A stretch of 64,000 nt of DNA from Neotamlana nanhaiensis (lineage in GTDB: Bacteria > Bacteroidota > Bacteroidia > Flavobacteriales > Flavobacteriaceae). The notes under the pieces were generated by a model. That model had not been told where the DNA came from and did no database searches. It saw only the letters and a list, made by a program, of their open reading frames with translations. The position numbers and the translations under genes were made by a program. Every line of letters starts with the position of its first letter. Within the stretch, counting starts at the first letter, position 1. This document shows positions 1-64,000 of this stretch, in pieces. The stretch is taken from positions 422,831-486,830 of the forward strand of contig NZ_JTDV01000002.1 in assembly GCF_000943555.1 (NCBI RefSeq), in the 5' to 3' direction.

Positions 1-606
1 GGAGCAAAAGTATCTTCAAAAATTACTATTATCGAGAATATTTTAGATGCTGTAGATCATTTAATTATTGGTGGAGGTATGGCCTTTACTTTTGTTAAAG
101 CGCAAGGCGGAAAAATAGGAAATTCTATTTGTGAAGATGATAAAATGGAGTTGGCTTTAGAGATTTTAAAACAAGCTGAAGCTAAAAACGTAAAAGTACA
201 CATCCCTGTTGATACTATTGCTGCCGATGATTTTAGTAACGATGCCAATACACAAACTGTAGATATTAATGCTATTCCAGATGGTTGGGAAGGTGTTGAT
301 GCGGGGCCAAAATCGAGAGAAATTTTCCACGATGTTGTTATGCAATGTAAAACCATTTTATGGAATGGTCCGTTAGGCGTTTTTGAAATGGAAAGTTTTG
401 CTGGAGGTACTATCGAATTAGGAAACTCTATTGCCGAAGCTACTAAAAATGGCGCGTTTTCATTAGTTGGTGGTGGCGATTCTGTTGCTGCTGTTAAACA
501 GTTTGGTTTCGATGATAAAGTAAGTTATGTAAGTACTGGTGGAGGCGCTATGCTTGAAAGTTTAGAAGGTAAAACATTACCAGGTATTGCTGCAATTTTA
601 GAATAA
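1..606 (+). CDS. pgk: Phosphoglycerate kinase, C-terminal part (5' end outside window)
   Basis: Glycolytic enzyme that transfers phosphate from 1,3-bisphosphoglycerate to ADP in the cytoplasm. The frame is open from base 1, so the gene starts upstream; 201 codons of the C-terminal nucleotide-binding domain are visible. Family hallmarks are present: GAKVSSKI at the left edge, [11 protein letters not shown], the WNGPLGVFE block, and the glycine-rich GGGDS phosphate-binding loop followed by the terminal GGGAMLE segment. It ends in a normal stop with no sign of damage. The next gene starts 132 bases downstream after a possible weak hairpin. Identification is secure. Confidence 0.97.
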
Positions 607-648
607 AATACGCTTCAAAATAAATTAAGGGTTGTTTGTGTGATTTTA

Positions 649-672
649 TAATCGCTTTAATTCAGGCGATTA
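649..672 (+). terminator. Weak hairpin after pgk
   Basis: A 7-bp perfect stem (TAATCGC / GCGATTA) with a 10-base loop lies 43 bases after the pgk stop. It is not followed by a T-tract, so intrinsic termination is uncertain; it may only protect the mRNA 3' end. Confidence 0.3.
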
Positions 673-768
673 CTAATCAAACATAAAAAATTAAATTTAA
701 GTTTTTTAATTCCCTTAAAAAATACGAATTTAGCCATAATGTCGTTGATTAACATGTTAACCGATTTT

Positions 769-2295
769 ATGGCTATTCGTTTTTATATCGCTTTGTTTGT
801 GTGTGGTTTAGGATTTTCTCAAACCACCGATTCTATTATTGATGGTACTAAAAATACCATCAAAACAATAGAAGTACAACCAGATTCTACCCAAGTAAAA
901 GAATTTGTAGATAACGAATTTGCTGCGCAAATAGATGAAAAATGGCTCGAAGAATTGTATAGCAACGCCTTGTTCGATACCATTTACAAATCGGTTACCG
1001 AACTCGATTTTAAAGATGTTGATTTTCCAGAATTACCAACCGATACCTTAAAAGCACGATTAAAAGAACTCGATGCCAGAACACCGTTTAATGTGGAGTA
1101 TAATCCGTCGTTAGAAAGTGTTATAAAATCGTACTTGAAACATCGTAGAAATTCCATTCAAAAATTAATTAGCTTAAGCGCGTATTATTTCCCAATGTTT
1201 GAACGCGAGCTCGATTTGTATGATATTCCTTTGGAAGTTAAATATCTAGCCATTGTAGAATCGGCGTTAAAACCTAGAGCACGATCTAGAGTAGGAGCAA
1301 CTGGTTTATGGCAATTTATGTTTAGCACAGGTAAAATGTACGGACTCGATGTAAGTAGTTATGTTGATGAGCGTAGCGATCCTATAAAATCTACCGAAGC
1401 CGCAGCAAAATATTTAGCTAAACTCTATGAAATATTTGGCGATTGGGATTTGGCTTTAGCAGCCTATAATTCTGGTCCAGGAAACGTTTCAAAAGCGATT
1501 CGTCGTTCTGGAGGTTATCAAAATTATTGGAATATCAGACATAATTTACCAAGAGAAACAGCAGGTTATTTACCAGCATTTTTAGCTAACATGTATATTT
1601 TTGAATATGCCGAACAACACGGTTTTAAAAAAATAAAACCAGAAACCGCCTATTTTGAAACCGATACTGTAAGAGTTAAGCAGATGATAACGCTCGATCA
1701 AGTTTCAGAAGTAACGGGTACGCCAATTGAGGCGCTTCAATTTTTAAATCCGTCGTATAAATTAGATATTATTCCGTTTATAAAAGAAGAAAAATACACG
1801 TTAAGATTACCTCGCGAAGTTATGGGTGCTTTTGTAACTAACGAAGATTCTATTTATGCTTTTGCTAAAGCCGAATTTGACAAACGTGAAAAGCCACTGC
1901 CACAATTTTTTAATGCCGATGAGAAAATACGGTATCGTGTAAAATCGGGCGATTATTTAGGAAAAATATCAAGAATGTACGGGGTTCGTGTTAGCGATAT
2001 AAAACGTTGGAATGGTTTACGAAATAACGATTTAAGTATTGGGCAAAGATTAACCATTTTTCCAAGAAAACCGCATGTTTCAACGCCGCAAAAAACCGCT
2101 TCAACAACAACGCAAACTATAAAACCTAAACCTATTTCTGGCGAGGTTACCATTTATACAGTACAGTCTGGAGATTCGCTTTGGAGTATTTCACAAAAAT
2201 TTTCTGGAGTTTCTGTTCAAAATATTAAAGAATGGAACGGTATTAGTGGTAATAAATTAAAACCAGGAATGAAGCTTAAAATTGGGAAAAGCTAA
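769..2295 (+). CDS. LysM-containing membrane-bound lytic transglycosylase (MltD-like)
   Basis: Periplasmic peptidoglycan-cleaving enzyme of the SLT/MltD type. After an N-terminal signal sequence (hydrophobic run ending near GFSQ) the SLT domain carries the catalytic Glu in the IVESALKPRA block (residue 164 from this start), followed by GATGLWQFM and the AAYNSGPGN motif. Two C-terminal LysM modules (YRVKSGDYLGKIS and YTVQSGDSLWSIS) would bind glycan; a third, more diverged LysM may lie between them and the SLT domain. An upstream in-frame ATG at 739 adds ten residues; 769 gives the cleaner signal peptide. About 508 residues is usual for the family. The lipoprotein gene follows 24 bases downstream. 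Confidence 0.9.
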   Translation: MAIRFYIALFVCGLGFSQTTDSIIDGTKNTIKTIEVQPDSTQVKEFVDNEFAAQIDEKWLEELYSNALFDTIYKSVTELDFKDVDFPELPTDTLKARLKELDARTPFNVEYNPSLESVIKSYLKHRRNSIQKLISLSAYYFPMFERELDLYDIPLEVKYLAIVESALKPRARSRVGATGLWQFMFSTGKMYGLDVSSYVDERSDPIKSTEAAAKYLAKLYEIFGDWDLALAAYNSGPGNVSKAIRRSGGYQNYWNIRHNLPRETAGYLPAFLANMYIFEYAEQHGFKKIKPETAYFETDTVRVKQMITLDQVSEVTGTPIEALQFLNPSYKLDIIPFIKEEKYTLRLPREVMGAFVTNEDSIYAFAKAEFDKREKPLPQFFNADEKIRYRVKSGDYLGKISRMYGVRVSDIKRWNGLRNNDLSIGQRLTIFPRKPHVSTPQKTASTTTQTIKPKPISGEVTIYTVQSGDSLWSISQKFSGVSVQNIKEWNGISGNKLKPGMKLKIGKS

Positions 2296-2319
2296 CTTCT
2301 TTTAAAAACCAAAAACAAA

Positions 2320-3333
2320 ATGATACGTTACGTTATTTTATCGGCATTTACACTGTTTTTTTTAGTGTCTTGCGGAAATAAAAAGAAATCAGATAAAGAT
2401 ATTTACATAGCCGATGCCACGGGTGCCATAAACAATGTATCGGTGGTTATGGAAAACGATTTGTGGGATGGTAGCGTTGGTGAAGCTGTAAGAAGCGTGT
2501 TAGCAAAACCTATTTATGGCTTACCTCAAGACGAACCAACGTTTACTATTAGTCAAATTCCGCCAGCTGTTTTTTCGGGTTTTGTCACTAAAAACAGAAC
2601 CGTTTTAAAAATTGAAACAGGCAAAGAAGCTGACCTAAAAGTGTTAGACGATGCCTATGCTAAACCGCAAAAAGTAATTGTAATATCGGGAAAAACAAAG
2701 CAAGAAATTATTGATTTGATTATAGAAAATGAAGTAAAAATTGTTGATGTTTTTAGAAATGTAGAGCTGGCTGCGAGGTTAGCACAAATGGAAAAATCAC
2801 CCCATAGTTATACTCAAATTAAAGAAAAATTGGGATTAACCATTCAATTTCCATCCATTTATTCGGTTGCGAAAGAAAGTGATAATTTTTTCTGGTTTAG
2901 AAAAAGTATTACCATTGGGCACATGCATTTAATGATGTACGACTTACCACATGATGGCATTAAAAGAAATGATAGTACGGTGTTACAAATAATAAAATTA
3001 AGAGATTCTATTGGAGAAAAATACTTTCGTGGTAGGCTAGATGGTAATTTAGATGCTAATGGGCAAACCATATCGTCGTTTATGGTAACAGAGTCGGCTT
3101 ATGCACCTTATTTAAAAGAAACCATTGTAGATAATAAACCAGCTTTAGAAACAAAAGGCATTTGGGAACTAACCAACGATTTTATGGGTGGCCCATTTAT
3201 AGATTATGCTATTGAAGATAAAACAAACAACCGCTGGGTAATTATTGAAGGTTTTGCTTTTGCTCCTTCAGTTGAAAAAAGAAATTATATGTTAGAACTC
3301 GAAGCTATTATCAAATCGGTTAAAATTGAATGA
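2320..3333 (+). CDS. DUF4837 family lipoprotein
   Basis: Predicted outer- or inner-membrane-anchored lipoprotein. The N-terminus has a short basic start, a hydrophobic stretch and a lipobox ending in VSC, with Cys18 the expected lipidation site, followed by a Lys-rich linker. The remaining roughly 310 residues match what I know of the Bacteroidota-restricted DUF4837 family, whose function is unknown. It lies 24 bases after the lytic transglycosylase and is probably co-transcribed with it, which hints at a cell-envelope role, but no catalytic motif is visible. It is followed by a strong bidirectional terminator shared with tatA. Confidence 0.82.
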   Translation: MIRYVILSAFTLFFLVSCGNKKKSDKDIYIADATGAINNVSVVMENDLWDGSVGEAVRSVLAKPIYGLPQDEPTFTISQIPPAVFSGFVTKNRTVLKIETGKEADLKVLDDAYAKPQKVIVISGKTKQEIIDLIIENEVKIVDVFRNVELAARLAQMEKSPHSYTQIKEKLGLTIQFPSIYSVAKESDNFFWFRKSITIGHMHLMMYDLPHDGIKRNDSTVLQIIKLRDSIGEKYFRGRLDGNLDANGQTISSFMVTESAYAPYLKETIVDNKPALETKGIWELTNDFMGGPFIDYAIEDKTNNRWVIIEGFAFAPSVEKRNYMLELEAIIKSVKIE

Positions 3334-3360
3334 TCAGTTGTTTCAGTTTAATACAAACAA

Positions 3361-3388
3361 AAAAACCAGCAAATCTGCTGGTTTTTTT
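3361..3388 (+). terminator. Bidirectional intrinsic terminator
   Basis: The perfect stem CCAGCA / TGCTGG (3366-3371 and 3376-3381) has a four-base loop, with an A-run before and a T-run after. It therefore works in both directions, for the lipoprotein gene on the plus strand and for tatA on the minus strand, which converge here. Confidence 0.9.
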
Positions 3389-3408
3389 ATTATAAAGAAA
3401 AAGTAAAA

Positions 3409-3591
3409 TTATTCTTTTTTCGATGCATCGGTTTCTTCCTCTTTGCTAGCATCTTTAAATTCTTTAATGCCGCTACCAAGGCCTCTCATCAATTCAGGTA
3501 TTTTTTTACCTCCAAATAATAGTAAAACAACTACCACAATTAGGGCTATTTGCCATGGGCCAATTGCTAATGGTAACATATATAAGCTCAT
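3409..3591 (-). CDS. tatA: Sec-independent protein translocase TatA/TatE subunit
   Basis: Small pore-forming subunit of the twin-arginine translocase, which exports folded proteins across the inner membrane. At 60 residues it has the family plan: an N-terminal transmembrane helix ([12 protein letters not shown]), the hinge FGGKKIPEL, an amphipathic helix, and a charged Glu/Lys/Asp-rich tail. TatA is favoured over TatB by the short length. It is monocistronic, converging on the DUF4837 gene and divergent from the M23 peptidase; tatC is not in this window. Confidence 0.92.
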
Positions 3592-3610
3592 AATATTAAA
3601 TTTTAAAGCA

Positions 3611-3618
3611 CAAAGTTA
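3611..3618 (-). promoter_or_regulatory. Possible tatA promoter -7 element
   Basis: Read on the minus strand this is TAACTTTG, fitting the Bacteroidota -7 consensus TAnnTTTG, about 20 bases upstream of the tatA start. No clear TTG -33 element is found at the right spacing. Confidence 0.35.
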
Positions 3619-3749
3619 CTAATTAAACTTTAACTAAAGTTGGTTTAAACATAATTTTAGCATAGCCTTATATTTAAAACCTTTTTATCACGTTATACTT
3701 TACTTAAAAGCGTATGGCTTTTAATAATTTCTATTATTTTTGTTCAACT

Positions 3750-4619
3750 ATGGCTACTAAAAAAAAGAAACCAAAAAAAATTAAAAAGAAATTACTCGAT
3801 AAGTACCGCTTGCTTATACTTAACGAGGTTACTTTCGAAGAGCGTTTATCGTTTAAGCTTACGCGTTTAAATGTGTTTGTTTTAGGCTCTTTGGTATCGG
3901 TGTTTTTAATAGCTTTAACCTATTTAATTATTGCGTTTACACCTTTGCGCGAGTATATTCCTGGGTATTCTTCAACAGCTTTAAAAAAGAGGGCGACCGA
4001 GCTTAATTATAAAACCGACTCGTTACAGCAAGTTATTGCTATGAACGAGACATATTATACTTCCATAAAAAAAGTATTAAAAGGCGATATAAGTGCCGAA
4101 GATTTTAATAAAGATTCTATTGTAAATGCCATAAAAATTGAAGCATCCGAAGTTAATTTAAATCCAAACTCCGAAGATTCCTTATTACGTGAAAAAGTAG
4201 ATAAAGAAGATAAATATAACTTATTCGAATCGGCTATATCGGCAACAAACTTTGTGTTATTTCCACCGGTAAATGGCACCATTAGTTCTGCTTACAATGC
4301 TAAAGAAAAGCATTATGCCGTAGATATTGTGGTTGCAAAAGACACACCTGTAAAAGCCACCGCCGATGGTATTGTTATTTTTGCCGAATGGACAGCCAAC
4401 ACAGGTCATGTTATTATTTTAGAGCATAGCCATGGTTTAATATCAATTTATAAGCATAATGGCTCGTTAACCAAGTCGCAAGGCGAGCTTGTAAAAGCGG
4501 GAGAAGTAATTGCAACAGCAGGAAATACTGGCGAATTAAGTACTGGTCCGCATTTGCATTTCGAATTATGGAACGATGGCTACCCAATTAACCCAACAAA
4601 CTTTATAGATTTTAAATAA
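3750..4619 (+). CDS. M23 family metallopeptidase
   Basis: Predicted membrane-anchored peptidoglycan endopeptidase or its regulator. A strongly basic N-terminus (KKKKPKKIKKK) precedes one transmembrane helix (VFVLGSLVSVFLIALTYLII); a roughly 100-residue linker with coiled-coil character follows, then the C-terminal LytM/M23 domain. Zinc-site signatures are present: HYAVDIV (the first ligand motif, HxxxD) and the C-terminal GPHLHFELW (HxH). The upstream in-frame ATG at 3714 would add twelve residues without family support, so 3750 was chosen. The stop codon directly abuts the start of the GH3 gene, so the two are almost certainly co-transcribed. Confidence 0.9.
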   Translation: MATKKKKPKKIKKKLLDKYRLLILNEVTFEERLSFKLTRLNVFVLGSLVSVFLIALTYLIIAFTPLREYIPGYSSTALKKRATELNYKTDSLQQVIAMNETYYTSIKKVLKGDISAEDFNKDSIVNAIKIEASEVNLNPNSEDSLLREKVDKEDKYNLFESAISATNFVLFPPVNGTISSAYNAKEKHYAVDIVVAKDTPVKATADGIVIFAEWTANTGHVIILEHSHGLISIYKHNGSLTKSQGELVKAGEVIATAGNTGELSTGPHLHFELWNDGYPINPTNFIDFK

Positions 4620-6113
4620 ATGATATCATTAAAATCGGCGTTAGCAAAACCATTTGCCAAACGTGTATATAAAAGCATACAAAAATGGGCTAATAACCCT
4701 ATTGAAACACAAGAAAAAGTGTTTCAAGATTTAATTGCCACGGCTACAAAAACAGTTTTTGGTCAAGATCACGATTTTGTAAGCATTAATAATCATGCCG
4801 ATTTTGTTAAGCGTGTTCCTGTTCGCGATTACGAAGGGTTAAAATCTTATGTAGAGCGTATGGTTGCAGGCGAACCCGATATTTTATGGGAAGGCAAACC
4901 CATTTATTTTGCTAAAACTTCAGGAACTACTTCGGGCTCAAAATATATTCCAATTACCAAAGCTAGTATGCCAACACATGTTGAAGCGGCTAGAAATGCT
5001 ATTTTGATGTATATTAAAGAAACGGGTAATGCGAAGTTTGTAAATGGTAAAATGATTTTTTTACAAGGAAGTCCCATTTTAAAGGAGCAAAACGGAATTC
5101 AATTAGGGCGATTATCTGGTATTGTAGCGCATTATGTGCCTAAATATCTGCAAAAAAACAGATTACCGTCGTGGGAAACCAATTGTATTGACGATTGGGA
5201 AACAAAAGTTGATGCTATTGTTGAAGAAACCTTACCAGAAAACATGACAGTTATTTCTGGAATTCCGTCGTGGGTGCAAATGTATTTCGAGAAACTAATT
5301 ACTAAAACAGGAAAACCAGTAGGAGAGGTGTTTAAAAACTTTAACCTCTTCATTTTTGGAGGCGTAAATTATGAGCCTTACCGTGCTAAATTCGAGAAGC
5401 TTATTGGCAGAAAGGTTGATAGCATAGAGCTCTACCCTGCTAGTGAAGGTTTTTTTGCTTTTCAAGATAAGCAAAACGAAAAAGGCATGTTGCTGCAATT
5501 AAATTCGGGCATATTTTACGAGTTTATTAAAGCCGATGAATTTTTTACAGAAAACTCTGAACGTATTACGATTAAAGATGTTGTTATTGGTGTTAATTAT
5601 GTTATGTTAATATCTACAAATGCGGGGTTATGGGCTTACAATATTGGCGATACGGTGCAGTTTACATCAACAAAACCTTATCGTGTTATTGTTTCTGGTC
5701 GCATAAAACATTTTATTTCGGCCTTTGGCGAGCATGTTATTGGTAAAGAAGTAGAACAGGCTATGCAAGATGCTATTTCTGGTACAAATATTCAAGTTTC
5801 AGAGTTTACGGTGGCACCTCAAATTAATCCTAACGAAGGCTTGCCATACCATGAATGGTTTGTTGAGTTTGAAAACGAACCCGATAATCTTTCAGAATTA
5901 GCAAAAAAAATAGATGAATCCCTTCAAAAACAAAACACGTATTATTTCGATTTAATTCAAGGAAACGTGCTTCAAACTTTAAAAATAACACCTGTTAAAA
6001 AAGGTGGTTTTCAGGCCTATATGAAATCTATTGGTAAATTGGGCGGACAAAACAAATTACCACGACTTGCAAACGACCGAAAAATTGTAGACCAATTTCC
6101 TCAAACCAGTTAA
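4620..6113 (+). CDS. GH3 auxin-responsive promoter family protein (acyl-acid amido synthetase fold)
   Basis: Member of the GH3 branch of the adenylate-forming enzymes. Plant homologues conjugate amino acids to jasmonate or indole-acetate; the substrate of bacterial members is not established. Motifs visible: the phosphate-binding FAKTSGTTSGSKYIPI near residue 97, ELYPASEGFFA (Tyr-Pro-Ala-Ser-Glu nucleotide motif) near residue 270, and the YNIGDTVQF motif near 340. Length (497) is normal for the family. It starts at the base after the M23 peptidase stop and precedes the next gene by 40 bases. A link to envelope chemistry is inferred from neighbours only. Confidence 0.85.
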   Translation: MISLKSALAKPFAKRVYKSIQKWANNPIETQEKVFQDLIATATKTVFGQDHDFVSINNHADFVKRVPVRDYEGLKSYVERMVAGEPDILWEGKPIYFAKTSGTTSGSKYIPITKASMPTHVEAARNAILMYIKETGNAKFVNGKMIFLQGSPILKEQNGIQLGRLSGIVAHYVPKYLQKNRLPSWETNCIDDWETKVDAIVEETLPENMTVISGIPSWVQMYFEKLITKTGKPVGEVFKNFNLFIFGGVNYEPYRAKFEKLIGRKVDSIELYPASEGFFAFQDKQNEKGMLLQLNSGIFYEFIKADEFFTENSERITIKDVVIGVNYVMLISTNAGLWAYNIGDTVQFTSTKPYRVIVSGRIKHFISAFGEHVIGKEVEQAMQDAISGTNIQVSEFTVAPQINPNEGLPYHEWFVEFENEPDNLSELAKKIDESLQKQNTYYFDLIQGNVLQTLKITPVKKGGFQAYMKSIGKLGGQNKLPRLANDRKIVDQFPQTS

Positions 6114-6125
6114 GTTAAATAGTAC

Positions 6126-6133
6126 TATATTTG
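6126..6133 (+). promoter_or_regulatory. Possible promoter -7 element
   Basis: TATATTTG matches the TAnnTTTG consensus 20 bases before the next start codon. No TTG is found at the expected -33 spacing, so support is moderate. Confidence 0.35.
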
Positions 6134-6153
6134 TATCCGATCGAAATCTACTT

Positions 6154-7848
6154 ATGAATAGTAAAAAGCATCAAGGAAGAACCAGAGCTCAAGAAAGCTC
6201 AAACGCTATAGAGCGCATGTACATTACCATGCGACATTTATTTAATCGTGGGTTTTATAAACCTATGGGTATTTCGGGTGAAACTTTAAGGCAAGCGTTA
6301 TTGTTATTGCGTCCTGAAATTTATGGGTCGGTAGCCGATGAAAAAGCCGAACTTGAGGGTTTACTTTACGTTATTGATAGACTTCCTGCGGGAATAGAAG
6401 AATGTACTTTTATTAATTTAACCAGTGATGAAGGTTACTCGAACTCACATTTTAAACCTATAATTCCTGAAAAACGTCGTCGTAATTGTTATCGTATAGA
6501 TAATGAACAAATGAATATTGAAATTACACGAGGGCGATCAGAAATTTATGATATTTTAACGCATCTAACTTTCTTATTTATTGAGTCTCATAAAATAAGT
6601 AATCGTGTTATAATTAACGAAGAAGGTAATACTACGCGCGATTGGGAAAAACTTGAAAAAGTTGTTTTAAATAAAAAGAAATTAACCCAAGAAGAACGCG
6701 AAATAGCCATAACTCATGCGGCAAATATTTTAGGAAGAACGTTTAAAGAAATTACTGCTGTTTACCATAGTTTTGCAACACCAAAGCAACCCGAACGATT
6801 ACTGCATATTGTATATTGGTTGGGTAAATTGGCTATTGAAGAACAGGTAAATAACAATAAGCGTACTGTTACTTTTACACCAGTTTTAAGAGAACGTATT
6901 GGGCATCACATTCATGGTGAAATTTGGGCCGATACCGTAAAGGAAACGCTTTATAAAAATGGATTGTTAAATCGCCCTATTCATATCATTAGTGCAAATA
7001 TGCATAGTGTAATGAATACGTTGTTTGCTTTTAGTGCTTTAAAAACAGAATTCAATAAAAAGGATGCTTTTCAAGTTTATGAAGCGTTAAGCAAAAGTGA
7101 AAATGCTACGTTACGAAATAAAATAACCAAAGAAGCCTTGCAAAAAGGCATGATTTATATTGATGACAAATCGGGCGCAAATATTGATGTTCAAATTTTC
7201 GATACCGCAAAACTTGATGCCTCAAAAATAGACTTAGAGGTTTCAGAAACAGTTTTAAATCAAACTCAACCTGTTATTTTAGTAATGGATTATGCGTTTG
7301 GTGAACAGGCTTACGAAACTATTGACGAGCTGTTAAAACCCTATCAAACCAAAGGCAAAAAAGTGCATTTAAATGTGGAATCTGTTTCCATAATGGGGAA
7401 AGCAGGTATTTTAGAAGGCGGTAAAGGCGATATTATGATTCCTTCAGCACATATTTTTGAAGGAACAGCCGATAATTACCCTTTTGAAAACGAACTTAAA
7501 AAAGAAGATTTAGAAGGGCAGGGTGTCGATGTATACGAAGGTTCAATGATAACCGTTTTAGGAACCTCGTTACAGAACAAAGATATTTTAAAGTTTTTTT
7601 ACAATTCAACTTGGCAAGTTATTGGGTTAGAAATGGAAGGTGCGCATTACCAAAAGGCTATTCAAGCAGCGGCTAAAGTACGCGGCAGTATTGGACCAGA
7701 CGTAAAAGTACGTTATGCCTATTATGCTAGTGACAACCCATTAGAAACAGGAGCAACTCTTGCTTCGGGAGGTTTAGGAACCTCTGGAGTAAGACCAACA
7801 TATTTAATAACAAGAACAATTTTAAAACAAATACTAAATAATATTTAA
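6154..7848 (+). CDS. Uncharacterised protein with nucleoside-phosphorylase-like C-terminal half
   Basis: Conserved Bacteroidota protein of unknown function (I think it belongs to the DUF6909 type, not certain). The first 350 or so residues are mainly helical with no motif I know. The C-terminal part resembles the nucleoside phosphorylase/MTA-SAH nucleosidase fold: MGKAGILEGGKGDIMIP (residues 414-430) recalls the glycine-rich GxAG...GDIVI segment, GLEMEGAHYQ (491-500) recalls the substrate-binding MEMEA motif, and YYASDNP (523-529) sits where these enzymes carry the catalytic SD pair. No signal peptide or membrane segment. It ends one base before the next gene. Enzymatic activity is inference; the lack of other recognised ligand residues leaves a binding-only role possible. 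Confidence 0.7.
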   Translation: MNSKKHQGRTRAQESSNAIERMYITMRHLFNRGFYKPMGISGETLRQALLLLRPEIYGSVADEKAELEGLLYVIDRLPAGIEECTFINLTSDEGYSNSHFKPIIPEKRRRNCYRIDNEQMNIEITRGRSEIYDILTHLTFLFIESHKISNRVIINEEGNTTRDWEKLEKVVLNKKKLTQEEREIAITHAANILGRTFKEITAVYHSFATPKQPERLLHIVYWLGKLAIEEQVNNNKRTVTFTPVLRERIGHHIHGEIWADTVKETLYKNGLLNRPIHIISANMHSVMNTLFAFSALKTEFNKKDAFQVYEALSKSENATLRNKITKEALQKGMIYIDDKSGANIDVQIFDTAKLDASKIDLEVSETVLNQTQPVILVMDYAFGEQAYETIDELLKPYQTKGKKVHLNVESVSIMGKAGILEGGKGDIMIPSAHIFEGTADNYPFENELKKEDLEGQGVDVYEGSMITVLGTSLQNKDILKFFYNSTWQVIGLEMEGAHYQKAIQAAAKVRGSIGPDVKVRYAYYASDNPLETGATLASGGLGTSGVRPTYLITRTILKQILNNI

Positions 7849-7849
7849 A

Positions 7850-8935
7850 ATGAGCAAAGATTTACAACCATCATCGCAAAAATCTGAAGAAGTCGATTTA
7901 GGGCAGTTGTTTACAGTGATTGGTAATGTTTTTAATCGGTTTATTGGTTTTATAGTCTCAATTTTTAAGGGTGTATACAAAATAATTTTACTTTTATTAT
8001 TACACATTTATAAACGTATATTTTGGTATATTGGATCTTTAATTTTGGGACTTATAATTGGAGGTTTTATTGATTTTAATTCTGAAAAAGTATATGGTGC
8101 CAATATGTATGTTGAAACTAATTTTAAGTCAGCAAGACAAGTTTATGAAAATATAAAACAATTTAATCAGTTAGCAGAGGAAGATAAGGATTCTCTTGAA
8201 TTAGCTAAAATTTTAAATATTTCGGTTAGTGACGCTGCTAAAATAAAAGGGTTTTATATAGAACCGGATTTAGACGAAAACGTAATGGCGAAAATGTATT
8301 CGGACTTTTATAAGCATCTGGATTCAATTTCAAAAGTTGAAATGAATTACGAATTATATAAGCAATCGCTAACGCCTTATAATTTTGTAATTCATCGTAT
8401 TGGGGTTGCAAGTGTAGATAAATATCTATATCAAAAAATTGAAGCTAGTTTTACTAAAGAACTTTCGGGAAATGAATATTTAAAGCAACTTTTATCTGTT
8501 AACCGAGACAATTTAGGTAAAAAGGATAAAACTTTAAAAGAACAAATTAGTAAAACAGATTCATTGGTTAATGAATATTTAAAAATTAGGATTAACCAAT
8601 CGAATAAGGAAGCCATGGCTGATTCAAGTACTAACCTTTATATGGGTGCACCTGATAATAATAATAATAATTTAGTTGTTAATGAAGCAAGTATTCTTGA
8701 AAAGAAGTTAGATTTAGAGCAAGAACGCCGACAAATAAATGTTAGTAAAGTAGAACAACAGTCTGTGGTGAATGTCTTAGCTGGTTTTCCAAAGTCTGGT
8801 TATGATATTAGTGTTTGGCATCAGAAAAAGAAATTTACACTACCAATAATGTTTTTTGTAGCAACATTTTTATTTTTCCTTCTTTTCGGATTAAAGAAAT
8901 ATCTAGATTCTGAAAGTAAAAATTTATCAATTTAA
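7850..8935 (+). CDS. Chain-length-determinant-like two-helix membrane protein (Wzz/GumC type)
   Basis: Membrane protein placed at the head of the polysaccharide locus. Topology fits a polysaccharide co-polymerase: a transmembrane region around residues 45-75 (ending in GLIIGGFID), a long, mostly helical periplasmic section of about 240 residues with Lys/Glu-rich coiled-coil character near residues 200-300, and a second transmembrane helix near 325-348. A Pro residue (FTLPIMFFV) precedes the last helix, as often in Wzz proteins. No tyrosine-kinase domain is attached. The function, setting polymer length, is inferred from topology and position; sequence identity to known Wzz is not obvious. Confidence 0.6.
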   Translation: MSKDLQPSSQKSEEVDLGQLFTVIGNVFNRFIGFIVSIFKGVYKIILLLLLHIYKRIFWYIGSLILGLIIGGFIDFNSEKVYGANMYVETNFKSARQVYENIKQFNQLAEEDKDSLELAKILNISVSDAAKIKGFYIEPDLDENVMAKMYSDFYKHLDSISKVEMNYELYKQSLTPYNFVIHRIGVASVDKYLYQKIEASFTKELSGNEYLKQLLSVNRDNLGKKDKTLKEQISKTDSLVNEYLKIRINQSNKEAMADSSTNLYMGAPDNNNNNLVVNEASILEKKLDLEQERRQINVSKVEQQSVVNVLAGFPKSGYDISVWHQKKKFTLPIMFFVATFLFFLLFGLKKYLDSESKNLSI

Positions 8936-8946
8936 TTCGTTGTTAA

Positions 8947-9990
8947 ATGAAAATTCTAATAACTGGCGGTGCAGGATTTATAGGTTCACATGTAGTTAGG
9001 TTATTTGTAAAGAAGTACCCTAATTACCAAATTTACAATCTTGATGCACTTACATACGCTGGAAATTTAGAAAATTTAAAGGATGTTGAAGACGAACCAA
9101 ATTATTCGTTCCTAAAAGCCGATATAACAGACGAGGAAACTATTAATGGACTTTTTAAAACGTATAAGTTCGATGCTGTAATTCATCTTGCGGCAGAGTC
9201 GCATGTAGATCGTTCAATTACAGATCCTTTAGCCTTTGTGAAAACAAATGTTATTGGTACGCTAAATTTGTTAAATGCTTTTAAAAATCTTTGGAATGAA
9301 AATTTTAAAGGCAAGCGCTTTTATCATATAAGTACAGATGAGGTTTATGGAACGTTAGGAGAAACTGGCTTATTTACCGAAACCACATCTTACGATCCAA
9401 ATTCCCCTTATTCAGCTTCAAAAGCAAGTTCCGATCATTTTGTTCGTGCTTATGGCGAAACTTACGGATTACCTTATGTAATTACGAATTGTTCCAATAA
9501 TTATGGGCAAAATCAGTTTCCAGAAAAGTTAATTCCCTTGTTTATTAACAACATAATTAGTAAAAAGTCGTTGCCAGTTTATGGTGATGGTAATTATACT
9601 AGAGATTGGTTGTATGTTGTTGATCATGCCTTAGCCATAGATTTGGTTTTTCGCAAAGGGAAAAATGCTGAAACGTATAATATTGGCGGGTTTAACGAAT
9701 GGAAAAATATCGATTTGGTTAAAGAATTATGTAAGCAAATGGATGCTAAATTAGGGCAGCTTGAAGGTACATCGGAGCAATTAATTACGTTTGTAAAAGA
9801 TCGCCCAGGTCACGATTTGCGTTATGCTATTGATGCTTCAAAAATTAATAAAGAATTAGGTTGGAGTCCTTCGGTAACATTTGAAGAAGGTTTAAAAATA
9901 ACCATCGACTGGTATTTATCGAATACCGAATGGTTAAAAAATGTGACTTCTGGTGCATATCAAAATTATTACGAAAAACAGTATAGTTAA
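8947..9990 (+). CDS. rfbB: dTDP-glucose 4,6-dehydratase
   Basis: Second step of dTDP-L-rhamnose synthesis: NAD-dependent conversion of dTDP-glucose to dTDP-4-keto-6-deoxyglucose in the cytoplasm. Extended short-chain dehydrogenase fold with the GGAGFIGSH nucleotide loop (residues 7-15), the family-specific STDEVYG motif (129-135, with Asp and Glu needed for dehydration) and the YSASK catalytic Tyr155/Lys159. Length 347 is usual. It opens a tight rfbBACD run with 6-base and overlapping junctions. Its keto product could also feed an amino-sugar branch through the aminotransferase further down the locus. Confidence 0.97.
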   Translation: MKILITGGAGFIGSHVVRLFVKKYPNYQIYNLDALTYAGNLENLKDVEDEPNYSFLKADITDEETINGLFKTYKFDAVIHLAAESHVDRSITDPLAFVKTNVIGTLNLLNAFKNLWNENFKGKRFYHISTDEVYGTLGETGLFTETTSYDPNSPYSASKASSDHFVRAYGETYGLPYVITNCSNNYGQNQFPEKLIPLFINNIISKKSLPVYGDGNYTRDWLYVVDHALAIDLVFRKGKNAETYNIGGFNEWKNIDLVKELCKQMDAKLGQLEGTSEQLITFVKDRPGHDLRYAIDASKINKELGWSPSVTFEEGLKITIDWYLSNTEWLKNVTSGAYQNYYEKQYS

Positions 9991-9996
9991 TCATTT

Positions 9997-10866
9997 ATGA
10001 AAGGGATAATTTTAGCAGGCGGATCGGGCACGAGATTGCATCCATTAACACTTAGTGTTAGTAAGCAACTCATGCCAGTTTACGATAAACCTATGATTTA
10101 TTATCCGCTTTCAACCTTGATATATTCGGGCATAAATGAAATTTTAATTATTTCAACGCCTAAAGATTTACCACTTTTTAAAGATTTATTAGGTGATGGT
10201 AAAAAATACGGCTGCCGTTTTGAATATGCTGTTCAGGAGGCTCCAAATGGACTTGCCGAAGCTTTTATTATTGGAGCAGATTTTATAGGAAACGATAAAG
10301 TTGCCCTTATTTTAGGTGATAATATTTTTTACGGAACAGGGTTAAGTAAATTGTTACAAGCCAATAACGATCCCGAAGGTGGGATTATTTACGCCTATCG
10401 AGTTCACGACCCAGAGCGTTATGGTGTTGTAGAGTTTAATGCTGAAGGACAAGCCGTATCTATTGAAGAAAAACCAGAAAAACCAAAATCTAATTACGCG
10501 GTTCCGGGTATATATTTTTACGATAATTCGGTAGTAGACATAGCAAGAAATATAACACCTAGTAAGCGAGGAGAACTTGAAATAACCGATATTAATAAAA
10601 CCTATTTAAAACAAGGAAATCTAAATGTAAGTGTGCTCGATAGAGGCACAGCTTGGTTAGATACTGGTACATTTCAATCACTTATGCAAGCCTCGCAATT
10701 TGTTGAGGTTATCGAGGAGCGTCAAGGTTTAAAAATTGGATCTCCAGAAGCTGCTGCGTTCGAAATGGGCTTTATAAACGAATCAGAATTTAAAGCATTG
10801 GCACAACCACTACTTAAAAGTGGTTATGGTAAAAATTTACTCGGATTACTCAAAAACAAAAAATGA
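9997..10866 (+). CDS. rfbA: Glucose-1-phosphate thymidylyltransferase
   Basis: First step of dTDP-L-rhamnose synthesis, joining dTTP and glucose-1-phosphate. The N-terminal nucleotidyltransferase signature [11 protein letters not shown] (residues 8-18) and [17 protein letters not shown] are intact; LGDNIFYG and the EEKPEKPKS region follow as in the RmlA family. Its 289 residues match RmlA. The start lies 6 bases after rfbB and the end overlaps rfbC by 4 bases, so translation is probably coupled. Confidence 0.97.
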
Positions 10867-11408
10867 TTGTAACGGAAACCAAATTAAAAGGTTGTTTTAT
10901 TATAGAACCAAAGGTTTTTAATGATAGTAGAGGTTATTTTTTAGAAAGTTTTAATCAAAATACTTTTGAAAAGAAAACAGGCGTATCGGTAAACTTTGTT
11001 CAAGATAACGAATCCTTATCTACAAAAGGTGTTTTGCGAGGGTTACATTACCAAAAAGGAGACTTTGCTCAAGCTAAATTAGTTAGAGCTGTAAAAGGAA
11101 TGGTTTTAGACATAGTAGTCGATTTAAGAACAGATTCTCCAACCTACGGCGAGCATGTTTCGGTTGAATTATCAGAAGAAAATAAAAAGCAACTCTTTGT
11201 TCCGCGTGGTTTTGCACATGGATTTATTGTGTTAAGCGAAACAGCATTGTTTTCATATAAATGTGATAATTTTTATAATAAAGCATCCGAAGGAGGAATT
11301 ATATACAACGATAAAAATCTAAATATCGATTGGAAGCTAAATGCAGACGATTTTATAATTTCAGAGAAAGATTTACAACTTCCAACGCTTCAAATGGCAA
11401 AATTATGA
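10863..11408 (+). CDS. rfbC: dTDP-4-dehydrorhamnose 3,5-epimerase
   Basis: Third step of dTDP-L-rhamnose synthesis: double epimerisation of dTDP-4-keto-6-deoxyglucose. Cupin-fold protein with the catalytic His62 in VLRGLHYQ, the ESF/DSRGYF motif near residue 22, and the conserved PRGFAHGF segment. Length 181 is normal. It overlaps rfbA by 4 bases upstream and rfbD by 4 bases (ATGA) downstream, evidence of a single translational unit. Confidence 0.96.
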
Positions 11409-12256
11409 GAAAAATTTTGGTTACTGGAGGTAATGGACAGTTAGCACAATGTTTAAAGGTATTAGCCAATAGTTTTGAAGGGTATCAATTTTCGTTTTAT
11501 TCTAAAGATGATTTCGATATTACCAATGCAATTCAAGTTGATGCTGTTTTTCAAGCCGAAAATTATTCATTTTGTATAAACTGCGCTGCTTTTACAAATG
11601 TTGATGCTAGTGAAACCAATAAAGCTTCAGCCGAAGCAATAAATTATCAAGCCGTTTATAATTTGGCACATGCATGTAACAAACATAGTGTAAAGTTAAT
11701 TCATGTTTCAACCGATTTTGTTTTCGATGGCACTCAGTCAACACCTTATAGGGAAACAGATAAAACCAATCCTTTAGGCGTTTACGGCAACACCAAATTA
11801 TTAGGCGAACAAGCTATACAAAACACATACGAAGCCTATTATATTGTGCGAACCTCTTGGTTGTATTCCGAGTTTGGCAATAATTTTTTAAAAACCATGT
11901 TGCGCTTATCCGAAACAAGGCCAGAACTAGGTGTGGTTTTCGATCAGGTAGGTACACCTACCTATGCAAAAGACTTGGCGGCTTTAATTATTGCTATAAT
12001 TCAAAAAGATAATGATGCTTTTGGAGTATATCATTACAGTAACGAAGGTGTTGCGAGCTGGTACGATTTCGCAACGGAAATTTTCAACTTAAAAAATTTA
12101 AAAACAAAAGTATTACCCATTCGCTCTGAGCAATACCCAACACCTGCAACACGACCAAGTTACAGTGTTTTTGATAAGCAAAAAGTAAAACATATCTTTA
12201 GCATTTCTATTCCGCATTGGAGATCGAGTTTAGAAAACTGCTTACAAAATGTGTAA
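11405..12256 (+). CDS. rfbD: dTDP-4-dehydrorhamnose reductase
   Basis: Last step of dTDP-L-rhamnose synthesis, NAD(P)H-dependent reduction of the 4-keto group. Start at 11405 is chosen because [15 protein letters not shown] places the nucleotide-binding GGNGQLA loop at residues 8-14 as in RmlD; an in-frame start 75 bases upstream would only translate the end of rfbC in another frame. Other marks: VSTDFVFDG, YGNTKLLGE with the catalytic Tyr/Lys pair, and VRTSWLYSEFGNNF. About 283 residues, as expected. Confidence 0.95.
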   Translation: MRKILVTGGNGQLAQCLKVLANSFEGYQFSFYSKDDFDITNAIQVDAVFQAENYSFCINCAAFTNVDASETNKASAEAINYQAVYNLAHACNKHSVKLIHVSTDFVFDGTQSTPYRETDKTNPLGVYGNTKLLGEQAIQNTYEAYYIVRTSWLYSEFGNNFLKTMLRLSETRPELGVVFDQVGTPTYAKDLAALIIAIIQKDNDAFGVYHYSNEGVASWYDFATEIFNLKNLKTKVLPIRSEQYPTPATRPSYSVFDKQKVKHIFSISIPHWRSSLENCLQNV

Positions 12257-12259
12257 ATT

Positions 12260-13528
12260 ATGAGTTATAGCATAGCAATAATAGGTTTAGGATATGTAGG
12301 ATTACCACTAGCCGTAGAATTTGCTAAAAAATATAAGGTTGTTGGTTTCGATATTAGTGAAAACCGAATAAACGCACTAAAAAATGCTAACGATAGCACC
12401 TTGGAAGTTGAAGAAAGTAATTTAAAAGAGGTTTTAAGTGATAATGAAAACGGGTTAATATTAACTACAAATCCAGATCATATAAAAGATTGCAATATTT
12501 ACATTGTAACCGTACCAACACCTGTTGATAAAAATAATAAGCCCGATTTTACACCGTTATTAAAGTCTTCTAAAGTGGTAGGAAGCGTTTTAAGACAGAA
12601 CGATATTGTAATTTACGAATCTACGGTATATCCTGGTGCAACCGAAGAAGTTTGTGTGCCAGTTTTAGAAGAAGAAAGTAAATTAACCTTTAACAAAGGT
12701 TTTTTCTGTGGCTATTCGCCCGAACGTATAAATCCGGGAGATAAAACACGAACTGTTACCAAAATTACTAAGGTAACTTCTGGATCTACGCCCGAAATTG
12801 GTAAAACAGTTGATGCACTTTATAAGTCTATTATAGAAGCTGGAACACATTTAGCCCCGAGCATAAAGGTTGCTGAAGCAGCCAAGGTTATTGAAAATGC
12901 GCAACGTGATATAAACATTGCCTTTGTAAACGAACTGGCTAAAATATTTAACCTTTTAAATATTGATACACATGATGTATTAGAAGCTGCGGCTACAAAA
13001 TGGAATTTTTTACATTATAAACCAGGTTTAGTTGGTGGCCATTGCATTGGTGTCGACCCGTTTTATTTGGCGCAAAAAGCTCTAGAGGTAGGTTATCATC
13101 CCGAAATAATTTTGGCTGGACGCCGATTAAACGATAGTATGGGCGAGTTTGTTGCTACCGAAGTATTAAAGCTTGCCGTAAAAAATAATATTGAAATTAA
13201 TACAGCTAAAGTGCTTATGTTGGGTATCACATTTAAAGAGAATTGCCCCGATATAAGAAACACAAAAGCAATTGATGTATATCGTGCTTTAAACGATTTT
13301 AATATGAATGTAGATGTTTACGACCCAAGAGCATCATTCGAAGAAGTTAAGGCCGAATACGGCATCGAATTAATTAAAAGCATCAATAAAACATACAATA
13401 TTATTGTACATTGTGTATCTCATAGTGATTTTGAAACCTTGAATTTTTCAGAAATTAGAAGTAAAAACTCGGTGTTTTACGATGTTAAAGGTACTTTAGA
13501 TGTTAATGTAATTGACAAACGACTTTAA
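12260..13528 (+). CDS. tviB: UDP-N-acetylglucosamine/galactosamine 6-dehydrogenase (TviB/WbpO type)
   Basis: NAD-dependent nucleotide-sugar dehydrogenase that oxidises C6 to a uronate. Residues 9-20 hold the GLGYVGLPLAVE dinucleotide loop; the catalytic Cys262 lies in VGGHCIGVDPFYL, and ITFKENCPDIRNTK marks the C-terminal domain. The CPDIRN and VGGHCIGVDPFYL variants are typical of the UDP-GlcNAc C6 dehydrogenases VipA/TviB rather than UDP-glucose dehydrogenase. Its pairing with the TviC-like gene 12 bases downstream supports synthesis of UDP-GalNAc-uronate, an acidic building block as in Vi antigen. Exact substrate is inferred. Confidence 0.85.
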   Translation: MSYSIAIIGLGYVGLPLAVEFAKKYKVVGFDISENRINALKNANDSTLEVEESNLKEVLSDNENGLILTTNPDHIKDCNIYIVTVPTPVDKNNKPDFTPLLKSSKVVGSVLRQNDIVIYESTVYPGATEEVCVPVLEEESKLTFNKGFFCGYSPERINPGDKTRTVTKITKVTSGSTPEIGKTVDALYKSIIEAGTHLAPSIKVAEAAKVIENAQRDINIAFVNELAKIFNLLNIDTHDVLEAAATKWNFLHYKPGLVGGHCIGVDPFYLAQKALEVGYHPEIILAGRRLNDSMGEFVATEVLKLAVKNNIEINTAKVLMLGITFKENCPDIRNTKAIDVYRALNDFNMNVDVYDPRASFEEVKAEYGIELIKSINKTYNIIVHCVSHSDFETLNFSEIRSKNSVFYDVKGTLDVNVIDKRL

Positions 13529-13540
13529 GCGGCTTTAAGA

Positions 13541-14524
13541 ATGTACGAAAACAAATATCACGAACAAGAATTAAGTCAATATACGTTTTTAGTAACTGGT
13601 GGTGCCGGATTTATTGGTTCTAACCTCGTAGAGTATTTGTTAAAATATAATGCAAAAAAGGTAGTAATTCTCGATAATCTTGAAACAGGGTTACTATCAA
13701 ATATCGAAAACTTCATAAAACAAGATAACTGTAGTTTTATTGAAGGCGATATACGTGATTTAGAAACCTGTCAAAACGCTGTAAATGGAGTCGATTTTAT
13801 TCTGCATCAGGCAGCATTAGGTTCGGTACCGCGTTCCATAAAAAATCCTATAAAAACTAACGAAGTAAATGTTACTGGTTTTTTAAATATGTTAATGGCG
13901 GCTATTTCATCATCGTCTTTATTAAAAATGGTATATGCTGCGTCTTCTAGTACGTATGGCGATCATCCAGGTTTGCCAAAAGTAGAAGATAAAATTGGGA
14001 ATCCGTTGTCGCCTTACGCGGTCACTAAGTATGTTAACGAACTTTATGCTGATGTGTTTAACAAAACTTACGATTTGCAAATTGCAGGCTTAAGGTATTT
14101 TAATGTTTTTGGTCCAAAACAACAACCAAATGGGGCATATGCGGCAGTTATTCCCTTGTTTTTTAAAGGCGCTTTAAACAACACGGCTGTAAAAATAAAT
14201 GGAGATGGCGAGCAAACCAGAGATTTTACGTATATTGAAAATGTTGTTCAAGCTAATATAAAAGCATTATTTTCAGAAGAAGAAACGCATGAGGTTTACA
14301 ATGTAGCATATGGCGAAAGAATAAGCATAAACAACCTATGGGAAACGATTAAAGAATTAACCAATTCTACTATTAACCCAGAATATGGACCAACCAGAGT
14401 GGGCGATGTAAAAAACTCACTTGCAAACATAAATAAGGCAGAAAAAGACATAAACTACAAACCCCAGTTTAATTTACAAACAGGGTTGAAACAATCTTTA
14501 AAATGGTATTTAGCAAACAAATAA
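13541..14524 (+). CDS. tviC: UDP-N-acetylglucosamine 4-epimerase-like SDR (TviC/WbpP type)
   Basis: Extended short-chain dehydrogenase that probably interconverts gluco and galacto forms of UDP-HexNAc or its uronate. It shows GGAGFIGSN (residues 20-28) after a roughly 14-residue N-terminal extension (ELSQYTFLVTGG) characteristic of the WbpP/VipB branch, AASSSTYGDHPGLPK, and the catalytic pair Tyr159/Lys163 in SPYAVTKYV; RYFNVFGPKQQPNGAYAAVIP is also typical. With the upstream dehydrogenase it forms a two-gene pathway to UDP-GalNAc-uronate. The next gene has its own promoter, so this ends the first transcriptional block. Confidence 0.87.
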   Translation: MYENKYHEQELSQYTFLVTGGAGFIGSNLVEYLLKYNAKKVVILDNLETGLLSNIENFIKQDNCSFIEGDIRDLETCQNAVNGVDFILHQAALGSVPRSIKNPIKTNEVNVTGFLNMLMAAISSSSLLKMVYAASSSTYGDHPGLPKVEDKIGNPLSPYAVTKYVNELYADVFNKTYDLQIAGLRYFNVFGPKQQPNGAYAAVIPLFFKGALNNTAVKINGDGEQTRDFTYIENVVQANIKALFSEEETHEVYNVAYGERISINNLWETIKELTNSTINPEYGPTRVGDVKNSLANINKAEKDINYKPQFNLQTGLKQSLKWYLANK

Positions 14525-14536
14525 AATTATAAAACG

Positions 14537-14566
14537 TTGTTAAAGTTACTAATTATGTTATTTTTG
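14537..14566 (+). promoter_or_regulatory. Bacteroidota-type promoter for the sulfation genes
   Basis: TTG (14537-14539), a 19-base spacer and TATTTTTG (14559-14566) match the Bacteroidota sigma-A consensus TTG-N19-TAnnTTTG closely. It sits 66 bases upstream of cysQ, in the only sizeable gap of this part of the locus, so the cysQ-to-cysN block may be transcribed separately from the rfb genes. Confidence 0.7.
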
Positions 14567-14631
14567 CAGAGATTAATTCCTATGAAATTAGTAGGAATAA
14601 AAATTACTAAATAAAAGAACATTTTTCTAAC

Positions 14632-15435
14632 ATGTTAAAAAACCTACTCCTTGCTATTGAATCTTCCCTAAAAGCAGGTGAAGAAATCTTAAAAATTTAT
14701 AATAAAGATTTTAATATAGAATTCAAAGATGATAAGTCACCTTTAACGGAAGCCGATTTAGTTTCAAACGAAATAATAGTTAAAAAGCTTAAGGAAACTA
14801 ACATTCCAATAATTAGCGAAGAAAATAAAACAATTGATTTTGAAACCAGAAAAACTTGGTCGCAATGTTGGATTGTCGATCCTATTGATGGCACTAAAGA
14901 ATTCATAAAAAAGAATGGTGAGTTTACCGTAAATATAGCTTTGGTTGAAAATGGAAAAACAAAACTAGGTGTTATTTATGTACCCGTTACTAAAGAGCTT
15001 TATTACACTAATGAAGACCAAACTAAAGCATACAAAACTATAATTTCGACTCAAGATTTACCTGTAGAACCCTTGCTTTTTAAAGCTGAAGATGAAATAA
15101 ATAAAGCCGAACAAAATGCTTCAAATATTAAAGTAGTTGGTAGTCGCTCCCATATGAACGATGATACTCTAGATTTTGTTGAAAGCTTAAAAACTGAAGG
15201 ACAATCTGTTGAAATTGTATCAAAGGGCAGCTCTTTAAAATTCTGTTTGGTAGCAGAAGGAAAAGCACATGTGTATCCAAGATTTGCGCCAACCATGGAG
15301 TGGGACACTGCCGCAGGACAAGCGATTTGCGAAGCTGTTGGATTAACAGTGATAGACCAAACAACTAAACAGCCAATGACTTACAACAGAGAAAATTTAT
15401 TAAATAACTATTTTTTAGTTACAAATAATGGCTAA
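14632..15435 (+). CDS. cysQ: 3'(2'),5'-bisphosphate nucleotidase
   Basis: Hydrolyses 3'-phosphoadenosine 5'-phosphate (PAP), the inhibitory by-product of sulfotransferases, to AMP and phosphate. Lithium-sensitive phosphatase family: metal ligands in ISEEN (residues 61-65) and the DPIDGTKEF signature (83-91), plus WDTAAGQAI near the C-terminus with the third metal Asp. Length 267 agrees with CysQ. The end overlaps the DUF2061 gene by 8 bases. Grouping with PAPS-forming genes and a sulfotransferase supports a role in recycling for polysaccharide sulfation. Confidence 0.93.
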   Translation: MLKNLLLAIESSLKAGEEILKIYNKDFNIEFKDDKSPLTEADLVSNEIIVKKLKETNIPIISEENKTIDFETRKTWSQCWIVDPIDGTKEFIKKNGEFTVNIALVENGKTKLGVIYVPVTKELYYTNEDQTKAYKTIISTQDLPVEPLLFKAEDEINKAEQNASNIKVVGSRSHMNDDTLDFVESLKTEGQSVEIVSKGSSLKFCLVAEGKAHVYPRFAPTMEWDTAAGQAICEAVGLTVIDQTTKQPMTYNRENLLNNYFLVTNNG

Positions 15436-15886
15436 AAGTGTTTATAAAAGACATATAGCAAAGGCAATTACATGGCGTTTAGTAGGCACTATTGATACCA
15501 TTGTACTTTCTTGGATTATTTCTGGTAATCCACTTACGGGTTTAAAAATAGGAGCTTTTGAGGTGGTAACTAAAATGATTTTGTATTACTGCCACGAACA
15601 AGTTTGGTTTAAAATTAAAATTGAAGAAAGCAAAAAACGCCATCTTATTAAAACGGTTACGTGGCGATTAATTGGTACAATCGATACCATGATTTTAGCT
15701 TGGATAATATCAGGAAACCCTTTAACAGGCTTAAGTATTGGGCTTGCCGAAGTTTTAACTAAAATGGGCTTATATTATTTACACGAGCGTGCATGGTACA
15801 AAATTGATTTTGGATTAGATAAACGAAGACGATTAAAACGATGGAAAAAAACATCAAAAAACACGAGTATAAAATCGGGAAATTAG
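15428..15886 (+). CDS. Tandem DUF2061 small membrane protein
   Basis: A 152-residue protein made of two copies of the DUF2061 module. Each copy contains a HIAKAITWRLVGTIDT / HLIKTVTWRLIGTIDT core followed by WIISGNPLTGL and a VxTKMxLYYxHE segment ending in a Trp. Each module looks like two short membrane helices, so about four in all, with a basic C-terminal tail (KRRRLKRWKK). Molecular function is unknown. The gene overlaps cysQ by 8 bases and cysC by 46 bases, placing it firmly inside the PAPS operon; a role tied to sulfate or PAPS handling at the membrane is inference from context alone. Confidence 0.88.
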   Translation: MAKSVYKRHIAKAITWRLVGTIDTIVLSWIISGNPLTGLKIGAFEVVTKMILYYCHEQVWFKIKIEESKKRHLIKTVTWRLIGTIDTMILAWIISGNPLTGLSIGLAEVLTKMGLYYLHERAWYKIDFGLDKRRRLKRWKKTSKNTSIKSGN

Positions 15887-16437
15887 AGCGCCAACTGTTA
15901 AAAAAGCATAATTCTTTTTTAATATTTTTTACTGGATTATCAGGTTCGGGAAAGTCTACAATTGCAAATGCTCTTGAAGAAAAACTAAATAAACTAAGTG
16001 TACACACTTACACGCTCGATGGTGATAATATGCGTTTTGGATTAAATAAAGATTTAAGTTTTACACCCGAAGATCGTACCGAAAACATAAGACGTATAGG
16101 TGAAACAGCTAAGTTATTTATCGATGCAGGAGTTGTAACCTTAGCTGCATTTGTAGCACCGTACGAAAAAGACAGAAAAAACATAGAAGATACCGTAAAA
16201 TCTGATAACTTTGTTGAGGTTTTTGTAAACACAAGTTTAGAAGAATGCGAACGAAGAGACGTAAAAGGCTTATATAAGAAGGCGAGAGCGGGAGAAATTA
16301 AGAATATGACGGGTATTTCTGCCCCTTACGAAGCGCCGCAAAATCCAACAGTTGAGGTGTCGCATTTAAATACAATAGAAGAATCGGTTGAAATTATTTT
16401 TCAAGCCATTAAAAATAAATTAGAAATTAAAGAGTAA
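15841..16437 (+). CDS. cysC: Adenylylsulfate kinase
   Basis: Phosphorylates adenosine 5'-phosphosulfate (APS) to PAPS, the sulfate donor. P-loop GLSGSGKST at residues 32-40, the LDGDNMRFGLN APS-binding stretch, RTENIRRIGE and FVAPYEKDR are all diagnostic. The start is retained although it overlaps the DUF2061 gene by 46 bases, because about 30 residues before the P-loop is normal for CysC and no later Met gives a full domain. The last base is the first base of the cysD start codon, indicating coupled translation. Confidence 0.96.
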   Translation: MEKNIKKHEYKIGKLERQLLKKHNSFLIFFTGLSGSGKSTIANALEEKLNKLSVHTYTLDGDNMRFGLNKDLSFTPEDRTENIRRIGETAKLFIDAGVVTLAAFVAPYEKDRKNIEDTVKSDNFVEVFVNTSLEECERRDVKGLYKKARAGEIKNMTGISAPYEAPQNPTVEVSHLNTIEESVEIIFQAIKNKLEIKE

Positions 16438-17342
16438 TGAGTAAATATTATTTAAACTATTTAGACGAATTAGAATCTGAAGCGATTTTCGTTTTAAGAG
16501 AAGTTTGGGCACAGTTTCAAAACCCAGTAATATTATTTTCAGGAGGAAAGGATTCAATTGTAGTAACGCATTTAGCAAAAAAGGCGTTTTATCCTTCTAA
16601 AATACCATTTTCTTTAATGCATGTCGACACGGGACATAACTTTCCTGAAACGATTCAGTTTAGAGATGATTTAATAAAAGAATTAGGTGCGAACTTAATT
16701 GTAGGTTCGGTACAAGAATCAATTGATGAAGGGCGTGTAGCTGAAGAAAAAGGAAAAAACGCAACCCGTAACGCTTTACAAATCACGACACTTCTTGATG
16801 CTATTGAAGCCAATAAAGTAGATTGTGCAATAGGCGGTGGCCGTCGCGATGAAGAAAAGGCAAGAGCCAAAGAACGTTTCTTTTCGCACCGTGACGATTT
16901 TGGGCAATGGGATCCAAAAAACCAACGTCCAGAATTATGGAACATCTTTAACGGTAAATATTTCGAAGGTGAGCACTTTAGAGCTTTTCCAATTAGTAAC
17001 TGGACCGAAATGGATGTTTGGAACTACATAAAGCGTGAAAACCTTGCCATTCCATCGTTATATTTTGCTCACGAACGTGAAGTGGTTTGGAGACAAAATT
17101 CATGGATACCAAACTCTGAGTTTTTAGTTTTAGAAGATCATGAAGAGGTCGTAACCAAAAAAATAAGATTTAGGACTTTAGGTGATATTACGATTACTGG
17201 TGGTATAGAATCTGATGCCGATACGTTAGAAAAAATTGCAGATGAGGTTTCAACTATGCGTCAAACCGAACGCGGAAACCGTAGTGACGATAAACGCTCA
17301 GAATCGGCTATGGAAGACCGCAAACGTCAAGGGTATTTTTAA
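16437..17342 (+). CDS. cysD: Sulfate adenylyltransferase subunit 2
   Basis: Catalytic ATP-pyrophosphatase subunit of ATP sulfurylase, making APS from sulfate and ATP in complex with the GTPase CysN. The PP-loop FSGGKDS lies at residues 34-40; RRDEEKARAKER, NWTEMDVW and the C-terminal GYF end are conserved in CysD. Length 301 matches. It is followed by a 75-base gap with a dispersed repeat before cysN, unlike the otherwise overlapping junctions upstream. Confidence 0.97.
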   Translation: MSKYYLNYLDELESEAIFVLREVWAQFQNPVILFSGGKDSIVVTHLAKKAFYPSKIPFSLMHVDTGHNFPETIQFRDDLIKELGANLIVGSVQESIDEGRVAEEKGKNATRNALQITTLLDAIEANKVDCAIGGGRRDEEKARAKERFFSHRDDFGQWDPKNQRPELWNIFNGKYFEGEHFRAFPISNWTEMDVWNYIKRENLAIPSLYFAHEREVVWRQNSWIPNSEFLVLEDHEEVVTKKIRFRTLGDITITGGIESDADTLEKIADEVSTMRQTERGNRSDDKRSESAMEDRKRQGYF

Positions 17343-17366
17343 AAAATTATAAATAAAAATTGAAAG

Positions 17367-17395
17367 TGTCACCTTGAGCGCAGTCGAAAGGTCAT
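17367..17395. repeat. Short dispersed intergenic repeat
   Basis: The GTCACCTTGAGCGCAGTCGAAAGG-like motif between cysD and cysN belongs to a class of short repeats scattered through flavobacterial genomes (recognised from general knowledge). A diverged relative is at 63467-63500. It is non-coding, and no transposase is nearby. Confidence 0.55.
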
Positions 17396-17417
17396 TTTAA
17401 AAAATAAGCGAATAAAC

Positions 17418-18671
17418 ATGTTAGATAATAATCAATTATTACGTTTTACAACCGCAGGAAGTGTAGATGATGGAAAAAGTACCTTAATTGGTCGTTTGTT
17501 ATATGATTCTAAATCTATTTTTGAAGATCAATTAGAATCAATTGAAAATACAAGTAAACAAAAAGGACACGAAGGTGTAGATTTAGCGTTGTTTACTGAT
17601 GGTTTACGCGATGAACGCGAACAAGGAATCACCATTGACGTAGCCTACCGTTACTTTACAACACCAAAACGAAAGTTTATCATAGCCGATACTCCTGGGC
17701 ATATTCAATATACCAGAAACATGGTAACAGGAGCTTCAACAGCAAACGCTGCATTAATTTTGGTGGATGCACGCCATGGTGTAATCGAGCAAACCAGACG
17801 TCATGCTTTTATTGCTTCATTATTACAAATCCCTCACATTATTGTTTGTGTAAACAAAATGGATTTAGTCGATTTTAGTGAAGAAGCTTATAACAATGTG
17901 TTAAGTCAGTTTGAGGAGTTTTCATCTAAATTATTGGTAAAAGATGTGCGTTTTATACCAATGAGCGCGCTATTAGGAGATAATGTTGTAAACCGCAGCG
18001 AAAACATGAGTTGGTATCAAGGTGCGCCATTATTGCACACTTTAGAAACCATGCATATTAGTAGTGATGTAAATAAAGTAGATGCGCGTTTCCCTGTTCA
18101 AACCGTTTTAAGGCCGCAAAGAGAAGGTTTTATAGATTATAGAGGATATGCTGGTAGAATTGCAAGTGGTGTGTTTAGAAGAGGCGATGAGGTTACTGTA
18201 ATGCCTTCTGGATTTACAAGTAAAATAAAAACAATAGATTTTGATACAAAGGAACTTGATGAAGCTTTTGCGCCAATGTCGGTATCTATAACTCTAGAAG
18301 ATGATATAGATATTAGTCGTGGTGATATGTTAGTACGATCTAATAATAAGCCAGAGCCTTCTCAAGATGTTGAAGTTATGCTTTGTTGGTTAAACAATAC
18401 AGCTTCAAAGCCTAGAGCTAAGTATAGTGTTTTCCATACATCAAATCAGCAAAAAGCTATGATAAAGGATATCGTTTATAAAATTGATATTAATACTTTG
18501 CAGCGTAAAGAGGATGATGGTGAATTAAAAATGAACGAGATCGCAAAGGTTAAAATACGTACGACTAAGCCATTAATGATAGATTCTTATCGAGAAAACA
18601 GAACAACTGGAAGCATTATTTTGGTTGATGATGCCACTAATGAAACGGTGGCTGCTGGCATGGTGGTTTGA
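17418..18671 (+). CDS. cysN: Sulfate adenylyltransferase subunit 1 (GTPase)
   Basis: Regulatory GTPase subunit of ATP sulfurylase; GTP hydrolysis drives APS formation by CysD. Elongation-factor-like G motifs: GSVDDGKS (residues 14-21), DTPGH (91-95) and NKMD (146-149), followed by beta-barrel domains. At 417 residues it ends after the EF-Tu-like domains, so no CysC kinase is fused; the kinase is the separate gene upstream. The flippase gene starts 10 bases later, so the sulfate genes run straight into the polysaccharide assembly genes. Confidence 0.96.
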   Translation: MLDNNQLLRFTTAGSVDDGKSTLIGRLLYDSKSIFEDQLESIENTSKQKGHEGVDLALFTDGLRDEREQGITIDVAYRYFTTPKRKFIIADTPGHIQYTRNMVTGASTANAALILVDARHGVIEQTRRHAFIASLLQIPHIIVCVNKMDLVDFSEEAYNNVLSQFEEFSSKLLVKDVRFIPMSALLGDNVVNRSENMSWYQGAPLLHTLETMHISSDVNKVDARFPVQTVLRPQREGFIDYRGYAGRIASGVFRRGDEVTVMPSGFTSKIKTIDFDTKELDEAFAPMSVSITLEDDIDISRGDMLVRSNNKPEPSQDVEVMLCWLNNTASKPRAKYSVFHTSNQQKAMIKDIVYKIDINTLQRKEDDGELKMNEIAKVKIRTTKPLMIDSYRENRTTGSIILVDDATNETVAAGMVV

Positions 18672-18681
18672 TTTTAGTTAA

Positions 18682-19992
18682 ATGATAAAGCAGCTAAAAA
18701 ATAAACTAAAGCATTTAGATGAAAATACTATAGATGTTTTTAAAAAGTTTATACCTACAACTATGGTTAAAGTTGGAGGTGTTGTATTTGGTTTTCTTAT
18801 AAGTTTATATTTAGCAAATGTTTTAGGAGCTGATGGCTTAGGAGTAATAGAGTTGATGAACAAAATAACTGCAATTGTTATTGTTTTTTGTTTGTTAGGT
18901 GTTCGTCAACTTATTATTAAAGAAGTTGCCATTTCATATCTTAAAGATAACTGGGAACGCATAGGTTATTTTATTTATACATCTATAATTATTAGTGGAA
19001 CCATAACTTTTGTTGTAGCCCTAATTTTGGTGTTTTCAGCATCTTTTATTTCTACTGCATTTAGCATTTCAGAATTAAGAACCCCTTTGGTTATTGGTTC
19101 AATAGTAATGGTGTTTCAGGTTGTTTCTCAAATTTTGTCATCAGGAATTATTGGCTTAAAAAGAATATGGCAAGGAAGCTTAATTGACCAAACATTAAGC
19201 CTCGTATTAATTGGAGTACTTCTATTAGCATTTTATGTTTTTAAAATAAATATTGATATTGTAGCTACAGCTATTATTTATGCGATTAGTAGAATAATCG
19301 TTTTAATTTGTGCTAGTATTTATTGGAAAAATATATTTTTAAACAAATCATATAATTTAAATTTTGATTTTAAACTAGTTAAAAAAAGTTTGCCATTTTT
19401 ATTATTGGCAGCTACTGGAATTATTGCTTCGAATATAGATAGTATAATGCTAGGGTGGTTGTCTACAGCAAAAAATGTAGGTCTTTATGCTATCGCTTTT
19501 AGATTGGCATTTTTATCTGTTTTTTTTCTAAATATTACCAATGCAGCACTTTCTCCAAAAATAGCAGAAATGTATGCAAATAATAAACTTAAAGAGTTGA
19601 ACAAAATGGTACAAAATGTTACGTTAGGCTTGTGGTTTGTGGCTTTAATTCCTTTAATAATATTTGTTTTTTTTGGAGAGTATTTATTAGTATTATGGGG
19701 AGAAGAGTTTAGATACGCCTATTGGCCGCTAATAATTTTGAGTATTGGTCAATTATTTAATATAGGAACGGGAGCTGCAGGTTTAACTTTAGTAATGTGT
19801 GGCTTCGAGAAAATACAAGCATATATTTCAATGGGTGTTATTTTTTTAAATACTATTTTAAACTATTTTTTTATCATTTCTTTTGATGTTACTGGTGCAG
19901 CAATAGCAACAACAATAACTTTAGCAATTGGTAATATAGCAAAGCTTATCTTTGCAAAACATAAAACAGGAGTATATACTTTGCCAATTTAA
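18682..19992 (+). CDS. Wzx-type oligosaccharide flippase
   Basis: Predicted polytopic membrane protein of the polysaccharide transporter (MOP/MVF) superfamily, expected to flip undecaprenyl-linked repeat units across the inner membrane. About twelve hydrophobic segments in 436 residues; the first includes KVGGVVFGFLISLYLANVLGADGLG, shaped like the GxxLxxxLGxxxfG start of flippases. Position after cysN and before glycosyltransferase and sulfotransferase genes supports a role in export of the repeat unit made here. A second, only distantly similar flippase is at 60137. Substrate unknown. Confidence 0.85.
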   Translation: MIKQLKNKLKHLDENTIDVFKKFIPTTMVKVGGVVFGFLISLYLANVLGADGLGVIELMNKITAIVIVFCLLGVRQLIIKEVAISYLKDNWERIGYFIYTSIIISGTITFVVALILVFSASFISTAFSISELRTPLVIGSIVMVFQVVSQILSSGIIGLKRIWQGSLIDQTLSLVLIGVLLLAFYVFKINIDIVATAIIYAISRIIVLICASIYWKNIFLNKSYNLNFDFKLVKKSLPFLLLAATGIIASNIDSIMLGWLSTAKNVGLYAIAFRLAFLSVFFLNITNAALSPKIAEMYANNKLKELNKMVQNVTLGLWFVALIPLIIFVFFGEYLLVLWGEEFRYAYWPLIILSIGQLFNIGTGAAGLTLVMCGFEKIQAYISMGVIFLNTILNYFFIISFDVTGAAIATTITLAIGNIAKLIFAKHKTGVYTLPI

Positions 19993-20002
19993 GTCGTAAA
20001 TT

Positions 20003-20755
20003 ATGATAACACAAGGTGTGATTTATATAGCAAATGGTGATAAATTTATTAATGAAGCCATAGCATCTGCAAAAAGTTTAAAACAGCATAACTCTAACTT
20101 ATCTGTTACGTTATTTTCAAATAAAAAGGTTGGAACAGAATATTTTGACAAACAAATATTAATTGAAAACCCAGGGTATAGAGATAAAGTTTATTACTTA
20201 GAAAAGTCGCCTTATGAACGCACTCTTTTTCTTGATACAGATACCTTTGTATGTGATAATATTGATGAGTTGTTTTTTTTATTAAACCATTTCGATATAG
20301 CTCTTGCTCATGCCCCAATGAGATTAGCCCAAGATTATAAACCGATTTTAAGCCATTTAAATCAGCAAAAAATTACACGTGCTTATCCAGAGTTTAACAC
20401 AGGTGTTATTTTGTATAAAAATGGCGCTCATTTTAAAGCGATGATGAAACATTGCCAAGAGCTTTATAATAGTTATTCAGAAAACGGAAAATTAAAGTTG
20501 CCAGATCAAATTGTTTTTCGAGAAGCGATTTATTACTCAAAATTAAAATTAGCTACACTTACGCCAGAGTATAATTGCCGTTCGTTGTTTTATACATATG
20601 TTGAAGGTACCGTTAAAATTTTACATGATAGAAGAAAAAACATGTATAAATGGGCAAAAAAAGTAAATAAAAGTAAATTTCCTAGAATAATTATTCCTGG
20701 AATTGGGTGTATAACACAAAAAAGTATATGGTTTAAATTAATTAGTAAATTATAA
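20003..20755 (+). CDS. Glycosyltransferase of GT-A fold (GT8-like)
   Basis: Probable cytoplasmic glycosyltransferase acting on the lipid-linked repeat unit. Motifs: YERTLFLDTDTFVCD near residue 75, giving the metal-binding DxD, FNTGVILYK (the NTG segment seen in GT8/glycogenin-like enzymes) near 132, DQIVFREAIYY (Asp-Gln pair) near 165, and VKILHDR with a late His that often ligates the metal. No transmembrane helix. Donor and acceptor are not predictable from sequence. It lies between the flippase (10 bases) and the sulfotransferase (2 bases). Confidence 0.72.
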   Translation: MITQGVIYIANGDKFINEAIASAKSLKQHNSNLSVTLFSNKKVGTEYFDKQILIENPGYRDKVYYLEKSPYERTLFLDTDTFVCDNIDELFFLLNHFDIALAHAPMRLAQDYKPILSHLNQQKITRAYPEFNTGVILYKNGAHFKAMMKHCQELYNSYSENGKLKLPDQIVFREAIYYSKLKLATLTPEYNCRSLFYTYVEGTVKILHDRRKNMYKWAKKVNKSKFPRIIIPGIGCITQKSIWFKLISKL

Positions 20756-20757
20756 TA

Positions 20758-21720
20758 ATGAAATCGCCAATATTTATTTTTTCTTTACCTAGAAGCGGAT
20801 CAACCTTGCTACAAAGACTTTTAATGGCACATAAGTCAATTAGCAGTGTGTCAGAACCTTGGATTCTCTTGCCATATATTTATTCAACAAAACAACACGG
20901 TGTGATATCAGAATATTCAAGTATTAATTCGTATACTGGAGTTTCAGATTTTATTAATAATTTACCTAATTCAGAGAAGGATTATAAGGGGGCTTTAAGA
21001 AATTTTGTTTTAGAGTTATATGAAAAGCAATGTAGAAAGAATGAAGTTTATTTTTTAGATAAAACTCCTCGTTATTATCTTGTTATAAATGAGATAGTTG
21101 AATTGTTTCCAGATGCAAAATTTATATTTCTTTTTAGAAACCCAGTTCAAGTTTACGCTTCAATTATAAATACTTTCGCCGATAATAAACTTCAATATTT
21201 TAATACTCAAGAGGATGTTATTGATGGGATGGAATTATTAAGTGAAGGTTATAACAGGCATAAGCAAAATGCTATTTTTGTAAATTATGAAAGTTTAACT
21301 GAAAATTCGGAAGTTGAATTAAGTAAAATTTTTGAATATTTAGAGTTAACCCCAGATTTCGACGTTTTAAGCAATTTTAGTTCGCAAAATACAAAAGGTC
21401 GATTTGGAGACCCTACAGGTGTTAAAGAGTATAACCAAATCTCCTCAAAAAGTATTGATAAATGGAAAAAAACTTTTAATAACCCTGTTCGAAAAAGACA
21501 CCTTCTAAAAACAATAAATAGTATATCTTCTGAAACTTTAAATATTCAAGGTTATAATAAAGCACAACTTTTAACCGAGATAAAGTCCATTAAGGTGAAT
21601 TTAAAAGGAATAGTTTTGGATTTTAAAGATTTGATTTTTAGTTATTTAGTAAGAAGGTTTAAATTGAACTTATTTTTTGCTAAAACTTTAAAATGGACTA
21701 ATAAAAAATTCCTTAATTAA
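20758..21720 (+). CDS. PAPS-dependent sulfotransferase
   Basis: Transfers sulfate from PAPS, most likely to a sugar hydroxyl of the polysaccharide. The 5'-phosphosulfate-binding loop LPRSGSTLL is at residues 10-18 and the 3'-phosphate-binding FRNPVQVYAS at 126-135 (with Arg and Ser as expected); DKTPRYY at 101-107 is typical of bacterial sulfotransferase family 3. A C-terminal hydrophobic/basic stretch might associate with membrane. It lies in the same run as cysQ/C/D/N, so donor supply, transfer and PAP removal are all encoded within 7 kb. The exact acceptor is unknown. Confidence 0.9.
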   Translation: MKSPIFIFSLPRSGSTLLQRLLMAHKSISSVSEPWILLPYIYSTKQHGVISEYSSINSYTGVSDFINNLPNSEKDYKGALRNFVLELYEKQCRKNEVYFLDKTPRYYLVINEIVELFPDAKFIFLFRNPVQVYASIINTFADNKLQYFNTQEDVIDGMELLSEGYNRHKQNAIFVNYESLTENSEVELSKIFEYLELTPDFDVLSNFSSQNTKGRFGDPTGVKEYNQISSKSIDKWKKTFNNPVRKRHLLKTINSISSETLNIQGYNKAQLLTEIKSIKVNLKGIVLDFKDLIFSYLVRRFKLNLFFAKTLKWTNKKFLN

Positions 21721-21729
21721 AATTAGAAT

Positions 21730-22539
21730 ATGTTTTTTTCTGTTATTACAGCTACTTACAACTCGCAAAAAACCGTAAAAGGAACTTTTGACTCATTGTT
21801 AAATCAAACCTATACTGATGTTTTTGAATACATTGTGATAGATGGTAATTCTCAAGACTCTACAATTGATATTATAAAAAATTATGAGTCAAAGTTTAAG
21901 GAAAAAAACATAAATTTTAAATGGATAAGCGAGCCAGATACTGGAGTTTATAATGCCTGGAATAAGGGGTTAAAAATGACCTCTGGAAGTTACATCGCTT
22001 TTATAGGGTCAGATGATAGGTTCTTACCAGATGCGCTTAGCTTGTACCATCAAAAAATTAGTACTAATTTAAATTATGATTATTATTGCTCTAAAGTGAA
22101 AATAGTAGACAATAATATACCTATATCTGCTTATGTTATTGCATATTGTAAAAGAAATGGCATGATAAAAAGTTTACCACACGTAGGTTCTTTTCATAAT
22201 TCAAAGCTCTTTAAAAGTGTAGGCCATTTTAATGAAGAGTATAAAATTGTTGGAGATTATGAGCTCTTGCTAAGACCCAAAACGCAATTAAAAGTGTATT
22301 CTTTTGATTATTTTACAACCGAAATGGAAATAGGAGGTATTAGTAATAACCCTAAATTTGTAAAGAAAACTTTATTAGAGTTAAAAAGAGCTAGAATTGA
22401 AACAGGAGGATTTTCTATATTTTATGCTAATATGCTTTATTATAATCATTTTTTAAGAATAAAATACGTAGCTTTTGCAAAACGAATTTTAGGAGTAAAT
22501 TTTTCAACTAAAATTAATAAGTACTTTAAAAAGTTTTAA
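21730..22539 (+). CDS. Family 2 glycosyltransferase
   Basis: GT-A fold glycosyltransferase: N-terminal FSVITATYNSQKTVKGTFDSL, the VIDGNSQDSTIDII segment with DG(N/S)S, EPDTGVYNAWNKGLKM, and FIGSDDRF carrying the metal-binding Asp pair. The EPDxGxYDAMNKG-like motif is typical of WcaA/colanic-acid type enzymes. Length 269 is normal. It is the last gene before the IS256 relic and the reverse-strand acyltransferase that interrupt the plus-strand operon. Confidence 0.9.
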   Translation: MFFSVITATYNSQKTVKGTFDSLLNQTYTDVFEYIVIDGNSQDSTIDIIKNYESKFKEKNINFKWISEPDTGVYNAWNKGLKMTSGSYIAFIGSDDRFLPDALSLYHQKISTNLNYDYYCSKVKIVDNNIPISAYVIAYCKRNGMIKSLPHVGSFHNSKLFKSVGHFNEEYKIVGDYELLLRPKTQLKVYSFDYFTTEMEIGGISNNPKFVKKTLLELKRARIETGGFSIFYANMLYYNHFLRIKYVAFAKRILGVNFSTKINKYFKKF

Positions 22540-22790
22540 AATTAAAAGGTAGTATATACTTTACACGCTTTTAAGAAAGAAGATTCTCGAAGGGAAACTT
22601 GACGCTTGTAAGCTTCCCCTGAATCTTATTGAAAACCTTTAATGTAAAATTAGAAAACACACTAAAAACAAGATCTAATTTCCAACATATGAATCTGTTA
22701 TGAAGTCCACTTTTTTAGACCTTAGAGAGGCTACCAAAAAAAGGGCGATGCCTATTAGAAATTGATTTAGGATCAATAATATTAATTATT
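22540..22790 (+). pseudogene. IS256-family transposase relic 1 (heavily deleted)
   Basis: Non-coding remnant. A short piece of the transposase N-terminal region (22,570-22,610, GAAGGGAAACTTGACGC corresponding to EGKLDA) is joined to its C-terminal end. At 22,660-22,770 one frame reads FPTYESVMK, FLDLREATKK and MPIRN before a stop, matching the end of IS256/mutator transposases ([15 protein letters not shown]). The last 130 bases are nearly identical to relic 2 at about 26,050-26,190 in the same orientation. The catalytic core is deleted. It fills the gap between the GT2 gene and the acyltransferase. Confidence 0.8.
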
Positions 22791-22848
22791 TTTTATTCAC
22801 CAATTCTAAATCAGCTATATTTAGCTTTCTAATTATATCAAAATCACA

Positions 22849-25347
22849 TTAATTTATAATAATATTTTTAAAAGCTAATGCTAAAACCCTCCTATCTTTA
22901 CTATTTCGAGGCTGCATAGGATTAGAATATTCAAATCTTAAAGTATTCTTAGTCATATTATTCAAACTTTTAGGTGTAAAATATAGAGTAAGTTTTTTAT
23001 TTCTTCCTGATATATTGTTATTATAAATTATAGAATCGTTTAATAAAATTTTGACTACTTGTTTACCTAAAACATCATGATTTATTTCAATTGTTCCTTT
23101 AAACTTTTTCTTATCTTTTATATTAAAAATTAGTTCTGAATAATTATCGCAACTCCATCTGTGCTTTGCCTCTGGGCCATACCAATTTTTGAATTTTAAT
23201 TTTTTAGAATTGTGATTAATAATTTGATTAGGTTCTATAAAATTTGATTCTGAGGAATTATTAGTATCAATATCAACTATATTAATATTATTACCTGTAG
23301 AATTAGTAGCAGATTTATTAATAAATTTCAATAATTTTTTTTCAATTGACTTAATTACTTTTAATGATCCTAATTTCGACAAATGGTCTTTGTCTGAAAA
23401 ATAAATTTCCCCATTTTCTTGTTCAATACACATATTATCTTCACAAAAAACATCCGAAGGATTAATAAAATGAATATTAGTAAATTTATTAAAATAATCT
23501 CTAAAATATGAATTTATAGCAAATGAGTGTGCTGAAGGAGTAAAATACGATTGTGGATTCATATTAGAAAAATATTTCGGCACTAATAAGTTGTCAACAT
23601 AACTTAAATCATGTTTACTTTTAAAGGGATTTTCTCCAATAATTATAATATCTCTTTTACTTAATATTTTACTAAATTGCACTATTTTTTCACAAAGTTC
23701 TTTATATCCAGTTGAATCAATTTTAAAATTTTCATAGCTATTTGTTTTACTATTTTTCACCTTTGTACTCGCCATTTCACCATTCCAAAAATGACTTATA
23801 AACACAGGCGTTTTAGGATTACTATTTATTAATCTAATTAGGCTATTTAAGTGACTTTTAGTTTTAGTAGAATCGATCCGTTTATGAATTATATCTGGTA
23901 AGTGTAGAGTAGATATTTTATAACTCATAAAGGTCTTCTTTTTATGTTTTTTAACCATAATAGAATCTAATCCAAAGCTATAATGACCAGCGTGACTATC
24001 TCCCATCCATATCATATCTATAGAATTTCTTTTTTCTAATTTCCCTAAAAAACCATATTTTTCATAACCCGCTGCTCCCCAATTTTTTATTTGATATTTT
24101 TTAGGGTCTTCAAACAATTTTAAATTTTCGATTTTTTTATTATCAACTCTCCAAACCCATCCATCACTATTAATTACACTAGTTTTAATATTAGAAATGA
24201 TTATGATACATAAGAGTATTAAACTTATTAATCCATGATTAGAAATTAGTAAAGGTTTATTTTTATATGCTCTTAATGGAGTCTCAAAATAATTATAAAC
24301 AATGTAAGAAATTAGAAACATAGCTAACAATAATAGAATATTTTCTATTACCGTGAATTCAAAACCATAAATAAAGGAATAGAAGACTATTATTGGCCAA
24401 TGAAACAAATAGAGTGTATAACTTATTTTTCCTGTAATTTTAAATATATTTAAATTATAAATTTTAGAAATAAACTCATTTGGCTCATTGCATATAAAAA
24501 GTGCAGCGCCTATACAAGGAAATAAATTAAGAGTACTCATATACTCTGTCTCAGAACTAAAACAAAATACAGATATTATTATAATAACTAACCCTAATAA
24601 GTTTAAATAATTTTTTAAAATTTTTCCTTTAAAGGATATGAAAACTAATAAACCACCTATTACAAACTCAAAAACTCTAAAAGGTAAGAAAAAAAATTGT
24701 AGAGATATTAAGCTATCAGAAAAATTGGGGTCACTTATAAAATAACCTATAAATTTTTCGGAAATATAGCCTTCAGAAGAAATAAAATTAAAAATTAAGC
24801 TCAATAAAAATATTGTAACTAAAGCGAAAATAATGTATTTAGCTTTCTTTAATATTTTAAATAATAACAAAAACGTTAGTGGATAAAACAAATAGAATTG
24901 TTCTTCTATTGCTAAAGACCAAGTATGTAATAATGGTTTTAGATTTGCACTAACATCAAAATAATTAGTTTGGCTTAAAAAATAGAAATTAGAAGCCGCA
25001 AAAGATGAAAAAAACATTGACTCTATAAGTCCGGTAAACAATGAAGGGGGAAAAATTAAAAACCCAAGAATGAATGTAAACAAAAACATTAAAAACAATG
25101 AAGGAATTAATCTTCTTATCCTTCTTATGTAGAAGTTTTTTAAATTGAATTTACCTGTATGTAAAAGTTCTTTATTTATATTTCGGGTTATTAAAAAACC
25201 ACTAATTACAAAAAACACATCGACTCCTAGAAAGCCTCCAGGTATTAAAGGATTCCCTAGGTGAAATAATATCACAAAAATTACTGAGATTGCTCTTAAA
25301 AAATCAATATGCTCAATATAATCTGAATTTTTTGTCATGCTAATCAT
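22849..25347 (-). CDS. Acyltransferase 3 (OafA/YrhL type) with SGNH domain and extra C-terminal domain
   Basis: Predicted O-acyltransferase that adds acetyl or similar groups to surface glycans. Residues 1-390 form the polytopic acyltransferase-3 domain with His29 in FVILFHLG and GFLGVDVFFVISGFLIT; a loop and a periplasmic SGNH hydrolase-like domain follow with GDSH at 449-452 and the paired DKDH at 652-655. Residues 717-832 form an additional predicted beta-rich domain starting NWYGPE...HRWS and ending RRVLALAFKN, not part of the standard OafA plan. It is on the opposite strand to its neighbours, very AT-rich, and flanked by two IS256 relics, which suggests acquisition by insertion. Confidence 0.9.
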   Translation of the reverse strand: MISMTKNSDYIEHIDFLRAISVIFVILFHLGNPLIPGGFLGVDVFFVISGFLITRNINKELLHTGKFNLKNFYIRRIRRLIPSLFLMFLFTFILGFLIFPPSLFTGLIESMFFSSFAASNFYFLSQTNYFDVSANLKPLLHTWSLAIEEQFYLFYPLTFLLLFKILKKAKYIIFALVTIFLLSLIFNFISSEGYISEKFIGYFISDPNFSDSLISLQFFFLPFRVFEFVIGGLLVFISFKGKILKNYLNLLGLVIIIISVFCFSSETEYMSTLNLFPCIGAALFICNEPNEFISKIYNLNIFKITGKISYTLYLFHWPIIVFYSFIYGFEFTVIENILLLLAMFLISYIVYNYFETPLRAYKNKPLLISNHGLISLILLCIIIISNIKTSVINSDGWVWRVDNKKIENLKLFEDPKKYQIKNWGAAGYEKYGFLGKLEKRNSIDMIWMGDSHAGHYSFGLDSIMVKKHKKKTFMSYKISTLHLPDIIHKRIDSTKTKSHLNSLIRLINSNPKTPVFISHFWNGEMASTKVKNSKTNSYENFKIDSTGYKELCEKIVQFSKILSKRDIIIIGENPFKSKHDLSYVDNLLVPKYFSNMNPQSYFTPSAHSFAINSYFRDYFNKFTNIHFINPSDVFCEDNMCIEQENGEIYFSDKDHLSKLGSLKVIKSIEKKLLKFINKSATNSTGNNINIVDIDTNNSSESNFIEPNQIINHNSKKLKFKNWYGPEAKHRWSCDNYSELIFNIKDKKKFKGTIEINHDVLGKQVVKILLNDSIIYNNNISGRNKKLTLYFTPKSLNNMTKNTLRFEYSNPMQPRNSKDRRVLALAFKNIIIN

Positions 25348-25452
25348 TAAATTAAAATAGGTCAGCTAAAATAAAAAACTATAATAAAAAACAGTGCTAT
25401 TTATAATAAAATATTTGTAGAAGGCAGTATCTCACAAAGAGTGTAAAGTATA

Positions 25453-25484
25453 AATACCAAGGGGTGTAACCCTCGGTATTTTTT
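25453..25484 (+). terminator. Intrinsic terminator at left side of IS relic 2
   Basis: The stem AATACCAAGGG / CCCTCGGTATT (25453-25463 and 25470-25480) has one mismatch and a six-base loop, and is followed directly by a T-tract. It lies just before the transposase remnant, where insertion sequences often carry a hairpin that blocks incoming transcription. Confidence 0.6.
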
Positions 25485-25489
25485 GTTTA

Positions 25490-26200
25490 ATTTTAAAATT
25501 CGTACACTTCTGAAGAAAGAAGATTTTCTAAACGACGATTTTTTAAAACAGTTCAAAACAGGGAACGAACGGACCTCCTTTTTAAAACCCATTTAAAAGC
25601 GAGGTATTGAGAAGACTGCAAGGGAAACTTGACGCTCATTTAGACTATGAGAAGCACCAATAATTCGATAAAAGCAATACCTGTAACGGCTATGGGTATA
25701 AAAGATAAAAACAGCATTGTGAGAGACTAATATTAAAGGTCCCAGAGACCGAGAAGTTTCTTTTAGCCCTATATTGGTTCCAAAAAACATGGTTGTTGGT
25801 ATAACGTCATTATCAGCCTTTATGCCAAGGGCAAGAGTAACGCTGATATCAAAGAACAAATCCGTGAGTCTGCGATTTTGATGTACCCACCAAAAGCGCA
25901 GCATAAGCCGCTCTAGAAGACTTTGCTCAGAAATGGAAACAAAGTACTCTTAGGCTATTAAAAGCAGGAGAGACAACTGGAGGAGCTTATCGCTTTTTAT
26001 GAATTTCCTGTTGAAATTAGAAAAATCATTTACACTAAGAATCTTATTAATAACCTTAATGGAAAATTAGAAAACACACTAAAAACAAGCTCTAATTTCC
26101 AATATATGAATCTGTTATGAAGACCACTTTTTTAGCCCTTAGAGAGGCTACCAAAAAATGGTCGATGCCTATTAGGAATTGGGGTATTATTTTAAACTAG
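25490..26200 (+). pseudogene. IS256-family transposase relic 2 (frameshifted, partly deleted)
   Basis: Decayed mutator-type transposase on the plus strand, readable in pieces across several frames: LRRLQGKLDAHLDYEKHQ near 25,605-25,660, VPRDREVSF...LVPKNMVV near 25,738-25,795, IISLYAKGKSNADIKEQI near 25,808-25,862, EDFAQKWKQS near 25,915, ELIAFYEFPVEIRKIIYTKN near 25,980-26,040, and [19 protein letters not shown] near 26,125-26,190. These are in family order but about 100 residues of the core are missing and several frameshifts and stops are present, so no active enzyme can be made. Longer reverse-strand open frames here are spurious. Confidence 0.9.
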
Positions 26201-26302
26201 TTTTTAACTATATTTGAAAAAAGTTTCAACTTTAAAAAAGCTAAACCCACGATTTATAACTTACACGTTTTACCGGATAGTGTCAAATAAAATCAATTAA
26301 AA

Positions 26303-27580
26303 ATGAAAATTAAGGTTATAGTAATTTTCTCCTTGTTTATTTTTTTCCTTCCATTTACTCAGGCACTTACGTTGAATGTTGGTTTTCCTTTAAAGATGTC
26401 AGAATTATTTTTATTTGGTTTGATTTTTATTTTTTTAGGTAAAAAAGTAAAATTATCTGCCTTTAAAAATGTTAATAGAATAAGTTTATTAATTGTTTTA
26501 TTTTTGATTTGGGCTATTCTTTCTTTTGTAATTAATATAGCCTGGAAGTATGATTATCCTTTAAAGGAGTTTCCTTTTAGAATTAATGCTCTTGGAGACA
26601 GTTTATTAAGGGTGTTTTACATTGTTTTAAATTTTTTAGCTTTTTTTATAAGTGTTCATTTTTTTAAAAACAGGTCATATTTGCTAAAATATTGGGTTTA
26701 TGGTGCGATTTTAGCAAGTATTTATGCATGGTATTTATTTATATCTTCCAGTTTAAACTTACCTTATTTTAAGCTTTATGGAATGCAAGAATCACCTCAA
26801 AATTTAAATGGAATAATACGATGTGGAACATTTAGAGAAGGGAATTATTTTGGGTTATTTTTATTGCTTTCTGGGGCTATTTCTTTTTATTTAAAAAAGA
26901 ACAAAACAGGCATTTTTCTATTACTCACAATTATAACAACTTTTTCTACTATAAGTATATTTAGTGCTTTTGTTTTTTTAATTTTTACGCAACGAAGGAA
27001 GTTTTTTAGAAAGTCTGTTTTTTATAAAATATTACTTCTTATACCCATAGTTTTCATTTGTTTTCTAGTATTTATTAATTCATCGTACTATGAAAAATAC
27101 ATAGACTCGAAGTTAAGTTCTCCATCAAATGTTTTAACATCCGAAAGTTTTTCTAAAAACGATAGAACACTTACAGCTAGAATTGGTTATTTTCAAGGTA
27201 TTAATAATCCTTTTTTTGGAGTTGGACCCTATAATTATGGATTGCACTATGATGAATATAACGATTTTGAAGAATATTTTTTAAATAATAATGAATGGTC
27301 ATTAGAGTTTTACCAAAGAAAAAATAAACGTGCCATACCAAATAATGTTTACATTGAAGTTTTGGCCGAATATGGCATAGTTGGGTTTATAATATTTGTT
27401 TGTATTTTACTTAAAATTTTACAGGTTGCATTCAAAAATAAATCTGATTTGATAACAGGAAGTTTAATAGGCATTTTTATTTCGTTTAATGCATTCCCTT
27501 CTTTTATAATGTTGTTTGTTTGGGTGTTTTTTGCCATTCCTATCGCTATGCAAGCCACTAAGAATAATGAGTTAATATGA
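26303..27580 (+). CDS. O-antigen polymerase/ligase-like membrane protein 1
   Basis: Polytopic inner-membrane protein with about ten to eleven helices. The central CGTFREGNYFGLFLLLSGA segment and the periplasmic loop with FFGVGPYNYG (about residues 306-315) match the Wzy_C/O-antigen ligase superfamily, whose members polymerise repeat units or ligate polymer to lipid A core. Wzy and WaaL cannot be told apart by sequence alone. The start is 100 bases after IS relic 2, so the upstream part of the operon has been separated from it. It overlaps the next gene by 4 bases. Confidence 0.8.
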   Translation: MKIKVIVIFSLFIFFLPFTQALTLNVGFPLKMSELFLFGLIFIFLGKKVKLSAFKNVNRISLLIVLFLIWAILSFVINIAWKYDYPLKEFPFRINALGDSLLRVFYIVLNFLAFFISVHFFKNRSYLLKYWVYGAILASIYAWYLFISSSLNLPYFKLYGMQESPQNLNGIIRCGTFREGNYFGLFLLLSGAISFYLKKNKTGIFLLLTIITTFSTISIFSAFVFLIFTQRRKFFRKSVFYKILLLIPIVFICFLVFINSSYYEKYIDSKLSSPSNVLTSESFSKNDRTLTARIGYFQGINNPFFGVGPYNYGLHYDEYNDFEEYFLNNNEWSLEFYQRKNKRAIPNNVYIEVLAEYGIVGFIIFVCILLKILQVAFKNKSDLITGSLIGIFISFNAFPSFIMLFVWVFFAIPIAMQATKNNELI

Positions 27581-28821
27581 TGTTAAATAAAACTCAAATT
27601 AAGTTACAACACATTAATAGTTTACTTTACCTAGTAGCTATGTTACCTCTGTTTTCTTTAAAAATGGTGAGTATTTCTATAATAATTTTTTTAGTTACTG
27701 CGTTATTTAATTTTTTTCATAGAAAAGAAAAATTGGAGTCGATCAACTATAAATATATTCTTCTTTTTGCTGCACCTTTTTTCTTAAATATTTTAGCTTT
27801 ATTATACACTAATAATTATCAAATTTCTTTAAAAATTCTCGAAAAAAATTTAGCGATAATAATTTTTCCTGTAGTATTTTTTTTTCTTAAGCCTTTTTAT
27901 AGGAATAGTCAATTTATTCGATTTATACAGGTGTATATTCTGTCGTGTTTTGCAATGGTTGTATTTTCAATTATTTACGTTCTTGTTAATGTTTCAAATA
28001 TTGTTGTAAATAATACTAATAATAACAATTACCAATCAGTCGTTAAACTTAGAGAGTCTTTAGATCTTGTACCTATAATTGGGGAACATACAATTTATTA
28101 TTCCTTATTAGTTGGGGTTGGTTTATTGCTTCTTTATTACAATAGATTTAAGAGTATTATATTAAATATATTGCTTTACGTTTTTTTTGTACTAGGGTTA
28201 TTATTGGCAAGCTCAAAAGGCGTAATATTAGCACTTATTTTGGTGTCAATTTGTGTTATTTTTCAAAAGAATAAAAATGTCAAAAGATCTAGTTTAGTTA
28301 CAGTTGTTTTCCTTGTCGGAATTTCCCTTTTAGGTTATTTTTCACCATTAAAAGTTCGAATCGAATCGTTTTTTAAAAACAAACATTTTTATCCTACAGG
28401 AATACATTATAATTCAGTTAATATTCGTAATGCTATTTATAGTTGTTCATTTTCATTAATTGATGATGCTGGGCTTTTTGGGTTTTCACCAGGAGATACA
28501 CAAGTAAAATTAAATGAATGTTACAAACAATTCGATACTGTAGCATTTCAGAAAAAATCTTATAATACACATAATCAATACCTTGATTATTTACTTTCAT
28601 TTGGATTTGTAGGCTTGTTTATTATGCTTTTTGTATATTTTCAATATTTGAAAATAGCTTTAAAAGCTAATAATAGATTTTATTTAAATTTTTTAATATT
28701 TTTTTACATTGCATTTTTAACTGAAAATATTTTAGCAAGAAATACAGGTATTATTTTGTTTAATTTATTTAATTGTTTAATGGGGTATCGAGTGTTAATT
28801 TTAAAAGAAACCTATGAATAG
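27577..28821 (+). CDS. O-antigen polymerase/ligase-like membrane protein 2
   Basis: Second multi-pass protein of the same superfamily, directly after and overlapping the first by 4 bases. Features: roughly eleven hydrophobic segments in 414 residues, HTIYYSLLVGVGLLLLYY (start of the conserved region), LLASSKGVILALI, and the loop AGLFGFSPGD...YNTHNQYLDY, where NTHNQYL is the usual O-antigen ligase motif. A plausible division of labour is one polymerase and one ligase. Two ATG codons in tandem at 27577 and 27580 could each start translation; the end overlaps the next glycosyltransferase by 8 bases. Confidence 0.8.
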   Translation: MMLNKTQIKLQHINSLLYLVAMLPLFSLKMVSISIIIFLVTALFNFFHRKEKLESINYKYILLFAAPFFLNILALLYTNNYQISLKILEKNLAIIIFPVVFFFLKPFYRNSQFIRFIQVYILSCFAMVVFSIIYVLVNVSNIVVNNTNNNNYQSVVKLRESLDLVPIIGEHTIYYSLLVGVGLLLLYYNRFKSIILNILLYVFFVLGLLLASSKGVILALILVSICVIFQKNKNVKRSSLVTVVFLVGISLLGYFSPLKVRIESFFKNKHFYPTGIHYNSVNIRNAIYSCSFSLIDDAGLFGFSPGDTQVKLNECYKQFDTVAFQKKSYNTHNQYLDYLLSFGFVGLFIMLFVYFQYLKIALKANNRFYLNFLIFFYIAFLTENILARNTGIILFNLFNCLMGYRVLILKETYE

Positions 28822-29899
28822 TAAAAATAATATTGTTATTAATAGTAGGTTTTTAACTCAGCCAATTACTGGTGTACAGCGTTATGCAATTGAAATTTCT
28901 AGAGAGCTGTTAAAGTCTGATTTAAATATTGTATTTGTGGCCCCAAAAAATATAATTCATAAAGATTTGGCTAAAGAATTTAATGTGAGCGTTATAGGTA
29001 ATGGTTTTTTTAAAGGGCACTTTTGGGAGCAAATAGTCTTGTTTATTTACGTTTTAAGAAAACAAAGTGTTCTACTTTCATTTTGTAATACGGCTCCTAT
29101 ATTTTACAAAAAACAATTTGTTACTATCCATGATTTAAGTTATCTAAAATATCCAAAGTGGTTTTCCAAGTCTTTTAGAATTGTTTATGGGTTTTTAATA
29201 CCCAAAATAATTAAAAATTCTATTTGCATTTTTACTGTTAGCGAAGTTTCAAAATCTGAAATTATTTCAGACTTTAATGTGATTTCAGAAAAAATAAAAG
29301 TAACTCATAATGCAATTGGAAAATCATTTTTTAAGGACAACACATCAATAAATAAAAATAAAGAGAAATACATATTGACTGTTTCTTCACATCACCCAAG
29401 GAAAAATTTCAAAAATTTAATAAAAGCTTTTAAAAAAATAAAGAACACTAATATAAAATTATATGTTGTTGGTAATGTTGTATCTCATTTCTCAAAAAAT
29501 GATCAAATATTAAATGAAGAATTAAATAACAGAATTGTTTTGTTGAAGGGTGTAAGTGATGATGATTTATTAAATTATTATGAAAATGCCGAGTTATTTG
29601 TTTATCCAAGCCTGTATGAAGGTTTCGGAATTCCAATAATTGAAGCAATGAGTTTAAAAACACAATGTGCTATTTCTGATATTCCTGTTTTTAGGGAGTT
29701 ATTTAAAGATAATGCTTCATACTTTAATCCAGAATCTATTTCGTCGATAGTAGATAGTATAGATTATCAATTAGAAAATCCAAAAAGTGAAAAGGAATTA
29801 ATAGATATTAAATCTAAAATTTTAATGAAATATAATTGGAAAAATTCTTCAAATATTATTTTAGAAGTTTTAAAGGAAGAATTAAATAAAAATGTTTAG
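28814..29899 (+). CDS. Family 4 glycosyltransferase
   Basis: GT-B fold glycosyltransferase, retaining type. N-terminal INSRFLTQPITGVQRYAIEISRELLK carries the glycine loop seen in mannosyltransferase-like GT4 enzymes; TIHDLSYLKYP and the C-terminal FVYPSLYEGFGIPIIEAMSL include the conserved EGFGxPxxEA donor-binding motif, preceded by VSSHHPRKNFKNLIKAF. Length 361 is usual. Translationally coupled to both neighbours by 8-base overlaps. Donor sugar unknown. Confidence 0.9.
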   Translation: MNSKNNIVINSRFLTQPITGVQRYAIEISRELLKSDLNIVFVAPKNIIHKDLAKEFNVSVIGNGFFKGHFWEQIVLFIYVLRKQSVLLSFCNTAPIFYKKQFVTIHDLSYLKYPKWFSKSFRIVYGFLIPKIIKNSICIFTVSEVSKSEIISDFNVISEKIKVTHNAIGKSFFKDNTSINKNKEKYILTVSSHHPRKNFKNLIKAFKKIKNTNIKLYVVGNVVSHFSKNDQILNEELNNRIVLLKGVSDDDLLNYYENAELFVYPSLYEGFGIPIIEAMSLKTQCAISDIPVFRELFKDNASYFNPESISSIVDSIDYQLENPKSEKELIDIKSKILMKYNWKNSSNIILEVLKEELNKNV

Positions 29900-30404
29900 A
29901 AAAAGTAAAGAAGATTTAATTGCATTAAAGACAGTTTACAATATCCCATTTATTGTAGCTATTTTGTCTAATAGGGGTTGGCACGCCTTATTTGTATATA
30001 GGTTAAGTCATTTTTTTTGGAAAATAAAAATTCCAATAATATCAATGATTTTAACTAGAATAATACATGTGATTTATGCTATAGATATAGACTTTAAGTG
30101 TAAAATTGAAGGAGGTGTAATTATAATTCATGGTGTTGGTTTAGTAATAGGTAAGGGTGTAGAAGTAAAAAAAGGAACAATAATATATCATCAAGTAACT
30201 CTAGGAGAGAAAGGATCTGGAGTTAATGATGGTTACCCGCAAATAGGGAATAATGTTATTTTAGGGAGTGGGGCTAAACTTTTTGGCGACATACATATTG
30301 GTAACAATTCTGTTGTTGGGCCAAACGTTGTTTTAACGAGGAGTTTAGAAGACAGCAAGCTAGTTAAATTTGGTTTTTCTAGTTACGAAATAAAGGATAA
30401 GTAA
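29892..30404 (+). CDS. CysE-like left-handed beta-helix acetyltransferase
   Basis: Hexapeptide-repeat acetyltransferase of the serine O-acetyltransferase family, in this setting more likely acetylating a sugar in the polysaccharide than making O-acetylserine. A helical N-terminal part (about 70 residues) is followed by hexapeptide turns: IHGVGLVIGKGVEVKKG, YHQVTLGEK, IGNNVILGSGAKLFG, IHIGNNSVVGPNVVL. The catalytic-type His in IIHGVG is present. At 170 residues it is shorter than housekeeping CysE. It overlaps the preceding glycosyltransferase by 8 bases. Confidence 0.82.
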   Translation: MFRKSKEDLIALKTVYNIPFIVAILSNRGWHALFVYRLSHFFWKIKIPIISMILTRIIHVIYAIDIDFKCKIEGGVIIIHGVGLVIGKGVEVKKGTIIYHQVTLGEKGSGVNDGYPQIGNNVILGSGAKLFGDIHIGNNSVVGPNVVLTRSLEDSKLVKFGFSSYEIKDK

Positions 30405-30420
30405 AATTTTAGGTGAAATT

Positions 30421-31566
30421 ATGAAAAAAGCTTTAATTCACGATTGGTATACACAATATGGCGGTGCAGAAAGGTGTATTGAAAGCCTAACAAATGTATG
30501 GGATGATTTTGATCATTTTACGCTTGTAGACAACTTAACAGATGAGCAACGACAGATAGTTTTAAAAGGAAAACAAACCAAAACTTCATTTATACAAAAG
30601 TTGCCTTTTGGTAAAAAAAAATATAGATCGCTATTGCCTTTGTTTCCTCTGGCTATAGAGCAATTTGATTTACGTAAGTACGAATTAATAATTTCGTCGT
30701 CATCTTCAATAGCAAAAGGTGTTTTAACTAAACCCAATCAATTACATATATCTTATGTACACTCACCAATAAGGTATGCTTGGGATTTATATTTTGAATA
30801 TTTAGAAGAGAGTGGGCTAAACAAGGGCTTTAAAGGCATATTGGCAAGATATTTTTTATATAAAATCAGACAATGGGATTTTTCAACGCTTAATAGACCA
30901 GATTTTTATATTGCGAATTCTAAATACGTAGCTGCCCGGATTAAAAAAATTTACAATAAAGAAGCGCTTGTTATATATCCACCTGTTAATACAAAATCTT
31001 TTATCTTAGCTGAAGAAAAAGAAAACTATTTTATAACGTTTTCTAGAATGGTTCCTTATAAAAAAATTGATTTAATAGTTAAGGCTTTTTCTAATTCTAA
31101 CAAAAAATTGATTGTAATAGGAGATGGACCAGATTTTAAAAAAATAAAAAAAATAAAAACATCAAATGTTGAAATGTTAGGTCATGTTAGTAATTCTAAA
31201 AAAATTGAATTGTTAAGAAAAGCTAAGGCATTTATTTTTGCGGCCGAGGAGGATTTTGGTATTTCTCCTGTAGAAGCTCAAGCTAGTGGAATTCCAGTAA
31301 TAGCATATGGCAAGGGAGGCGCTTTAGAAACAGTAAATGGTGTTTTTTCTAATGATAATATTAGTAATAAACATACAGGTGTTTTTTTTAAAGAACAATC
31401 AGTTAGTTCTATTCAAGAAGCTATTGAATTTTTTGAAAATAACGAGGGGTTATTCGATAAAAGAATTATAAGAGAAAATGTTGAAAAATTTAGTGTAGAG
31501 CGTTTTGAAAACGAATTTAAAGAAACAGTTGAAAAGCTCTATAAAAAATGGAAGGACAAACAATAA
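30421..31566 (+). CDS. Family 4 glycosyltransferase (mannosyltransferase-like)
   Basis: GT-B fold enzyme. DWYTQYGGAERCIESL at the N-terminus (glycine loop GGAE), ISYVHSPIRYAWDLYFEYLE in the middle (a HxPxRYxWD signature common in bacterial WbaZ-like enzymes), FSRMVPYKKIDLIVKAF, VIGDGPDFKKI and AAEEDFGISPVEAQASG with the conserved donor-binding Glu residues. Length 381. Sits 16 bases after the acetyltransferase and 10 bases before the sugar-phosphate transferase. The precise sugar is not known. Confidence 0.9.
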   Translation: MKKALIHDWYTQYGGAERCIESLTNVWDDFDHFTLVDNLTDEQRQIVLKGKQTKTSFIQKLPFGKKKYRSLLPLFPLAIEQFDLRKYELIISSSSSIAKGVLTKPNQLHISYVHSPIRYAWDLYFEYLEESGLNKGFKGILARYFLYKIRQWDFSTLNRPDFYIANSKYVAARIKKIYNKEALVIYPPVNTKSFILAEEKENYFITFSRMVPYKKIDLIVKAFSNSNKKLIVIGDGPDFKKIKKIKTSNVEMLGHVSNSKKIELLRKAKAFIFAAEEDFGISPVEAQASGIPVIAYGKGGALETVNGVFSNDNISNKHTGVFFKEQSVSSIQEAIEFFENNEGLFDKRIIRENVEKFSVERFENEFKETVEKLYKKWKDKQ

Positions 31567-31576
31567 GATTTTTTAA

Positions 31577-32917
31577 ATGGGAAAAGGAGGATATTCAATA
31601 ATTATAAAACCATTTATTTATATTGTAGATTTACTAATAATAGCTACAATGTCGTATTATTTATTAACTCAAAAAGTAAATAATATAGTGCTATTTGTTG
31701 TAATATGGTATGTTCTTTCTTTTTTTACTTCGTTTTACAAAGTTTATAGATTTACAAAAATTACCGAGGTAATATCTTTGTTAAGTAAACACGTGTTTTT
31801 ATTTATAATTGTGGTATTTGCTATTTTGTTCTTAAAAAATTCAGATATCAAGGCGCTCTCAGGGATACGCTTTTTTTTAATGTTGTATGCGTTAATGGGT
31901 ATATTTAGAGTGGTTCTTTTTTATCTTTTAAGAAAGTATAGAATAGTAACAGGAAGTAATTACAAAAAAGTAATTATTATAGGTATAAACAACGCCACCA
32001 TAAAACTTGAATATTTTTTTAATAATAATCCAGAATTTGGATATAAATTTTTTGGTTTTTTTTCCGATGATAAAAATATCGTAAAAAGAGGAAGTATTTC
32101 AGAAAGCTTAGAATTTATTATAAAAAATGAAATTGAAGAAATTTACTGTTCTGTAAAAGAACTCTCTAACAAACAAATAAAAGAGTTTATTGATTTTTGT
32201 GACGTAAACATGAAATCTTTAAAGTTTATTCCTGATAATAAAGAGTTATTTACAAAGAATTTATATCTTAATTATTTAGATATAACCCCCATTTTATCTT
32301 TAAGAAAAATTCCTTTAGAAGATTCAATTAATAGTTTAGTAAAACGCTTATTCGATATCATTTTTTCATCCTTAATTATAATTTTTGTATTGTCTTGGTT
32401 AATTCCTATTCTAGGTATAATAATAGTTTTAGAAAGTAAAGGTCCTATATTCTTTAGGCAAGATCGTCCAGGTATAAAAGAAGAAGGTTTTGGTTGTTAT
32501 AAGTTTAGGTCTATGGCGGTAAATACAACTTCTGAAGTTTCTGCAACCAGAAACGATGCAAGAGTTACAAAAGTGGGAAAATTTATTAGAAGAACCAGTA
32601 TCGACGAATTACCGCAATTTTTCAATGTATTGTTTGGATCCATGTCTGTTGTTGGTCCGCGTCCCCATTTATGGCGCCAAAACGAAATGTACGGAACCAA
32701 GGTACCAAAATATATGGTAAGGCATTATGTAAAACCAGGCGTAACTGGTTTAGCTCAAGTAAGAGGATATCGAGGTGAAATTGAAACTAAAGAAGATATC
32801 ATTAACCGAACTAAGTACGATATTTTTTATGTTGAAAACTGGTCAATACTTTTAGATATAAACATCATAATTCAAACTGTGGTTAACGTATTTAAAGGAG
32901 AAGACAAAGCCTATTAA
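31577..32917 (+). CDS. Undecaprenyl-phosphate sugar phosphotransferase 1 (polyprenyl glycosylphosphotransferase)
   Basis: Initiates repeat-unit assembly by moving a sugar-1-phosphate from UDP-sugar to undecaprenyl phosphate. Domain order: four N-terminal transmembrane helices (residues about 10-115), a Rossmann-like linker domain (KKVIIIGINN..., 130-245), another membrane segment and the C-terminal catalytic domain (KRLFDIIFSS onward) with the DE dyad at 343-344 in SIDELPQF, GPRPH, and KPGVTGLAQVRGYRG. The C-terminus KGEDKAY is almost shared with the paralogue at 35154. Only 2 bases separate it from the aminotransferase gene, suggesting a matched pair. Confidence 0.92.
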   Translation: MGKGGYSIIIKPFIYIVDLLIIATMSYYLLTQKVNNIVLFVVIWYVLSFFTSFYKVYRFTKITEVISLLSKHVFLFIIVVFAILFLKNSDIKALSGIRFFLMLYALMGIFRVVLFYLLRKYRIVTGSNYKKVIIIGINNATIKLEYFFNNNPEFGYKFFGFFSDDKNIVKRGSISESLEFIIKNEIEEIYCSVKELSNKQIKEFIDFCDVNMKSLKFIPDNKELFTKNLYLNYLDITPILSLRKIPLEDSINSLVKRLFDIIFSSLIIIFVLSWLIPILGIIIVLESKGPIFFRQDRPGIKEEGFGCYKFRSMAVNTTSEVSATRNDARVTKVGKFIRRTSIDELPQFFNVLFGSMSVVGPRPHLWRQNEMYGTKVPKYMVRHYVKPGVTGLAQVRGYRGEIETKEDIINRTKYDIFYVENWSILLDINIIIQTVVNVFKGEDKAY

Positions 32918-32919
32918 AA

Positions 32920-34065
32920 TTGCTGGAATTGAAAATAATTAAGCTATCAGAAGCTCAAAAAGCAATTAACGAATTAACTTACGTTAAGGAGGCTATTAAA
33001 AATAACGAGATTTCAAATTACGGCAACAATTTAAATATATTTAAACAACAATTAGAAACGTACTTTTCTAAACCCAATAAAATTGTTTTAACAAATTCTG
33101 GTACAGCGGCAATACACTTAGCATTAATTCAGTTAGGTATAAATGAAAACGATGAGGTATTATGCCAAAGTTTTACTTTTTCTGCCTCAGCGAACCCAAT
33201 ATGTTATCAAAAAGCGATTCCAATATTTATTGATAGTGAACCAGAAACATGGAATATATGTCCCGCTCATCTTGAAAGGGCCATAGATAATAGACTTAAA
33301 TTAGGACACAAACCCAAAGCAATAATTGTAGTACATAGTTATGGCATGCCGGCTAAAATGGATGAAATAGTTAAAATTTCAGAAAAATATAGCATTCCTA
33401 TTATTGAAGATGCTGCAGGGGCGTTTGGAAGCACTTTTAACAATAAACACTGTGGTACATTTGACGAATTTGGTGTTATTTCATTCAATGGAAATAAAAT
33501 TATTACAACATCGGGTGGAGGTGCTTTAATTTGCAAGATGGAAGAGCAACAACACCGTGCTAATGTATTAGCAACTCAAGCTAAAGCGAATAAACCATAT
33601 TACCATCACGAAGAATTAGGGTACAATTATAGTATGAGTAATATTGTTGCAGGTATTGGTAGAGCCCAAATGGAAGTGTTAGATGAGCGTATTTTGTCCC
33701 GACGAGAAATGCATAAGTTTTACACTGAAACTTTTAAAAATATAGAAGGTATAACTGTTTTTAAGGAACCAAATAATAGTTTTTATTCCAACCATTGGTT
33801 AACCTGTATTTTAATCGATTCAGAAAAAACGGGCTTTACCAACGAGGCGTTTAAAAAGGAATTAGAAAAACACCATATAGAAACCCGATTTTTATGGAAA
33901 CCGTTACATTTACAACCGGTTTTTAGTAATTATCCTTATTATGGAAACGCGATTAGCGAGCAATTATTTAAATCAGGTTTGTGTTTACCATCAGGTTCAA
34001 ATTTATCAAACAAAGATAAAGATTACATAAAATCTGTAATAATTGACTTTATATCTAAAAAATAA
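32920..34065 (+). CDS. DegT/DnrJ/EryC1/StrS family sugar aminotransferase
   Basis: PLP-dependent aminotransferase making a 4- or 3-amino deoxy nucleotide sugar. Motifs: TNSGTAAIHLAL near residue 58, CQSFTFSASANPI, IIEDAAGAFGS (PLP-ring Asp near 164) and the Schiff-base Lys193 in SFNGNKIITTSGGG, a PglE-like arrangement. The start is unusual: no ATG precedes the conserved region in frame, so TTG at 32920 (or the TTG three codons later) is used, 2 bases after the upstream stop. Substrate could be the RfbB product or a UDP-4-keto sugar from a dehydratase encoded elsewhere; none of the PglF type is visible here. Confidence 0.88.
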   Translation: MLELKIIKLSEAQKAINELTYVKEAIKNNEISNYGNNLNIFKQQLETYFSKPNKIVLTNSGTAAIHLALIQLGINENDEVLCQSFTFSASANPICYQKAIPIFIDSEPETWNICPAHLERAIDNRLKLGHKPKAIIVVHSYGMPAKMDEIVKISEKYSIPIIEDAAGAFGSTFNNKHCGTFDEFGVISFNGNKIITTSGGGALICKMEEQQHRANVLATQAKANKPYYHHEELGYNYSMSNIVAGIGRAQMEVLDERILSRREMHKFYTETFKNIEGITVFKEPNNSFYSNHWLTCILIDSEKTGFTNEAFKKELEKHHIETRFLWKPLHLQPVFSNYPYYGNAISEQLFKSGLCLPSGSNLSNKDKDYIKSVIIDFISKK

Positions 34066-34162
34066 AAATTTGTTTAAAAATTAAAGTACTAGTTTGGGAT
34101 TTAAGTTTTAGATTTAATCGCTATTAAACAAATACATAGGTTTAAACACAACAATAACACTC

Positions 34163-35146
34163 ATGAAAAAAATATTAATTACTGGAGCGGCAGGTTTTTT
34201 AGGCTCTCATTTATGCGATCGCTTTCTTAAAGAAGGATATAAGGTTTTTGGAATGGATAATTTTATTACTGGCGATTCTAAAAACATAAGCCATTTAGCT
34301 AATAACCCTGATTTCGAGTTTATTGATCATGACGTTACCAAATATATCGATTTTGAAGGTGATTTAGATTACATTCTTCATTTTGCATCGCCAGCAAGTC
34401 CTATCGATTATTTAAAAATTCCTATTCAAACCTTAAAAGTAGGCTCTTTAGGAACCCATAATTTATTGGGTTTAGCAAAAGCCAAAAAAGCGAGAATTTT
34501 AATAGCATCAACTTCTGAAATTTATGGTGATCCTTTAGTGCACCCACAAACCGAAGATTATTATGGAAATGTAAATACCATTGGACCTCGTGGAGTTTAC
34601 GATGAAGCTAAGCGTTTCCAAGAATCTATAACCATGGCTTATCATACGTTTCATGGTGTAGAAACTAGAATTGTGCGTATATTTAATACTTATGGTCCAA
34701 GAATGCGACTAAATGACGGACGCGTAATACCTGCTTTTATGGGGCAAGCTTTACGCGGTGAAGATTTAACGGTTTTTGGCGATGGTTCTCAAACACGTTC
34801 ATTCTGTTATGTAGAAGACCAAGTTGAGGGTGTTTATCGTTTACTTTTAAGCGATTATGCACATCCTATAAATATTGGAAATCCGCATGAAATTACGATT
34901 AAAGATTTTGCAGAAGAAATTATAAAACTTACAGGAACAACTCAAAAAATAATATACAAAGATTTGCCTGTAAACGACCCTATGCAAAGACAACCAGATA
35001 TTACGTTAGCAAAGAAAATTTTAGGTTGGGAACCAAAAGTAGATCGTGCGGAAGGTATGAAAATTACCTTCGATTATTTTAAAAGCTTAACCGAAGAAGA
35101 ACTTTATAAGAGTGAACATAAAGACTTTACAGGTTTTATTAAATAA
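34163..35146 (+). CDS. UDP-glucuronate decarboxylase (UDP-xylose synthase)
   Basis: Extended SDR that converts UDP-glucuronate to UDP-xylose with a tightly bound [17 protein letters not shown] (residues 6-19), [22 protein letters not shown], catalytic STSEIYG with Thr/Ser and Glu near 118-119, Tyr146/Lys150 in YDEAKR, and the diagnostic [21 protein letters not shown]. Length 327. It follows a 97-base gap that I could not assign a promoter to. UDP-glucuronate supply requires a UDP-glucose dehydrogenase not seen in this window. Confidence 0.93.
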
Positions 35147-35153
35147 TTAGTGT

Positions 35154-36563
35154 ATGGAATATAAACGCGGAAGATTTTCGTGGTTATTACGACCTATACT
35201 AATTGCATTAGATTTATTATTCATAAATATTCTTGCTCATTATTTTTTACAATTTAATGAGCAAGATTTATATTTTTTTGCATTCGATAGAATAAATAAT
35301 CAGCAGTATTTTTTTATCGTTTACTCTTCTTTATTTTGGTTGTTTTCTGCATCATTAATTAGATTTTACGAGGTTTATAGGTATTCGTCTTTTTTAAAAA
35401 TAACAATATTACTTATTAAGCAATATGTTGTTTTTTTAATTGGTGTTTTTGCATTTATTGGTTTTTTTAGAAGTGTTAACATTCAAGCTTTTATTGTAAT
35501 AAAGTATGTAAGTGTTGTTTTTTTAGCAATTGGTACGTTAAAAATAGTATCGTATTTAATTTTAAAAGCTTTTCGCGTATACTTTAAAGGAAATATTAGA
35601 AATATTGTTGTTTTTGGTGAAGGTGAAAATATCGATGAATTAATTTCAATTTTCACAAAACAAAAGGAATTAGGATATAATATTAATGCCTTTTTTAGTG
35701 ATAAAAATTATTTAAATAGAACAGGCACAATTAAAGAAGGACTAGAGTATTTAATTAATAATATAGTTGTCGATGAAATTTTTTGCGCCATTGATGAATT
35801 AGCAGAAAAAGAGGTAAACGAATTAGTTAAACTCGCAAATATTAATAAAAGTAATATAAAGTTTATTCCTAAAACCTCCAAATTATTTAAAAAGCGCCTC
35901 AGAGCAGATTATTATGCTTTTCTCCCTGTATTCTCAATTCAGGAAGGCCCACTTAATAATGGATTTAATAAATTTTTAAAACGAACTTTCGATGTTGTTT
36001 TCTCTATTTTTGTGTTAGTTTTTTTGTTTTCTTGGGTGTCAATAATTTTATTTATTATTATAAAAATAGACTCAAAAGGACCATTGTTTTACAGGCATAA
36101 GCGTAATGGTATTAATTATAAAGAATTTTATTGTTATAAGTTTAGATCGTTAAAAACAACACAGGAAGTTAAAGGAACCTATGTAAAACAAAATGATGAC
36201 AGATTAACAAAAGTCGGAAAGTTTTTAAGACGAACAAACCTTGATGAATTACCGCAATTTATTAATGTATTACGTGGAGATATGAGTGTTGTTGGCCCAA
36301 GACCACATATGTTAACTTATACCGATGAATATTCTAAAAAAGTAGATAAGTACAATTTTATTTACAGGCATCATATAAAACCTGGAATTACAGGTTTGGC
36401 TCAAGTGAGCGGTTATAGAGGGGAAGTTGAACTTGACACCGATATTATAAATCGAATTAAATATGATAATTTTTATATTGAAAACTGGTCGTTGGTATTA
36501 GATATAAATATTATTTTTCAAACACTTTTTAATATTATAAAAGGAGAAGAAAAAGCATATTAA
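35154..36563 (+). CDS. Undecaprenyl-phosphate sugar phosphotransferase 2
   Basis: Paralogue of the gene at 31577 with the same plan: four N-terminal membrane helices, a Rossmann-like linker (NIVVFGEGENID...), a further membrane segment, and a catalytic domain with the DE dyad at 364-365 in NLDELPQF, GPRPH, and KPGITGLAQVSGYRG, ending KGEEKAY. Both copies keep the catalytic residues, so both may be active, perhaps loading different first sugars. It follows the UDP-xylose synthase by 7 bases and its stop overlaps the stop of the convergent glycosyltransferase by 4 bases. Confidence 0.92.
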   Translation: MEYKRGRFSWLLRPILIALDLLFINILAHYFLQFNEQDLYFFAFDRINNQQYFFIVYSSLFWLFSASLIRFYEVYRYSSFLKITILLIKQYVVFLIGVFAFIGFFRSVNIQAFIVIKYVSVVFLAIGTLKIVSYLILKAFRVYFKGNIRNIVVFGEGENIDELISIFTKQKELGYNINAFFSDKNYLNRTGTIKEGLEYLINNIVVDEIFCAIDELAEKEVNELVKLANINKSNIKFIPKTSKLFKKRLRADYYAFLPVFSIQEGPLNNGFNKFLKRTFDVVFSIFVLVFLFSWVSIILFIIIKIDSKGPLFYRHKRNGINYKEFYCYKFRSLKTTQEVKGTYVKQNDDRLTKVGKFLRRTNLDELPQFINVLRGDMSVVGPRPHMLTYTDEYSKKVDKYNFIYRHHIKPGITGLAQVSGYRGEVELDTDIINRIKYDNFYIENWSLVLDINIIFQTLFNIIKGEEKAY

Positions 36564-37723
36564 AGATATTCTATTAAATCTTTCAACTGCCTTTCAAAAT
36601 TAAAATTTAGTAAGGCAGTTTTTTGTATCTGCGTTTTAAATTCAAAACTTAAATCTGCGTTATTTAGCTTTGAAAGCTGAAGGTTCAAAGCTTCATAATT
36701 GGTAGGAGGTGCAACCCATCCTAAATTATAAGTTTCAATAATGTTTTCGCCTTCACCACCGCCAAAATATAACATTGGAAACCCTAATTTACCGTATTCA
36801 AATATTTTTGAAGGTACAGAACCATAAATTCTATTAAGTAGTGGAATTATCGTTAAATCGTATTGTAAGAGTGCTTTATGAAGTTCTGAACGAGCAATTT
36901 CACCATGATAAACAATGTCAAAGTCGGAATTTGTATTAATTAGGTTTTCAATTTTATCTTTTTCGGCGCCAGCCCCATAAATATGAAATTGAACCTTGTT
37001 ATAATCTAGCTCTGTACAAAGCTTGTAAATGCCTTGCGCAATGCCTAATAAACCAGCATATACCATTTTAATTTTACCGGTTTCATTAGGTTTTTCAATG
37101 AGTTTTGGCGGCTCGAAATCGGGAAAATTTCGATATAAAAAAGTTTCTTTTTTAGGGAAAAGGGATGTTATATGCGTTAAAATTTCTTCACTTTGTCCTA
37201 ATACTAAATCGGCTTTTTTGTAATTAAATCGCTCTATGCGTTCTAAAAGTTTGTAGCTAAAATTCTTTTTAAATGCACCAAGCTCTAAACCCGCAATAGG
37301 CCATAAGTCGCTTACATTTAAAATAAGTTTACGTTTCTTATTTCTTATAAAAAACATACAAGTAAAAGCTACTAAAAGCGGTGGCGATTGCACGATAACT
37401 TTCTCAGGAAGTTTGTTCCACATGAAAAACCAAATCAAACTAAAGCTATAGGATAACATAGCGATAAGGCGTTTCAGTCTATTTTTAGAGTTGCTCGCGT
37501 AAATCCATAAACGGTGAATAGTGATATTGTTTTCGATTGATGTTTTTTTGAAAGTACCACGGTAACCATCAAAAATTTTACCTTTTGGATAGTTAGGTAA
37601 AGGTGTGATAACCGAAACCTTAAAGTTGTGTTTTTGTAAACCTTCAGCTAAATGAAAAATACGGTTCGATGCAGCTCCTGTTTCAGGAGGAAAGTAGTTG
37701 GTTATTATTAAAATATCGTTCAC
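36560..37723 (-). CDS. Family 4 glycosyltransferase (WbuB-like)
   Basis: GT-B fold glycosyltransferase. The N-terminus ITNYFPPETGAASNRIFHLAEGL and ITPLPNYPKGKIFDGYRG are typical of WbuB/FnlC-like enzymes that transfer N-acetyl-fucosamine-type sugars; VSDLWPIAGLELGAF, YAGLLGIAQGI and GSVPSKIFEYGKLGFPMLY follow. It overlaps wecB by 1 base on the minus strand, so the pair is co-translated. The 3' end collides with the plus-strand operon (4-base overlap). Confidence 0.87.
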   Translation of the reverse strand: MNDILIITNYFPPETGAASNRIFHLAEGLQKHNFKVSVITPLPNYPKGKIFDGYRGTFKKTSIENNITIHRLWIYASNSKNRLKRLIAMLSYSFSLIWFFMWNKLPEKVIVQSPPLLVAFTCMFFIRNKKRKLILNVSDLWPIAGLELGAFKKNFSYKLLERIERFNYKKADLVLGQSEEILTHITSLFPKKETFLYRNFPDFEPPKLIEKPNETGKIKMVYAGLLGIAQGIYKLCTELDYNKVQFHIYGAGAEKDKIENLINTNSDFDIVYHGEIARSELHKALLQYDLTIIPLLNRIYGSVPSKIFEYGKLGFPMLYFGGGEGENIIETYNLGWVAPPTNYEALNLQLSKLNNADLSFEFKTQIQKTALLNFNFERQLKDLIEYL

Positions 37724-38817
37724 TATAACTCGTAAATTTCAACTAGGTGATTAGCAATTCGTTCTGCGGCATGTCCGTCCCATAATTCTGGAATATGACC
37801 TTGTTTCCAGTTGTTTGCCAATAAATTTTTAAAGGCAGATTCAATTTTTTTGCTATCGCTTCCTACTAAAATATTTGTCCCAATATCGCAGGTTTCAGGG
37901 CGTTCGGTGTTTTCGCGAAGTGTAATACAAGGCACGTTCATAACCGTGGTTTCTTCAGTGATGCCACCAGAATCTGTTAAAACACCAAGCGCATGTTTTA
38001 CTAAATAATTAAACTCTAAATACCCTAGCGGATTGGTATAATGTAAATTTTCAAAACTTAAATCCAGCCCTTCAAGCAGTTTTTTTGTGCGTGGATGCAC
38101 TGGGAAAATAATGGGTAAATCTTTACCCAAAGTAACAATTTTAGTAATTAGCGATTTGAGTTGCTGTTCTTCATCTACATTACTTGGTCTATGCAAAGTT
38201 ATTACTAAATAGTGCTTTTGTTTTAGATTTAAAGTTTTCCAAATTTTTGGTTGTTTTAGTCTTGGTTCATTTTTTCTTAAGGTGTCAATCATCACATTCC
38301 CCACAAAATAAATTTGCTCAGGTTTTACACCTAAATCCTGTAAGTTTTTGTTCGCAATGGTTGATGTTGTAAAAAAATAATCGGTTAAACTATCGGTTAC
38401 AATACGATTAATTTCTTCGGGCATACGCATGTCGCCAGAGCGAATTCCCGCTTCAACATGCGCCACATCTATGCCTGCTTTTTTTCCCACAATGGTACAA
38501 GCCATGGTTGAGGTTACATCGCCTACAACCAATACTAAATCACACGGGTTTTTGGCGAGTTCGTTTTCAAAACCAATCATGATACCTGCGGTTTGTTCGG
38601 CTTGGGTGCCGCTTTTTACATCTAAGTTTACATCAGGAAGCGGAATATTAAGCTCTTCAAAAAAAGTACCGCTTAAATTTTTATCGTAGTGTTGCCCAGT
38701 GTGAACCAACCTAAAATTCATGTTATAACCTTCGGTTTGCTTTTGTTTAATAGCGTCAATAATTGGGGCTATTTTCATAAAATTAGGTCGTGCGCCTGCA
38801 ACTATGGTAATATTCAT
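37723..38817 (-). CDS. wecB: UDP-N-acetylglucosamine 2-epimerase (non-hydrolysing)
   Basis: Interconverts UDP-GlcNAc and UDP-ManNAc. Signature segments: VAGARPNFMKIAPI at the N-terminus, LVHTGQHYDKNLSG, VVGDVTSTMACTIVGKKAGIDVAHVEAGIRSGDMRMPEE split over conserved Asp and Glu residues, VTLHRP-type LVITLHRPSNVD, LTDSGGITEE and the RENTERPET motif. Length 364 agrees with family. Its position between a glycosyltransferase and a CapK-like ligase, all overlapping by single bases, suggests a small separate branch that supplies ManNAc to the polysaccharide. Confidence 0.95.
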   Translation of the reverse strand: MNITIVAGARPNFMKIAPIIDAIKQKQTEGYNMNFRLVHTGQHYDKNLSGTFFEELNIPLPDVNLDVKSGTQAEQTAGIMIGFENELAKNPCDLVLVVGDVTSTMACTIVGKKAGIDVAHVEAGIRSGDMRMPEEINRIVTDSLTDYFFTTSTIANKNLQDLGVKPEQIYFVGNVMIDTLRKNEPRLKQPKIWKTLNLKQKHYLVITLHRPSNVDEEQQLKSLITKIVTLGKDLPIIFPVHPRTKKLLEGLDLSFENLHYTNPLGYLEFNYLVKHALGVLTDSGGITEETTVMNVPCITLRENTERPETCDIGTNILVGSDSKKIESAFKNLLANNWKQGHIPELWDGHAAERIANHLVEIYEL

Positions 38818-40133
38818 TAGTTTTGATTTAAATGCGAGGTAAATTGTTTCAATTTACCACTTTTTTGTCGGTTTAGGTTGTTTTGTTTTTCGTAAATAAT
38901 TTGCAATCCGCTTTCAAGATAATGTTCAATTTCTTGGTTTATGGTTTGCTTTTTTGCTTCGGAAAGCCTTTCGTTTCCAACATAAATAATCTTAAAAGTA
39001 TCAAGTTTTAGTTGTTCAATTACAAATTCTTTAACGATGCCATCGTTTTCTATAATGCTTTTGGTAATGTAATAAAAGGTTAAACCTGCAGCTTTTTTTC
39101 CGCTAGGCAAAATTACAATATCGTTTGTTCTTCCTGTTAGATTTTCTAAAATTGGTGTTTTAGGTGTACTTTTTTTACTAATTACACCAATATCGCCAAT
39201 GTCGTAGCGAATAAACGGGTGCGCTTTGTTGTAAAGAGAAGTAATTACAATGCGACCTGTTTCACCATGTGGTAGCACGTTATTATGTTCATCAAGAATT
39301 TCAATAAATAAGGTTTCACTATTAAGCTGCCAGTTTCCGTTTGGGTTTTGAAAGGCGATTAAATCAAGCTCGGATGCGCCATATTCGTTTACTATAGGAA
39401 TTCCAAATTGAGTTTCTAATAGTGTTTTGTCGACTTCAAAAAGCATTTCGGAAGTCACCACGCAAACATTCAAACTTGGGCAAACCGATTTTAAAATAAC
39501 GTTTTTTTGCTGAAGAAACTTCCCAAACTGTACTATGGCGCTAGTATAACCATTTATGTAATGGAATGTAGTGGTTTTAAATTTTTGTAAAGTAGCTTCA
39601 AAAGCCTCGTCACTTAAATCAAACACCGAAAACCGATAACGGTGACTCAAAAAATCTTTAAAACGTTCTTTATAATAACCTGCTTTGTCCAACGGGATAC
39701 CATAAAATCGGGCTTGTTTGGAGCTATTAAAATTAATGTTATACCAACCAAATCGGTTTTGAATAACCGCCCAAGTTAAGGCATGACAAAACTTATCTTT
39801 TGCAAAAAGAAACGGATGCCCAGACGAACCCGAAGTTTTGTTAATGTAAATATTTTTTCTTGTAAAACCTTCACTTAAACGTTGTTCTAGCGGTTGCTGT
39901 AAATCGGCTTTGGTCATTACAGGAATGCTGTTCCAATCGTTTAAATCGATTTGTTTTCCGAAGGATTTGTAAAACGGATTATGCTCTAAATGATAAGCTA
40001 CAATAGCACGTTTTTGCACTTCCGCGAAAGCGTTAAAATCGTTTTCGGTTTTACTTTGAATATTTTTTAAAACGCGTTTAGCCTTCGCAATAGGAAAGCC
40101 GTTTAGTTTTAAAGAAAAATCGAATACGTTCAA
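38817..40133 (-). CDS. CapK/PaaK-like adenylate-forming enzyme
   Basis: Member of the phenylacetate-CoA ligase-related family, often named CapK or coenzyme F390 synthetase-like in polysaccharide clusters. ATP-binding NKTSGSSGHPFLFAK near residue 93, NEYGASELDLIAF near 244 and the YDIGDIGVI segment near 305 are the adenylate-forming motifs. Length 438 is usual. It is the first gene of a three-gene minus-strand operon and overlaps wecB by 1 base. Presumed to activate an acid (perhaps an amino acid or acyl group) for attachment to sugar; substrate unproven. Confidence 0.83.
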   Translation of the reverse strand: MNVFDFSLKLNGFPIAKAKRVLKNIQSKTENDFNAFAEVQKRAIVAYHLEHNPFYKSFGKQIDLNDWNSIPVMTKADLQQPLEQRLSEGFTRKNIYINKTSGSSGHPFLFAKDKFCHALTWAVIQNRFGWYNINFNSSKQARFYGIPLDKAGYYKERFKDFLSHRYRFSVFDLSDEAFEATLQKFKTTTFHYINGYTSAIVQFGKFLQQKNVILKSVCPSLNVCVVTSEMLFEVDKTLLETQFGIPIVNEYGASELDLIAFQNPNGNWQLNSETLFIEILDEHNNVLPHGETGRIVITSLYNKAHPFIRYDIGDIGVISKKSTPKTPILENLTGRTNDIVILPSGKKAAGLTFYYITKSIIENDGIVKEFVIEQLKLDTFKIIYVGNERLSEAKKQTINQEIEHYLESGLQIIYEKQNNLNRQKSGKLKQFTSHLNQN

Positions 40134-40193
40134 CGTAAAGAAAATTATTAGGTAAAGTAACTAAAAATAATTCGTGTATTTAAAGCATTAGTT

Positions 40194-40201
40194 TATTTTT
40201 G
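40194..40201 (+). promoter_or_regulatory. Possible purD promoter -7 element
   Basis: TATTTTTG matches TAnnTTTG 17 bases before the purD ATG in the short divergent gap (40,134-40,218). No good TTG -33 is found. It also argues against the in-frame GTG at 40201 being the start codon. Confidence 0.45.
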
Positions 40202-40218
40202 TGCAAACAACAAAACTC

Positions 40219-41493
40219 ATGAACATTTTAATACTTGGCTCTGGCGGAAGAGAGCACACCTTTGCTTGGAAAATAGCACAAAGCGATAAATGCAAAAACT
40301 TATTTGTAGCACCAGGAAATTCGGGAACTGCCGAGGTTGCAACCAATGTAAACATTAGCGAAACCGACTTTGATGCCATTAAAGCCTTAGTGTTAAAAGA
40401 AGCCATAGATTTGGTTGTTGTTGGGCCAGAAGCACCACTTGTAAAAGGCGTTCACGATTACTTTTTAAATGATTCTGATTTAAAACACGTATCGGTTATT
40501 GGGCCACAAAAAGTAGCTGCCGAACTTGAAGGTAGTAAAGAGTTTGCCAAAGAATTTATGAGCAGACACAACATACCAACGGCTGCTTATGAGAGTTTTA
40601 CAAAAGATAATGTTGAAGCAGGTTACGCCTTTTTAGAAAGTTTAAAACCACCTTATGTTTTAAAAGCTGATGGATTAGCAGCGGGTAAAGGTGTGGTGAT
40701 TTTAAATGATATTGATGAAGCTAAAGCCGAATTAAAAAGCATGCTTGTGGATGCTAAATTTGGCGATGCTAGTGCCAAAGTGGTTATTGAAGAGTTTTTA
40801 GATGGTATCGAGCTAAGTTGTTTTGTACTTACCGATGGTAAAAACTACAAAATCCTGCCAACTGCTAAAGATTATAAGCGTATTGGCGAAGGCGATACTG
40901 GTTTAAATACAGGCGGAATGGGTGCCGTTTCTCCGGTGCCATTTGCAACGCCAGAATTTTTAAATAAAATTGAAGAGCGCATTGTAAAACCAACTATTGA
41001 TGGTTTTGCAAAAGATAAATTACCTTATGTCGGTTTTGTGTTTATTGGTTTGATAAAAGTTGAAAACGATGACCCAAAGGTTATTGAGTATAACGTGCGT
41101 ATGGGCGATCCAGAAACCGAAGTGGTTTTCCCAAGACTTAAAAACGATTTAGTTGAGGTTTTAGATGCTATGGCAAACCAAACGCTTGATAAAGTTAATA
41201 TTGAAATTGATGAGCGTGCTGCTACAACCATAATGGTTGTTTCGGGTGGTTATCCTGAAGCTTACGAAAAAGGAAAAGAAATTACAGGTGTTGAGAATAT
41301 CACCGAATCTATTCCATTTCATGCAGGTGCACAATTAAAAGATGGTAAAGTTGTAACTTCTGGCGGACGTGTAATTTCGATAACCTCTTATGGAGAGACG
41401 TACCAAGAGGCCATAAAAAAATCTTACCAAAGTATAGAAAAACTACATTTTGATAAGATGTATTACCGTAAAGATATTGGTTTCGATTTATAG
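40219..41493 (+). CDS. purD: Phosphoribosylamine-glycine ligase
   Basis: Second step of purine synthesis: ATP-dependent coupling of 5-phosphoribosylamine and glycine. The N-terminus MNILILGSGGREHTFAWK and the later VVGPEAPLVKGV, GPQKVAAELEGSKEFAKEFM, LKADGLAAGKGVVI and NTGGMGAVSPVPF blocks define GARS with its ATP-grasp domain. Start at 40219 is preferred to an in-frame GTG six codons upstream, because the family begins with the MxxLxxGxGGREH stretch. About 424 residues. The 3' end overlaps the convergent small gene by 6 bases. Confidence 0.97.
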   Translation: MNILILGSGGREHTFAWKIAQSDKCKNLFVAPGNSGTAEVATNVNISETDFDAIKALVLKEAIDLVVVGPEAPLVKGVHDYFLNDSDLKHVSVIGPQKVAAELEGSKEFAKEFMSRHNIPTAAYESFTKDNVEAGYAFLESLKPPYVLKADGLAAGKGVVILNDIDEAKAELKSMLVDAKFGDASAKVVIEEFLDGIELSCFVLTDGKNYKILPTAKDYKRIGEGDTGLNTGGMGAVSPVPFATPEFLNKIEERIVKPTIDGFAKDKLPYVGFVFIGLIKVENDDPKVIEYNVRMGDPETEVVFPRLKNDLVEVLDAMANQTLDKVNIEIDERAATTIMVVSGGYPEAYEKGKEITGVENITESIPFHAGAQLKDGKVVTSGGRVISITSYGETYQEAIKKSYQSIEKLHFDKMYYRKDIGFDL

Positions 41494-41715
41494 AAACGAA
41501 TGCGAAGAAACGCTTTTGTCTTCAGCTTCGGTTTTATTAAATATCTGTAATTGTTTTAACCAGTAAACTATGGCGGCCATACAAATAATGATGAAAATCC
41601 AAGAAATGGTGTTGGCTGCCCACCAGTTTTCTAGTTCTAGTTTTTTTATCCCATCCATTGGAGCAAAAAGAACATTTACAAATAAGTCTTGTATAGCGTA
41701 AAAGAAATCTTTCAT
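41488..41715 (-). CDS. Small conserved membrane protein (DUF6341-like)
   Basis: A 75-residue protein with one clear transmembrane helix (ISWIFIIICMAAIVYWLKQL, about residues 37-57) after an N-terminal part containing FFYAIQDLFVNVLFAPMDGIKKLELENWWAAN. The ELENWWAAN segment is conserved among small flavobacterial proteins next to purD; I think the family is DUF6341. Function unknown. Convergent with purD, divergent from the next membrane protein. Confidence 0.68.
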   Translation of the reverse strand: MKDFFYAIQDLFVNVLFAPMDGIKKLELENWWAANTISWIFIIICMAAIVYWLKQLQIFNKTEAEDKSVSSHSFL

Positions 41716-41782
41716 AGTGTAATTGTGTTTTCTAACTCGTAATTGTTAGTATATTTACATAGCAAAAATACAAAAACAGTTA

Positions 41783-42706
41783 ATGATAACAAGTTTTTTT
41801 AAAAAATCTAAATCAATAAATTTTATCATCGTATTTTTTATTGCCTTATTAGCCTTGTTAATTGGTAAATTGGGTGTTATAAATAGCACTTTAGATTTTA
41901 ATTTTTTTGTAAAATTGGCAGGTTTGGTCGCGATTGTTTTTGGCTCTATTTTGCTGCTTAATTTTATAGTAAATAAAAACAGTTTATCGCAAAAGGACAA
42001 TTACGAAATGTTGCTTTTTAGTCTGTTTTTATTACTCATTACGCCAACTACCCAACATACCAATGTTTTAATCTCAAATTTGTTTATTTTACTGGCATTA
42101 AGGCGATTAATAAGTTTAAGAACACCAAAGAACACGAAAGAGAAGTTGTTTGATGCTGCTTTTTGGATTGGTATTGCGGCACTATTTTACTTTTGGTCGG
42201 TCTTGTTTTTTGCGCTTATAATTTTATCGCTTATTTTGTTTTCCGATGGAAATTTAAGGCATTGGATTATTCCATTTTTAGGTATACTAACGGTTTTTGT
42301 GTTATCGGTAGCGGTATCAATTATTTTTTATGATAATTACTTTCAGTTTATCGATCAATCTTTTTCTGTAAGTTTCGATTTTAGTACATACAATTCTTTA
42401 AGTTATATTATTGCAATAACGCTGTTGTTTTCTTTTGGTGCATGGTCTTCTATGTTTTATTTAAATAATATTAAAAAGAAGAAAAAGGCGTTTCGCGCGT
42501 CGTTTACTACTATTATTTTTGCAGCCATTATTGCCTTTTTATTGGTTATAATCGTGCCAAGTAAAAACGGAAGCGAGTTTTTATTCCTATTCGCACCCTT
42601 AGCAATTATTATAACCAATTACATTGAAGTTATTCACGAAAAATGGTTTAAAGAAATTTTTTTAGGGGTCTTAATCTTTGCGCCTTTTATACTTTTAATG
42701 CTGTAA
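41783..42706 (+). CDS. Polytopic membrane protein (DUF6427-like)
   Basis: About nine or ten predicted transmembrane helices in 307 residues, with a loop LRTPKNTKEKLFDAAFWIGIAALFYFW and a Lys-rich cytoplasmic loop KKKKKAFRAS. It resembles the uncharacterised flavobacterial DUF6427 family; no transporter or enzyme motif is apparent. It is divergent from the small membrane protein and its 3' end overlaps the convergent upp gene by 12 bases. Confidence 0.68.
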   Translation: MITSFFKKSKSINFIIVFFIALLALLIGKLGVINSTLDFNFFVKLAGLVAIVFGSILLLNFIVNKNSLSQKDNYEMLLFSLFLLLITPTTQHTNVLISNLFILLALRRLISLRTPKNTKEKLFDAAFWIGIAALFYFWSVLFFALIILSLILFSDGNLRHWIIPFLGILTVFVLSVAVSIIFYDNYFQFIDQSFSVSFDFSTYNSLSYIIAITLLFSFGAWSSMFYLNNIKKKKKAFRASFTTIIFAAIIAFLLVIIVPSKNGSEFLFLFAPLAIIITNYIEVIHEKWFKEIFLGVLIFAPFILLML

Positions 42707-43354
42707 CTTTTCACCAAAAGCTAAATCTCCAGCATCACCTAAACCTGGTATAATATAGCCTTTATCATTGAGGTTTTTGTCTACGGCTGCAATCCACAAA
42801 TGTGTGTTGTCATCAAAATTTTTGTTTACAAAATCTACACCTTCTTGTGCGCCAATAACACTTATTAAATGTACTTCTTTAGGTGTTCCAAATGGTTTTA
42901 ATGCTTCAAAAGTAGCTAGCATTGATTGTCCAGTGGCAAGCATAGGATCGGCTAGAATAAGAGTTTTTCCTTCTAAGCTTGGGCAAGCTAAATATTCAAC
43001 AACAATTTCAAAGGTTTCGGGGTTTTCTTTGTGGTGGCGATAGGCCGATATAAAGGCATTTTCGGCATTGTCAAAATAATTTAATAGTCCGTTATGCAAA
43101 GGCACACCAGCACGTAGAATGGAGCATAATACAATCTCGCTATCAGGTAAAAATGTTGTGCTTGTTCCTAGAGGTGTTTCAACTGAAGTACTTTTATAGC
43201 TTAGGCTTTTACTTATTTCATACCCTAAAATTTCACCAATACGTTCAATATTTCTGCGAAAGCGCATACTATCTTTTTGAATGGTTTTATCTCGAATTTC
43301 AGCAATAAATTGGTTTAAAATTGAGTTTTCTGTAGAAATGTTGTGAATATGCAT
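42695..43354 (-). CDS. upp: Uracil phosphoribosyltransferase
   Basis: Pyrimidine salvage enzyme that makes UMP from uracil and PRPP. The PRPP-binding signature ADPMLATGQS is at residues 135-144; SILRAGVPLHNGLL and the C-terminal GYIIPGLGDAGDLAFG uracil-binding segment are diagnostic. Length 219 is typical. Monocistronic; it overlaps the convergent DUF6427-like gene by 12 bases, so no terminator separates them. Confidence 0.96.
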   Translation of the reverse strand: MHIHNISTENSILNQFIAEIRDKTIQKDSMRFRRNIERIGEILGYEISKSLSYKSTSVETPLGTSTTFLPDSEIVLCSILRAGVPLHNGLLNYFDNAENAFISAYRHHKENPETFEIVVEYLACPSLEGKTLILADPMLATGQSMLATFEALKPFGTPKEVHLISVIGAQEGVDFVNKNFDDNTHLWIAAVDKNLNDKGYIIPGLGDAGDLAFGEKLQH

Positions 43355-43452
43355 GGGTAGTGAATTAATATGGTAAGTAAAGTTAATTATTAAATATCAA
43401 ATAGGTGATTTCGATTTAAAAGAATAAAAAAAACGACATTAATTTATTAATA

Positions 43453-43482
43453 GTGTAATCTTATATAAATTATGTAATTTTG
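43453..43482 (+). promoter_or_regulatory. Probable promoter of the DUF4254 gene
   Basis: GTG (in place of TTG), 19-base spacer, then TAATTTTG at 43475-43482, matching the TAnnTTTG -7 box, 20 bases before the start codon at 43502. The -33 element is one base off consensus. Confidence 0.5.
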
Positions 43483-43501
43483 CACATCAAATTTTTAGAA
43501 C

Positions 43502-44107
43502 ATGTTTACAAGTAAAGCCAACAAAATATTTCAAGACGTCATTGAAAAATATCACATTATTAACACTGTAGATCAGCCTTTTGAAAACGCTTATCCAAAA
43601 AGCGATTTAATAGAGCATTTATTATACAGAAAATGTTGGATTGATACGGTACAATGGCATTACGAAGATATTATTCGCGATCCGCAAATTGATCCTGTAG
43701 CAGCTTTAAAATTGAAGCGTCAAATTGATGCATCAAACCAAGATAGAACCGATATGGTGGAGTACATCGATAGTTATTTGCTAGAAAAATATAAAGATGT
43801 AACCGCAAAAGATGATGCCACTATAAACACCGAAAGTCCTGCTTGGGGTATTGATAGATTATCAATTTTAGCATTAAAAATTTATCACATGAATGAGGAA
43901 GCGACGCGTGAAGATGCCTCTGATGCACACCGCGAAGCATGCCAAAAGAAACTTGATATTTTATTAGAGCAACGTGTGGATTTATCAACAGCTATCGATA
44001 CGCTTTTAAATGATATTGAAAACGGCGATAAATACATGAAAGTGTACAAGCAAATGAAAATGTACAACGACGACGAATTAAACCCAGTGTTACGTTCGCA
44101 GAAGTAG
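43502..44107 (+). CDS. DUF4254 family protein
   Basis: A 201-residue, mainly helical cytoplasmic protein with conserved WIDTVQWHYEDIIRDP near residue 45 and SPAWGIDRLSILALKIYHM near 115. It matches the DUF4254 family, which in Bacteroidota usually lies next to a family 9 glycosyltransferase, as here. A role in lipopolysaccharide core synthesis is inferred from that pairing; the biochemical function is unknown. A dispersed repeat separates it from the glycosyltransferase. Confidence 0.82.
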   Translation: MFTSKANKIFQDVIEKYHIINTVDQPFENAYPKSDLIEHLLYRKCWIDTVQWHYEDIIRDPQIDPVAALKLKRQIDASNQDRTDMVEYIDSYLLEKYKDVTAKDDATINTESPAWGIDRLSILALKIYHMNEEATREDASDAHREACQKKLDILLEQRVDLSTAIDTLLNDIENGDKYMKVYKQMKMYNDDELNPVLRSQK

Positions 44108-44108
44108 A

Positions 44109-44175
44109 GTTGTCATTCAGAGCGAAGCGAAGAATCTTAATTACAGAAGATTTTTCGATCAACATTATATGACAT
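44109..44175. repeat. Dispersed palindromic repeat between DUF4254 and GT9 genes
   Basis: GTCATTCAGAGCGAAGCGAAGAATCTT, followed by an AAGATTTTTCG arm and terminal ATGACA, so the ends (TGTCAT / ATGACA) and inner arms (AGAATCTT / AAGATTTT) are inverted and can fold into one imperfect hairpin. The GTCATTCTGAGCGAAGCGAAGAATC motif is a well-known intergenic repeat in Bacteroidota genomes (general knowledge). Confidence 0.6.
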
Positions 44176-44186
44176 AGTTTAAAGTG

Positions 44187-45209
44187 ATGTCTAAATTACC
44201 AAAACACATACTCGTTATTCGCTTATCGGCCATGGGCGATGTAGCAATGACGGTGCCTGTGTTGCGAGCATTAACCATACAATATCCCGAGGTTAAAATT
44301 ACGGTTTTAACTCGGGCTTTTTTTGCGCCTTTTTTTAAAGATTTAAAACAGGTAACTGTGGCTGTGGCCGATGTAAAAGGTGATCACAAAGGTGTTTTAG
44401 GAATTTACAAATTAGCCAAACAGCTCAATAAAACCAACGGTTTTGATGCTATTGCCGATTTGCACAATGTTTTAAGAAGTAAAATTTTAAAGCGTTTTTT
44501 AAAATGCAAGTTAATAGCAACAATCGATAAAGGCCGAAAGGAAAAAAAGCAGCTCACTAAAGGCGAGATTTTTAAGCCACTTAAAACAACGTATCAACGG
44601 TATGCCGATGTTTTTGAAGCTTTAGGTTTTAAGTTGAATTTAGACCAGCCAACCTTCCCCGAAAGGGCTGTTTTAAATGATGCTATTCTACGACTAATTG
44701 GTACTAAAACCGATAATTTAATTGGCATTGCACCATTTGCAGCACATGAAGGAAAAATGTACCCAATTGAGCAAATGAAAACGGTAATAAAATCGCTTTC
44801 TAAACATTATAAAGTGATTTTATTTGGTGGCGGTGCTCACGAAATAAAAGTTTTAAAAGGCATTGAAAAACGGTTTGATAATGTTGTTAGTGTTGCAGGA
44901 AAATTATCGCTTAGCGAAGAATTAAACTTAATTTCCAACTTAAACCTAATGCTTTCTATGGATTCTGGTAACGGCCATTTAGCGGCTATGTTAGGTGTAA
45001 AAGTTGTTACTATTTGGGGTGTAACGCATCCGTATGCGGGATTTGCACCTTTTAATCAACCTGAAGATTATGCATTACTTGCTAACCGTGATAAATTTCC
45101 GTTAATACCAACTTCAATTTACGGTAATACATACCCTGAACATTACAAAGAAGCTGCTGGTAGCATTGCTCCTGAAACTGTTGTTGGGAAAATAATGTCG
45201 ATTTTATAA
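44187..45209 (+). CDS. Family 9 glycosyltransferase (heptosyltransferase-like)
   Basis: Probable LPS core glycosyltransferase of the ADP-heptose family. ILVIRLSAMGDVAMTVPVLRAL at the N-terminus is the GT9 signature; GIAPFAAHEGKMYP, LFGGGAHE, LNLMLSMDSGNGHLAAMLGVKVVTIWGVTHP carry the C-terminal donor-binding motifs (the DSGxxHxAA core). ATG at 44187 is preferred to GTG at 44184. About 340 residues. It follows DUF4254, the usual partner in this phylum. Confidence 0.9.
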   Translation: MSKLPKHILVIRLSAMGDVAMTVPVLRALTIQYPEVKITVLTRAFFAPFFKDLKQVTVAVADVKGDHKGVLGIYKLAKQLNKTNGFDAIADLHNVLRSKILKRFLKCKLIATIDKGRKEKKQLTKGEIFKPLKTTYQRYADVFEALGFKLNLDQPTFPERAVLNDAILRLIGTKTDNLIGIAPFAAHEGKMYPIEQMKTVIKSLSKHYKVILFGGGAHEIKVLKGIEKRFDNVVSVAGKLSLSEELNLISNLNLMLSMDSGNGHLAAMLGVKVVTIWGVTHPYAGFAPFNQPEDYALLANRDKFPLIPTSIYGNTYPEHYKEAAGSIAPETVVGKIMSIL

Positions 45210-45228
45210 ATAGTTCTTCTCATGAGTT

Positions 45229-45266
45229 CTCACCCTTTGGGGGAGATGTCCGTAGGACAGAGGGGG
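45229..45266. repeat. Dispersed repeat between GT9 and ferredoxin-reductase genes
   Basis: CACCCTTTGGGGGAGATGTCC, then GTA and GGACAGAGGGGG: an inner inverted repeat TGTCC/GGACA with outer C-rich and G-rich arms. It matches a class of intergenic repeat common in flavobacteria. It lies between convergent genes and might also act as a weak bidirectional 3' structure, though no T-tract follows. Confidence 0.55.
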
Positions 45267-45267
45267 C

Positions 45268-46329
45268 CTACACATCATCAAAATCAACCGTAATACTTGG
45301 GGTTGTTGGATGTGCTTGACAAGTTAAAATTAAACCTTCAGCAACTTCAGCTTCAGTTAAAATATTATTTTGTCTCATCGTTGCTTCGCCTTCAGTAACA
45401 CGAGCTAAACAGCTACTGCAAATGCCGCCTTGGCACGAGTAGGGTGCGTCTAAATCTTCATCAAGTGCGGCTTCAAGAATGGTTTGTTTCGCATCCATTT
45501 CAAAGCTTGTGGTTTCATCATCAACGGTAACGGTAATGTTGGTTTTTCCGTTTGTAGCAATTGCTGCATTTTTAACCTCGGTTTCTGCCTTTGAGGCTTT
45601 AAATAGTTCAAAATGTATTAAATCTTCGGCAATGCCATGTTCTGTCAACACATCTTTTACAGTATGAATCATGCCTTCTGGTCCACAAATGTAGTAAGCA
45701 TTGGCCTCAATATGCTTGTATTTATTTTTTACAACATAGTTAATGGTGCTTTTTTCAATACGACCAAATACAGCATCGGCTTCGTCTTGTTGGCTAAACA
45801 CAAACTGAATTGAAAAACGTTCGTTATACTCATTTTGAAGTTCTAACAGTTCGTTTAAAAACATGGTATCGGCAGTAGTTTTATTACCATATACCAACAC
45901 AATTTTACTATTGCTTTCTTCGGTTAAGGCGGTTTTTATAATGCCAAGAATTGGCGTAATACCACTACCAGCAGCAAAAAGGGCAATGTTTTTGGTTTTG
46001 TTATCTTTTGGTGTAAATGTAAAACGACCCTTTGGTGGAGCAACTTCAATAGTGTCGCCTACTTGCAGGGTGTTATTTGCGTAAACTGAGAACGTACCAT
46101 CTTCAACGGCTTTTACGGCTACGGTTAAATTGCCACTGTTTGGCGCATCGCAAAGTGAATAATCTCTGCGCACTTCGTTACCATCAATAGTTGTTTTTAA
46201 AGTAATGTATTGACCAGCTTTGTAATTAAAAGTATCCTTTAAGGTTTCTGGTAAATTAAAGGTTATGCTAACTGCTTTGTCTGTTAAACGAGTGATGTTT
46301 TTTATAGAAAGGTTGTAAAATGACGCCAT
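45268..46329 (-). CDS. Ferredoxin-NADP reductase-type oxidoreductase with 2Fe-2S domain (PaaE-like)
   Basis: Flavin-dependent electron-transfer protein. N-terminal FAD domain with RRDYSLCDAPNSG near residue 54 and the GRFTFTP region; NAD domain with ALFAAGSGITPILGIIKT near 114 and YYICGPEGMI near 217; C-terminal plant-type ferredoxin domain with cluster ligands in CQGGICSSC (near 300) and a fourth Cys in LILTCQAHP. In paa gene clusters the homologue feeds phenylacetyl-CoA epoxidase; no other paa oxygenase genes are here, so the partner is unknown. Length 353 matches PaaE. Confidence 0.88.
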   Translation of the reverse strand: MASFYNLSIKNITRLTDKAVSITFNLPETLKDTFNYKAGQYITLKTTIDGNEVRRDYSLCDAPNSGNLTVAVKAVEDGTFSVYANNTLQVGDTIEVAPPKGRFTFTPKDNKTKNIALFAAGSGITPILGIIKTALTEESNSKIVLVYGNKTTADTMFLNELLELQNEYNERFSIQFVFSQQDEADAVFGRIEKSTINYVVKNKYKHIEANAYYICGPEGMIHTVKDVLTEHGIAEDLIHFELFKASKAETEVKNAAIATNGKTNITVTVDDETTSFEMDAKQTILEAALDEDLDAPYSCQGGICSSCLARVTEGEATMRQNNILTEAEVAEGLILTCQAHPTTPSITVDFDDV

Positions 46330-46427
46330 GAAAATAAATTTTTAGCAAAAATAAGGAAGCCTAAATTGTTTACCCTGTTTTTCTAAAAAAATTAATACCT
46401 AAAATTCTTATGTATAGTATTTTTCTG

Positions 46428-46435
46428 TATATTTG
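46428..46435 (+). promoter_or_regulatory. Possible promoter -7 element of the PadR operon
   Basis: TATATTTG fits TAnnTTTG only four bases before the PadR start codon, so the transcript would be nearly leaderless. It lies in an AT-rich stretch with repeated GTATA words (46,411-46,431) that might be the PadR operator. Confidence 0.35.
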
Positions 46436-46439
46436 ATTT

Positions 46440-46769
46440 ATGCCAAACTCGAAATTGTATAAAGGAAGTTTAACCACAATCATTTTGAAGCTTTTAAATG
46501 AGCATGATAAGATGTATGGGTACGAAATTACCCAGAAGGTTAAAGAGCTTACGAAAGGTGAACTGAATATAACCGAAGGAGCGCTTTACCCGTCATTACA
46601 CAAATTAGAAGCCGATGGAATGTTGGATGTTGAGGTGGTAAAGGTTGAAAACAGACTACGTAAATATTACAAACTTACCGAAAGCGGCACCAAAGAAACC
46701 GTTAACAAATTAGAGGAGTTGCAAAACTATATAAAGACCATGCAAGCTTTGGTTGGTAAATTGGCGTAA
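46440..46769 (+). CDS. PadR family transcriptional regulator
   Basis: A 109-residue winged-helix repressor. The region LLNEHDKMYGYEITQKVKEL and EGALYPSLHKLEADGMLDVEV (helix-turn-helix plus wing, residues about 18-65) is the PadR signature, followed by a short C-terminal dimerisation helix. PadR proteins of this small class usually repress the adjacent membrane protein/ABC exporter genes in response to a ligand; here the following genes fit that pattern. It precedes the membrane protein by 9 bases. Confidence 0.92.
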   Translation: MPNSKLYKGSLTTIILKLLNEHDKMYGYEITQKVKELTKGELNITEGALYPSLHKLEADGMLDVEVVKVENRLRKYYKLTESGTKETVNKLEELQNYIKTMQALVGKLA

Positions 46770-46778
46770 TAAATAATT

Positions 46779-47471
46779 ATGAAAATAACAGAAAGTCAAA
46801 TACAACAATTGTACAAATTCACAGCGTTACACTATGTTGAGTTTTATGATGTGCAAACAGAATTGGTCGATCATTTAGCCAATGGTATAGAACAGCAATG
46901 GCAAGAAAACCCGAAGTTAAAGTTTGAGGAGGCACTGAGACTTGAGTTTAAAAAATTTGGCATTTTTGGATTTTCAGATATTTTAGAAGAAAAAAGCAAA
47001 GCCTTAGCCAAACACTACCGTAAGCAAGTTTATAAATACACCAAACAATACTTCAAGCTTCCTAAAATTGTACTTACTTTATTTAGCATGTGGGCTTTGT
47101 TTAAAATAGTAAACGTAGTTGAAAACAAAAATTACGTCGCGGTTCCTGTGTTTGTTTTACTATTTGGTTTTCAGTTGTACTTCTTGGTTACAGAGCATAA
47201 AAAGCGTAAAAAAATTAAAAAAGATACAGGTAAAAATTGGTTGTTTCAACATGTAACGGCGCAGTTAGGTGGCTTGGTACATGTTCTTAATTTGGGTATT
47301 TATGTGCCGAATATTTTTTCAGAAAACGACCCGTGGTCATTCACTTTTCAAATTATATTTTCTGTAGCGGTGGTGCTTTATTTTATCATGCTTTATGTTG
47401 CTGTAAACATTGTAACTCCTAAATTACGTTTAGAGGCACAAAAACAGTTTCCAGAATATAAGTTTGTTTAG
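46779..47471 (+). CDS. Membrane protein with N-terminal HAAS-like cytoplasmic domain
   Basis: About 80 N-terminal soluble helical residues (YDVQTELVDHLANGIEQQW near 24-42, resembling the HAAS/DUF1700 domains encoded next to PadR genes) precede about five transmembrane helices between residues 95 and 215. Function unknown; by analogy the soluble domain may contact the PadR regulator or an ABC exporter. No enzymatic motif seen. Lies 9 bases after padR and overlaps only the non-translated extension of the next gene. Confidence 0.65.
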   Translation: MKITESQIQQLYKFTALHYVEFYDVQTELVDHLANGIEQQWQENPKLKFEEALRLEFKKFGIFGFSDILEEKSKALAKHYRKQVYKYTKQYFKLPKIVLTLFSMWALFKIVNVVENKNYVAVPVFVLLFGFQLYFLVTEHKKRKKIKKDTGKNWLFQHVTAQLGGLVHVLNLGIYVPNIFSENDPWSFTFQIIFSVAVVLYFIMLYVAVNIVTPKLRLEAQKQFPEYKFV

Positions 47472-47532
47472 GTGTAACATTTACATACTTTTAACTACAA
47501 ATAATTCAATTAACAATAAACTATCATTCTTC

Positions 47533-47940
47533 ATGAAAAAATCATTTTTAATTTGCTTATTCGTTTTAGGGTTAACTACACAAATTCAAGCGCAAGACGA
47601 TGCCGCTTTTAAAGTCGAAACTATTGAATTTTTAAAACTAACAGGTGCAGGTGATGCATTTGTAAAAGCTATAGATCAAATAGGAGTGGCTGTTCCGGAA
47701 GCAAATAAAGAAGCATATAAGCAGGAAGCTATGGGTACAATTGATGGGCTTTACGGAAAAATGGCAGAATTATACATGGCCGAATTTACGCAAGACGAAA
47801 TAAAAGAGCTCGTTACGTTTTATAATACCGATTTAGGAAAAAAATTAGCTCATAAGCAATTAGACTTAACTCAAAAAGCTATGGCTTTTGGTCAAACTTG
47901 GGGAATGGAAGTACACGCCATTTCGCAAAAGCATATGTAA
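47533..47940 (+). CDS. Secreted DUF2059 domain protein
   Basis: A 135-residue protein with a clear signal peptide (MKKSFLICLFVLGLTTQIQAQ, cleavage near residue 21). The mature part is helical, with the DUF2059-like segment MAELYMAEFTQDEIKELVTFYNTDLGKKLAHK near the C-terminus (motif FTxxEixxlvxFYxspxGkK). ATG at 47533 gives the signal peptide; an in-frame ATG 69 bases upstream would bury it. Periplasmic, function unknown. Confidence 0.8.
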   Translation: MKKSFLICLFVLGLTTQIQAQDDAAFKVETIEFLKLTGAGDAFVKAIDQIGVAVPEANKEAYKQEAMGTIDGLYGKMAELYMAEFTQDEIKELVTFYNTDLGKKLAHKQLDLTQKAMAFGQTWGMEVHAISQKHM

Positions 47941-47941
47941 A

Positions 47942-49420
47942 ATGGTTAGTCAATTTATAAAACTTGAATGGAAAGCCTTTTTTAGGTCGGCGAGCTTTGG
48001 AAAAAGCATTGGGATTAAAATTTTTATGGGGTTATTTGCCTTATATTTTATTGTCATGTTTTTGGGGGCTGGTTTGGTGCTGTATCCTGGCTTAAAAAAA
48101 CAATTTCCAGATCAAGAACCATTGTATATTTTAAATAGTGTTCTTTTTTATTGGATTCTAATCGATTTAGTATTTCGGTTTTTCTTCCAAAAACTACCTG
48201 TTATGGCTGTAAAGCCTTTGCTAATCTTGCCTGTAAAACGAAGTAAGGTGGTGAATTATGTTTTAGGAAAATCGGCTTTATCCTTTTTTAATTTTTTGCC
48301 TTTATTTGCCATTGTGCCCTTTGGTGTAATGCTTTTAGTGAAAAATTATCCGGTTGCTTCAGTTTTAAGTTGGATGCTAGCAGTTGTTTTAACCACTTTA
48401 ATAATTAATTTTTTAAATTTTATTATTGAAAGTTTTTCGGCCGAAACCGAGTTTTCATTTTTACCAATAATAGCGTTTACAGGTAGCTTGTACGCTTTAA
48501 ATCATTTTAACTTAGTGTCGTTTAACACTATTGTTGGTAGTGGTTTTAATGCGATTTACGAAAATCCTGTTTATGTTTTAATACCGTTATTTATTTTGGT
48601 TGGGTTATATCTGTTTAATAAAAAATTATTAACACAAAAGTTGTTTTTAGATAGCGGCTTAAAAACTAAAGTGAAAGAGGTAAAAGCTTCAAATTTAGAA
48701 TGGACTAAAAATTTTGGAGATATTGCCCCATTTTTAAAACTCGATTTAAAACTTATTTGGCGAAATAAACGCACAAAATCTTCAGTGTTAATGTTGGCAA
48801 TGGGTTTGTTTTATGGTTTGTTTTTTTATCCGAACCCTCAGTTTAAAAACCTCGAAATCATTTTCATTTTTGTAGGTATATTTTCAACAGGAATTTTCTT
48901 AATTAATTTCGGACAGTTTATTCCAGCCTGGGATAGCGCTTATTACAAGTTGCTAATGAGTCAGAATTTAAAATACGAGCAATATTTAAAATCTAAATTT
49001 ACATTAATGGCTATAAGTGTAGGTATTTTATTTGTGCTTGGTATTCCGTATGTGTTTTTTGGTTGGAAAATTTTAGTGGCACATTTTGCTGCTGCCATTT
49101 ATAATGTTGGCGTAAACACCCATGTTATTTTATTAGGTGGCTCGTTTAACCGTAAAAAGATAGATTTATCGCAAAAAGCAGCGTTTAATTATCAAGGTAC
49201 AGGAGCCGTACAATGGTTAATTGGTATTCCGTTGCTATTGTTGCCAATGGGGCTGTTTGCCTTGTTTTACTACCTTGTTAATTTCGAAATGGCATGCGCA
49301 ATAATTGCTGGTTTAGGAATTGTTGGCGCAGTTTTACACAAACCTTTTATGAAAGCCATAACGGCAAAATATTTAGATTCAAAATATAAAATGATTGATG
49401 CGTTCGATCAAGATAACTAA
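47942..49420 (+). CDS. ABC exporter permease-like membrane protein (DUF5687 type)
   Basis: A 492-residue polytopic membrane protein, about twelve helices, beginning MVSQFIKLEWKAFFRSASFG, which is the typical soluble entry of DUF5687 proteins. It probably forms the membrane part of an ABC transporter with the ATPase encoded 12 bases downstream. The start at 47942, 1 base after the DUF2059 stop, is favoured over an in-frame ATG inside the previous gene. Substrate unknown. Confidence 0.8.
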   Translation: MVSQFIKLEWKAFFRSASFGKSIGIKIFMGLFALYFIVMFLGAGLVLYPGLKKQFPDQEPLYILNSVLFYWILIDLVFRFFFQKLPVMAVKPLLILPVKRSKVVNYVLGKSALSFFNFLPLFAIVPFGVMLLVKNYPVASVLSWMLAVVLTTLIINFLNFIIESFSAETEFSFLPIIAFTGSLYALNHFNLVSFNTIVGSGFNAIYENPVYVLIPLFILVGLYLFNKKLLTQKLFLDSGLKTKVKEVKASNLEWTKNFGDIAPFLKLDLKLIWRNKRTKSSVLMLAMGLFYGLFFYPNPQFKNLEIIFIFVGIFSTGIFLINFGQFIPAWDSAYYKLLMSQNLKYEQYLKSKFTLMAISVGILFVLGIPYVFFGWKILVAHFAAAIYNVGVNTHVILLGGSFNRKKIDLSQKAAFNYQGTGAVQWLIGIPLLLLPMGLFALFYYLVNFEMACAIIAGLGIVGAVLHKPFMKAITAKYLDSKYKMIDAFDQDN

Positions 49421-49432
49421 CAACCTATAATT

Positions 49433-50128
49433 ATGATATTAACTTCTAATTTATCGAAAAAATACGCTGGCAATCAGGTTTTAAATATTGAAACTTTAGA
49501 AATCCCAAAAGGACAAAGTTTTGGGTTAGTCGGTAATAACGGGGCTGGAAAAACCACCTATTTTAGTTTGTTGTTAGATTTAATAAAACCAACCACAGGA
49601 CATATTACGAATAACAATATTCAAGTAAATGAAAGTGAAGATTGGAAACCATTTACTTCGGCGTTTATAGATGAAAGCTTTTTAATTGGATACTTAACGC
49701 CTGAAGAATACTTCTATTTTATTGGCGAATTACGCAATCAAAATAAAGCCGATGTTGATGCTTTAGTCGGGCAATTTGAAGATTTTTTCCACGGCGAAAT
49801 ATTAGGGCAAAAAAAGTACTTGCGCGATTTAAGCAAAGGAAATCAAAAAAAAGCGGGCATTGTCGCGGCGTTAATAGGAAACCCTGAAGTGGTAATTTTA
49901 GACGAACCTTTTGCAAACCTCGACCCAACCACACAAATTAGATTAAAAGCTATTGTTAAAGATTTAGCCGAAACCAAAGGTATTACCGTGTTAATTTCTA
50001 GTCACGATTTACTGCATGTTACCGATGTTTGCGAACGTATTGTAGTGCTAGAAAAAGGCGAAATTGTAAAAGATTTACAAACTAGCGAAGCCACATTAAA
50101 AGAATTAGAAGCGCATTTTGCCAACTAG
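49433..50128 (+). CDS. ABC transporter ATP-binding protein
   Basis: Single nucleotide-binding domain of 231 residues: Walker A GNNGAGKTT near residue 34, the signature loop LSKGNQKKAG (a variant of LSGGQ), Walker B VVILDEPFANLDP and the switch His in ISSHDLLHV. Paired with the DUF5687-like permease upstream to make an exporter, likely controlled by the PadR protein at the head of the run. It ends the operon; sprE starts 115 bases later. Confidence 0.93.
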   Translation: MILTSNLSKKYAGNQVLNIETLEIPKGQSFGLVGNNGAGKTTYFSLLLDLIKPTTGHITNNNIQVNESEDWKPFTSAFIDESFLIGYLTPEEYFYFIGELRNQNKADVDALVGQFEDFFHGEILGQKKYLRDLSKGNQKKAGIVAALIGNPEVVILDEPFANLDPTTQIRLKAIVKDLAETKGITVLISSHDLLHVTDVCERIVVLEKGEIVKDLQTSEATLKELEAHFAN

Positions 50129-50243
50129 AATTTTGCCTAAAAGTAATGGCTTTATCTAGCTAAATTCAAAAAGATGCTTATTTTTACCATTAAATATAAT
50201 AATGGCAAGCCTTTAAAGTTATTATTATGGTAAAATATTAGCC

Positions 50244-52820
50244 TTGTTAAGTAAATCTGTAAAATATATAGTCGTTTTAACTGCTGTTTTTTTTGTGGCA
50301 AGTTGCTCCAGAAAAAAGGATAAATTTTTAAGCAGAAGTTTTCATGCGGTTACGGCCGAATTCAACATACTTTACAATGGGCAAATCGCTTTCGATGAAG
50401 GTCGACAAGCACTAAACGATGCTTATTTCGATAATTATTGGGAGGTGTTACCCATTGAGCGCATGCAGGTTTTCGATGAAATTGTGCTGCCAGGGCAATC
50501 TAAAAACGAGCAATTTACACGTGCCGAAGAAAAAGCTGTAAAGGCCATTCAAAAGCACAGCATGAATATTGATGGCAAAGAAAAAAATCCGCAAATAGAT
50601 GAGGCTTACTTGCTGTTAGGGAAATCGCGTTATTTCGATCAGCGTTTTATTCCAGCCTTAGAAGCCTTCAACTATATTCTTTACAAATATCCAGCGAGCG
50701 ATAAAATTAATCAAGCCAAAGTATGGCGCGAAAAAACCAACATGCGTTTAGATAATAACGAGTTGGCAATTAAAAATTTAAAACGCCTTTTAAAACAAGA
50801 GGAATTAGAGGGGCAAGATTTGGCCGATGCCACTTCAATTTTGGCGCAAGCCTATTTAAACACTAAGGTTATCGATACCGCCATAACACTATTAGAAGTT
50901 GCGTCGAATGCAACTAAAAGTAGTGACGAGCGTGGGCGATATCGTTTTATTCAAGGGCAATTGTATAATGAGTTAGGCATAAAAGACAGTGCCAATTATG
51001 CGTTTGATAGAGTTATAGAACTTAATCGTCGTATTCCAAGAATCTATTTAATCTCGGCACATTTAGAGAAAATTAAGAATTTCGATTACGAAAATGGTGA
51101 TAAGCTAGCGGCACAAGAATTACTTACAGAGCTTGAAGAAAATCGTGAAAACCGACTCTTTTTAGATAAAATTTATCATCAAATCGGCACGTTTCATTTA
51201 AAAAACAATCACGATTCTTTAGCGGTGGCGTATTACAATAAATCTTTGCGCGCCAATACGGTAGATAAAGTGCTAAAAGCTAAAACTTACGAAATTTTAG
51301 GTGATATGAATTTTGATGCTACCGTGTATGCCGAAGCTGGTAAATATTACGATAGCACTATGTTAAACCAAAAACTTAACTCGAAACCTTATCGGGTTAT
51401 GAAGCGTAAACGCGATAATTTAGATGATGTAATTCAATATGAATCGATTGCAAAAACAAACGACAGTATTTTAACTTTAATAAATTTACCTGAAGCTTTA
51501 CGTTTGTCCTACTTCGAGCGTTATATAGAAGACCTAAAAGCTAAAGATGAAGCTGCAAAAGAACAAGCCGAAGCTGCAAGCGATAACAGTAATAGTACAG
51601 GATTAGCTACAGCGGGTCCTCAACGAACTGGTTTTGGGCCGCCAATTAATTTACAGCAAGGTCAAGCCGCCTTATTTTATTTTTATAACCCAACAACTTT
51701 AGCTTATGGTAAAAATGAATTTGTTAAAGTGTGGGGTAATCGTCCGTTAGAAGATAATTGGCGTTGGTCATCAAATGTGGCGGGTGTTTCGGGTGCTTCA
51801 AATGCTTCTGAAACTAAAGTTGAAGCTTTAGCTACCGAAGATGAACGTTACGACCCAGAGTTTTATTTAGCGCAAATTCCTTCATCAGAAAAAGAAATAG
51901 ACAGCATTAAAAAAGATAGAAATTTTGCCTATTACCAATTGGGTTTAATTTACAAAGAGCGTTTTAAGGAATATGAATTATCGAAAAATCGATTTTTAAA
52001 TTTACTCGATAGCAATCCAGAAGAACGTTTTATTTTACCATCAAAATACAATTTGTATAAGTTATACGAATTGTTAGGTGAAGAGCCTGAAGCTGCGAAG
52101 CTAAAAGTTGATATTATTTCGAGTTTCCCAGAATCGCGCTATGCTAAAATATTAACCAACCCCGATGCGGTTTCCGAAAAGGATGAAAATAGTCCAGAAA
52201 GTCTATATGCAAGCCTATTTGCAAAGCATGAAAATCAAGAGTATGCCGATGTTATTAAAACTAGCGAAGCTTTTATAAACGATTATGAAGGTGATGTGTT
52301 GGTGCCTAAATTTGCGCTTTTAAAAGCTATGGCAACGGGTAGATTGTATGGTTATGATGCTTACAAAGAAGCTATAAATAATGTGGCGCTAACCTATGCC
52401 AATACACCCGAAGGTAAACAGGCGCAACATATTGAAACTAATGTTTTGCCGCGATTAGCAAATGCCGATTTTATTACCGATGCGAATACCAACACAAGCG
52501 GAAATTATAAAGTTGTATTTCAGTTTAAAAGTGATAATCACGAAAAAATAGACGCTTTTAAAACCGCTTTAGATGAGGTTTTAGAGCATGTAAGATATTA
52601 TAATTTGTCATCGTCACAAGATGTATACGATACCGAAACAACCTTTATTGTGGTGCATGGTATAAAATCGGAAACAGTGGCTAAAACCTTTACACAGTTG
52701 TTTACCGACGAAGATCAAAAAAAGATAAAAGAACCATATTTTACGGTATCTTCAGAGAATTATCAAATTATACAAGTGCATAAATATTTAAATATATTTT
52801 TAAACCTAAACAACAATTAA
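50244..52820 (+). CDS. sprE: Gliding motility / type IX secretion lipoprotein SprE (PorW)
   Basis: Outer-membrane-associated TPR lipoprotein required for the type IX secretion system and gliding in Bacteroidota. Lipobox FVASC gives Cys21; several TPR-like helices follow (QIDEAYLLLGKSRYFDQRF, then FNYILYKYPAS). A low-complexity Ala/Ser/Gly linker near residues 435-470 precedes GQAALFYFYNPTTLAYGKNEF, a segment typical of SprE; further TPRs occupy the C-terminal third. At 858 residues it has the family length. No ATG is available in frame, so TTG at 50244 is taken as start. Other T9SS core genes are outside the window. Confidence 0.9.
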   Translation: MLSKSVKYIVVLTAVFFVASCSRKKDKFLSRSFHAVTAEFNILYNGQIAFDEGRQALNDAYFDNYWEVLPIERMQVFDEIVLPGQSKNEQFTRAEEKAVKAIQKHSMNIDGKEKNPQIDEAYLLLGKSRYFDQRFIPALEAFNYILYKYPASDKINQAKVWREKTNMRLDNNELAIKNLKRLLKQEELEGQDLADATSILAQAYLNTKVIDTAITLLEVASNATKSSDERGRYRFIQGQLYNELGIKDSANYAFDRVIELNRRIPRIYLISAHLEKIKNFDYENGDKLAAQELLTELEENRENRLFLDKIYHQIGTFHLKNNHDSLAVAYYNKSLRANTVDKVLKAKTYEILGDMNFDATVYAEAGKYYDSTMLNQKLNSKPYRVMKRKRDNLDDVIQYESIAKTNDSILTLINLPEALRLSYFERYIEDLKAKDEAAKEQAEAASDNSNSTGLATAGPQRTGFGPPINLQQGQAALFYFYNPTTLAYGKNEFVKVWGNRPLEDNWRWSSNVAGVSGASNASETKVEALATEDERYDPEFYLAQIPSSEKEIDSIKKDRNFAYYQLGLIYKERFKEYELSKNRFLNLLDSNPEERFILPSKYNLYKLYELLGEEPEAAKLKVDIISSFPESRYAKILTNPDAVSEKDENSPESLYASLFAKHENQEYADVIKTSEAFINDYEGDVLVPKFALLKAMATGRLYGYDAYKEAINNVALTYANTPEGKQAQHIETNVLPRLANADFITDANTNTSGNYKVVFQFKSDNHEKIDAFKTALDEVLEHVRYYNLSSSQDVYDTETTFIVVHGIKSETVAKTFTQLFTDEDQKKIKEPYFTVSSENYQIIQVHKYLNIFLNLNNN

Positions 52821-52832
52821 AACGTACAAGTT

Positions 52833-53240
52833 ATGTTTTCAGATAATAAAAAAGAACGACATATGGCAGACGCAAGTTCAAGTCAAAATATAATAGCTAA
52901 AGGCACTAAACTGGTTGGCGATATTACAAGTGATGGCGATTTTAGAATTGACGGTACTATTGAAGGCAATGTAAATACAAAAGGTAAAATTGTTTTAGGA
53001 AAATCGGGCGCTATAACTGGAACTTTAAATGGTACTGATGCGTATTTTGAAGGACAATTTTCTGGTAAATTGACGTTATCTGGTACACTAACATTAAAAG
53101 CTTCGGCAGTAGTTGAAGGAGAGGTGGTTGCAGGTAAACTTGCCGTAGAGCCTGGAGCAACCTTTAATGTAACGTGCAGTATGCAAGGTTCGGTAAAACA
53201 AGTTGGTAAAAGTGACACAAAAACCGCAAAAGCAATTTAG
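52833..53240 (+). CDS. Bactofilin (polymer-forming cytoskeletal protein)
   Basis: A 135-residue bactofilin that self-assembles into cytoplasmic filaments, often at the membrane. After a short unstructured N-terminus, residues 20-120 form the right-handed beta-helix DUF583 domain: NIIAKGTKLVGDI, DFRIDGTIEGNV, GKIVLGKSGAITG, VVEGEVVAGKLAVEPG. The start at 52833 keeps the typical MFSDNKK membrane-proximal peptide. 12 bases after sprE; its 3' end overlaps the AtpZ-like gene by about 30 bases, linking sprE, bactofilin and the ATP synthase genes. Confidence 0.92.
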   Translation: MFSDNKKERHMADASSSQNIIAKGTKLVGDITSDGDFRIDGTIEGNVNTKGKIVLGKSGAITGTLNGTDAYFEGQFSGKLTLSGTLTLKASAVVEGEVVAGKLAVEPGATFNVTCSMQGSVKQVGKSDTKTAKAI

Positions 53241-53439
53241 TAAATACATAAGGTTTACTACCATGGCTATACAAATGGGAGCGACTATTTATTTAGGTAG
53301 TTTGCTGGGGGAATGGCTCGATGCCAAGTTTAACAATACCAACCAATTATACTATAAAGTGGTAACACTTTTAGCTGTATTTATAGCCATGTATGCTGTA
53401 ATTAGGCAGGTTTTAAATATTACCAATAAAAACGATTAG
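53212..53439 (+). CDS. atpZ: AtpZ/AtpI-type accessory protein of ATP synthase
   Basis: Small protein with two transmembrane helices (about residues 18-35 and 47-66 of the mature chain): FTTMAIQMGATIYLGSLLGEWLDAKF and VVTLLAVFIAMYAVIRQVL. The GxxxGxxLD pattern between helices is the AtpZ/AtpI signature; these proteins help assemble the c-ring. Start choice is uncertain: GTG at 53212 or TTG at 53203, both inside bactofilin; ATG at 53263 would remove conserved KQFSKYIRF residues. It leads into the F1Fo genes. Confidence 0.8.
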   Translation: MTQKPQKQFSKYIRFTTMAIQMGATIYLGSLLGEWLDAKFNNTNQLYYKVVTLLAVFIAMYAVIRQVLNITNKND

Positions 53440-53441
53440 AT

Positions 53442-53813
53442 TTGATTAAACGTATACTTGTTTTTGCGCTTGTGCTAATTGGCGTATTTTTTTCATCTTA
53501 TTTTTTACATAATTATTTAATTTCAACGGCATTGTCGTTTAAGTTATGGCAGGTTTATTTGTTCCATATTATAGCAGCATTTTTGGTGTATTTATGTGTT
53601 GAAATTACCGCCGAAAAACTTCCAAATCAGGCGGGTTATGCGTATTTAATGCTGATGTTTTTTAAAATTGGCGCCTTTGTTTTAATTTTTCAAGAATCTG
53701 TATTTGCAAAAGAGCATTTGCTTAAAGTAGAGTCGGTAGCATTGGTTGTGCCATTATTCTTATTTTTAATTATTGAAGCAATTGCAGTAGCACGACTGCT
53801 TAATAGTAAATAA
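53442..53813 (+). CDS. Small membrane protein of the atp operon (DUF6168-like)
   Basis: A 123-residue protein with four predicted transmembrane helices (residues about 5-25, 38-58, 66-86, 98-118). It lies 2 bases after the AtpZ-like gene and before atpB, the position often taken by an AtpI/second assembly factor in Flavobacteriaceae. I think it belongs to DUF6168; function not established. The start codon is TTG at 53442, with no ATG in frame upstream. A promoter for atpB lies in the gap after it. Confidence 0.72.
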   Translation: MIKRILVFALVLIGVFFSSYFLHNYLISTALSFKLWQVYLFHIIAAFLVYLCVEITAEKLPNQAGYAYLMLMFFKIGAFVLIFQESVFAKEHLLKVESVALVVPLFLFLIIEAIAVARLLNSK

Positions 53814-53878
53814 ATTAAGCTTTTAGGTCGAAAAAACGTAAATTCTAACTGTTAAAGAAAACTAAACAAAAAAAGGGC

Positions 53879-53907
53879 TTGGTTTTTTAAATTATTGTTT
53901 ACATTTG
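53879..53907 (+). promoter_or_regulatory. Promoter for atpB and downstream F1Fo genes
   Basis: TTG (53879-53881), an 18-base spacer and TACATTTG (53900-53907) fit the Bacteroidota consensus TTG-N19-TAnnTTTG. Placed 46 bases before the chosen atpB start, it would let the F1Fo genes be expressed independently of sprE and bactofilin. Confidence 0.65.
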
Positions 53908-53953
53908 CACAAAATTTTACAAAGCCTAAATGTTATTATTTAGAAAAGAAATT

Positions 53954-55072
53954 ATGATAGCAAAACAATCTATCAAGTTTTTAGTCGTATTGTTCATATT
54001 AACAGCTTCATTTGCAGTATTTGCTAATGGAGGCGACCATGAAAACCAACACGCTGAAGGAAACCAAATCGATACTCAAGAAGAAATTAACGAGTACATT
54101 GCGCATCACTTAAAAGATTCTCACGATTTTCATTTTTATACCAACAATGCTACGGGGTCGCATTTTGGTTTTCCGTTGCCAGTAATTGTTTGGACTAGCG
54201 AAGGGTTAAAAACATTTATGTCTTCAGAATTTCACCACGACGATGCTGGTCATGTTATTGTTGAAAAGGATGGTGTAAAATTAACTAAAATTCACAGTAA
54301 AATTTACGAATTAGAAGCAGGTGCGCACGAAGTGACATTGGACGATCATCACCATGCAACAAACGCACACAAAGTGTTAGATTTTTCTATCACTAAAAGT
54401 GTGTTCGGTATGTTGTTAGCTGGTTTACTAATGCTTTTAGGATTTGGTGCTTTAGCTAGAGGGTATAAAAAAGGTCATGTGCCAACTGGTATTGGTCGTT
54501 TCTTAGAGCCGCTAGTGATTTATGTTCGCGACGAAATAGCGAAGCCAAATATTGGTGAGAAAAAATACAGAAAATTCATGGGCTTTTTATTAACCGTGTT
54601 TTTCTTTATCTGGATATTAAACTTATTAGGATTAACGCCACTAGGATTTAATGTAACGGGGCAAATAGCAGTAACCGTATGTTTAGCTATTTTTACCATG
54701 TTAATTTATATGTTTAGCGGTAGTAAAGATTTTTGGGCGCATACTTTATGGATGCCAGGTGTACCAGTGCTTTTACGTCCTATATTGGCAGTAATTGAAT
54801 TGGTTGGTTTTGTGTTAATTAAACCATTCTCGTTATTAGTTCGTTTATTTGCAAACATGACGGCAGGTCACTTTGTGGTAATGAGCTTAATTGCTTTAAT
54901 GATTACTATGAAAGAAGCCTTTGGTCCAGTAGCGTCAACAGGAATGTCGTTAGTGTTAGCATTATTTATATCGGTTATCGAAATATTGGTAGCTTTTTTA
55001 CAAGCGTTTATTTTTACGATGTTATCATCGTTATTTATAGGGATGGCTGTTGAAGAACACGAGCATCACTAA
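53954..55072 (+). CDS. atpB: F1Fo ATP synthase subunit a
   Basis: Membrane stator subunit that provides the half-channels for proton translocation. The essential Arg lies in LLVRLFANMTAGH (residue 297 from this start). The N-terminus is extended by about 140 residues: a signal-like segment (IKFLVVLFILTASFAVFA) and a periplasmic His-rich stretch (HHLKDSHDFHF, EFHHDD, LDDHHHATNAHK) before the first conserved helix. Such extension is known in Bacteroidota AtpB. An ATG 24 bases upstream is an alternative start. The C-terminus is also His/Glu-rich. Confidence 0.95.
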   Translation: MIAKQSIKFLVVLFILTASFAVFANGGDHENQHAEGNQIDTQEEINEYIAHHLKDSHDFHFYTNNATGSHFGFPLPVIVWTSEGLKTFMSSEFHHDDAGHVIVEKDGVKLTKIHSKIYELEAGAHEVTLDDHHHATNAHKVLDFSITKSVFGMLLAGLLMLLGFGALARGYKKGHVPTGIGRFLEPLVIYVRDEIAKPNIGEKKYRKFMGFLLTVFFFIWILNLLGLTPLGFNVTGQIAVTVCLAIFTMLIYMFSGSKDFWAHTLWMPGVPVLLRPILAVIELVGFVLIKPFSLLVRLFANMTAGHFVVMSLIALMITMKEAFGPVASTGMSLVLALFISVIEILVAFLQAFIFTMLSSLFIGMAVEEHEHH

Positions 55073-55088
55073 ATATAAATTTGTTTAA

Positions 55089-55301
<213 letters not shown>

Positions 55302-55327
55302 TTTATTTCCGCATTAAACACAAAAAT

Positions 55328-55367
55328 CCAGAACACCTGTAACGGTTGGTTGCAGGTTCTGGTTTTT
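55328..55367 (+). terminator. Hairpin with T-tract between atpE and atpF
   Basis: CCAGAA-CA-CCTG (55328-55339) pairs with CAGG-TTCTGG (55353-55362), leaving a two-base bulge and a 13-base loop, followed by TTTTT. This is shaped like an intrinsic terminator but lies inside the atp operon, 27 bases after atpE, so it probably acts partially. Confidence 0.7.
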
Positions 55368-55407
55368 AAAACAATTAAACAATAAATAACCCATTTAATA
55401 AAAAAAC

Positions 55408-55908
55408 ATGGATCAGTTATTAAACGATTTTTCACCAGGTTTGTTTTTCATGCAAGCCATCATTTTAATAATTTTAATATTATTAATGCGCAAATTTGCA
55501 TGGAAACCTATTTTAAGTTCGTTACAAGATCGTGAAGATGGTATTAAAAATGCCTTAGAATCTGCTGAAAATGCAAAGTTAGAAATGCAAAATCTTCAAG
55601 CAGATAACGACAGACTTTTAAAAGAAGCTAGAGCAGAACGTGAAGCGATGCTTAAAGAAGCACGTGAGCTTAAAGATAAAATGATTGATGATGCTAAAAC
55701 TGAAGCACAAGAGCAAGCTAATAAAATGATTGCTCAAGCTCAAGCATCTATCGAAAGCGAAAAGAAAGCAGCTATGGCAGAACTTAAAAGTCAAGTGGCT
55801 GGTATTTCTTTAGAAATCGCAGAAAAAGTAGTACGTACAGAATTATCTAACAAAGACAAACAATTACAATTAGTAGAGTCTATGTTAGAAGATAAACAAT
55901 TAAACTAA
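55408..55908 (+). CDS. atpF: F1Fo ATP synthase subunit b
   Basis: Peripheral stalk subunit. One N-terminal membrane helix (FFMQAIILIILILLMRKFAW, residues about 13-32) is followed by a long, charged coiled coil rich in Glu, Lys and Ala (residues 45-145) that binds subunit delta and F1. Length 166 is normal. Six bases separate it from atpH. Confidence 0.95.
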   Translation: MDQLLNDFSPGLFFMQAIILIILILLMRKFAWKPILSSLQDREDGIKNALESAENAKLEMQNLQADNDRLLKEARAEREAMLKEARELKDKMIDDAKTEAQEQANKMIAQAQASIESEKKAAMAELKSQVAGISLEIAEKVVRTELSNKDKQLQLVESMLEDKQLN

Positions 55909-55914
55909 TACAAG

Positions 55915-56451
55915 ATGTCTGGAGCAAGAGCAGCCATACGTTACGCTAAAGCCGTGTTTAGTTTAGCATCAGATCAAAACACAACCGAGGTTGTAAATAA
56001 TGATATGAAGCTAATTGCAAACACCATAGCAGAAAGCAAAGACTTAAGTGATATGCTTCAAAGTCCAGTAATTACTTCAACCGTAAAACAATCGGTGTTA
56101 AACGAAGTTTTTAAAGGTACAGACAAATCAACTTTAAGTTTAATAAATACATTAATAAGCAATAACCGTATCGCTATTTTAAATGATGTAGCGGTAAAAT
56201 TTAATCAACTTTTCGATGCTTCGAAAGGTATTGAGTTGGCAACAGTTACCACAGCTGTAGCAATTACTCCTGCTATTGAAGCTAAAGTTTTAGCAAAAGC
56301 TAAAGAACTTACTGGGAAAACAGTTGAAATTAAAAACGTTATTGACGACACTATTTTAGGCGGTTTCATTTTACGCATTGGCGATGTACAATACAACGCA
56401 AGTGTAGCAAACCAACTAAATAAACTAAAACAAGAATTTACAATAAATTAA
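55915..56451 (+). CDS. atpH: F1Fo ATP synthase subunit delta
   Basis: Links the peripheral stalk to the top of F1. Helical N-terminal domain (ARAAIRYAKAVFSLASDQ, near residues 3-20) and the C-terminal GGFILRIGDVQYNASVANQLNKLKQ segment typical of the delta family. Length 178. A palindromic AT-rich repeat of 38 bases separates it from atpA. Confidence 0.94.
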   Translation: MSGARAAIRYAKAVFSLASDQNTTEVVNNDMKLIANTIAESKDLSDMLQSPVITSTVKQSVLNEVFKGTDKSTLSLINTLISNNRIAILNDVAVKFNQLFDASKGIELATVTTAVAITPAIEAKVLAKAKELTGKTVEIKNVIDDTILGGFILRIGDVQYNASVANQLNKLKQEFTIN

Positions 56452-56454
56452 AAT

Positions 56455-56492
56455 AATTCAGAATTCAGAATTCAGTATTCTGAATTCAAAAT
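56455..56492. repeat. GAATTC-rich palindromic repeat between atpH and atpA
   Basis: Three direct AATTCAG units followed by the inverted TTCTGAATTC arm, able to fold on itself. Related words recur at 58,081-58,102 and (as AATTCAT units) 58,447-58,480, on either side of the four-helix-bundle gene. Confidence 0.65.
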
Positions 56493-56501
56493 TTAATAAA
56501 G

Positions 56502-58079
56502 ATGGCAGAAGTAAAACCAGCTGAAATATCAGCAATCTTAAAACAACAACTATCAGGTTTCGAAGCAAGTGCTTCGTTAGATGAGGTAGGAACTGTATTA
56601 ACTGTAGGTGATGGTATTGTACGTGCTTACGGATTATCGAACTCACAATACGGTGAGCTAGTAGAATTTGAAGGCGGCTTAGAAGGTATCGTACTTAACC
56701 TTGAAGAGGATAACGTAGGTATCGTATTATTAGGTGCTTCAAAAGGTGTAAAAGAAGGTTCTACAGTAAAAAGAAAAGGTGTAATTGCTTCTATTAATGT
56801 AGGTGAAGGTATTGTTGGTCGTGTGGTTGATACTTTAGGTAACCCAATAGATGGTAAAGGACCTATCGCTGGCGAAACTTACCAAATGCCATTAGAGCGT
56901 AAAGCGCCTGGTGTTATTTATCGTGAGCCTGTAACCGAGCCATTACAAACTGGTATTAAGTCTATCGATGCAATGATTCCTGTTGGTCGTGGTCAACGTG
57001 AGCTTGTTATTGGTGACCGTCAAACTGGTAAAACTACAGTTTGTATCGATACCATCTTAAATCAAAAGGAATTTTACGATGCTGGTGAGCCAGTATATTG
57101 TATATATGTTGCTGTTGGGCAAAAAGCTTCAACGGTTGCAAACATTGCTAAAACTTTAGAAGATAAAGGCGCTTTAGCATACACAACTATTGTTGCTGCA
57201 AACGCATCAGATCCTGCTCCAATGCAAGTTTACGCGCCAATGGCAGGTGCTGCAATTGGTGAGTATTTTAGAGATACTGGTCGTCCTGCTTTAATTATTT
57301 ACGATGATTTATCAAAGCAAGCAGTAGCATACCGTGAGGTATCGTTATTATTACGTCGTCCACCAGGACGTGAGGCGTATCCAGGTGACGTTTTCTACTT
57401 ACACTCGCGTTTATTAGAGCGTTCGGCTAAAGTTATTAACGACGATAACATTGCTAAAGAAATGAACGATTTACCAGAAAGCCTTAAGCCAATTGTAAAA
57501 GGTGGTGGTTCGTTAACAGCTTTACCAATTATTGAAACACAAGCGGGCGACGTTTCGGCTTATATCCCAACGAACGTAATTTCTATTACCGACGGACAGA
57601 TTTTCTTAGAGTCAGATTTATTTAACTCTGGTGTTCGTCCAGCAATTAACGTAGGTATTTCGGTATCTCGTGTTGGTGGTAATGCACAAATTAAATCAAT
57701 GAAAAAGGTATCTGGTACTTTAAAATTAGACCAAGCACAGTTCCGTGAGTTAGAAGCTTTCGCGAAGTTTGGTTCAGATTTAGATGCAGCTACTTTAAAC
57801 GTAATTGAAAAAGGTAAACGTAATGTTGAAATCTTAAAGCAAGCACAAAACGATCCGTTTACAGTTGAAGATCAAATTGCAATTATTTATGCAGGATCTA
57901 AAAACTTATTAAGAGACGTACCAGTAGATAAAGTAAAAGAATTTGAAGCTAATTACATCGAGTTTTTAAACGCTAAACACCGTGGTGTTTTAGATACTTT
58001 AAAATCAGGTAAATTAACCGACGAAGCAACTGATACTTTAGTAGCGGTAGCAAACGAATTATCGGCGAAATATAAATAA
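56502..58079 (+). CDS. atpA: F1Fo ATP synthase subunit alpha
   Basis: Non-catalytic nucleotide-binding subunit of F1. Walker [10 protein letters not shown] (residues 171-179), [19 protein letters not shown], and the [26 protein letters not shown] region are invariant in AtpA. Length 525 is usual. The 3' end is followed by a repeat and the inserted four-helix-bundle gene rather than directly by atpG. Confidence 0.98.
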
Positions 58080-58080
58080 T

Positions 58081-58102
58081 TTTGAATTAGGAATTCAGAA
58101 TT
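58081..58102. repeat. GAATTC/AATTATGA repeat left of four-helix-bundle gene
   Basis: TTTGAATTAGGAATTCAGAA runs directly into the start of the four-helix-bundle gene; the words match the repeat at 56,455 and, inverted, the array at 58,447. Confidence 0.55.
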
Positions 58103-58447
58103 ATGAGTTACAAGGCAAGTGGTAATGCTATTGTTGATAGAAGTTTTTACTTTGCTTGTGATATTGTAATTTATGCTGAAAAACTAAAAGAAAAACGTTA
58201 TTTTGAAATAGCAAATCAATTACTAAAGTCTGGTACTAGTATAGGTGCTAATGTGAGAGAATCACAAAGAGGCGTTAGTAAAAAAGATTTTAAAAATAAA
58301 TTAGGAATTGCTCTTAAGGAAGCTGACGAAACATCCTTTTGGTTGGACGTTATAGAAGAAACAAAAATTTTTAATGTTCCTTCAAGTTTAAGGGAAGATT
58401 GTGAAACACTAATTAAACTTTTAGTTTCAATTATAAAAAATTCATAA
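58103..58447 (+). CDS. Four-helix-bundle protein (S23 / IVS family)
   Basis: A 114-residue protein of the family first seen as intervening-sequence proteins within 23S rRNA genes and related to the Avd accessory protein of diversity-generating retroelements. Hallmarks: the FACDIVIYAEKL helix, IANQLLKSGTSIGANVRESQRG (a conserved RSATSIGANIxEA-like motif) and LKEADETSFWLDVI. Predicted all-helical, no catalytic residues. It sits between atpA and atpG, where no ATP synthase subunit is expected, with related AT-rich repeats on both sides, which points to an inserted cassette. Function unknown. Confidence 0.9.
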   Translation: MSYKASGNAIVDRSFYFACDIVIYAEKLKEKRYFEIANQLLKSGTSIGANVRESQRGVSKKDFKNKLGIALKEADETSFWLDVIEETKIFNVPSSLREDCETLIKLLVSIIKNS

Positions 58448-58480
58448 TCTGTAATTCATAATTCATAATTCATAATTTGA
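58447..58480. repeat. Tandem AATTCATA repeat right of four-helix-bundle gene
   Basis: Three to four tandem copies of an 8-base AATTCATA word run up to the atpG start. On the reverse strand it reads AATTATGAATTATGA, the same word family as at the left boundary, so the two flanks are inverted relative to each other. Confidence 0.65.
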
Positions 58481-58483
58481 AAT

Positions 58484-59344
58484 ATGGCAAATCTAAAAGA
58501 AATACGTAGTAGAATATCATCGGTGTCTTCAACCATGCAGATTACCAGTGCCATGAAAATGGTATCGGCTGCAAAGCTAAAGAAGGCGCAAGACGCCATT
58601 ACTGCTATGCGTCCGTATGCAGATAAACTTACCGAGCTTTTACAAACGTTAAGCGCAACGTTAAATGATGATTCTGGTAGTGTTTTTGCAACGCAACGCG
58701 AGGTAAAAAAGGTTTTAATTGTAGCTATAACTTCAAACAGAGGTTTAGCAGGTGCTTTTAACTCTAACATTATAAAAGAAGTTAACAAGCTTACAAACGA
58801 AACTTACGCAAACCAAGAAGTATCTTATATTGCTATTGGTAAAAAAGCGAACGATGCCTTTAAGAAAAGCAATAAGGTAATTGCCAATAATAGTGATGTT
58901 TTTGATGATTTAACTTTTGAAAACGTGGCTGCAATTGCGCAAGGCTTAATGGATAAGTTTGTTGCAGGTGATTTTGATAAAATTGAAATAGTTTACAACA
59001 AGTTTAAAAATGCGGCGACTCAAATAGTAATGACCGAGCAGTTTTTACCATTAATTCCTGTTGAAGCTGAAGCTAACGTAAACGCCGATTATATTTTCGA
59101 ACCTTCGAAAGCAGAAATCGTTGAAGAGTTAATTCCAAAGTCATTAAAAATCCAGTTGTACAAAGGTATTCGCGATTCGTTTGCATCAGAGCACGGTGCA
59201 CGTATGACGGCGATGCATAAAGCAACCGATAACGCTAAAGAGTTAAGAGATCAGCTTAAATTAACATACAACAAAGCGCGTCAAGCAGCTATTACCAACG
59301 AAATCTTAGAAATTGTTGGTGGAGCGGAAGCGTTGAATAATTAA
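58484..59344 (+). CDS. atpG: F1Fo ATP synthase subunit gamma
   Basis: Central rotor shaft of F1. N-terminal ANLKEIRSRISSVSSTMQITSAMKMVSAAKL is the gamma signature, and the C-terminal SEHGARMTAMHKATDNAKELRDQLKLTYNKARQAAITNEILEIVGGAEAL forms the other half of the coiled coil (quoted here as overlapping family hallmarks near residues 235-283). Length 286. Last F1Fo gene in the window; atpD and atpC are not adjacent, as usual in Bacteroidota. Its final codons are partly duplicated in the following spacer. Confidence 0.96.
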   Translation: MANLKEIRSRISSVSSTMQITSAMKMVSAAKLKKAQDAITAMRPYADKLTELLQTLSATLNDDSGSVFATQREVKKVLIVAITSNRGLAGAFNSNIIKEVNKLTNETYANQEVSYIAIGKKANDAFKKSNKVIANNSDVFDDLTFENVAAIAQGLMDKFVAGDFDKIEIVYNKFKNAATQIVMTEQFLPLIPVEAEANVNADYIFEPSKAEIVEELIPKSLKIQLYKGIRDSFASEHGARMTAMHKATDNAKELRDQLKLTYNKARQAAITNEILEIVGGAEALNN

Positions 59345-59436
59345 ACGAGCCAAAAGCGAGTTAAATTATAAAAAGAGCGGAAGCGTTGAACAACTAATTG
59401 GACGATAGTCAAATTAGCTAAGCGCTGAACAATTAA
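59321..59436 (+). repeat. Partial tandem copies of the atpG tail
   Basis: The last 24 bases of atpG (59321-59344, GAGCGGAAGCGTTGAATAATTAA, encoding AEALNN-stop) recur almost exactly at 59375-59397 (GAGCGGAAGCGTTGAACAACTAA, same residues) and in a diverged form at 59419-59436 (AAGCGCTGAACAATTAA). Likely a local duplication. Confidence 0.6.
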
Positions 59437-59481
59437 AAATATTTAGTCTCAGTACTAAAACAAATAAAACTGAACAAACTA

Positions 59482-59516
59482 GAAAAGTCTCATTGCATTA
59501 AATGAGGCTTTTTTTA
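59482..59516 (+). terminator. Intrinsic terminator of the atp operon
   Basis: Stem AAAAGTCTCATT / AATGAGGCTTTT (from about 59483-59494 to 59501-59512, one G-T pair) with a six-base loop and a long T-tract. It lies 140 bases after atpG and overlaps any upstream extension of the next gene, supporting the later start chosen there. Confidence 0.88.
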
Positions 59517-59564
59517 TGGCATCCATTTTGTAAACGTTATATTTATAAATCTAAAATAAGCGTT

Positions 59565-60071
59565 ATGAATCTTTTAAAGCAAACTATCTCTGCTGTAATT
59601 TTAATGCTAATAACCATGAGTTTTTCGCAGTGTGCAAGTATCAATACATTAGAAAAGAACCCAAGTGTAACACTTAAGCAAGTATATTACGAAACTTGGG
59701 TAGCAGGTGTAAAAGGCGGTGGTTCTGGTGTTAATTTGTTTCTTCCTATTCAATCAAACACAAATAAATCTGTTTTAGATTCTGTTTATTTTCAAGGTAA
59801 AGGCACTAAATTAGAACTGATCAACCAGCAATTGGCTGTAGGACGTTTTAAAACTGAAGCTAATAGGCCGAAACAAGATATTATTATGAGTAATGAACCG
59901 TATGCCGAATATGGTCAAAATAGGTTAACGTATACGCCTAAAATACCTTTCGAACTTGAAGAAAATGAATGTGTTATAAGTTACCTAGAAAACGGAACTA
60001 AAAAGTATTTTAAGGTAGACGATGTTGTTTTTAAAAAATCTCGACCTATACCTTCGGTAAAACCACAATAA
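59565..60071 (+). CDS. Hypothetical secreted protein, possible lipoprotein
   Basis: Unrecognised 168-residue protein. The N-terminus has Lys5 and a hydrophobic stretch (ISAVILMLITMSF) ending in SFSQC, so Cys23 could be lipidated, although Gln before Cys is atypical. The mature part is predicted beta-rich with repeated hydrophobic/charged alternation and a Pro/Ser end; no family motif found. Start at 59565 is taken because an in-frame ATG at 59502 lies within the atp terminator. Monocistronic, followed 65 bases later by a flippase. Confidence 0.65.
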   Translation: MNLLKQTISAVILMLITMSFSQCASINTLEKNPSVTLKQVYYETWVAGVKGGGSGVNLFLPIQSNTNKSVLDSVYFQGKGTKLELINQQLAVGRFKTEANRPKQDIIMSNEPYAEYGQNRLTYTPKIPFELEENECVISYLENGTKKYFKVDDVVFKKSRPIPSVKPQ

Positions 60072-60136
60072 GCCTAACCTATATTTTGCTTTAAGAAAAC
60101 TAAAAGCTTATTTTTAACCATCAAAGAATTTATTAA

Positions 60137-61597
60137 TTGAGCGGACTCAAAACATTATTCAAGCAAACATTTATTTACGGTTTAGCTACTGTTTTACCTA
60201 GAATGTTAAGCTTTTTACTGGTACGTCTTCATACCGACGAAAGTGTTTTAAGCTCGGTGGCCGATTACGGTGATGTATCACTCATTTTTTCATACTTCGT
60301 ACTCTTTAATGTTATTTTAGCCTACGGCATGGAAACTGCTTTTTTTCGGTTTTTTAATAAAGAAGATGATAAATCTAAAGTCGTTGGAACATCAGCTATT
60401 TCCTTAATAGTTTCTTCTTTCATGTTTTTTGCACTTGCGCTTCTTTTTAAAAGTCAGATTGCTGCGTTAACCGATTTAAAAGAAACCTATATAAATCTGG
60501 TTATTTGGATTTTATTACTGGATGCCCTCGTTATTATTCCGTTTGCTTGGTTACGCGCTAATGCGAGACCAATAAAATACGCTGTTATTAAAATTTTAAA
60601 CGTAATAATAAATCTAGGATTAAACCTCTTTTTGTTATTGTGGTTGAAAGATTTAGCCGAAGAAAGCACCATTTTAAACACTATTTACAAGCCAAACTTC
60701 GAAATTAATTACATTTTCATAGCAAACTTGGTTGCGAGCGCTGTTACACTTTTGTTGATGCTTTCTTTTTATTTTAAAATAAAATACACGTTCAATAAGG
60801 CACTTTGGAAACAAATGATGCAATATGCCTTTCCTGTTTTAATTGCAGGTGTTGCATTTTCGATTAATGAAACTTTCGATAGAATTTTACTTGATAAACT
60901 CTTACCAGAAAACATCGCCAAAACCGAAATTGGGATGTATTCGGCATGCTATAAATTGGCATTGTTCATGACACTTTTTGCGACAGCATATCGTTTAGGT
61001 ATTGAACCTTTCTTTTTTAGTCATGCAAAAACGGAAAACCCTCAAAAAAACTATGCCAGAATTTTAGAGTATTTTGTAATTTTTGGTTCTGTAATTTTTT
61101 TAGGCGTTGTAGTGTTTGCCGATGTTTTAAAAGTAATTTTTATAGGTGATGAAGCCTATTGGAAAGCCATGTGGATTGTACCTATTATTTTGTTAGCAAA
61201 TTTTTGTTTAGGAATATACCACAATCTTTCGGTGTGGTACAAAATAACCGATAGAACAAAATTTGGCGCATACATTTCGGTTTTTGGCGCGTTGTTAACC
61301 CTATTATTAAATTTTTGGTTAATACCAATTATGAGTTACAAAGGATCAGCAATAGCAACATTAACGGCTTATGCAAGTATGATGTTGGCATCGTATTTGT
61401 TCGGAAAAAAATATTATCCAATTCCTTATAACATTAAAAAAATAACACTGTATTTATCAGGTTCAATTTTGTTTTCGTTGATATCGTTTTATCAATTTAG
61501 AGGCAATTATGTGGTAGGAGTTTCTATGTTAATTGTATTTTTGGCTATCGTTTACGCCTTAGAGAAAAACACCATAAAACAATTATTAAAAAAATAA
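60137..61597 (+). CDS. Polysaccharide/lipid flippase of the MOP superfamily
   Basis: A 486-residue polytopic protein with about fourteen hydrophobic segments. [24 protein letters not shown] at the N-terminus and [20 protein letters not shown] are typical of bacterial polysaccharide-flippase proteins that are usually found upstream of dut and a sugar nucleotidyltransferase in flavobacteria. Start codon TTG at 60137; no ATG in frame upstream. Distinct from the Wzx-like gene at 18682, so a separate envelope glycan is likely its substrate. dut follows by 1 base. Confidence 0.85.
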
Positions 61598-61598
61598 T

Positions 61599-62033
61599 AT
61601 GAAAATAAAAATAGTAAACAAATCCAATCACGAGTTGCCACATTACGAAACTTTGGCATCGGCAGGAATGGATTTACGAGCAAACCTATCCGAATCGCGC
61701 ATTTTAAAGCCTTTAGAGCGCACCATAGTCGGTACAGGCTTATACATGGAGTTACCAGTAGGTTTTGAGGCTCAAGTGCGCCCAAGAAGTGGTTTAGCGG
61801 CCAAAAAAGGTATTACCGTACTAAACGCTCCTGGAACTATCGATGCCGATTACAGAGGAGAAATAGGCGTAATTTTGGTAAATTTATCCAACGATGATTT
61901 CGAAATTAACAACGGCGAGCGCATTGCGCAATTAGTTATTGCAAAACACGAGCGTGCCGAATGGGAAATCGTTGAAGCACTCTCAGAAACTGCTAGAGGC
62001 GAAGGTGGTTTTGGAAGTACAGGGGTTAAGTAA
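61599..62033 (+). CDS. dut: dUTP diphosphatase
   Basis: Hydrolyses dUTP to dUMP and pyrophosphate, keeping uracil out of DNA. Trimeric dUTPase motifs in order: [22 protein letters not shown] (motif 2), [20 protein letters not shown] (motif 3), GERIAQLVI (motif 4) and the C-terminal [10 protein letters not shown] arm that closes over substrate. Length 144. It begins 1 base after the flippase stop. The following sequence is a hairpin-bounded GIY-YIG gene. Confidence 0.96.
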
Positions 62034-62036
62034 CCA

Positions 62037-62056
62037 ATTCCTGCGAAAGCAGGAAT
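62037..62056. repeat. Perfect 8-bp hairpin with GAAA tetraloop (left of GIY-YIG gene)
   Basis: ATTCCTGC-GAAA-GCAGGAAT, immediately after the dut stop. The downstream hairpin has the same design in inverted orientation, with the same ATC tail. Related to short GAAA-loop hairpins that recur in Bacteroidota intergenic regions. Confidence 0.75.
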
Positions 62057-62073
62057 CTCAAAATAAAGCCATC

Positions 62074-62388
62074 ATGAAACTTTGGTATGTCTATATCATG
62101 GCAAACAAGCCCAATGGTGTCTTGTACATTGGTGTAACTGATAATTTGGATGAAAGAGTAAAAGAGCATAAGTTAAAAGTTTACCCAAAGTCATTTACGG
62201 CAAAATATAATTGTGATAAACTGATTTATTTTGAAGAATTTAGTGAAGGAAAAATTGCAGAGAGAAGGGAAAGGCAGTTCAAAAAATGGAAACGTGATTG
62301 GAAAATTGAATTAATTGAGGAAATGAATCCAAGTTGGTCAGATTTAAGTGCCAACTGGAACTTGAATTACAATAAAATTAGGAAATAA
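62074..62388 (+). CDS. GIY-YIG nuclease-superfamily protein
   Basis: A 104-residue stand-alone GIY-YIG domain: WYVYIMANKPNGVLYIGVTDNL supplies the two Tyr motifs (split YVYI ... YIGVT), with the following RVKEHK Arg, and ERRERQFKKWKRDWKIELIE near the C-terminus holding the conserved metal-site Glu. An in-frame ATG 135 bases upstream would lie inside dut and is rejected; the chosen ATG places WYVYI at the usual position. Most similar to the small UPF0213-like, stand-alone members, abundant in Bacteroidota. It interrupts the dut to nucleotidyltransferase run and is boxed by inverted hairpins. Confidence 0.88.
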   Translation: MKLWYVYIMANKPNGVLYIGVTDNLDERVKEHKLKVYPKSFTAKYNCDKLIYFEEFSEGKIAERRERQFKKWKRDWKIELIEEMNPSWSDLSANWNLNYNKIRK

Positions 62389-62402
62389 ATTAAAATAAAA
62401 GA

Positions 62403-62420
62403 TACCCGCTTTCGTGGGCA
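62403..62420. repeat. Inverted-orientation hairpin right of GIY-YIG gene
   Basis: Forward strand reads TACCCGC-TTTC-GTGGGCA; on the minus strand this is GCCCAC-GAAA-GCGGGTATC, the same GAAA-loop design and trailing ATC as the left hairpin but pointing the other way. It lies 12 bases after the gene and just before the nucleotidyltransferase start. Confidence 0.7.
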
Positions 62421-62426
62421 TGAGAT

Positions 62427-63446
62427 ATGAAAATAATAGTCCCAATGGCGGGTCGAGGCTCTCGATTACGTCCGCATAGTTTAACCGTACCAAAACCGCT
62501 AATTCCAGTAGCAGGAAAACCAATTGTGCATCGTTTGGTAAGCGATATTGCTAAAGTATTAAAACAACCTATTGAAGAAGTTGCCTTTGTTTTAGGTGAT
62601 CCAGCATGGTTTGGCGACGATGTGGTACAAAGTTTAACCGAATTAGCTGCAAGTTTAGGAGCCAAAGCATCAATTTACCGTCAAGATAAACCGCTAGGTA
62701 CAGGTCATGCCATTATGTGCGCAAAACCATCACTTTCTGGTCCTGCGGTTATCGCTTACGCGGATACATTGATTCGTGCAGAATTCGATTTAGACCCAGA
62801 AGCCGATAGCGTCATTTGGACGAAAGCCGTCGATAATCCCGAAGCATACGGTGTTGTGAAGCTAAATGCAGACGATGAGATTGTTGAGTTAGTTGAAAAA
62901 CCTCAAGAATTTGTAAGCAATCAAGCTGTAATTGGTATTTATTATTTTAAAGATGTTGCTATTTTAAAAGATAAATTACAAGAAGTTCTTGATGAAAACG
63001 TTATGAACGGAGGCGAGTACCAAATTAACGATGGTATAAAACGCATGATGGCCGAAGGCAAAATTTTTAAAACTGGAACCGTTGATGAATGGATGGATTG
63101 CGGAAATAAAGCCATAACCGTTGAAACTAATGGAAAAATGTTAGGGTTTTTACAAACAGATGCCCAAGAAACGTTGGTTAACGCATCGGTAACACTTGAA
63201 AATTCAAAAATTATAGAACCTTGTTTTATTGGTGAAAACGTAGTGTTAAAAGATACAACAGTTGGCCCTAATGTATCGATTGGTAAAGGTTGTGTTATCG
63301 AAAATTCAACTATAAAAAACAGTTTAATACAAACCGAAACCAGTATAAAAAACGCGAATTTAGATCATGCCATGATTGGTAATCATGTAACATACGATGG
63401 TAATTTTACAAGCATTAGTATTGGCGATTATTCGGTGTTAGAATAA
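62427..63446 (+). CDS. Sugar-phosphate nucleotidyltransferase with beta-helix domain
   Basis: Two-domain enzyme: N-terminal nucleotidyltransferase with PMAGRGSRLRPHSLTVPKPL (residues 6-25) and the VEKPQEFVSNQAVIGIYYF region, and a C-terminal left-handed beta-helix of imperfect hexapeptides (IEPCFIGENVVLKDTTVG, SIGKGCVIENSTI, from about residue 265). This plan matches dTDP-glucose or UDP-GlcNAc pyrophosphorylase-like proteins annotated as glucose-1-phosphate thymidylyltransferase in flavobacteria. Exact nucleotide and sugar are undetermined. It follows the hairpin-boxed gene and probably belonged to the flippase-dut operon. Confidence 0.88.
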   Translation: MKIIVPMAGRGSRLRPHSLTVPKPLIPVAGKPIVHRLVSDIAKVLKQPIEEVAFVLGDPAWFGDDVVQSLTELAASLGAKASIYRQDKPLGTGHAIMCAKPSLSGPAVIAYADTLIRAEFDLDPEADSVIWTKAVDNPEAYGVVKLNADDEIVELVEKPQEFVSNQAVIGIYYFKDVAILKDKLQEVLDENVMNGGEYQINDGIKRMMAEGKIFKTGTVDEWMDCGNKAITVETNGKMLGFLQTDAQETLVNASVTLENSKIIEPCFIGENVVLKDTTVGPNVSIGKGCVIENSTIKNSLIQTETSIKNANLDHAMIGNHVTYDGNFTSISIGDYSVLE

Positions 63447-63466
63447 GTCATATTTTTTATTAATTG

Positions 63467-63500
63467 AGGTCACGCTTAGCGAGGTTGAAGTGTTTTTGGG
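63467..63500. repeat. Dispersed intergenic repeat
   Basis: GAGGTCACGCTTAGCGAGGTTGAAGTGTTTTTGGG, a diverged member of the GTCAC..GAGCG-AGTCGAA family also seen at 17,367. Non-coding, in the spacer before the TPR protein. Confidence 0.5.
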
Positions 63501-63515
63501 TAGAATTTCAAAATT

Positions 63516-64000
63516 ATGAATAAAAACATCTACATATTAATTTACCTTTTCGGAATTATTTTAGTTCCTAAGTTTGGCTTTGCCCAAAATGACGATTTAG
63601 GTGACAACGACGATAAGTTTCAAGAGTTGTTTTATGAGGCTTTGAAACAAAAAAGCATTGAAAACTACGATCGTTCGGCTGAAGCACTTTTGGCTTGTAT
63701 TGAAATAGATAAATCGGTACCCGTATTATATTTCGAATTAGGTAAAAATTATGTGCAACTTAAAAATTTTGGAGCTGCCGAAGATGCTTTAAAAGAAGCA
63801 GTAAGTAAAGATCCAGATAACGAATGGTTTCTCGATGAATTGTATAGTTATTACGCCTCACAAAACGATTATAAAAACGCCATAAAAACGGTTAAACAAT
63901 TGGTAAAATATCATCCCGATTACGAGGAAGATTTGGCATCACTTTACATGAAAACCGAAAAATATGATGATGCTTTAGAAGTTTTAGATCAAATGGATGC
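63516..64000 (+). CDS. TPR-repeat secreted protein, N-terminal part (3' end outside window)
   Basis: Open to the right edge; 161 codons visible. A signal peptide is present (ILIYLFGIILVPKFGFAQ, cleavage after Ala-Gln near residue 23). It is followed by an Asp-rich stretch and at least three TPR units (SAEALLACIEID, GKNYVQLKNFGAAEDALKEA, DYKNAIKTVKQLVKYHP). Likely a periplasmic or outer-membrane scaffold protein. Function beyond protein-protein interaction cannot be stated from this fragment. Confidence 0.85.
   Translation, partial: MNKNIYILIYLFGIILVPKFGFAQNDDLGDNDDKFQELFYEALKQKSIENYDRSAEALLACIEIDKSVPVLYFELGKNYVQLKNFGAAEDALKEAVSKDPDNEWFLDELYSYYASQNDYKNAIKTVKQLVKYHPDYEEDLASLYMKTEKYDDALEVLDQMD

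Follow-up and report, generated by a model that had tools for sequence, protein, structure and literature searches.

Bacterial products of this kind were called rarely characterised in an earlier note on the DNA studied here, which is fair; yet glycan loci that combine PAPS genes with sulfotransferases have already been published together with solved sulfated structures (PMC11641403, PMC11766843). The report on Cobetia marina KMM 1449 describes a capsule cluster whose sulfated structure is established and which, like the 64-kb stretch of Neotamlana nanhaiensis DNA analysed here (in its entirety, the window), holds cysN/cysC, cysD, cysQ, a sulfotransferase gene and dTDP-rhamnose genes; as described there, cysN/cysC is bifunctional, the capsule system is of the ABC-transporter type and the gene set includes a sulfate permease (PMC11766843). 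The window differs in its separate cysC and cysN, its Wzx-type flippase and a gene for a DUF2061 protein, and its run is without a permease gene. For Vibrio sp. KMM 8419, whose capsule is likewise sulfated, the cassette in the capsule locus is reported to be a second copy (PMC11641403), whereas that of the window is the only one found in its genome. Within the Bacteroidota, PAPS genes adjoin a sulfotransferase gene, as they do in the window, at BT_0411-BT_0416 of Bacteroides, where the enzyme is described as sulfating cholesterol and BT_0412 has been proposed as a sulfate importer (PMC9417993). The window departs from that arrangement in being a glycan locus, in carrying DUF2061 and in having no importer gene in the run. 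Plasmids of Mesorhizobium resemble the window in joining a sulfotransferase gene to cysD-cysN and DUF2061; there these lie among nodulation genes, with DUF2061 in the middle (order sulfotransferase-DUF2061-cysD-cysN in 5/5 plasmids, four annotated and one read without annotation). However, their DUF2061 is single-domain, their CysN is fused to APS kinase, they belong to a different phylum and they carry Nod-factor genes in place of surface-glycan genes. We take their sulfation genes to be nodH, nodP and nodQ. What looks new here is the link of DUF2061 to sulfate activation.

Profile scores confirmed the gene order proposed earlier (cysQ, cysC, cysD, cysN, flippase, glycosyltransferase, sulfotransferase) and added one gene that had been missed, for DUF2061, between cysQ and cysC; all frames are open and lie on the + strand, as do the other features given below. 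Two sugar genes stand upstream, for a TviB-like UDP-sugar dehydrogenase (uronate; 12260..13528; NF011729 TviB 513.3 bits, below the cut-off of 592; TIGR03026 381.8, above 189.8) and a TviC-like UDP-sugar epimerase (13541..14524; NF011728 TviC 343 bits, below 760); both proteins fall under the Vi-type equivalog cut-offs, and the former passes the general nucleotide-sugar dehydrogenase model. The run itself begins with cysQ, encoding a PAP phosphatase (14632..15435; TIGR01331 263.8 bits, cut-off 228.8), followed by the gene for a tandem DUF2061 membrane protein of two 2-helix units (15428..15886; PF09834 142.1 bits, cut-off 23.1, two domains), which shares 8 bp with the end of cysQ and 46 bp with the start of cysC. 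APS kinase is encoded by cysC (15841..16437; TIGR00455 235.8 bits, cut-off 138.7), and the small and GTPase subunits of ATP sulfurylase by cysD (16437..17342; TIGR02039 406.6 bits, cut-off 396.6) and cysN (17418..18671; TIGR02034 552.9 bits, cut-off 336.1). Genes for a Wzx-type flippase (18682..19992; PF01943 74.3 bits), a GT8-type glycosyltransferase (20003..20755; PF01501 37.2 bits, cut-off 24.3), a Sulfotransfer_3 sulfotransferase (20758..21720; PF13469 107.4 bits, cut-off 27; PF00685 48.6 bits) and a GT2 glycosyltransferase (21730..22539; PF00535 83.9 bits) complete the segment. The surface-polysaccharide cluster of the window thus holds cysD, cysN and cysC together with a sulfotransferase of a PAPS-dependent family, which supports the earlier proposal that PAPS synthesis, PAP removal and sulfotransferase are united in one such locus.

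The sulfotransferase carries LPRSGST near its N-terminus and FIFLFRNPVQVYAS further on, presumably its two PAPS motifs; among solved chains it comes nearest to two polyketide-synthase/CurM sulfotransferase entries and to protein-tyrosine sulfotransferases (E 1e-6 to 1e-5). Wzy_C proteins and initiating sugar transferases are present in two copies each, so that the product may be an exopolysaccharide or an LPS O-antigen. Rhamnose and uronate are suggested as its sugars by the glycan genes. Sulfation of the glycan is likely in view of the relatives described below, in which sulfotransferases cluster near CysD or CysD occurs with no CysH match. As for the good promoter claimed earlier, the 108-bp gap upstream of cysQ indeed holds a promoter-like site, TTG-N19-TATTTTTG (14537..14566; motif scan), which we take to be near the Bacteroidetes promoter consensus. 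With a spacer of 18-21 allowed, this TTG form matched in 0/300 base shuffles of the gap and four times on the + strand across the 64 kb. The stricter TTTG form had no match in the gap, and its count across the window was below that of shuffled sequence (2 vs 7.7); a sigma-70 type scan gave a result equal to chance at best.

We then consider the cassette in the context of the genome of this member of a largely marine family (completeness 100%, contamination 4.24%). A genome-wide search found the only CysD, the only CysC and the only full-length CysN in the window cassette and no Sat-type ATP sulfurylase; six further CysN matches are partial and 29-36% identical, and are probably translation-type GTPases. 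Genes for CysH, sulfite reductase and siroheme, with cysE and cysK, are grouped on contig C36, and cysDN is on C10. No cysDN was found beside the cluster on C36, cysH and sulfite reductase do not adjoin cysDN anywhere in this genome, and no separate CysDN or Sat for assimilation was found elsewhere in it. At the given level of contamination C36 could in principle be foreign; CysH is also present in all three congeners. The CysH protein has 208 aa and two cysteines, C63 and C203 (in ECGIH), and because only these are present we read it as lacking an iron-sulfur site like that of APS reductases; a catalytic ECGIH cysteine without extra cysteine pairs presumably marks the PAPS-reductase type. It scores 113.3 bits with TIGR02057 vs 53.5 with TIGR02055, both under cut-off, and both CysH and the adjoining sulfite reductase (697 aa) remain under the NCBIfam curated cut-offs.

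The earlier note was right that PAPS reductase, sulfite reductase and permease are absent from the window; the matches for CysH, sulfite reductase, SulP and SLC13 all lie elsewhere in the genome. Its further claim, that the module is self-contained and dedicated to sulfation and not to assimilation, is contradicted, because a single CysDN, a single CysC and no Sat were found in the genome, and CysH and sulfite reductase are present on C36. The note had itself proposed a genome-wide search for cysH, sulfite reductase and a second cysDN, and had named an assimilatory pathway depending on these same genes as the outcome that would speak against it; the search found the reduction genes and no second cysDN, which is the outcome so named.

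It is rather likely that one PAPS unit in the glycan locus supplies both sulfation and cysteine synthesis, with DUF2061 as its dock or feeder. The unit would sit in the constant part of the surface-glycan locus, where APS from CysDN would be converted to PAPS by CysC. The sulfotransferase, encoded in the variable part, would move sulfate from PAPS onto a glycan residue, and CysH, encoded on the other contig, would reduce PAPS to sulfite for cysteine; PAP from both uses would be cleared by CysQ. The DUF2061 protein, with both termini in the cytoplasm, would be a probable membrane dock or sulfate feeder for CysDN and CysC. Sulfation genes in a glycan locus, natural as the inference is, need not mean a dedicated pathway. 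Here glycan sulfation and cysteine synthesis apparently share a single pool of PAPS, and through it sulfur starvation could affect surface charge.

The genus and its relatives bear on how the unit is used. All four genus genomes share Wzz-rml-tviBC-cysQ-DUF2061-cysC-cysD-cysN, followed by a variable segment, with a single CysD-type and a single CysH-type match apiece (plus, in three of them, a weak PF01507 match of 20-34 bits in a 444-454-aa frame). A custom sulfotransferase profile, whose seeds were four proteins (those of the window, L097, L106 and L141) and whose matches to these seeds are uninformative, detected none in the fetched stretch of two of the four (G002, G003), and in G001 the Pfam scores are just below the cut-offs (26.9/27 and 21.5/22); for these reasons we conclude that the cassette can persist without a clear local sulfotransferase. 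A wider sample comprised 46 genomes out of 80 cassette loci, hand-picked and mostly with long contigs. An over-cut-off PF13469 sulfotransferase lies within 30 kb of CysD in 20/46 genomes, against an expectation of 1.9, and in 14 of them the distance is no more than 10 kb (0.7 expected), the expectations assuming uniform placement and the count taking 115 of 137 rows after removal of sub-cut-off rows and second pieces of one frame; the other 26 had no such match inside 30 kb. Exactly one CysD plus CysH occurs in 31/46 relatives, and CysD with no CysH match in nine (six strain genomes and three others), as counted on 95 of 108 PF01507 rows (13 rows with frames of 380-519 aa and 20-40 bits excluded), where frames of at least 295 aa, plus one of 263 aa (G033), were classed as CysD and the rest as CysH. 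Aequorivita aquimaris (L042), in which CysD was found but CysH and PF13469 both gave no match, possibly has a third use of PAPS or a sulfotransferase of another family. One of the 80 loci (L078, Cyclobacteriaceae) has a CysH-like gene in the cassette flank, so the separation of cassette and reduction has exceptions. In a CysD tree from a quick search with SH-aLRT only, which gave a long-branch warning for the assimilation clade vs the plasmid outgroup, the CysD proteins linked to CysH in three other genomes group together (SH-aLRT 99), separate from 86 other CysD including that of the window (branch uniting the 86, 89); every CysD from the 80-locus set was labelled cassette regardless of its neighbours.

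A cassette that serves the glycan alone, with CysH idle or supplied from elsewhere, would agree with its place in the glycan locus, apart from cysH, in all four genus genomes, and with the nine relatives that have CysD and no CysH match. However, another source of APS or PAPS was not found in the genome, yet its reduction cluster is apparently intact, and we regard this explanation as quite improbable. It is also improbable that the unit works mainly in assimilation and stands in the glycan locus by chance, the sulfotransferase acting rarely or on another target. The two congeners with no sulfotransferase detected in the locus and the 31 relatives with one CysD plus CysH are in accordance with this idea, whereas the clustering of sulfotransferases near CysD, the presence of cysQ in the run, the separate clade of CysH-linked CysD and those same nine genomes argue against it.

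The shared-pool reading, which we prefer, includes a role for DUF2061, and here the alternative is that a membrane protein with an unrelated function has hitch-hiked along, retained by operon inertia within Flavobacteriaceae. We consider this unlikely, even though most of the 50 Bacteroidota genomes compared belong to one family and 9/50 of these cassette-bearing genomes are without DUF2061. Among the 52 copies in this set, 49 adjoin CysD or CysH, the latter in separate loci. Of the remaining three, one is flanked by a MetY-like gene and sulfite reductase, one has methionine genes as neighbours and one shares its locus with a sulfotransferase gene; in the whole set, one copy is broken (G048) and one is a short frame (61 aa, G033). 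The Mesorhizobium position between sulfotransferase and cysDN likewise speaks against hitch-hiking, as do fusions to CysC (DUF2061-CysC in Roseivirga and Gemmatirosa) or CysN (CysN-DUF2061 in three Microvirga plasmids from two strains), which span Bacteroidota, Gemmatimonadota and Alphaproteobacteria. On the side of the alternative, no cysC, cysD, cysN or cysH was found near DUF2061 in 10 haloarchaeal plasmids, one Bradyrhizobium plasmid, one phage record and 8/9 viral contigs, and phmmer with cys queries gave no match in these eight; in the ninth (L125) a weak APS-kinase-like P-loop gene adjoins DUF2061 (33 bits; AAA_33 scores higher). Through gene order, and through fusions in three phyla, a domain of unknown function becomes tied to sulfate activation in a specific way that can be tested.

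The AlphaFold model of the window DUF2061 protein (pLDDT 88.2, pTM 0.72) has four long helices and a C-terminal one. PF09834 was its only Pfam match at E 0.001, with no SLC13 or SulP match; Foldseek against the PDB gave none at E 0.001 or better, and neither a PDB sequence search nor the literature on DUF2061, COG3205 or PF09834 yielded a lead to function. The pertinent passages of three related papers deal with iron or stress (PMC3751524, PMC12632274, PMC12442407). A role as the cell's sole possible sulfate importer is out, the genome encoding two SulP and two SLC13/CitMHS-type proteins. Its gene neighbourhoods and fusions suggest that the protein probably serves sulfate activation as a membrane dock or feeder. 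More tentatively, and at somewhat less than even likelihood, DUF2061 may be a part of bacterial sulfate activation that has escaped recognition. This small membrane unit of two helices, in which charged residues are conserved, would dock to APS kinase or ATP sulfurylase or be fused with either, feed them sulfate at the membrane, serve sulfation (with CysC) as well as assimilation (with CysH), and stand in for the SLC13 permease that other lineages have near cysC. Within 6 kb of CysD in the 80 cassette loci, DUF2061 occurs in 45, SLC13 in 10 and both in 0 (Fisher p 1e-4), a statistic confounded by lineage; two DUF2061 loci fall outside the 45, one with two cassettes of which the other CysD was taken (L057) and one with a fusion scored as CysC (L080). 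Neptunitalea (L020, L066) provides a within-family case, with SLC13 present and no DUF2061 match in the genome. In these two loci and in L088, that is, in 3/10 SLC13 loci, the SLC13 gene lies on the opposite strand, outside the cys run.

The seven genes that the earlier note had named, from cysQ to the sulfotransferase, are intact and follow the order it gave on the forward strand of the window (14632-21720), and family models concur with its assignments. The list was correct in these members but not complete, since it overlooked a gene at 15428-15886 (+) that overlaps both cysQ and cysC; its product, 152 aa long, carries two DUF2061 domains. With this gene included, the spacing is tight throughout, ranging from overlap up to 75 bp. 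On the 5' side of the cassette lie rmlB-, rmlA-, rmlC- and rmlD-like genes, names assigned by sequence reading, together with TviB-like and TviC-like genes. The 3' side carries glycosyltransferases, two Wzy_C proteins, two initiating sugar transferases, a DegT aminotransferase and an epimerase-family protein. The Wzy_C proteins, matched to the O-antigen ligase/polymerase family, are encoded side by side (26303-27580 and 27577-28821), so one may be the polymerase and the other the ligase. The glycan itself may be either an exopolysaccharide or an O-antigen. An acyltransferase-SGNH fusion (PF01757, PF19040; 22849-25347, - strand) is inverted within this otherwise forward-strand stretch.

The cassette had been read as dedicated to sulfation and not to assimilation, a claim that the whole genome does not bear out. 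In the source assembly (4.02 Mb, rated 100% complete, contamination 4.24%), a search with PF01507, the CysD/CysH family, returned two proteins, the window CysD and, on contig C36, a CysH. APS kinase gave a single match, full-length CysN was found once (the other six matches were partial and 29-36% identical), and Sat-type ATP sulfurylase gave no match. The C36 CysH neighbours a 697-aa sulfite reductase, siroheme genes, cysE, cysK and methionine genes, the names other than those of CysH and the sulfite reductase coming from the sequence; no cysDN was found at this cluster. This CysH has two cysteines only and fits a PAPS-reductase model better than an APS-reductase model, both scores being below the curated cut-offs. 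The genome-wide check thus found cysH and sulfite reductase and no second cysDN, a combination that the earlier note itself had taken to speak against dedication. No other CysD, CysC, full-length CysN or Sat was found, so on the evidence of this assembly any assimilation from sulfate must go through the window cassette. The cassette is the only PAPS source found in this genome and is probably shared between sulfation and assimilation.

Sulfation by the window locus is still likely. Its sulfotransferase (20758-21720, +) is a clear family match. Among 46 genomes of relatives reached via named CysD loci, PF13469 (Sulfotransfer_3) matches over cut-off lay ≤30 kb from a CysD in 20 genomes and ≤10 kb in 14, against 1.9 and 0.7 expected under uniform placement, and a custom sulfotransferase profile matched in the fetched flanks of 21 of the 80 cassette loci. 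CysD occurred without a CysH match in nine of the 46: four Aequorivita strains, Marinirhabdus gelatinilytica, Phaeocystidibacter luteus, two MAGs and a Winogradskyella isolate record (probably a single-cell genome). Eight of these nine have a PF13469 match somewhere in the genome; Aequorivita aquimaris has neither a PF13469 nor a CysH match. Exactly one CysD along with CysH was present in 31 genomes, and two or more CysD in six. One CysD adjoins CysH in each of Lutibacter, Arenibacter and Xanthovirga, and in a quick tree the three group together (SH-aLRT 99), separate from 86 other CysD that include the window CysD. The most economical interpretation is that the only CysDN of the window's lineage derives from a sulfation-type enzyme.

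Published reports describe PAPS genes with sulfotransferases in glycan clusters of Vibrio sp. (PMC11641403) and Cobetia marina KMM 1449 (PMC11766843), and a Bacteroides PAPS cluster adjoining a cholesterol sulfotransferase (PMC9417993); PAPS genes with a sulfotransferase in a glycan cluster are an already described kind of locus. Being the sole PAPS source found, probably shared, and having a DUF2061 partner make the window cassette a variant worth testing.

A CysH-like gene lay in the flank of only one of the 80 loci, beside a cysC-cysD-cysN-cysQ cassette of a Cyclobacteriaceae MAG (L078:16401-17141); its product has CC and CxxC pairs, as in APS reductases. In Salegentibacter agarivorans (L057:1-13107), two tandem cysQ-cysC-cysD sets flank tviC-/tviB-like genes, with DUF2061 in the second set only, and the Robiginitalea aestuariiviva cassette (L056) has cysQ, DUF2061, cysD and cysN, with no cysC found in the fetched flank. 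The source genome also encodes a second sulfotransferase outside the window, on contig C6 (L106:7286-8044; PF00685, 51 bits; KGGTSAL start).

All four genomes of the genus share a frame of NAMPT-like, Wzz-like, rml, tviBC, cysQ, DUF2061, cysC, cysD and cysN genes, followed by a variable middle, behind which stands a block of aminotransferase and epimerase genes. The window has a clear sulfotransferase, and congener G001 a probable one immediately 3' of cysN, where the candidate scores 26.9 against a cut-off of 27 for PF13469 and 21.5 against 22 for PF00685; its custom-profile match is circular because this protein was a profile seed. In G002 and G003, the custom profile had no hit in the roughly 28 kb that follow cysN. 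The PAPS supply is thus constant across the four genomes, and sulfation seems strain-variable. The variable part of two congeners' loci contains nitroreductase-family genes (L098:13398-14444 and L099:13052-14128).

Whole-genome searches of 50 genomes (the 46 relatives and four of the genus, picked for CysD and not for DUF2061) found 52 DUF2061 (PF09834) genes in 41 genomes, tandem domains merged. A CysD lay ≤3 kb from 43 of them and a CysH ≤1.5 kb from six, although these are not 52 independent events, since the genomes are mostly of one family. Of the other three, one (Galbibacter, L142) is flanked by a MetY-like gene and sulfite reductase, one (Lutimonas, L143) adjoins methionine genes, and one (Winogradskyella aurantia, L141) is in a second glycan-type locus with a sulfotransferase some 5 kb away. 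Roseivirga spongicola has a DUF2061-CysC fusion of its own (76.2 and 225.7 bits). In Winogradskyella sediminis, a broken copy with three stops lies beside CysH (G048:C1:93135-93257), and an intact tandem copy is in that genome's own cassette.

Outside Bacteroidota, 20 plasmid records matched DUF2061. All five Mesorhizobium plasmids, four read by their annotation and the fifth an unannotated record, carry sulfotransferase-DUF2061-cysD-cysN beside nodulation genes, CysN being an APS kinase fusion in the one examined. On three Microvirga plasmids of two strains, CysN carries DUF2061 at its C-terminal end (60.0 to 71.1 bits, about residues 464-515), with cysH-like and MetY-like genes alongside in two of the three. 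In Gemmatirosa, cysQ and cysD flank a gene for a DUF2061-CysC fusion of 243 aa (59.6 and 185.4 bits). One Bradyrhizobium and ten haloarchaeal plasmids had no cysC, cysD, cysN or cysH within the fetched 4-6 kb on each side, nor did a phage record have any nearby, and at most one of nine viral contigs had an APS-kinase-like neighbour, by a weak match. These unlinked copies indicate that DUF2061 overall is no sulfur family, and that the tight bond to sulfate activation belongs to a subset of its members. The open literature, which misses most subscription papers, gave no tie of DUF2061/COG3205 to sulfur in the parts accessible.

Alignment of 42 cassette DUF2061 proteins revealed 22 invariant positions, including the charged R8, K12, R17, D23, E45, K49 and H56. 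In an AlphaFold model (mean pLDDT 88.2, pTM 0.72) the protein forms four long helices and one more at the C-terminus, and a PDB search with this model gave no match at E 0.001 or better. Positive charges concentrate at the helix ends distal to the short loops, which suggests that both termini are probably cytoplasmic, an orientation that fits because the fusion partners CysC and CysN are cytosolic. A membrane dock or sulfate feeder is the favoured role, and the protein may be either a plain tether or an anion conduit. It need not be the sole sulfate entry, since SulP and SLC13/CitMHS-type proteins are encoded in the source genome too. Across the 80 loci, DUF2061 was found in 45 and SLC13 in 10, both together in none; SLC13 was on the same strand as cysD in seven of its ten loci and on the opposite strand in three, and an SLC13 permease is found near cysC in other lineages.
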